The notes under the pieces were generated by a model. That model searched no databases. It was not told where the DNA came from and saw only the letters and a program-made list of their open reading frames with translations. Source: a virus. Taken from it: a DNA stretch of 20,009 bases. How positions within the stretch are numbered: position 1 is the stretch's first letter; each line of letters opens with the position of its first letter. A program made the translations under genes and the position numbers. This document shows, piece by piece, positions 1 to 20,009 of the stretch. The stretch is from positions 1 to 20,009 of IMG/VR virus record IMGVR_UViG_3300006327_000003. One strand, given 5' to 3'.

Positions 1-11
1 GTACTGAAGAT

Positions 12-1136
12 ATGCCAGCCGATCTACAAGGTACAGATATTGATGGTCGTGGCGCTCAGTTACGTCATAAAGGGTGGGATGACGACAGCGATTCTGAAGA
101 ATTAGTTATAGAAGGAAGTGGTTTTGATCCTGCTGGCCCAGACACAGGAGGAGATCTTGGAGTTTTTGAAGTAGGTGGCTGGTTTGATGATGATGCAGAA
201 CTTGAACCACTTACTGAAGGTGGGTTACCTAAGTTCTCTGAAGAAGAACTTGTATATGCTCGTAATCTTTTAGAAGCTGAATTAAGAATGGCTGGATTTG
301 ACACAGCGGCGATTGGGCGACTGTTAGAAGATTGGATTATTCCTCGTTTAACTGGTACCTACTTTGATGAAACAACAGGAGTAACTATGCTTCCTCCTGA
401 TAAAGCAGAAGACTTATTACCTGAATTGTTTGAGCAACAAGAATTTAAAAATAGATTTCCCGGATATCACAAACGTCTTGATGCTGGTTATAACGCTATA
501 GATGTTCAAGATTATTTAAAATATGAAGATCGGTTTAATGAATTGATGGTTTCTTATGGATTAGATTCTTTAATAGCTGAAGGGAATGTAACAGCTAGAG
601 AATATATGGGTGATTTAATAGGTGGTAATGTTTCTTTAGCTCAAGTTGATAGAAGAATTACTCAAGGTGTTGCCGCTGTTTTAGATGCACCAGAAGAAGT
701 ATTAGCACAATATGAAGAGTGGTATGGTAGTGAAGGAGAGAATGCTTTACTTGCACAGTTCTTAGATCCTAATGCTGATCTAATTGATTTAGCTAATAAA
801 GCAGGAGCGGCCGCGGCTGGTGGTTACGCGCAAAAGATATTAGGTTCTGGAATAGATGAAAGTATGGCAACAGATATAGCGGATCTTGATTATACAAATC
901 AACAGTTGTATCAGGCATATACAGCATTAGCACAACAGACTGCTTTGTTTGCAGAGAAAGCTGGTGAGCAAGATTTTGATATTACTGAAGAAGGTGTTGA
1001 GTATGCTTTGAATTTAGACTCAGATACTATTTCAGATTTAGAAGAACGCAGAAAATCGCGTGTAGCAGAATTTTCTGGCGGTGGAGGTGCATTAATGTCA
1101 GGTACAACTACAGGATTCGGGAGCGCAAATGCCTAA
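12..1136 (+). CDS. acidic virion-associated protein, possibly 5'-truncated by the window edge
   Basis: I do not recognise a named family. The 374 codons from the first ATG encode a very acidic, mostly helical, soluble protein with no membrane segment. The N-terminal ~75 residues are low-complexity Asp/Glu/Gly. A helical core follows, and the C-terminus is Gly/Ala/Ser rich with a GGGG run. The reading frame stays open to the left edge (codons from base 3) and no clear Shine-Dalgarno precedes base 12, so the true start may lie outside the window. It heads the block containing the holin and head genes, so a structural role such as an internal virion or portal-associated protein is the best inference. 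Its stop overlaps the next small gene by 8 nt (ATGCCTAA). Confidence 0.75.
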   Translation: MPADLQGTDIDGRGAQLRHKGWDDDSDSEELVIEGSGFDPAGPDTGGDLGVFEVGGWFDDDAELEPLTEGGLPKFSEEELVYARNLLEAELRMAGFDTAAIGRLLEDWIIPRLTGTYFDETTGVTMLPPDKAEDLLPELFEQQEFKNRFPGYHKRLDAGYNAIDVQDYLKYEDRFNELMVSYGLDSLIAEGNVTAREYMGDLIGGNVSLAQVDRRITQGVAAVLDAPEEVLAQYEEWYGSEGENALLAQFLDPNADLIDLANKAGAAAAGGYAQKILGSGIDESMATDIADLDYTNQQLYQAYTALAQQTALFAEKAGEQDFDITEEGVEYALNLDSDTISDLEERRKSRVAEFSGGGGALMSGTTTGFGSANA

Positions 1137-1212
1137 ATATGCAACTAGCTCTTCCAAAGGGAAGGCAAAAAAGGTACCATACAAAAAGGTAAAGAAAGGT
1201 AAACGTAAATAA
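1129..1212 (+). CDS. 27-residue lysine-rich mini-protein
   Basis: This is a very short ORF supported by its junctions. Its ATG lies inside ATGCCTAA, overlapping the upstream stop by 8 nt, and its TAA shares one base with the holin ATG (TAATG). A GGGAG lies about 5 nt upstream. Of 27 residues, 11 are Lys and 1 is Arg, concentrated in the second half (KKVPYKKVKKGKRK), after a Ser-rich N-terminus. No acidic residue is present. Composition suggests nucleic-acid or polyanion binding, for example DNA condensation in the head, or binding to the acidic protein encoded immediately before it. That role is inference; no family is recognised. Confidence 0.7.
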   Translation: MPKYATSSSKGKAKKVPYKKVKKGKRK

Positions 1213-1400
1213 TGTTTAACAAAGACGTACTAGAAAGGGTGGTTGCCACATTCGCGCAATCATTCCTTGCTGTGTTCACCATTGGTGACATGGGAAGCAT
1301 GAAAGCGGCTGGACTTGCAGGAGCTACTGCTGTTCTCAGCCTCGTTAAGAGTGTTGTTGCCAAGCAGTTTGGTGATGGATCGGCTTCAGCCGCCAGCTAA
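1212..1400 (+). CDS. r1t-type holin
   Basis: A 62-residue membrane protein with the layout of the phage r1t holin family (Phage_r1t_holin), common in phages of Gram-positive hosts and especially actinobacteriophages. The N-terminal pattern DVLERVVATFAQSFLAVFT (residues 5-23) is typical. It is followed by a short polar turn (GDMGSMK), a second hydrophobic helix (AAGLAGATAVLSLVKSVVA, about 32-50) and a short Gly/Asp/Ser/Ala tail. Holins accumulate in the cytoplasmic membrane and open it to release or activate the endolysin at a set time. The ATG overlaps the preceding stop by one base, and its own stop overlaps the next ATG by one base. The endolysin lies about 7 kb downstream rather than adjacent. 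Confidence 0.85.
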   Translation: MFNKDVLERVVATFAQSFLAVFTIGDMGSMKAAGLAGATAVLSLVKSVVAKQFGDGSASAAS

Positions 1401-1876
1401 TGACTGACGTTACCGACCTTAAACAAGTCAAAGTATCTAGGATAACCCTCGGACTAATCATGTCCGTAGCTATCACCAGTGGAGTCGTCGTATGGAATGC
1501 GGCTAGTATCGCTGGTAGGATTGATGATTTGGAAAAACAGGTGCAGGTAATTGAAGGAAACACTGGAACAGACAGTACAGTTTTGGCAAAACTTGATGAA
1601 ATATCTCAAGGTGTCATGGAAAATGCTGACGGTCTTGATGATTTGCGGAGCGCTAGGGTCGATGACCTTAGCCGTTTCACTCCTGCTCATATTACAAGCG
1701 CTATGGCGGCTGACTTAGAAGTAATTAAAAGTGATGTCGATGAAATGAAAGATGTCATTGCTTCTCTTGCATGGGTTCCTTCAGAATTTAGTACGATCTG
1801 GGATCGTATCTATCTAGCTGAAGAAGCTATTCAAAGTAAAGCATGGGGAGAGAAATTCTACGAAGAAAATGAATAA
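1400..1876 (+). CDS. single-span membrane protein with coiled-coil ectodomain
   Basis: 158 residues with a short charged N-terminus, one hydrophobic segment at about residues 15-37 (LGLIMSVAITSGVVVW core) and a long polar, heptad-like helical region (about 40-130) rich in Asp/Glu and Leu/Ile. The topology is probably N-in, with the coiled coil outside the cytoplasmic membrane. It sits directly after the holin and is start/stop coupled to it (TAATG), so an accessory lysis role such as a second holin component, antiholin or envelope-spanning factor is plausible. No catalytic motif or lipobox is visible. It could instead be a virion membrane-contact protein. Confidence 0.75.
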   Translation: MTDVTDLKQVKVSRITLGLIMSVAITSGVVVWNAASIAGRIDDLEKQVQVIEGNTGTDSTVLAKLDEISQGVMENADGLDDLRSARVDDLSRFTPAHITSAMAADLEVIKSDVDEMKDVIASLAWVPSEFSTIWDRIYLAEEAIQSKAWGEKFYEENE

Positions 1877-2051
1877 GACTGTTAAGCTCATTACTGCGAT
1901 AACAGCCTTATTGGTTGCTATAGGTACTTTAATCGGAACGATCACTGTTACTTTAGGTAAAGGTGATGATGGTTCTAAGTATTCTTACACCACAATAGTT
2001 TTAGATAGTCCGGAAAAATACGAGCAATTCATACAGAACCATCCGGGTTAA
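1869..2051 (+). CDS. small single-span membrane protein
   Basis: 60 residues: a hydrophobic helix at about residues 6-29 (LITAITALLVAIGTLIGTITVTL) followed by a short polar tail of about 30 residues ending in a Gln/Asn/His-rich stretch. The ATG overlaps the preceding gene by 8 nt, and the last base of its stop is the first base of the ferredoxin ATG. It is the third consecutive membrane protein of this cluster. It may work with the holin or the coiled-coil protein in lysis timing, or anchor the ferredoxin encoded next. Neither is shown by the sequence. Confidence 0.7.
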   Translation: MNKTVKLITAITALLVAIGTLIGTITVTLGKGDDGSKYSYTTIVLDSPEKYEQFIQNHPG

Positions 2052-2326
2052 TGAAAGTCTGGATAGATCAAGACTTATGTACAGGTGATGGGCTGTGTGT
2101 AGAGATATGTCCTAGCCTTTTTGACATGCATGACGATGGGTTAGCATACGTTAAAGAAGCAGATTGGAAATCTTTATATGGACCAGATAACCCTCGTACA
2201 GATAAAAGCACTCCTGTTTATCAAATGGCTGGAGGAACAGCAACAGTCCCAGACGAGTTGGCTGAAAGCGCTATTGAAGCGGCTGAAGATTGTCCGGGAG
2301 AATGCATATTCCTTGAAATAGACTGA
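2051..2326 (+). CDS. single-cluster ferredoxin with Asp in place of the second cysteine
   Basis: A 91-residue small iron-sulfur protein, an electron carrier for a redox partner enzyme. The N-terminal part follows the monocluster bacterial/archaeal ferredoxin pattern: IDQDLCTGDGLCVEICP gives C10-x2-D13-x2-C16-x3-C20-P, with the closing ligand in EDCPGEC (C81; C85 is an extra Cys). Asp at the second ligand position is known from Pyrococcus furiosus ferredoxin, where the cluster is [4Fe-4S] or converts to [3Fe-4S]; actinobacterial 3Fe-4S ferredoxins that serve P450s also lack that Cys. About 20 extra residues are inserted mid-protein (about 41-63). The gene is start/stop coupled to a membrane protein in a late phage operon, and no oxidoreductase partner is visible, so it probably uses host enzymes. 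Confidence 0.88.
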   Translation: MKVWIDQDLCTGDGLCVEICPSLFDMHDDGLAYVKEADWKSLYGPDNPRTDKSTPVYQMAGGTATVPDELAESAIEAAEDCPGECIFLEID

Positions 2327-2340
2327 TAATGTAGTATAGT
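2313..2340 (+). promoter_or_regulatory. sigma70-type promoter for the head gene block
   Basis: A -35 TTGAAA (2313-2318), a 16-nt spacer and a -10 TATAGT (2335-2340), each one mismatch from the bacterial consensus. It lies in the last codons of the ferredoxin gene and just past its stop. Expected transcription start is near 2347, giving a leader of about 160 nt before the putative scaffold gene. Confidence 0.6.
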
Positions 2341-2349
2341 AATCTACAT
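2329..2349 (+). promoter_or_regulatory. palindromic operator-like site over the -10 box
   Basis: ATGTAG (2329-2334) and CTACAT (2344-2349) are perfect inverted arms separated by 9 nt that contain the -10 hexamer TATAGT. A dimeric repressor or activator binding here would directly control the promoter. In RNA the arms would lie mostly upstream of the predicted start, so a DNA-level operator is more likely than an RNA hairpin. Confidence 0.4.
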
Positions 2350-2506
2350 GGATGTATCGCTCTAAGCTGTCCATATTCCGCTGGGATCACCCACGCTCCT
2401 AGTGTGTAAGAAGTGGAGGCTGATCCAGCTTGTGACGACTGGGGATGCTAACAATAGTCACGCACCGCATGGTTCCTCCGACTATGTGCGATAGCAAAGG
2501 AGAGGT
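2341..2506 (+). promoter_or_regulatory. structured 5' leader of the head operon
   Basis: This gene-free stretch between the ferredoxin and the putative scaffold gene is rich in complementary segments. GCTGGGATCA (2380-2389) pairs with TGATCCAGC (2421-2429) except for one bulged G, with an inner CCAC/GTGG pair (2391-2394 with 2413-2416). Further on, ATAGTC (2454-2459) pairs with GACTAT (2480-2485), while CGCAC (2461-2465) pairs with GTGCG (2486-2490) and GCTA (2447-2450) with TAGC (2492-2495). The two sets interlock, so they are either alternative folds or a pseudoknot. The second set ends right beside the Shine-Dalgarno AAGGAG (2497-2502). A translational switch or protein-binding leader is possible; no tRNA and no known riboswitch is recognised. 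Confidence 0.4.
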
Positions 2507-2989
2507 ATGGAAGACGAATTTGATGTAGAAGATTCTGGTGGAATCAAGGACTTGCGCGATGCGGCTGAAAGAGGTCGTAAAGCTACACAAGAACTTGATA
2601 ATATGAAACGCGAAATGGCGTTCATAAAAGCTGGAGTTGATACCGACAGCAAAGCAGGTCAACTGTTGTATAAGGCTTACGATGGGGCGCTGGAAACAGA
2701 ACTCATACAGGCTGAAGCTTCAGAACTTGGGATTCTTAAAGGGAATGCACCAGCACCTCCGCAAGAGTCACCTACACGAGATGTAGCAGGTGTGCAGGAG
2801 CGTCAAGCTCTCGCAGGTGACAGTGTTTCGCCAGAGGTAAGTACTCAAAGTCCTTACGATCAAGGTTTTGCTGAGTTTAAAACTGCGTATGATTCCGGTA
2901 AGCCGAAAGATGAATCGGCGGCACGGTTTGTACATACTGTTTTAGAAGCGGCTGGTCGTGGAGACGAACGAGTTATTGATAATTCGTAA
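2507..2989 (+). CDS. putative capsid scaffolding protein
   Basis: 160 residues, soluble, charged and predicted helical. The acidic N-terminus (MEDEFDVED) is followed by a Lys/Arg/Glu-rich helix (about 13-45), a Pro/Gln/Ser linker (about 83-115) and a second helical region with an Ala-rich C-terminus. Scaffold proteins of many phages have this composition and size and lie just upstream of the major capsid gene, as here. The assignment rests on position and composition, not on a motif. It is preceded by a strong Shine-Dalgarno (AAGGAG, 2497-2502) and its stop abuts the next ATG. Confidence 0.6.
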   Translation: MEDEFDVEDSGGIKDLRDAAERGRKATQELDNMKREMAFIKAGVDTDSKAGQLLYKAYDGALETELIQAEASELGILKGNAPAPPQESPTRDVAGVQERQALAGDSVSPEVSTQSPYDQGFAEFKTAYDSGKPKDESAARFVHTVLEAAGRGDERVIDNS

Positions 2990-3355
2990 ATGCCTACCTA
3001 CGTTTACGAGTGTAAGGGGTGTACTCCTCCAGTACTTTGGGAGTTAGTACAAAGCATGAGGGACGAACCTATTAAGGTTTGTCCGTATTGTGATAAAGAA
3101 TCTGCTAAACGGATTCTTCAATCACCGGCTTTAACTGCTGATGCAGTTCCAAGCACTAGAAACAAAGTTCCTCCAAGAAAGGCAAACCCTACTTGGGAGA
3201 AACAAGTTGCAGGTGAACATAGGAATGATGGCTCTTTTGTTCCTTATCGTAAAGATGATGGCAAAACTATACCAATCAAAGAATTTACTGATAATCGCTC
3301 AAAGTATGAAGGACTGTTGCGAGAAAGAAAAAACAGACAATCCACTACTAATTAA
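2990..3355 (+). CDS. FmdB-like zinc-ribbon protein
   Basis: 121 residues. The N-terminus MPTYVYEC matches the FmdB-type regulatory zinc-ribbon family, with ligands C8-x2-C11 and C31-x2-C34 (VCPYC) around a QSM-x2-EP-I-K core that is also typical. The C-terminal ~75 residues are basic and polar (Lys/Arg/Asn), with no recognised fold. The ATG follows the scaffold-like gene's TAA with no gap, and the capsid gene starts 14 nt after its stop. Such zinc ribbons occur in many phage genomes with unclear roles. Here the location suggests a head-assembly or late-expression factor, which is inference. Confidence 0.8.
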   Translation: MPTYVYECKGCTPPVLWELVQSMRDEPIKVCPYCDKESAKRILQSPALTADAVPSTRNKVPPRKANPTWEKQVAGEHRNDGSFVPYRKDDGKTIPIKEFTDNRSKYEGLLRERKNRQSTTN

Positions 3356-3369
3356 AGGAGCGTAGAAAT

Positions 3370-4539
3370 ATGGCAGTAGTGCCTAATGGAGGTATGGTAA
3401 CCTCCTACGAGCTTGCGGTTGGCGTAAAAATCAACATGGACGAACTCATTTACATGATTTCTCCTACTGATTCTCCGTTTATTAACGGTATCGGAACAGA
3501 TGGAAGGCAACTTCTTTCAAGTTCTGGCACCGACCAGCAAGAATTTAAATGGATGGACGAGGAGCTATTGCTTCCTCGTGCAACGGTAACTGATACAGGA
3601 GCCGCAGGTGCAGGAGCAACTGATGTTACTGTATCCGCCGCGGATTCTTACAGATTCCAAGTTGATGACCTTATCAGCATAGCTGAGACAGGTGTTGCTA
3701 TGAATGCGTCAATAAAGCGCGTTACACATGTCAACAACGACGCTGGTGTTCTGACTCTTGCAAACTGGGCAAACGATTCAGCTTGGCCAGCTACCACAGC
3801 GGGACATGCAGACGTAGTTATTTGCGTAGGCACAGCCCTTCCAGAAGGTTCCGATCCGGGACAAGTACGTACAGCAGATCGCACGATCCGCACGAACTGT
3901 ACTCAGATCTTCGGACCTACCCCTATCCACATGTCACGTACTGAACAGCAGGTATCACGTTACGGTGTGTCTGACGAGTTCGCCAAGCAGGTTTATGGCC
4001 GCACGGTTGAAAACGTCATCACTCGTGAGCAGGCTTACCTGTATGGTCAGTACCAGAACAATGACGACAGCGATAAGCGTCGTTCAACTGGTGGACTTAA
4101 CTACTGGATTACTTCTAATACCGATACAACAACCACGTTGACTATCGCCGCATTGGAAGCACTCCAGCAGAAATGCTATAACGCAGGTGGTATGCCTGAT
4201 CTTTTGATCGCTAACCCTGCTTCGTTTGCTACCCTCAACGCAGTATCAGATAGTGGCCGTGTTCGCACAGTCATTGACGATCCTCGTCGTGGTCGCGTAC
4301 CAACAATGTCCGTCTTCACCGAGTTCGGTGAAACCCAGTGTGTAAGAAACCGCTGGTGTGACAAAGAGGGTGCGTTCTTGATTACTAAGGAAGGCGTTTC
4401 CCGTAGGGTTATGCAACCGCTAGTAGTTGAGGCTCTCGCCAAAACTGGTGACAGCGACAAGGTGCAAATCGTATGTGAAGAAGGTCTTCAAGTGAAGGGC
4501 GAATCACATATGGGCAAATTTACTACGCTAACAGCTTAG
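3370..4539 (+). CDS. major capsid protein, DUF5309/SU10-like (HK97 fold)
   Basis: 389 residues. The N-terminal pattern with a short helix, then SPTDSPFINGIG (31-42) and a QEFKWMDEELLLPRA segment (57-71), resembles the DUF5309/SU10-type major capsid family, a branch of HK97-fold capsid proteins. A Thr/Ala/Val-rich inserted strand region follows (about 72-140), then an Arg/Glu-rich helix region (THFGPTPIHMSRT-like stretch near 175-215) and a C-terminal domain. It has the best ribosome binding site in the window (AAAGGAG, ~10 nt upstream) and is visibly less AT-rich than its neighbours, as expected of a highly expressed structural gene. A stable hairpin follows the stop. It forms the icosahedral shell. 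Confidence 0.85.
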   Translation: MAVVPNGGMVTSYELAVGVKINMDELIYMISPTDSPFINGIGTDGRQLLSSSGTDQQEFKWMDEELLLPRATVTDTGAAGAGATDVTVSAADSYRFQVDDLISIAETGVAMNASIKRVTHVNNDAGVLTLANWANDSAWPATTAGHADVVICVGTALPEGSDPGQVRTADRTIRTNCTQIFGPTPIHMSRTEQQVSRYGVSDEFAKQVYGRTVENVITREQAYLYGQYQNNDDSDKRRSTGGLNYWITSNTDTTTTLTIAALEALQQKCYNAGGMPDLLIANPASFATLNAVSDSGRVRTVIDDPRRGRVPTMSVFTEFGETQCVRNRWCDKEGAFLITKEGVSRRVMQPLVVEALAKTGDSDKVQIVCEEGLQVKGESHMGKFTTLTA

Positions 4540-4559
4540 TAATTTAATACCCCCCCACT

Positions 4560-4600
4560 GTTGTTAGGGGGCGCTAGGGTTTCCCTCGCCCCCTGACAAC
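4560..4600 (+). terminator. strong hairpin after the capsid gene, no U-tract
   Basis: A 14-bp stem, GTTGTTAGGGGGCG (4560-4573) with CGCCCCCTGACAAC (4587-4600), one T-G wobble only, continues through a CT bulge into AGGG/CCCT with a TTT loop. The sequence after it (GACTATCATC) has no T-run, so this is not a classical intrinsic terminator. A C7 tract (4550-4556) just upstream could pair with the G5 tract instead, giving an alternative weaker fold. Partial attenuation, or 3'-end protection of capsid mRNA, would explain higher capsid output. Confidence 0.5.
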
Positions 4601-4615
4601 GACTATCATCTAACT

Positions 4616-5530
4616 ATGCCTACTATCGCAGACTCCATCCAAGACACGAAAAGACTTTTAAATAGTAATACGCGTGCCGAATTAGATCTTATTAAAGTCG
4701 GCATTGGTCATTCAGATACACAATTTGTATTGACACATGAAGCAGATGGTGTTCGTGCTGGTTCTTATATATCAGTAAGTCACGGTAATACTGCACCAGA
4801 AACCATGTATGTTACTAAGCGTAATGGTGCGAATGTGTATGTTATGCGTGGCATGGATGGCAGTACCGCTCAAACTTGGGGAGCGGATTCTATGATTGAA
4901 GTAGAACCACGCTTTACTGGGCATCAAATTTATCAAGCTGTTAAGCAAGCTATCTATGCTTTACCTGAGAATTTATTTGCTATTAGTACTGTTAGTGTTG
5001 ATTTCGCTACTTCAGAGCAGGCTAAAACAGTCACATTTGGCGACGGTTTTTATAACATTGTTTCTGCTACTCGTACAGCTAGAGATTCAGAAGATCGTTT
5101 ACTTAAATTTAACTGTAAAGTTCAAGAGTATAACGGTGCTTATAAGTTGATTAGACAAGAAGGAATAGAGAAAGCAGTCACAGTACAAGTTACATATAGT
5201 CATCCGTTTGTAACAGGGACTCTAGATCTGGATACTGATCTCGTGTCCATTGTGAAAATGAAGTCTGAGATGACAGATATTCCACCATTAGGCGCAGGAG
5301 CAATTCTAATGCTTGCTGAGGAGTCAACTCGTCTTGATCTTCATGCCGCTGGTGATTCGAGGGGTGACGGAGCCGTGAATCCCGGAGATCGTTCTCGTTA
5401 TTCATTGATATTACAGGCGCAATATGATCGTCGGGTAAGTCAGGAGGCACGTCGTCTGATGGCGAAGTATGGTTTGCGGACTGATGCTTCAGTCGGCGCA
5501 ACATTTCCCACGACACTTCGTGGTCATTAG
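4616..5530 (+). CDS. putative head-tail connector / tail-tube adaptor protein
   Basis: 304 residues without a motif I can name firmly. Residues about 1-95 are beta-rich with Gly turns (SYISVSHGN, MRGMDGST), followed by a helical stretch (HQIYQAVKQAIYALPENLF, about 101-119) and another beta region. The C-terminal helical, Arg-rich segment (YDRRVSQEARRLMAKYGLR) is typical of ring-forming adaptor proteins. It lies between the capsid and the putative tail nozzle, where podoviruses carry adaptor or tail-tubular A genes. No Shine-Dalgarno is evident before the ATG, which comes 15 nt after the capsid hairpin. Confidence 0.6.
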   Translation: MPTIADSIQDTKRLLNSNTRAELDLIKVGIGHSDTQFVLTHEADGVRAGSYISVSHGNTAPETMYVTKRNGANVYVMRGMDGSTAQTWGADSMIEVEPRFTGHQIYQAVKQAIYALPENLFAISTVSVDFATSEQAKTVTFGDGFYNIVSATRTARDSEDRLLKFNCKVQEYNGAYKLIRQEGIEKAVTVQVTYSHPFVTGTLDLDTDLVSIVKMKSEMTDIPPLGAGAILMLAEESTRLDLHAAGDSRGDGAVNPGDRSRYSLILQAQYDRRVSQEARRLMAKYGLRTDASVGATFPTTLRGH

Positions 5531-5535
5531 TAAAC

Positions 5536-7467
5536 ATGCCGCTTCACAACAATACTCATCGAGAGTCCCTTCCTATACGATTAGGTGATCGTAAGTATAA
5601 TGTTGATGTTAGCAGGTTAGCTCGTCAAACTATTGACCCTATCCGTCAAGGCTTTGATACTGTAGGTCAGCCGGGAGAGCAATCTTTAAATCAGGCTGGT
5701 GTGTGGAAGCGTAGCCGTAATGATTGGGAGTTGGGTGCTGGTCAGAGGGAAGCTGATTCTCCTGAGTCTGGTTTGCGTAGGTTTCATACGAGTCTTGGTA
5801 TAGATCCTTGGACTAAGAATGAGATTAAGTTACATAAAAATACTGAATCATCTGAAGCTTCTACTGAAACGAATCTTCTTTTAACAACCGCTACAGTACC
5901 CGGAACACCGGATGTTAATTATATTTATATGGCGAATGGGGCTAACCTTGAGTATTCCACTAATAACGGGACCAGTTGGACTCCTATCTCTAATCCTTGT
6001 GGTGGAGATATTTTTGCTTTAGCTAGTGATGGCTTAAATGTTTACGCCGCTGGTAATGCCGGTGGCTCATCAGAAGTTCAAAGAATACAAGGCACGGCTG
6101 TGACTGCCGCTTCTGGTACAGGTCACGTTTGGACTTTGACTGGTATGGCCGAAACCGATGGTGTGTGGTTCGCGAATGGATATCTAATAGCATCTGATGG
6201 TTCTCGTCTTACTTGGTTACCTAGTACAGCAGACGAGTCTAGTGTGTACGATATAGCTTCATCTACTTTCTCGCAGGTAACTACATGGTCATCTGTCATA
6301 GGTACACCAGTAGGTATATACGCGGCAGGTAATCAAGGTAATCAAGGTCGTATCTATTACATAGGTATTAACGACTCGACTGTTGCTTTAGATGTACCTG
6401 TTCTTGCGGCTCCCTTACCAGAGGGAGAAACTATCAATGTTCTATCAGAATACGGTGGTGTGATACTCATCGGAACTAACAAAGGTTTCCGTTTAGCTCA
6501 AACAGGGCAACGAGGCACCTTATCGTTCGGGCCTTTAGTAACTATTGACAATGGTGTTTCTGTTGTTGAACCTCAAGGAGAATTTGTTTGGTTCGGATGG
6601 AGGAACTATGAAGGCAATTCAGGGCTAGGTCGTATAAGTTTAAAAGAATTTACTGAACCTCTTGTCCCTGCTTATGCTACTGATCTTATGAGAGATAGTA
6701 CTGATGCAGATGTGCAAGGTGTTATAACTACTTTTGATGATCGTAGATTGTTTACTATTTCAGGTGTAGGTGCATTCCGAGAACATGATAGTAACTATGT
6801 GGCTAGTGGAACTATAACTGAAGGTAGATTTAGATGGGGTATAACAGAACTTAAAGTACCAGTATCAGGAGACATACGGCATAACGCTTTAACAACAGGA
6901 CAATCAGTTACTTTAACTGTTACCAGTGATGACGGACAAACAGATACTATTACATCTAATACTGTGGGTAAAAGTACACCAGTAGATGTTGACGGAAACC
7001 CCAATGTTCAACCCTTTGATAATGTGGATGGTGAATATATTATTCCTTCATTGACTATCAATCGTGGTGACACAACTCTTACTGAAACTCCTACCGTGTT
7101 CAGATGGACAGTCCGCGCTATACCTATGCCTTTCGTGGCAGAAGTAATCACATTACCTATTATTTTAACTACACAAACAGAGCATGAAGATCGTCATATC
7201 TGGCAAGATGTGTATGAAGAATACAATTATATTAAAAGCTTATTAGAGAAACGTGCGCTCGCACTCTTTATTATGGGTGCTGAAGTAAAGAACGTGTATG
7301 TAGCTGGAGTGGGTTACGACCAAGGTGCGATTGGTAAATGGTCTGATAGCCAGCAAAGAAAATATGTAGAGGGTTACGGTAGAGATAGGTGGGTTGAGGG
7401 TGTGCTAACTGTTCAGCTTATTACTGTGCAAACTGGTGTGACTTTAACTCCAAGTGATTCGGCATGA
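5536..7467 (+). CDS. putative tail nozzle / tail hub protein with beta-propeller-like repeats
   Basis: 643 residues, almost entirely beta-strand and Gly/Thr/Ser rich. The N-terminal segment (about 51-95: SLNQAGVWKRSRNDWELGAGQ then RRFHTSLGIDPWTK) resembles a stretch seen in tail proteins of actinobacterial phages, in which a W-x-GAGQ motif precedes RF-x-S-x-GIDPWT. The middle (about 125-400) reads as successive strands with repeated short motifs of the type IYYIG, GLNVYAAG and VYDIAS, which suggests a beta-propeller as in tubular tail proteins. The C-terminus holds a helix (VYEEYNYIKSLLEKRALALF) and a final strand domain. There is no tape-measure gene nearby, so a short tail is likely. The exact role is inferred from position. 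Confidence 0.65.
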   Translation: MPLHNNTHRESLPIRLGDRKYNVDVSRLARQTIDPIRQGFDTVGQPGEQSLNQAGVWKRSRNDWELGAGQREADSPESGLRRFHTSLGIDPWTKNEIKLHKNTESSEASTETNLLLTTATVPGTPDVNYIYMANGANLEYSTNNGTSWTPISNPCGGDIFALASDGLNVYAAGNAGGSSEVQRIQGTAVTAASGTGHVWTLTGMAETDGVWFANGYLIASDGSRLTWLPSTADESSVYDIASSTFSQVTTWSSVIGTPVGIYAAGNQGNQGRIYYIGINDSTVALDVPVLAAPLPEGETINVLSEYGGVILIGTNKGFRLAQTGQRGTLSFGPLVTIDNGVSVVEPQGEFVWFGWRNYEGNSGLGRISLKEFTEPLVPAYATDLMRDSTDADVQGVITTFDDRRLFTISGVGAFREHDSNYVASGTITEGRFRWGITELKVPVSGDIRHNALTTGQSVTLTVTSDDGQTDTITSNTVGKSTPVDVDGNPNVQPFDNVDGEYIIPSLTINRGDTTLTETPTVFRWTVRAIPMPFVAEVITLPIILTTQTEHEDRHIWQDVYEEYNYIKSLLEKRALALFIMGAEVKNVYVAGVGYDQGAIGKWSDSQQRKYVEGYGRDRWVEGVLTVQLITVQTGVTLTPSDSA

Positions 7468-8438
7468 GGTTTTATCCTTCGTATACTTTCGAGACTCCTA
7501 CTCCACCTCAGCAACGTATAGGTAATGGTGGTTATACACAATGGACATCAAGTAATCCTAATTCTGCTTCAGTAAGAATAGGTTCATCTAATACTTTAAC
7601 TGCTAATTATTCTTATATTGGTTTTAATACAGGGCATAGTGAAGAAGATTATTTAGGATACATAGTTGCTACGAGTGGTACTCATGCTACTTACGGTGAT
7701 TACGGTGGCATGGTAATGCGTCCACCTGTAATGACTAATGATGCTTACCGTCCTTATATTTCTTTGGTCGAGTATGGTGCGGCAACAGCAGGACGTTCTT
7801 ATGTGTCAATAGGCATTGACGACAGTAGTGTAGATAATGCATCTCAAAGTGTAACTAACTGGTATCGTCTTTCTGGTGGTGGATACAGTCAAGTTAATTA
7901 CGGTGATGCTTGGTATTGGTATGACAACCCAACTACAGGTAGTTCATGGACTACTTTAATGTCACTTAATGCTTCAGGTAATCTAGCTATTAATGGTTCA
8001 TTATCTAAAGGATCCGGGTCATTCGACATACCTCACCCAGTAGTAGAAGACAAAAGGTTACGCCATTCTTTCATAGAGGGACCGTATGCTGATCTAATAT
8101 ACAGAGGCACTGTGACACTCGGAGCAGAACCAGTAACTATTTGTATGGATGAAGAGTACGGTATGACTGAAGGTACATGGAAAGCATTGAACACTAACCC
8201 TTGGTCTATGGTTTCAGCATCAGGTAAGTTGGTTGAATGGTCGTTAGATGAATGCAAGCTGACTATCATTGGGGATGAAGGAACAGTTTGTCAGTGGATG
8301 GTTATAGGTGAACGTAAAGATCAGCATATGATTGATACGGATAGTACTGACAATGATGGTAGACTTATACTAGAGTATATTCCGACGGCTGAACCAGAGG
8401 ACATACATGAGCAATCCCTTACTCCCGACTACAGATAA
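7464..8438 (+). CDS. tail fibre protein
   Basis: 324 residues. The ATG overlaps the preceding TGA by 4 nt (ATGA). The first ~165 residues are Gly/Ser/Tyr/Thr-rich strands, compatible with a receptor-facing or trimerising domain. The junction segment LNASGNLAINGSLSKGSG (about 168-185), followed by SFDIPHP and LRHSFIEGPYADLIYRG (about 199-215), is a module seen in tail fibres of many phages, including cyanophages, where it ends the fibre shaft. A compact C-terminal domain follows, with three Cys and an acidic tail. It should mediate host attachment. The endolysin start overlaps its 3' end by 32 nt. Confidence 0.78.
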   Translation: MRFYPSYTFETPTPPQQRIGNGGYTQWTSSNPNSASVRIGSSNTLTANYSYIGFNTGHSEEDYLGYIVATSGTHATYGDYGGMVMRPPVMTNDAYRPYISLVEYGAATAGRSYVSIGIDDSSVDNASQSVTNWYRLSGGGYSQVNYGDAWYWYDNPTTGSSWTTLMSLNASGNLAINGSLSKGSGSFDIPHPVVEDKRLRHSFIEGPYADLIYRGTVTLGAEPVTICMDEEYGMTEGTWKALNTNPWSMVSASGKLVEWSLDECKLTIIGDEGTVCQWMVIGERKDQHMIDTDSTDNDGRLILEYIPTAEPEDIHEQSLTPDYR

Positions 8439-9150
8439 GCGTATAGATCTAAGTATACTTCATCCTAGATTTATAGATAGATTAGAAGATTTCTTCTCTG
8501 ACGGGCGCATAGGTAAAAAAGTAGCAATTTGCTCAGGTGCAAGGTCATACGCCTCTCAGAAGGCCCTCTACGACCGTTACAAACGAGGTAAAGGTAACCT
8601 TGCGGCTAACCCTGATTGGCTTAGACCAGATGGTTTCTTTAGAGGGTCATTCCATCAAGAACAACCAGACGGATTCTCGTATGCAGTTGACCTACGTATA
8701 GTTAAACGAGGTATAACTACCGATGAAGTTACACAAGTAGCACATAGATACGGTATACGTCCTACTGTTAAGGGAGAATGGTGGCATTTCCAACCACGTA
8801 ACGGTAATAGCTGGTTTAATAAAGGCGGTTCTGTATTTCTTGGAACAGAACCAGAACCACCAGAACCTAAAGTTAATTGGACTGGTATCCAAGCAATCAT
8901 AGATGACATGGGCAGACAGATAGCTGTATCACCTATAAGACGTGGATCCAAAGGAGATATCGTCAAGGTTGTGCAATCAAAACTAAACTCGTTAGACTTT
9001 AATTGCGGAACAGCGGACGGAGTATACGGACGTAAGACTTTACGAGCAGTCCTAATGTTACAAAGATCGCTACTATTGAAAGAGAGTGGGGCTATGGATC
9101 ATAAGACATGGACAGCTATGTGGAAACCGGAGATACCTATTGGCCTCTGA
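8407..9150 (+). CDS. endolysin: VanY-like peptidase plus peptidoglycan-binding domain
   Basis: 247 residues. The N-terminal domain (about 1-130) matches the D-alanyl-D-alanine carboxypeptidase family (peptidase M15, VanY-like): SGARSYASQKALYDRY (43-58), SFHQE with H83, SYAVDL with D95, and EWWHFQ with E124 and H127 supply the zinc ligands and catalytic Glu. A Pro/Glu linker (about 147-155) leads to a C-terminal PG_binding_1-type repeat (about 175-240) with RRGSKGDIVKVVQSKL, DGVYGRKT and KTWTAMW. It should cut peptidoglycan cross-links once the holin opens the membrane. There is no signal peptide. The start is the only ATG before the catalytic core, with a GAGG about 6 nt upstream. Confidence 0.9.
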   Translation: MSNPLLPTTDKRIDLSILHPRFIDRLEDFFSDGRIGKKVAICSGARSYASQKALYDRYKRGKGNLAANPDWLRPDGFFRGSFHQEQPDGFSYAVDLRIVKRGITTDEVTQVAHRYGIRPTVKGEWWHFQPRNGNSWFNKGGSVFLGTEPEPPEPKVNWTGIQAIIDDMGRQIAVSPIRRGSKGDIVKVVQSKLNSLDFNCGTADGVYGRKTLRAVLMLQRSLLLKESGAMDHKTWTAMWKPEIPIGL

Positions 9151-9364
9151 ACAATCATTAGAAGAATACGCTTCTTCAAGATCTGGTCAAGTTGGTGCAT
9201 GGGTTGATAGTTTACCTGATGAAATATTTAATCAAGCTTGGGATGCGTTAGCCACAATAGGTGGTATTGGAAAAACAACTGTTACTAAATGGTTGCAATC
9301 AATAGGATACACTGATGCTACTCAAGGCAAAGTCAGTGCAATACTAACTCGTGAGCGTCGATAA
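9140..9364 (+). CDS. small HTH-like protein, TTG start
   Basis: 74 residues from TTG at 9140, which has GGAG 7 nt upstream (9129-9132) and overlaps the endolysin stop by 11 nt. The first ATG in frame (9086) would overlap the endolysin by 65 nt and lacks such a site, so TTG is preferred. The C-terminal half reads IGGIGKTTVTKWLQSIGYTDATQGKVSAIL, where a short turn between two helices resembles helix-turn-helix DNA-binding units. It overlaps the metallophosphoesterase gene by 14 nt, so the two are translationally linked. A DNA-binding partner or regulator of that enzyme is a reasonable guess. Confidence 0.6.
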   Translation: MASEQSLEEYASSRSGQVGAWVDSLPDEIFNQAWDALATIGGIGKTTVTKWLQSIGYTDATQGKVSAILTRERR

Positions 9365-10412
9365 CTTAGAAGACTTCACAGCAGGTGAAGACATAGTTAA
9401 AGCTTTACGTTCTGCTTCTAGATATAAGACGGAAGCTGAAACGGCGAAAGCCCAAGTTAAGACGCTTACAAACGAGATTGAAATTCTTGATAAACAAGTT
9501 AATATTCTCGCCGATCTTAAAAACAGTTCTGTCAAACCACCCTCGTGGCTTCGTCCCAAAAAGCAAGGCAAGGAAACTGGCATAGTTTGTGCTGTTCTTT
9601 CTGACACTCACTTTGACGAGGTTGTCAACCCGGACGAGATCCAAGGGCGCAACGCATACAACAGAGACATCGGGGTCAAGAGACTCCGAAAGTTCTTTGA
9701 GAAGATTGTCCTTCTTACCAATGATTATCTCGCCGGTCTGGACTATTCGGGATGTGTTCTCTTTCTCGGAGGTGACTTGTTCAGTGGGGATATCCACACC
9801 GAACTCACAGAGACTAACGAAGACACCATGCTTGGTTCTGTTCTTTTCTGGGCAGACCAACTCTCCTCTGGAATTGGAATGCTCGCCGATGAATTCGGTA
9901 GTGTTCATGTCCCATGTGTTGTCGGTAATCACGGCAGACGCACGAGGAAGCCCCGATCCAAACTCAGAGCTAGAGATAACTTCGACTGGTTCCTCGCTAA
10001 GACGCTCGAATCTCACTGGGCTGGCGATGATCGAGTTACCTTTAATATTCCTGACAGTCCTGACTGTTTTGTTACTATCCATGATTCTACTTATCTCCTA
10101 ACTCACGGCGATCAAGCTCGTGGTGGTGGTGGGATAGGTGGCATCTGGCCCCCAATAATGAGGCTAGTGGCACGTAAAAGAAATAATTCAGACTTTACCT
10201 GTATGGTACTGGGTCATTTCCATCAATTAATATTGGCTCCTTCATCTGGTTTTATAATGAATGGTTCCCTCAAAGGTTACGATGAGTATGCTTCAGTTGA
10301 GAACTTTCCTTTTGAAGTTCCGCAACAAGCTCTATGGATCAATGTACCTGAAAAAGGAATACTTTGGCAAACACCTATTCTTGTGGAGGATCGGAAGGCA
10401 GAAGGCTGGTAG
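9351..10412 (+). CDS. calcineurin-like metallophosphoesterase with coiled-coil N-terminus
   Basis: 353 residues from a GTG start at 9351. An N-terminal charged helix (about 15-60) is likely a coiled coil. The catalytic domain has all classical two-metal phosphoesterase motifs: LSDTH (D85, H87), GGDLFSGDIH (D142), VGNHGR (N193, H194), LLTHGD (H252) and LGHFH (H289, H291). It resembles the nuclease domain of the Mre11/SbcD superfamily and phage DNA-repair phosphoesterases more than small nucleotide phosphatases, but substrate cannot be read from motifs. It is the last gene of the rightward block and converges with the leftward operon. The central third appears less AT-rich than its ends. Confidence 0.88.
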   Translation: MSVDNLEDFTAGEDIVKALRSASRYKTEAETAKAQVKTLTNEIEILDKQVNILADLKNSSVKPPSWLRPKKQGKETGIVCAVLSDTHFDEVVNPDEIQGRNAYNRDIGVKRLRKFFEKIVLLTNDYLAGLDYSGCVLFLGGDLFSGDIHTELTETNEDTMLGSVLFWADQLSSGIGMLADEFGSVHVPCVVGNHGRRTRKPRSKLRARDNFDWFLAKTLESHWAGDDRVTFNIPDSPDCFVTIHDSTYLLTHGDQARGGGGIGGIWPPIMRLVARKRNNSDFTCMVLGHFHQLILAPSSGFIMNGSLKGYDEYASVENFPFEVPQQALWINVPEKGILWQTPILVEDRKAEGW

Positions 10413-10527
10413 CTTCACACAGAGGGCAGTCGTCAATACCTTGTGCGGCTAATACTTTCTTCCCTATATACCCGTCACAATTCCAGCACTTAACGTAGTT
10501 CTTTGCCCTACCCTTCAGTTCCGTCAC
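10375..10527 (-). CDS. 50-residue zinc-ribbon mini-protein
   Basis: A leftward ORF read from GTG at 10527 with GGAG 6 nt upstream, ending at TAG (10375-10377). The protein carries KCWNCDGYIG (C14-x2-C17) and DDCPLCE (C34-x2-C37), a compact four-Cys zinc ribbon, preceded by a basic segment and followed by a Ser/Pro-rich tail. It overlaps the preceding leftward gene by 20 nt and the 3' end of the convergent phosphoesterase gene by 38 nt. The spacing of the two CxxC pairs strongly favours a real gene over chance. Its role is unknown; rubredoxin-like and regulatory zinc ribbons are possible. Confidence 0.6.
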   Translation of the reverse strand: MTELKGRAKNYVKCWNCDGYIGKKVLAAQGIDDCPLCEATSLLPSDPPQE

Positions 10528-10762
10528 CAATTTCTCCCATGTTAGCTACTACCTGATCGAACTTAGCTTCTTCAAATAATTTATTCATTAAACTATGTTC
10601 ACTTACATCAAGCAATAAGAACATAAGCATTGAAGCATTACCTCTTGCTCGTACTTCCCACACTCTTGTCTCAGGATCTAGATTAAGCGCAACTCCAAAA
10701 TTATTTCCAAGCTCGTCATCCCAATCCCCAGTATCGTCGTTCATATATTCTTCTTCATACAT
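10508..10762 (-). CDS. acidic hypothetical protein
   Basis: 84 residues, strongly acidic at the N-terminus (MYEEEYMNDDTGDWDDE) and then a mixed alpha/beta segment containing RVWEVRARGNASMLMFLLLDVSEH. No motif is recognised. The ATG follows the HNH gene's TAA directly, with an AAAAGGG about 10 nt upstream, so the two are co-translated. The acidic front end could mimic DNA or bind a basic partner, but nothing proves it. Confidence 0.7.
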   Translation of the reverse strand: MYEEEYMNDDTGDWDDELGNNFGVALNLDPETRVWEVRARGNASMLMFLLLDVSEHSLMNKLFEEAKFDQVVANMGEIGDGTEG

Positions 10763-11122
10763 TTAAATTAATCCCTTTTCTTTAGCAATTTCTTTCAACC
10801 GCTTTGCTTCTTCTTCCCAATCCATCTTGCTTGTACGTTCGCTCTTCAGCTTAAGGCTATAATAATTGTCTTCTCCTATCTGGTCTATAGTGAATTTACC
10901 AAACTCAACTGGATTATCCGTGAAGTGCATATGGCAAGAGGCACACAAACAAAACGCATTCTCCAAATCAGTACGTGTATTCCCATACTTACGTGAAATA
11001 ATATGAGCGCATTGCAATGCATGAGTATTACCACAGTTCATGCACTTGCCAAAGTCTCTAGTAATTAACGCATGTAATCTAGTTGCTCTACCTTTAGCTC
11101 CCTTACCGTATATATCAGCCAT
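10763..11122 (-). CDS. HNH endonuclease
   Basis: 119 residues from ATG at 11122, where the start overlaps the upstream stop in ATGGCTGA; an in-frame ATG at 11134 would add four residues (MCLL) but lacks a better ribosome binding site. The HNH nuclease core is clear: CMNCG (C27-x2-C30), LQCAHIISRKYGNTR (H40 as the first H), NAFCLCASCHMHFTDNP (N55, C60-x2-C63, H64). The zinc-binding CxxC pairs hold the fold, and the His-Asn-His residues cut DNA with a divalent metal. A C-terminal charged helix follows. Phage HNH proteins act in genome packaging or as homing nucleases; embedding within a replication operon fits recombination or a selfish insertion. Confidence 0.88.
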   Translation of the reverse strand: MADIYGKGAKGRATRLHALITRDFGKCMNCGNTHALQCAHIISRKYGNTRTDLENAFCLCASCHMHFTDNPVEFGKFTIDQIGEDNYYSLKLKSERTSKMDWEEEAKRLKEIAKEKGLI

Positions 11123-11987
11123 CAGCAGGCACATACTTTGGTGGAGGATTAGGATTCTTTTTCACAGCTACTCCTGACGGTGGTGTATCCCACCCATCTT
11201 CAACTATCTCAGCTTCTATAATCTCAACAGTACTTCTCTCTGCAATAGCAGGAACTTCACGATCAAAATCCCTAACAAATTGTTCTATTTGAGGTACAGC
11301 ATCACCTGACATAATCTCAACTGGAGAAGAATCTACACTCAGCTTAGGCACAACATAATTCCTTGTCTTACCTCCACTAATCTTCTTTCTTTTCTCTAGA
11401 CTCAACCGTGCTACAGTCATACCTTTATCTTGCATAGAATAAATTAAATTAATCATCGCTGGCAGTTCCCTTGAGGCGCTCCATCCTTTAGACTCAATTC
11501 TCCAAGTGCCACCAAAACGGACATCAGGAAGGATTATATTTAATCGTGTATGAGGATCACACAACATCGAACCCCCCTTATCAACCATCGGAGAACACAC
11601 ACAAGGAACAATGTCAATGTCGGTGCCATCAGGTGTTTGACTTTGTACTTGGGCTTCTATCCCATCGCAACGTCGAAGTAGCCCTCCACCCGACCACTCC
11701 TCATACCAAACATCAATGCTGTTAGGCGGAAGAAAGACACGCACATCAGAAGCTTCAGTAATAACTTGCCACTGGTTCTGAGGTGTAGCTTTCTTATTGT
11801 TCCATATTTTTGTAGAGCCTCCATAGATTTCTGCAATGTTTTCTATTGCATCTCTATCAGGTGAAGTGAATCTAAAAGTATCCAATGATTTAGGAAACCC
11901 TCTTCCTTCATCTTGAATACCAAGACGTATCCTCCCCTGCTCAGGGACACGAGAATAATTTTCAGTTAATGGTTCTACTTTCCTCAT
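11115..11987 (-). CDS. phiC31 gp3-like (recombination directionality factor-like) protein
   Basis: 290 residues. The N-terminal GRIRLGIQDEGRGFPKSLDTFRFTS (18-42), IYGGSTKIW (54-62), QWQVITEASDVRVFLPP (72-88) and YEEWSGGGLLRRCDG (95-109) match the large phage family named after phiC31 gp3. A Cys cluster (C107, C129, C131, C143) with DPHTRLNIILPDV (144-156) and GTWRIESKGWSASREL completes the conserved part. The C-terminal ~90 residues are variable and Pro-rich. In phiC31, gp3 switches serine integrase from integration to excision, but most homologues sit in replication operons of phages with no integrase and their role is unknown. No integrase is visible here. It overlaps neighbours by 4 nt (ATGA) and 8 nt. 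Confidence 0.78.
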   Translation of the reverse strand: MRKVEPLTENYSRVPEQGRIRLGIQDEGRGFPKSLDTFRFTSPDRDAIENIAEIYGGSTKIWNNKKATPQNQWQVITEASDVRVFLPPNSIDVWYEEWSGGGLLRRCDGIEAQVQSQTPDGTDIDIVPCVCSPMVDKGGSMLCDPHTRLNIILPDVRFGGTWRIESKGWSASRELPAMINLIYSMQDKGMTVARLSLEKRKKISGGKTRNYVVPKLSVDSSPVEIMSGDAVPQIEQFVRDFDREVPAIAERSTVEIIEAEIVEDGWDTPPSGVAVKKNPNPPPKYVPADG

Positions 11988-12370
11988 AAAAGATGACCAT
12001 CATGTGTAATAGGTTCAGCATCAAAGTCGTCGCCACTCCATTCAAGTGTAGATAAATCTCCACCTTGATAAACAGCCGCCATATACTTACGTATATAACT
12101 CAACGCAGTTCTAGCAGACTTCATGTCTTTCAAAGACACTTTACTTATAGGAGCTTTGCTACCATCCAACCATCCATAGTCTTCATCAAGTAGAATTTGC
12201 TTCTTGATGTAAACATGGGCCATCTTCAATGCTTCACACACAGCATGAACTTCATGGTATTTAAGCGTTACTGGTTTACCCAACTCATCACTATCTATTA
12301 GATGAAGATTGTTTTCATCATCAACATAAGACAATTCTATGTAAGGTTCTTGCCAAAATTCTTTACTCAT
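11984..12370 (-). CDS. hypothetical protein in the recombination operon
   Basis: 128 residues, acidic, mixed alpha/beta with no recognised motif. The middle has a helical stretch (HEVHAVCEALKMAHVYIKKQIL), and a C-terminal helix (KDMKSARTALSYIRKYMAAVYQ) precedes an acidic tail. It overlaps the upstream nuclease gene by 8 nt (ATGAGTAA) and the downstream gp3-like gene by 4 nt, so it is translated with both. A role as a small partner of the Cas4/RecB-like nuclease or gp3-like protein is possible from position only. Confidence 0.75.
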   Translation of the reverse strand: MSKEFWQEPYIELSYVDDENNLHLIDSDELGKPVTLKYHEVHAVCEALKMAHVYIKKQILLDEDYGWLDGSKAPISKVSLKDMKSARTALSYIRKYMAAVYQGGDLSTLEWSGDDFDAEPITHDGHLL

Positions 12371-13268
12371 TTACGCACCTGTCTTGGTAGTTACAATAGT
12401 TGCACATCCAAGTTCTTCCTTTCCCAAGAAGACTTCCATCTTCTTCCAATATCCAACTACCATTACTTGCATCTACAATCTCAGCACCCCAAGGTATCTC
12501 CGGGTCATACTCACTAAACATTTTAGGAATTTCAGTAGCTTCTTTTAACACAGCTTCATCCCCATCCCATGTAACTAAGCTTTCAGTAATCCAATCAAGT
12601 CTATTGATCTCAGCTTCAGCTATAGGAGTGAACTCTTCCTTAGTGAAATGCCATTCAGCACCAAACCTACCAGTGTTATCAAAGCCTTTAGCTTCTGCAT
12701 AATTAGGACTTAACAACTCCATAGTTAGATAACAAATAATAAGTAAGTCTGCATTAGAAGCATGAGCATACATAGCACCCTGTACTAGAGCGCTATGTCG
12801 TGGCCCCTCCCCACCTATTGCTTTTTTAAATCCAGTACCATTAATTGTTTTCAACTCAACAACAATAGTCTTATCTCCTGCTTTTAAAGTAAGATCAACG
12901 TGACCATAACCATAATCACCTAGTTCTACTTCAGCTTCTTCTATTGCTGTCACACCATCTTCTTTACCAAGCCATCTATCAATAGCTGGTTTAAGCTGGT
13001 TATGAACCATAGTTCCTAATCCAAAACGCCAATAGTCTGCGCCTGTTAAAGGGTTACTTATCTCAGTATCAGTTATTCTATAAGCAATCTGTCGTGAACA
13101 ACTAGCCGCCATCGAACCACGCCAGATCTTTTCATCAGGCATAGACGGAGCAGGAGAACCTTCAGCAAACTCTTCACCAATGTGACTCAGAATTATTCGA
13201 CGTTCATTACCATGTTCATCTACCGTTACGGGAGGTCGGTTAGACCCCACTATCATTTTATTTATCAT
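12363..13268 (-). CDS. Cas4/RecB-like PD-(D/E)XK nuclease with iron-sulfur cysteines
   Basis: 301 residues. The nuclease core has H89 (GTMVHNQL), GHVD with D125, VVELKT with E138-x-K140, and Q163 (ALVQGAMYA), the expected order for the Cas4/RecB branch of PD-(D/E)XK enzymes. Four Cys in the right places, C57 (SCSRQIAYR) and C289, C292, C298 (MCNYCNYQDRC), fit the [4Fe-4S] cluster that closes the fold in Cas4 and AddB-type nucleases. These proteins degrade or trim DNA ends in phage recombination and repair. No CRISPR array or cas1 is present, so an adaptation role is not suggested. The start has AGGA 6 nt upstream. Confidence 0.87.
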   Translation of the reverse strand: MINKMIVGSNRPPVTVDEHGNERRIILSHIGEEFAEGSPAPSMPDEKIWRGSMAASCSRQIAYRITDTEISNPLTGADYWRFGLGTMVHNQLKPAIDRWLGKEDGVTAIEEAEVELGDYGYGHVDLTLKAGDKTIVVELKTINGTGFKKAIGGEGPRHSALVQGAMYAHASNADLLIICYLTMELLSPNYAEAKGFDNTGRFGAEWHFTKEEFTPIAEAEINRLDWITESLVTWDGDEAVLKEATEIPKMFSEYDPEIPWGAEIVDASNGSWILEEDGSLLGKGRTWMCNYCNYQDRCVNE

Positions 13269-13270
13269 TT

Positions 13271-14191
13271 TTATCCTATTGAATTCGTTAACATTTTCAG
13301 TGCTTTATCACTGAATCCTAGTTTACCATCAAGCGCACGCAATAATGACTTCTCTTCTGATCTGTCACCTTTACCTTGTTCATGTTGATTGAAAGATTGA
13401 ACAGCATTATAAGCTAACCACTTATTACCCATAGCCATATGTCCTATCTCTTCTTTCCATTTATTCATAATGCCTTCACGCTTATCAATGACTGGTCGCC
13501 ATGCTCTAACATCATAAACAAATGGTTTTGCTGGATTAGGTTTAGGATCAGGAATAAGCATCTTAACAAAATGATTCATCTGTTCATTAGTGAATGGTAC
13601 TTCAGCTAAAAGATGAGCTTGATTTACATACTCATCAACCCATGCTCTATGACTTTCAAGAATCCTTGCTTGTTCTTCAAGATTAGGAACATGATTCTTT
13701 GTATGGCGCACAGTAAACAATGAATTACCTACACCTAACTGATTAGTACAGAAGAATCTAAGCATCATATTGTGTGCTTTAGTAGCCCAGCTACCATCAA
13801 AAGAAGAAATCCACACCAGAGTTGGTTGTATCATGTCAGGTTTTAAGAAATCTGATGTACCAACTTCCCGTGCATCATAAATCCTTTGACTAATAGCAAT
13901 ACGCTTACCATCACCAAGTAACTTAACTGAACTTGCTGAGTCCGGGAAATATTCCTCAGCTATATCAGCTAAGTAATTATAATTTCTTTCCTCTGGATAC
14001 TGACCACCGACAAGTCCTAATGTTTCATTAGTATCTTCTCGTACCACCCATTTGTATTGGTTTCTTTCTGTTCCTGCTTTAAATGTTGTAGGAATATGTG
14101 TACCTGAATAATCAGATTCATATCCTGCCGCTCGGTATCTGACATTAAAATCAGCACCAGCTTCTTTCATTAACTCATGTATTGTTGTCAT
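13271..14191 (-). CDS. DUF932 phage/plasmid-like protein
   Basis: 306 residues matching the DUF932 / TIGR03299 phage- and plasmid-borne family: an N-terminal FNVRYRAAGY-type segment, KWVVREDTNETLGLVGGQYPEERN (48-71), AISQRIYDAREVG (98-110), and the central SSFDGSWATKAHNMMLRFFCTNQL followed by VRHTKNHV. Its biochemical role is not established; members sit next to single-strand annealing, nuclease and SSB genes, and a part in recombination or replication is assumed. Here it lies between a Cas4-like nuclease and SSB. A 17-nt overlap with the tiny gene upstream links their translation. Confidence 0.85.
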   Translation of the reverse strand: MTTIHELMKEAGADFNVRYRAAGYESDYSGTHIPTTFKAGTERNQYKWVVREDTNETLGLVGGQYPEERNYNYLADIAEEYFPDSASSVKLLGDGKRIAISQRIYDAREVGTSDFLKPDMIQPTLVWISSFDGSWATKAHNMMLRFFCTNQLGVGNSLFTVRHTKNHVPNLEEQARILESHRAWVDEYVNQAHLLAEVPFTNEQMNHFVKMLIPDPKPNPAKPFVYDVRAWRPVIDKREGIMNKWKEEIGHMAMGNKWLAYNAVQSFNQHEQGKGDRSEEKSLLRALDGKLGFSDKALKMLTNSIG

Positions 14192-14288
14192 TTTCTTCTT
14201 CCCATTTTTTTATTTTCATTTCTTCTAACTGAATTTCAGCTAGGTAATCACCGATTTCTTCGTCGGTTAAGCGCTTCTCTTGCTTCAT
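14175..14288 (-). CDS. 37-residue charged helical mini-protein
   Basis: A short leftward ORF with a strong ribosome binding site (AAAGGA, about 5 nt before the ATG at 14288), stopping 17 nt inside the DUF932 gene and starting inside the preceding gene. The 37 residues are Lys/Glu rich (MKQEKRLTDEEIGDYL at the N-terminus, then a second helix) and likely form one amphipathic or coiled-coil helix. The 41-nt overlap with the upstream gene is long but the binding site and position support it. Function unknown. Confidence 0.6.
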   Translation of the reverse strand: MKQEKRLTDEEIGDYLAEIQLEEMKIKKWEEENDNNT

Positions 14289-14526
14289 TTATTCCTTTCT
14301 CATTTATTTCTTTCTGCTCTTCAACAGGACGTTCAAGAGGCAGAGGATCTGTATAACCATAATATTTTTTCACAGCACGCCTATCTACTTGTGCAAGTAT
14401 GCGCTCAATGTCCCCAAGAAATGCCAATGTTCTAGCTTGATCTCTTTTACTATCAAACGGACGTTTGCTAAGTTCAGCGCGCGCAATGTTACATATACTT
14501 TTTATTTGTTTTAATTTATCAGTCAC
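14248..14526 (-). CDS. small basic helical protein
   Basis: 92 residues, highly charged and predicted helical, starting MTDKLKQIKSICNIARAEL and ending in a basic RRRNR tail. It overlaps the upstream gene by 8 nt. The pattern (two long helices joined near YYGYTDPLP) is compatible with a nucleic-acid or protein binder. No family is recognised. Confidence 0.72.
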   Translation of the reverse strand: MTDKLKQIKSICNIARAELSKRPFDSKRDQARTLAFLGDIERILAQVDRRAVKKYYGYTDPLPLERPVEEQKEINEKGINEAREALNRRRNR

Positions 14527-14776
14527 TGTTCGCAGGGTTATACGCTTTAATAAGCATATGCTCTACCCCATCAATGATTCTTACATGTGTGCTACACATA
14601 AGTCCTTTTTCAGTTGCATAACGATAGCAACGATTCCGAAAGCTCTTTATTGAGCAATCGAAATCTTTACCTTGAACCATCAACCAGTTATTGCCATCAA
14701 GTAAAGTATCCCAATCATACTTAGCTCTAATATTAACTTTAAAATTATATGCTTCTTGACTTGACAATTTTTTCAT
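14519..14776 (-). CDS. hypothetical protein
   Basis: 85 residues, mixed alpha/beta and basic in the middle (SIKSFRNRCYRYATEKG), with three Cys that do not form a CxxC pair. The start overlaps the preceding stop by 4 nt (ATGA). The core W-x-V-x-GKDFDC, then KSFRNR and a final strand pair, resembles small phage proteins of unknown role. No function is proposed. Confidence 0.72.
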   Translation of the reverse strand: MKKLSSQEAYNFKVNIRAKYDWDTLLDGNNWLMVQGKDFDCSIKSFRNRCYRYATEKGLMCSTHVRIIDGVEHMLIKAYNPANSD

Positions 14777-15189
14777 TTAACAGACTTCAGTAAAGGTTTG
14801 CAGTCCCACTCAACTATGTCCTGCTCTACTTCTTCCTCTTCCCAAGCTGTCGCAACTTTCCTAGTTACAGTTTCAGTTCCAACCACAGTCTTAGTACACA
14901 CAGTCTCACGCTCTACCCAAAACTGCATCTTTCCAGCAGGTAAAGATAGATTTAAATGCATATGAGTATCTTTGTAATCTTTCTGTACTTTCCAACCAAA
15001 ATCCAATGCTGATCTAGCTAAATTTCCAACTGCTTGTTCAGCTAATTCTTTATCATAATCGAAACGCCATTCACTCAACCAAGACGTGAAATTCACATCA
15101 AAATCAGGTATATATTCTGCGTTCTCAACAATAAACTCAGCTATTGACTCAAGAGACTTAGCTTTTTCAACTGCTTCTTCTTTATTCAT
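14773..15189 (-). CDS. hypothetical protein downstream of SSB
   Basis: 138 residues, acidic N-terminal helices (EEAVEKAKSLESIAEFIVENA) followed by a strand-rich C-terminal half with alternating Val/Thr/Glu (about 95-125). No recognised motif or Cys cluster. Its ATG immediately follows the SSB stop and its own stop overlaps the next gene by 4 nt, so it belongs to the replication operon and may act with SSB. Confidence 0.72.
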   Translation of the reverse strand: MNKEEAVEKAKSLESIAEFIVENAEYIPDFDVNFTSWLSEWRFDYDKELAEQAVGNLARSALDFGWKVQKDYKDTHMHLNLSLPAGKMQFWVERETVCTKTVVGTETVTRKVATAWEEEEVEQDIVEWDCKPLLKSVK

Positions 15190-15591
15190 TTAAAATTTCC
15201 CTTCTGGGGTATCATAAGTAGGCTTAGATTTACCACTACCACCTGCGGTCTTAGTGATAGCAACCTCAGCCCATTTCATTGTTGGTCCAATTTCAGTAGC
15301 AACCATCTCCAACTTAGTTCGAGTCTGACCGTCTTGTTCCCACTGACTTTGCTTTAATTTACCAGAGACAATAACTCTGTCTCCCTTACTCAAAGAGTTT
15401 GCAACATTCTCTGCACCATTGTTATTCCAAATAGATACATCAACAAATGTTGTGTTCTCTTTCCATTCACCATCAGAACCTTTAAAAGATTCATTGACAG
15501 CTACGCTTGTATTAGCAACTGCTTTGTCACCATCAAAGAAACGCAACTCAGGATCACGAGTTATGTTTCCAACTACTGTAACATTATTCAT
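15190..15591 (-). CDS. ssb: single-stranded DNA-binding protein
   Basis: 133 residues with the bacterial SSB OB-fold signature: MNNVTVVGNITRDPELRFF (1-19), VANTSVAVNE (25-34), NTTFVDVSIWNNNGAENVANSLSKGDRVIVSGKL (46-79) and LEMVATEIGP (98-107). It binds and protects ssDNA during replication and recombination as a homotetramer. The C-terminal tail is short and ends PEGKF; the usual acidic tip (DDDIPF-like) that recruits host repair enzymes is missing. The start shares one base with the upstream stop (TAATG). It anchors the replication/recombination assignment of this operon. Confidence 0.93.
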   Translation of the reverse strand: MNNVTVVGNITRDPELRFFDGDKAVANTSVAVNESFKGSDGEWKENTTFVDVSIWNNNGAENVANSLSKGDRVIVSGKLKQSQWEQDGQTRTKLEMVATEIGPTMKWAEVAITKTAGGSGKSKPTYDTPEGKF

Positions 15592-15833
15592 TATTCTATC
15601 CTTTCTTTTATTCTTTGTAATGAATATGAAAGACCTTTAACAGGCCATTCACTTTGAGGAGTAGCTCCTTTTTCAAAGTAATCTTGCAGTCCTTCATCTG
15701 TGCCACATGGACTACAGACATAAACTGCTTCATCATTAACACCTCTTGTAGTACGACTTAATGCATTCTCAACTTTATTAGGACGCATTGAAAACCGCTC
15801 ACAACGAGGGCATAACAACGAGGGATGTCTCAT
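15591..15833 (-). CDS. small zinc-binding protein with NALSR motif
   Basis: 80 residues with two zinc knuckles: LCPRCERF (C8-x2-C11) and VCSPCGTDE (C40-x2-C43), joined by ENALSRTTRGVNDEAVY. The NALSR segment followed by a C-x2-CG-x2-E stretch is a recurring arrangement in small proteins of phages and Gram-positive bacteria, with no assigned function. It overlaps both neighbours by a single base (TAATG), directly before ssb. Probably a small regulator or adaptor binding nucleic acid or protein. Confidence 0.78.
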   Translation of the reverse strand: MRHPSLLCPRCERFSMRPNKVENALSRTTRGVNDEAVYVCSPCGTDEGLQDYFEKGATPQSEWPVKGLSYSLQRIKERIE

Positions 15834-16063
15834 TAAAATATCCTTTCATTTCTCGTATCATTTTTAGCATTTACCCATGCTGATATCATTTTATCACCTG
15901 TCTTCCTCACTTCCTCCAAACGAGATAATGCGGCTGTTGCATCAATACCTCCATTGTAGAAGTCAGCAAGTATATGTTTCTGTGCTACATGATTACCATG
16001 CAACAATTCAATCAATGCAGAGTAAGTCAATGCTCCAGCACTTATCTCTATCATTTCACCCAT
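15833..16063 (-). CDS. small helical hypothetical protein
   Basis: 76 residues, mostly helical, beginning MGEMIEISAGALTYSALIELLHGN and ending with a Lys/Arg/Asp tail. No known motif. An AAAGG lies about 6 nt upstream of the ATG. It is the first gene after a 243-nt low-coding stretch and is followed, with one shared base, by the zinc protein gene and ssb. Confidence 0.72.
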   Translation of the reverse strand: MGEMIEISAGALTYSALIELLHGNHVAQKHILADFYNGGIDATAALSRLEEVRKTGDKMISAWVNAKNDTRNERIF

Positions 16064-16078
16064 AATTACCTTTCTCTT

Positions 16079-16237
16079 TTATTTGTATTGTGGAAGGGAG
16101 TGAAGCCCAAAGGAAACACTAAAGCTCCACTCCCTTCCTATTGATACAAGATTCAACAACAGAATAACTTTCACCAGTGTTGCAAAGCTATCAAGAGCAT
16201 ATGTCTTGCCACTGTTCATCTGTTGCATGTCCTCCAT
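16079..16237 (-). CDS. doubtful 52-codon ORF in a gap
   Basis: An open frame from ATG at 16237 to TAA at 16079 could encode 52 residues with a hydrophobic middle (TLVKVILLLNLVSIG). However, the second half is made of the large inverted repeat at 16092-16138, no Shine-Dalgarno stands at a proper distance from the first ATG (GGAGG lies after it), and no overlap links it to neighbours. It may be chance. Confidence 0.2.
   Translation of the reverse strand: MEDMQQMNSGKTYALDSFATLVKVILLLNLVSIGREWSFSVSFGLHSLPQYK
16092..16138. repeat. 11-bp inverted repeat / hairpin in a gene gap
   Basis: GGAAGGGAGTG (16092-16102) and CACTCCCTTCC (16128-16138) are perfect inverted arms; after one mismatch AGC (16104-16106) pairs with GCT (16124-16126), leaving a 17-nt loop. 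It lies in the leader of the 76-residue gene, between it and the next gene upstream. No T-run follows on either strand, so it is not a normal intrinsic terminator; mRNA processing, an operator or attenuation are alternatives. Confidence 0.55.
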
Positions 16238-16306
16238 GTATCAATTTGAGAGTGCCGGATCTGGTTTATAATATGTTCGAATAAAGAGACTGACACTCCC
16301 AAACCT

Positions 16307-16654
16307 TTAATTTGTTTCAAACCAACTGCTAGTAATAGGTAATGTAATTTTTCCCGGAGACTTTCTTGTTTCAAATAAACCAACTGCCCACTCATTCTTA
16401 TCCATAACAAGCCGTGCATAATCAGCAGTATAAGTATTATTCAATTTAAACTTACCTATAGTTTTCAAGTCAGTTTCCCAACGTATAACCTCAAAGATTC
16501 TTTTCATAGAAGTACGTTTCTGACCTGACCAATACGCTTTATAAGCCAAGTCTTTAACCATGTCATACACATGAGGATTCAGACGATGATAAGCTATGAA
16601 ATCTTCAGAGTATCTTTGATACCTATCAGATTTTGGATGACTTAAAGTTGCCAT
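16307..16654 (-). CDS. conserved phage/bacterial hypothetical protein
   Basis: 115 residues. The order LNPHVYDMVKDLAYKAYWSGQKRTSMKRIFEVIRWET, then FKLNNTYTADYARLVM and FETRKSPG, matches a widespread small protein family of phages and bacteria with an NP-x-VY helix, an (I/F)E-x-(I/V)RWE core and a NN-x-Y-x-x-x-YAR-L segment. Its role is unknown; composition suggests DNA binding. It overlaps the upstream gene by 13 nt. Confidence 0.8.
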   Translation of the reverse strand: MATLSHPKSDRYQRYSEDFIAYHRLNPHVYDMVKDLAYKAYWSGQKRTSMKRIFEVIRWETDLKTIGKFKLNNTYTADYARLVMDKNEWAVGLFETRKSPGKITLPITSSWFETN

Positions 16655-16854
16655 TTATTTCCTTTCTCATCTTCAACTGAATAAACATCAAATTCAGTCG
16701 TGAAACCATTCGCAATATTAAACTTGTCATCATCCCAAACAATCATGTCTCTTACATCTCTAAGCGACATAGATGCAGGCACTTCTATTGTTGTTGAATC
16801 TTCGATTCTCCAGAAAACACTGACTTCGACTTTCTTTTTAAGCTCCTGTTTCAT
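16642..16854 (-). CDS. small acidic beta-rich hypothetical protein
   Basis: 70 residues with a basic first six residues (MKQELKKK) and otherwise acidic, strand-rich sequence (VSVFWRIEDSTTIEVPASM). No family recognised. The start lies 17 nt inside the tiny zinc gene upstream, with AGGAG-like sequence some distance before. Part of the dense leftward operon. Confidence 0.68.
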   Translation of the reverse strand: MKQELKKKVEVSVFWRIEDSTTIEVPASMSLRDVRDMIVWDDDKFNIANGFTTEFDVYSVEDEKGNKWQL

Positions 16855-16975
16855 AAGACTCCACTACACAATCATGTTTAAAGAAAGCATCAGTTTCTTC
16901 ACCGATCTTCCATGTCATCTGACAATCCCAACAAGTTAATCCACCTTGTGGTGGGCTAGTTAATGGTTCAGGCAT
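16838..16975 (-). CDS. 45-residue Cys/His mini-protein
   Basis: A short ORF from ATG at 16975, with GGGGGAAG about 5 nt upstream. Its start overlaps the upstream stop by 8 nt (ATGCCTGA) and its stop lies 17 nt inside the next gene. The protein has LTCWDCQMTW (C15-x2-C18) and FFKHDC (H34, C36), a CCHC-type zinc-binding arrangement. A single small zinc finger of this kind could bind nucleic acid or a host protein. Function unknown. Confidence 0.7.
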   Translation of the reverse strand: MPEPLTSPPQGGLTCWDCQMTWKIGEETDAFFKHDCVVESYETGA

Positions 16976-17345
16976 TATCTTCCCCCTCATATTCATTATA
17001 CCATCTATCTATTGCACCAGCTATTACCCTAGCTTGACTACCTCGACCTATTAACTCCGGGTAATCAACATTACTAACTAATCCACATTGAGATGCAACA
17101 TAACGATGAAAATCTAAACTCCACACACCTGTCATACTTTCAACAGGTTTACCATTCTTATAAATAGTTGAAGTCGGAGCAGAGAAATCAGATTTAAATT
17201 CTTGTTCTAAATCTTTAACATTAATGCCACATTTTTCATACTCTTCAGAGGGTACAATCCCATGACCATCACCATTAAGGAACTCACCTTTTTTAGCTTT
17301 CTTTACAAGAGCTAAAGTTTTATTTAATTGTTCTATTTGATTCAT
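16968..17345 (-). CDS. hypothetical protein
   Basis: 125 residues. A basic helical N-terminus (MNQIEQLNKTLALVKKAKKGEF) leads to a mixed region with a VWSLDFHRYVASQCGL segment and an acidic C-terminus (YNEYEGEDNA). The start overlaps the preceding tiny gene in ATGA. No known motif; the only two Cys are isolated. Confidence 0.72.
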   Translation of the reverse strand: MNQIEQLNKTLALVKKAKKGEFLNGDGHGIVPSEEYEKCGINVKDLEQEFKSDFSAPTSTIYKNGKPVESMTGVWSLDFHRYVASQCGLVSNVDYPELIGRGSQARVIAGAIDRWYNEYEGEDNA

Positions 17346-17473
17346 TGTTTCATCCTTTCTAAAGATTCATTAAGCTCATCACGAACTATTTCTCTAATAA
17401 TTTCATACAATCTTTTAGCTCTAACTTGATCTTTATAAGTAGAACTAATTGCAGGCATTTCTTTATACGGCAT
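17342..17473 (-). CDS. 43-residue helical protein, first gene of the long leftward operon
   Basis: A short ORF from ATG at 17473 with GAGGT about 6 nt upstream, ending in TGA that overlaps the next ATG (ATGA). The charged helix DQVRAKRLYEIIREIVRDEL (about 16-35) dominates. It begins 20 nt after the repeated AAACCGTTT/TAGATAAATAGA element, so it is probably the promoter-proximal gene of the operon running to 10375. Confidence 0.65.
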   Translation of the reverse strand: MPYKEMPAISSTYKDQVRAKRLYEIIREIVRDELNESLERMKQ

Positions 17474-17493
17474 TTATCTACCTCATTTTTTTT

Positions 17494-17521
17494 TCTATTT
17501 ATCTAATGGTTAAAACGGTTT
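17494..17521 (-). promoter_or_regulatory. bipartite promoter-like element, copy 1
   Basis: On the minus strand: AAACCGTTT (17521-17513), 7 nt, then TAGATAAATAGA (17505-17494). An identical arrangement with the same 7-nt gap occurs at 18379-18406. The AT-rich half would serve as a -10 region, but no -35 box stands at 16-18 nt; AAACCGTTT, a palindrome around one central base, takes its place. It lies 20 nt before the 43-residue gene at 17473. Confidence 0.6.
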
Positions 17522-17582
17522 TTATGGATTCACAAAACCCCAATGCTCGAATGCTGTTGATAACATTAGAAAATTGCATATC

Positions 17583-17630
17583 AAAAAAATATAGAGAGAG
17601 AGCAGACTCATCTCTGAGTCCACTCTCTCC
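17583..17630 (-). terminator. intrinsic terminator of the 237-codon gene
   Basis: Read leftward: GAGAGAG, TG, GACTC, loop of 6, GAGTC, TG, CTCTCTC, then TATATTTTTTT. The two stems (7 and 5 bp) flank a TG/TG internal mismatch and the T-rich tail follows at once. It starts a few bases after the stop at 17638 and closes that transcript before the next promoter-like element. Confidence 0.85.
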
Positions 17631-17637
17631 CTAATTT

Positions 17638-18351
17638 CTAGATGCTCGACGCTATTCTCTCGCCAAGATTCTGAGCTTGTCTTGCTTGTTCTTCGAATTC
17701 TTGTTGCCGTCTGGTTCGATCTTCCTCGATCCATTTCGCATACTCATCATAAGAACTACATCCTATGCTCATTCGACAGTACTCTCTGAACCATTCATCA
17801 GCGTCACCACGCGGTTCAAACACAGTCGTGTAAGCCCACCACGTCGTTGTCCTGTTCTGAAAGGTTCCTCTCCACTGTCCTTGCACCGCAATCCTACGTC
17901 CATTCTTAGTGTCCCCAAGGACTAGCGAATGCTGTATCGGATTACTTCTATAGTGGTAAGGTCTAGTCCAATCCAGATGTGTTCCATCCATCATTAGAGT
18001 CGTACTCAATCTATCCTCTTGCGGAATATCTTGAGTCCTATCCATGATGCAAGGATTTCCGATTCCTATCTGATTATCCCAAACAAATCCATGTCCATTC
18101 TTCGGAGCGAATTCAGTTGGTCTTTTCAAGAAAGAATCCCAAGCCTTGTAAGTCGCACTAAACGTTCTCTTATTAGAGTCAGCTTGTGCTTGGATCGAAC
18201 GCAAGTCCTGATAGCTCTTAATTCCACGGCAAAGTTCATCTAATTCAGACTGTCGTCCTTTAGTCGAACCTGTCGCTTCATCATATCCATCAGCGGCTGG
18301 CATGTCGGTTATGTCAATCATTTCTATATTATCTTCATTCATTATTATCAT
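17638..18351 (-). CDS. 237-residue protein in its own transcription unit
   Basis: No family recognised. 237 residues from ATG at 18351, or 234 from ATG at 18342, which has GGAG at a more usual distance. It is soluble, with an acidic N-terminus (MNEDNIEMIDITDMPAADG), a central mixed domain rich in Trp, Arg and Thr (GQWRGTFQNRTTTWWAYTTVF, about 158-178), and a C-terminal charged helix (YAKWIEEDRTRRQQEFEEQ) that may be a coiled coil. It has a private upstream promoter-like element and a strong downstream terminator, so its dose is controlled apart from its neighbours. Early host-takeover or regulatory function would fit, as inference. Confidence 0.75.
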   Translation of the reverse strand: MIIMNEDNIEMIDITDMPAADGYDEATGSTKGRQSELDELCRGIKSYQDLRSIQAQADSNKRTFSATYKAWDSFLKRPTEFAPKNGHGFVWDNQIGIGNPCIMDRTQDIPQEDRLSTTLMMDGTHLDWTRPYHYRSNPIQHSLVLGDTKNGRRIAVQGQWRGTFQNRTTTWWAYTTVFEPRGDADEWFREYCRMSIGCSSYDEYAKWIEEDRTRRQQEFEEQARQAQNLGERIASSI

Positions 18352-18378
18352 TTCTCCATTTCGTTTATCATTTGTTTA

Positions 18379-18406
18379 TCTATTTATCTATACGCTCAAA
18401 CGGTTT
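18379..18406 (-). promoter_or_regulatory. bipartite promoter-like element, copy 2
   Basis: Minus strand: AAACCGTTT (18406-18398), 7 nt, then TAGATAAATAGA (18390-18379), matching copy 1 in both halves and in spacing while the 7-nt gap and flanks differ. It stands 27 nt before the ATG at 18351. Sharing only the two blocks and their distance is the pattern of one DNA-binding protein or polymerase specificity. Confidence 0.6.
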
Positions 18407-18420
18407 TGTCTGAGTCGCCC

Positions 18421-18576
18421 TTACCTATCGGTTAGGTCTTTTTCTACTTTGTCCCAATACCAAGCGTTATAAGCACTCTCATATTTTTCAAAGTAATTCT
18501 CCCAATGTGTCAAACATTCAGGACATTCACATTTCCATTCATGTCCTTTAGGTCTTATATATTCATTGGTATCCAT
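18421..18576 (-). CDS. 51-residue Cys/His mini-protein
   Basis: A short ORF whose ATG at 18576 shares a base with the upstream stop (TAATG). It has GHEWKCECPECLTHW (H12, C16, C18, C21, H24), a dense set of zinc ligands, followed by an aromatic, acidic helix with repeated Tyr/Trp (YFEKYESAYNAWYWDKV). The Shine-Dalgarno is weak, so translation probably depends on the upstream gene. A small zinc-binding adaptor or inhibitor is possible. The next unit begins after the second bipartite element. Confidence 0.65.
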   Translation of the reverse strand: MDTNEYIRPKGHEWKCECPECLTHWENYFEKYESAYNAWYWDKVEKDLTDR

Positions 18577-18734
18577 TATGGTCTACATTCACCATTTTCT
18601 AGTAACATCTCACGGTGTTCTAGTTGGCTTATCATCCCTAGGGTTTCCATTTCACCTAGGATGTCAATAGGTTGTCCGTGTTCTAGTTGAATCAGGTAAT
18701 TCCTATCGTGTTTTTCGAGTCTGAAGCTTATCAT
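18576..18734 (-). CDS. 52-residue hypothetical protein
   Basis: A short ORF from ATG at 18734 with a strong GGAGG 5 nt upstream and a one-base TAATG junction with the next gene. 52 residues, mixed charge, with a partial internal echo (IQLEHGQ and ISQLEHRE). No motif recognised. It overlaps the tiny basic ORF upstream by 32 nt. Confidence 0.7.
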   Translation of the reverse strand: MISFRLEKHDRNYLIQLEHGQPIDILGEMETLGMISQLEHREMLLENGECRP

Positions 18735-18795
18735 CTTTCCTCCACTTCTTTCTCGGTGTGTATCGACTGTTCTGAGCTACGTGTCTGTTTCTCAT
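18703..18795 (-). CDS. 30-residue strongly basic mini-protein
   Basis: A short ORF from ATG at 18795, in a four-base ATGA overlap with the preceding stop, with GGAG 10 nt upstream. Thirty residues contain 7 Arg and 5 Lys plus one His (SRYTPRKKWRKDDK in the middle) and only two acidic residues. The last 32 nt overlap the next gene in another frame. The start coupling argues for a real gene; composition suggests RNA or DNA binding. It could also be a chance ORF, as the strong ribosome site of the next gene is inside it. Confidence 0.45.
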   Translation of the reverse strand: MRNRHVAQNSRYTPRKKWRKDDKLQTRKTR

Positions 18796-19061
18796 CTATC
18801 CATATCTCCAGTCAAGATCTCATTGGGATCAACTATCACTGGTGGCAGTTCATTATCCACTATTGGCTTTGTCGAAAGATTTCTTTCTTCTTGAGCCATC
18901 GCTAATCTAACTAACTCCCATAGAGTCAATCCTCTATCCACTGGCACGGCATAAATCCCACCGTGTTCCATATTAGTGCAAAGAAAGTCTCCCTTCGGAG
19001 TACTTATCTCCCAACACTTCCATACTTTCTCATCTGTTCTAAATACTTTCATTTTCTTCAT
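18792..19061 (-). CDS. hypothetical protein
   Basis: 89 residues with no known motif: a strand-rich N-terminal half (KVWKCWEISTPKGDFLCTNMEHGGIYAVPV) and a helix (LTLWELVRLAMAQEE, about 46-60), then a Pro/Asp-rich tail. The ATG overlaps the upstream stop (ATGA); an in-frame ATG three codons later is an alternative start. Its own stop overlaps the tiny basic ORF in ATGA. Confidence 0.7.
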   Translation of the reverse strand: MKKMKVFRTDEKVWKCWEISTPKGDFLCTNMEHGGIYAVPVDRGLTLWELVRLAMAQEERNLSTKPIVDNELPPVIVDPNEILTGDMDR

Positions 19062-19210
19062 TCTTCTATCATTTCCTTTACTATTTTGTATCTGTATTTT
19101 TCAATGTCAGAGGCAGTTTGTCTTCTATCTGCCAATGTCTGTCTACATTCCTGAATTCGATACTTTATCCATAAAGTTTCAAAATTCAGTTGGTTGTCTT
19201 TCTTAGTCAA
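19058..19210 (-). CDS. 50-residue helical protein, TTG start
   Basis: An open frame ends in TGA overlapping the next ATG by 4 nt. No ATG is available before codon 47, and the frame is closed upstream by a TAG. TTG at 19210, only 4 nt after the preceding stop, is the likely start, probably through reinitiation since no Shine-Dalgarno is seen. The product is basic and helical (RIQECRQTLADRRQTASDIEKY). Function unknown. Confidence 0.6.
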   Translation of the reverse strand: MTKKDNQLNFETLWIKYRIQECRQTLADRRQTASDIEKYRYKIVKEMIEE

Positions 19211-19214
19211 TGGG

Positions 19215-19574
19215 TCAGAAGGGTTCTACGGCGGAATCTTCCACGGTCGCAGGTGCCTCTAGAGGAATCGAGTACTTCTCAAACGGAGTCTGAATCCCCG
19301 CTTCTGAACAGCGTCGTGTCCAGTACTCTACGTTGGTCGCCCACGCGTCTTCGATGTCACGGTGGAGTCCCACGCCCTTGGTCGCTTGGCGCTTCGTGGT
19401 CACAGCAAACGGTTTCCAATCGTACGTTTCCTTCCACTCAGCGTTCCCGATCCAAGCTTCTTTAGATCCCATGGTCAAATAGGATCCCTTAAATTTCCCT
19501 CCAGTGATCGGATGGAATTGTCTAGTCTTAGCTGTTCCAAAGCCAGTGTCTTGCGGTGTATCAAAGTCAGACAT
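19215..19574 (-). CDS. 119-residue hypothetical protein, first gene of the leftward cluster
   Basis: The start at ATG 19574 is chosen because AAAGGAG lies 8 nt upstream; an in-frame ATG at 19631 adds a Cys/His-rich stretch inside the leader hairpin and has no such site. The protein is soluble, rich in Trp, Thr and Gly (GTAKTRQFHPITGGKFKGSY, EAWIGNAEWKETYDW), with a final Val/Pro/Glu tail. Codons are less AT-rich than in the neighbours, like the capsid gene, which hints at high expression early in infection. No family recognised. Confidence 0.72.
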   Translation of the reverse strand: MSDFDTPQDTGFGTAKTRQFHPITGGKFKGSYLTMGSKEAWIGNAEWKETYDWKPFAVTTKRQATKGVGLHRDIEDAWATNVEYWTRRCSEAGIQTPFEKYSIPLEAPATVEDSAVEPF

Positions 19575-19609
19575 ATTGTCTACTCCTTTTATTAAGTGCA
19601 GGCATTGTT

Positions 19610-19656
19610 GCCTACGGTTCAGAAACACCATAAAAGGCAGGTTCTGTCAAGTAGGC
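19610..19656. repeat. leader hairpin upstream of the first leftward gene
   Basis: GCCTAC (19610-19615) pairs with GTAGGC (19651-19656) and CAGAA (19620-19624) with TTCTG (19642-19646), separated by a symmetrical 4x4 internal loop. It competes with part of the larger nested pairing at 19627-19944, so it may be an alternative fold in the leftward leader. Confidence 0.35.
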
Positions 19657-19944
19657 ACGGAATTAACAGACTCTAGAAATGTTCTCTTCCATTTCGTAGA
19701 GCATGTAATGAGTACGACTTGACAGGTTCTGGGCTTCGCTGGTGAATGAATAGCATCGCTTCTCAAATCAGGGAAGACGCAACCCAAACACTAGCGAGCT
19801 TGTCTCGCAGGGTTTTTCGGAGATATCTAGTGAATACACCTAGGTCGTTAGTCGCTGGCTTGCCAGTAGACTTACGACTTCACTAGATTCACCGCATGGT
19901 CTGTCGACCTGATTTGACTGCTATTCACTCACCACTTTTATGGT
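19627..19944. ncRNA. candidate large structured RNA or structured DNA element
   Basis: Five nested helices can form without conflict. Closing stem: ACCATAAAAG (19627-19636) with CTTTTATGGT (19935-19944). Branch one: CTGTCAAGT (19644-19652) with ACTTGACAG (19717-19725), containing a hairpin CTCTA-g-AAATG (19671-19681) with CATTT-cg-TAGAG (19690-19701). Branch two: 19740-19754 with 19920-19934 (one A-C mismatch on this strand, a G-U on the other), then TCAAATCAGG (19763-19772) with CCTGATTTGA (19908-19917). Inside this, one arm is AACCC/GGGTT plus GCGAG/CTCGC (19781-19814). The other is 19825-19834 with 19879-19888, then 19844-19853 with 19869-19878, capped by CTGG-CTTG-CCAG. No ORF is present. 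The CUUG cap favours the + strand, the G-U the - strand. Confidence 0.45.
19644..19725. promoter_or_regulatory. divergent TTGACA boxes in a perfect 9-bp inverted repeat
   Basis: ACTTGACAG occurs once on each strand: minus at 19652-19644 (facing the leftward genes) and plus at 19717-19725. Each contains a perfect -35 hexamer. The plus copy has GTGAAT 17 nt on (19742-19747); the minus copy has no good -10 at normal spacing (TGTTTC at 17). Divergent promoters, an operator pair or an RNA stem are all compatible. Confidence 0.35.
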
Positions 19945-19973
19945 ACTTTGTCGCCTAAGTTAAACTTTGCGCC
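19945..19973. repeat. short direct repeat next to the structured region
   Basis: ACTTTGTCGCC (19945-19955) recurs 19 nt later as ACTTTGCGCC (19964-19973), differing by one inserted T. Between them lies the small palindrome AAGTTAAACTT (19957-19967). The rest to the right edge has TTTCGAAA and a C6 run and nothing codes. Iteron-like sites are one option. Confidence 0.3.
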
Positions 19974-20009
19974 AGCACCATAGCGTTTCGAAAACCCCCC
20001 ACTATACAG

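Follow-up and report, generated by a model that had tools for sequence, protein, structure and literature searches.

Organization of the Locus

The window analyzed here is a viral contig of 20,009 nt, in which genes of the plus strand occupy positions 1–10412 and those of the minus strand, constituting the early operon, run from 19574 downward. The first gene of this operon (19218–19574, minus strand) encodes a product of 119 aa for which no match was found in Pfam or PHROG. The first-pass annotation had described the 318 nt between 19627 and 19944 as a stretch without genes, and this holds true: the open reading frame extending to 19631 most likely starts at 19574, since the ribosome-binding site AGGAG is located directly before its ATG. 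Within the group of plus-strand genes, positions 2051–2326 encode a phage ferredoxin that contains an insertion and has a 4Fe-4S domain of the single-cluster type (Fer4_15, E = 4.8e-18).

What had been taken for a gene-free right end is free of genes but is not an end, being one half—the hypervariable one—of a larger intergenic region of ~900 nt reaching beyond the window. Its full extent is represented in L002, another contig of this species, which differs by 1 mismatch over the last 1009 nt and extends past the window end; there the region spans L002:4100–5000, and the reported 318-nt fold forms its right part. The portion inside the window (19575–20009) continues as L002:4100–4565, bearing a conserved domain and the late promoter described below. 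On the far side lies a divergent operon whose first gene encodes a Gp80 fibre protein (Pfam Gp80, E = 2e-42), so that the element sits between the early and the late operons. This layout is retained in relatives of the marine phage, gathered as contigs starting from the exonuclease and from Gp80; joined contig pairs (L101c, L103c, and G008c) were used in places, the junction of G008c seeming to miss ~160 nt. In related genomes, the late operon proceeds after Gp80 through tail genes, terminase, and portal to a giant gene of 11–13 kb. Two such genes, present as single units of 3690 and 4268 codons (L207:4919–15991, minus strand; L209:6836–19642, plus strand), encode polyvalent proteins in which DUF7831 and cpYpsA/SLOG domains occur, accompanied in one of them by an AlkB-like domain. 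The large terminase subunit of two other relatives (L208:4593–6284, minus strand; L177:4698–6401, plus strand) matches with its N-terminus the small subunit family phrog_4044 as well, which suggests a fused terminase.

Two further properties of the intergenic region are visible across the group. Its strand flips abruptly in mid-region from A/C-rich to G/T-rich composition in several relatives (near position 430 of the region extracted from L079 and near 506 of that from L192). Many contigs, the window with its end at 20009 included, terminate inside the region at scattered distances of 76–1029 nt from Gp80, and one junction lacks ~160 nt that a relative possesses; these ends are probably assembly breaks caused by structure and variability. 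An element inside which contigs so often end is easily missed in metagenomes.

Secondary Structure of the Hypervariable Part

The nested fold proposed for 19627–19944 exceeds chance expectation, as had been claimed. RNA folding yielded –127.1 kcal/mol for the minus strand (z = –10.48) and –124.9 kcal/mol for the plus strand (z = –7.24), with none of 100 shuffled sequences as good in either case, and with DNA parameters the minus strand still reached z = –9.10. All helices named in the annotation were recovered, and several of them have changed on both sides in another species of the group, L096. The outer 10-bp stem (19627–19636/19935–19944) folds on both strands and is the same in L096. It encloses the long helix (19740–19755/19919–19934; 16 positions with one mismatch, 94% complementary), a 10-bp helix (19763–19772/19908–19917) in which a C-G pair has become U-A in L096, and the three-part hairpin (19825–19888), capped by CTTG on the plus strand and CAAG on the minus strand, where U-A is replaced by G-C in that species. 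A 9-bp helix of the second branch (19644–19652/19717–19725) also carries double changes in L096. Outside this fold, a central hairpin has its right arm, TGGGGGGTTT on the minus strand, at 19992–20001 and its left arm past the window end (L002:4500–4509); in L096 it is longer and compensated (TGAAATCCCCCCA/TGGGGGGATTTCA).

Some of these hairpins behave as modules. The one located at 19844–19878 (minus strand) inside the three-part hairpin has the core AGTCTACTSGCRAGCSAGCGACTA, in which R and S denote ambiguous bases; among 2.9 million viral contigs, a scan that also accepted R at the sixth base detected it in 5, each time in the intergenic slot, with outer stems differing between contigs (for example, GTCGT/ACGAC and GAATC/GATTC). 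Another module, whose loop is GCGA, was likewise found in 5 of the 2.9 million, all belonging to this phage group, and in the slot wherever inspected. The hairpin GAAATG-GAAGAGAA-CATTTC (19676–19695, minus strand) exposes an 8-nt loop, and hairpins with a similar loop were found again in relatives.

Conservation of Pairing in Related Phages

In a sequence search among the relatives, the element aligns over its full length only within the same species and with L096. A consensus of L002 and L096 comprises 105 pairs, none of them broken, among which four have changed on both sides and one on a single side, a count that flatters the element because a consensus selects for pairs that were kept. Elsewhere the slot carries largely unrelated sequence which nevertheless folds strongly: of 21 relatives, 17 fall below z = –3 for one strand or both, and 14 do so for both.

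A fairer test relied on seven pairs of relatives whose intergenic sequences can be aligned: one member was folded alone, the other was scored on that structure, and the expected value was obtained by shuffling the same substitutions among like bases. Double changes keeping Watson–Crick pairing numbered 134 against 36 expected for plus-oriented folds, a 3.7-fold excess, and 122 against 36 for the other strand; the L002/L096 pair alone contributed 18 against 4.8. Each pair was scored both ways, which inflates the counts but not the ratios. RNase P RNA from 25 genome pairs, treated by the same procedure as a control, gave 429 against 116, an equal 3.7-fold excess. The relatives retain base pairing, not sequence, about as strictly as RNase P RNA. 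Of the two outcomes that the annotation had named as refuting the fold, an energy no better than that of shuffled sequence and a lack of compensatory changes in homologous phages, neither was observed; such changes are present in L096 and in the seven pairs.

A Conserved Domain Adjoining the Late Promoter

The part of the intergenic region adjoining Gp80 is of another kind. A domain of ~200–250 nt (L002:4100–4350) is kept in more than 20 related contigs, with DNA identity of about 69–94% wherever blastn aligns them, and a degenerate pattern derived from it matches 40 viral contigs plus a single contig from a binned Actinomycetota MAG. The distance to the Gp80 start is 119–135 nt in 32 of the 40, and in seven others the terminase gene directly follows the domain, L192 being the fortieth contig, which neither count includes; since either gene may follow, the domain heads the late operon whichever is first. 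A leftward sigma70-like promoter, TGGACG-N17-TATCAT, which was also listed by a blind scan, overlaps the edge of the domain and reads away from it; 22 of 36 distinct sequences match this promoter exactly.

Five helices were traced through 26 sequences of the domain. Of all cells, 92.8% pair, and in 15 of 25 pairs both sides have changed. The covariation score amounts to 0.395, compared with 0.130 (sd 0.012) for shuffles and 0.03–0.06 when partners are slid; the argument is placed on the slid-partner control and on the variety of the helices, because kinship alone can beat shuffles. Two of the helices cross each other, forming a covarying pseudoknot, and in one of the two all 6 pairs have changed on both sides. 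The first crossing helix, GCCC/GGGC, has the variants ACTC/GAGT, CCTC/GAGG, and CCTG/CAGG; the second, CATACT/AGTATG, occurs as CACATC/GATGTG, CAGCCT/AGGCTG, and GCACTA/TAGTGC. The third helix has imperfections in the L103 and L101 copies, and in sequences of the L107 type the last helix is misaligned. The domain displays no G-U preference, and its single-sequence z-scores are weak, perhaps due to the pseudoknots being left out of the folding model.

Relation to Known Structured RNAs

The annotation saw here a large base-paired structure of no recognized family, and both parts of this description stand: the pairing is under selection, and Rfam returned no significant match to the element, either at the gathering score or at E up to 10, while blastn against 50,697 phage records gave no match at all. 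Among individual candidates, the covariance models of GOLLD (even at E up to 10) and ROOL were not matched, and the element has no neighboring tRNA genes. Membership in the freshwater-2 family (RF02980) was rejected as well, its alignment over the early gene start and ribosome site reaching 17.7 bits (E = 3–6) against a gathering score of 49.9, with several pairs broken.

Resemblance to these classes is nonetheless apparent in outline. ROOL is large, ornate, and phage-borne, like the element. GOLLD is a phage-borne RNA of about 800 nt with one conserved and one variable region and pseudoknots (PMC12286853). The element resembles it in size, phage context, the conserved/variable division, and pseudoknots but is not filed under GOLLD because the GOLLD model does not match. 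GOLLD frequently, though not universally, has tRNA neighbors, and it is expressed during lysis.

A further comparable system is that of phage HK022, whose put RNA, a structured leader of about 65 nt with two hairpins, modifies transcription. If the element is transcribed, the two would have in common a structured leader at divergent phage operons, a likeness compared by description only.

RNA or DNA, and the Choice of Strand

The strand, left open by the annotation, is not assigned here either, as three kinds of test disagree. GNRA tetraloops cap four distinct stems on the early-operon strand, against 0.63 expected, and none on the other strand. The z-scores of relatives lean to the strand opposite the early-operon strand (15 of 21, p = 0.08), giving the contrary answer to the loops. 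As to wobble pairing, the seven pairs of relatives show a depletion of single changes on both strands that is about as deep for those giving G-U as for those giving A-C; on the early-operon strand, 85 G-U changes stand against 105 A-C changes, which mildly disfavors RNA on that strand, although the test is weak because RNase P itself shows only a modest G-U preference (321 against 247). No terminator and no consistent promoter for a separate RNA were found at the intergenic region.

The observations converge on base pairing under selection, a conserved position, modules specific to the phage group, and no match to a known family, and we regard the element as real, unnamed, and probably an RNA. 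The crossing covarying helices and the recurrent loops speak for RNA, the equally good folding of the two strands and the switch in composition for a role of the DNA, such as an origin. We put at about 0.45 the probability that the intergenic region encodes a new family of large (~0.8–0.9 kb) structured phage RNA. A structure acting at the DNA level, for which the annotation had proposed a cruciform-type origin or packaging site (the two taken together here), is a serious possibility, since both strands fold about equally and G-U is not clearly tolerated.

As a replication origin, the region would expose hairpins on its strands once the duplex is opened between the early and late operons, to be recognized by initiation proteins or primase. 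Folding of both strands, with DNA parameters too, the unclear tolerance of G-U, and the abrupt switch from A/C-rich to G/T-rich sequence would all suit such a function, and the cumulative GC skew of the window has its minimum at the window end that bears the element, though transcription alone can cause skew at a divergent gene junction, where it is confounded with gene direction. Since no direct repeats of at least 14 nt (iterons or repeated initiator sites) occur in L002:3700–5100 and a covarying pseudoknot is unusual for DNA, we consider an origin possible but doubtful. A packaging site, where a terminase with its small-subunit-like N-terminal domain would recognize the structured region to begin packaging, could draw on the seven contigs with the conserved domain immediately upstream of the terminase gene and on the many contigs ending within the region; this is quite unlikely, given that several kb separate the region from the terminase gene in most relatives and that scattered ends, with ~160 nt missing at one junction, suit assembly breaks better than fixed termini. 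Hairpin promoters of the N4 type, read as DNA by a virion RNA polymerase, were rejected and are hardly credible: the location at the early operon, the triloop hairpins of some relatives, and the giant proteins of 3690–4268 aa in relatives recall that system, but the giants of the two relatives are polyvalent proteins (AlkB, YpsA/SLOG, and DUF7831) in which no polymerase was detected, neither by phmmer of the 3690-aa protein against solved structures nor as polymerase motif B in either, and in the phage of the window the element is devoid of triloop hairpins of this kind.

Two other explanations part from the preferred one at different points. The hypervariable fold might serve the early operon only, as a 5′ leader RNA (minus strand of the window, rightward in L002) acting on early transcription or translation, with the conserved domain as a separate control region of the late promoter. 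The best z-score of this phage and the GNRA loops fall on that strand, the gap from the fold to the ribosome site is only about 50 nt, and the faint resemblance to the cis-regulatory freshwater-2 RNA covers the gene start; with the z-scores of relatives leaning to the other strand and the G-U counts mildly against the minus strand, this arrangement appears unlikely. Pairing might also persist with no selected function if template-switching errors of replication copied one arm of an inverted repeat onto the other. Such errors would yield double changes that are Watson–Crick only, on both strands, and in a fast-changing region, but they do not explain why hairpin cores are shared under differing outer stems, why the position is kept in 17 of 21 relatives, or why the conserved domain covaries, so that we hold this to be very unlikely.

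With the reading as a large structured RNA, the putative transcript would consist of two domains—a conserved pseudoknotted one beside the late promoter and a hypervariable one built of hairpin modules, the latter being shown by the window—and may act as a leader or a separate noncoding RNA of the long operons starting here. By analogy with put RNA, one might guess that the folded molecule alters how the very long late operon is transcribed. Tentatively, the element may represent a new family of large noncoding RNAs of marine phages, distributed over at least 40 viral contigs and combining a traveling pseudoknotted domain with hypervariable, pairing-selected hairpin modules. Only a few large structured RNAs are known from phages, and the element adds many natural variants in which stems are rewritten and pairing is kept.

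Small RNA Genes Encountered in the Contig Set

Scans for tRNA and tmRNA genes found none in the window and L002. A two-part pattern matched 24 other viral contigs with tmRNA genes of ~80 nt that consist of the tRNA-like part only, with no mRNA-like region: L177:1777–1858 (minus strand), L189:7186–7267 (plus strand), and 22 further contigs (L242–L263). The copy in L177, for which ARAGORN makes no call, and those in all 12 contigs rescanned match the Rfam tmRNA model (RF00023) over its whole length, with scores exceeding the gathering threshold. One short tmRNA is preceded, at a distance of about 100 nt, by a Pistol ribozyme (L250:6093–6154, minus strand; 51.9 bits against a gathering score of 34.5), and a near-threshold Pistol match of 33.0 bits occurs in a relative of the window's phage (L079:3442–3512, plus strand).
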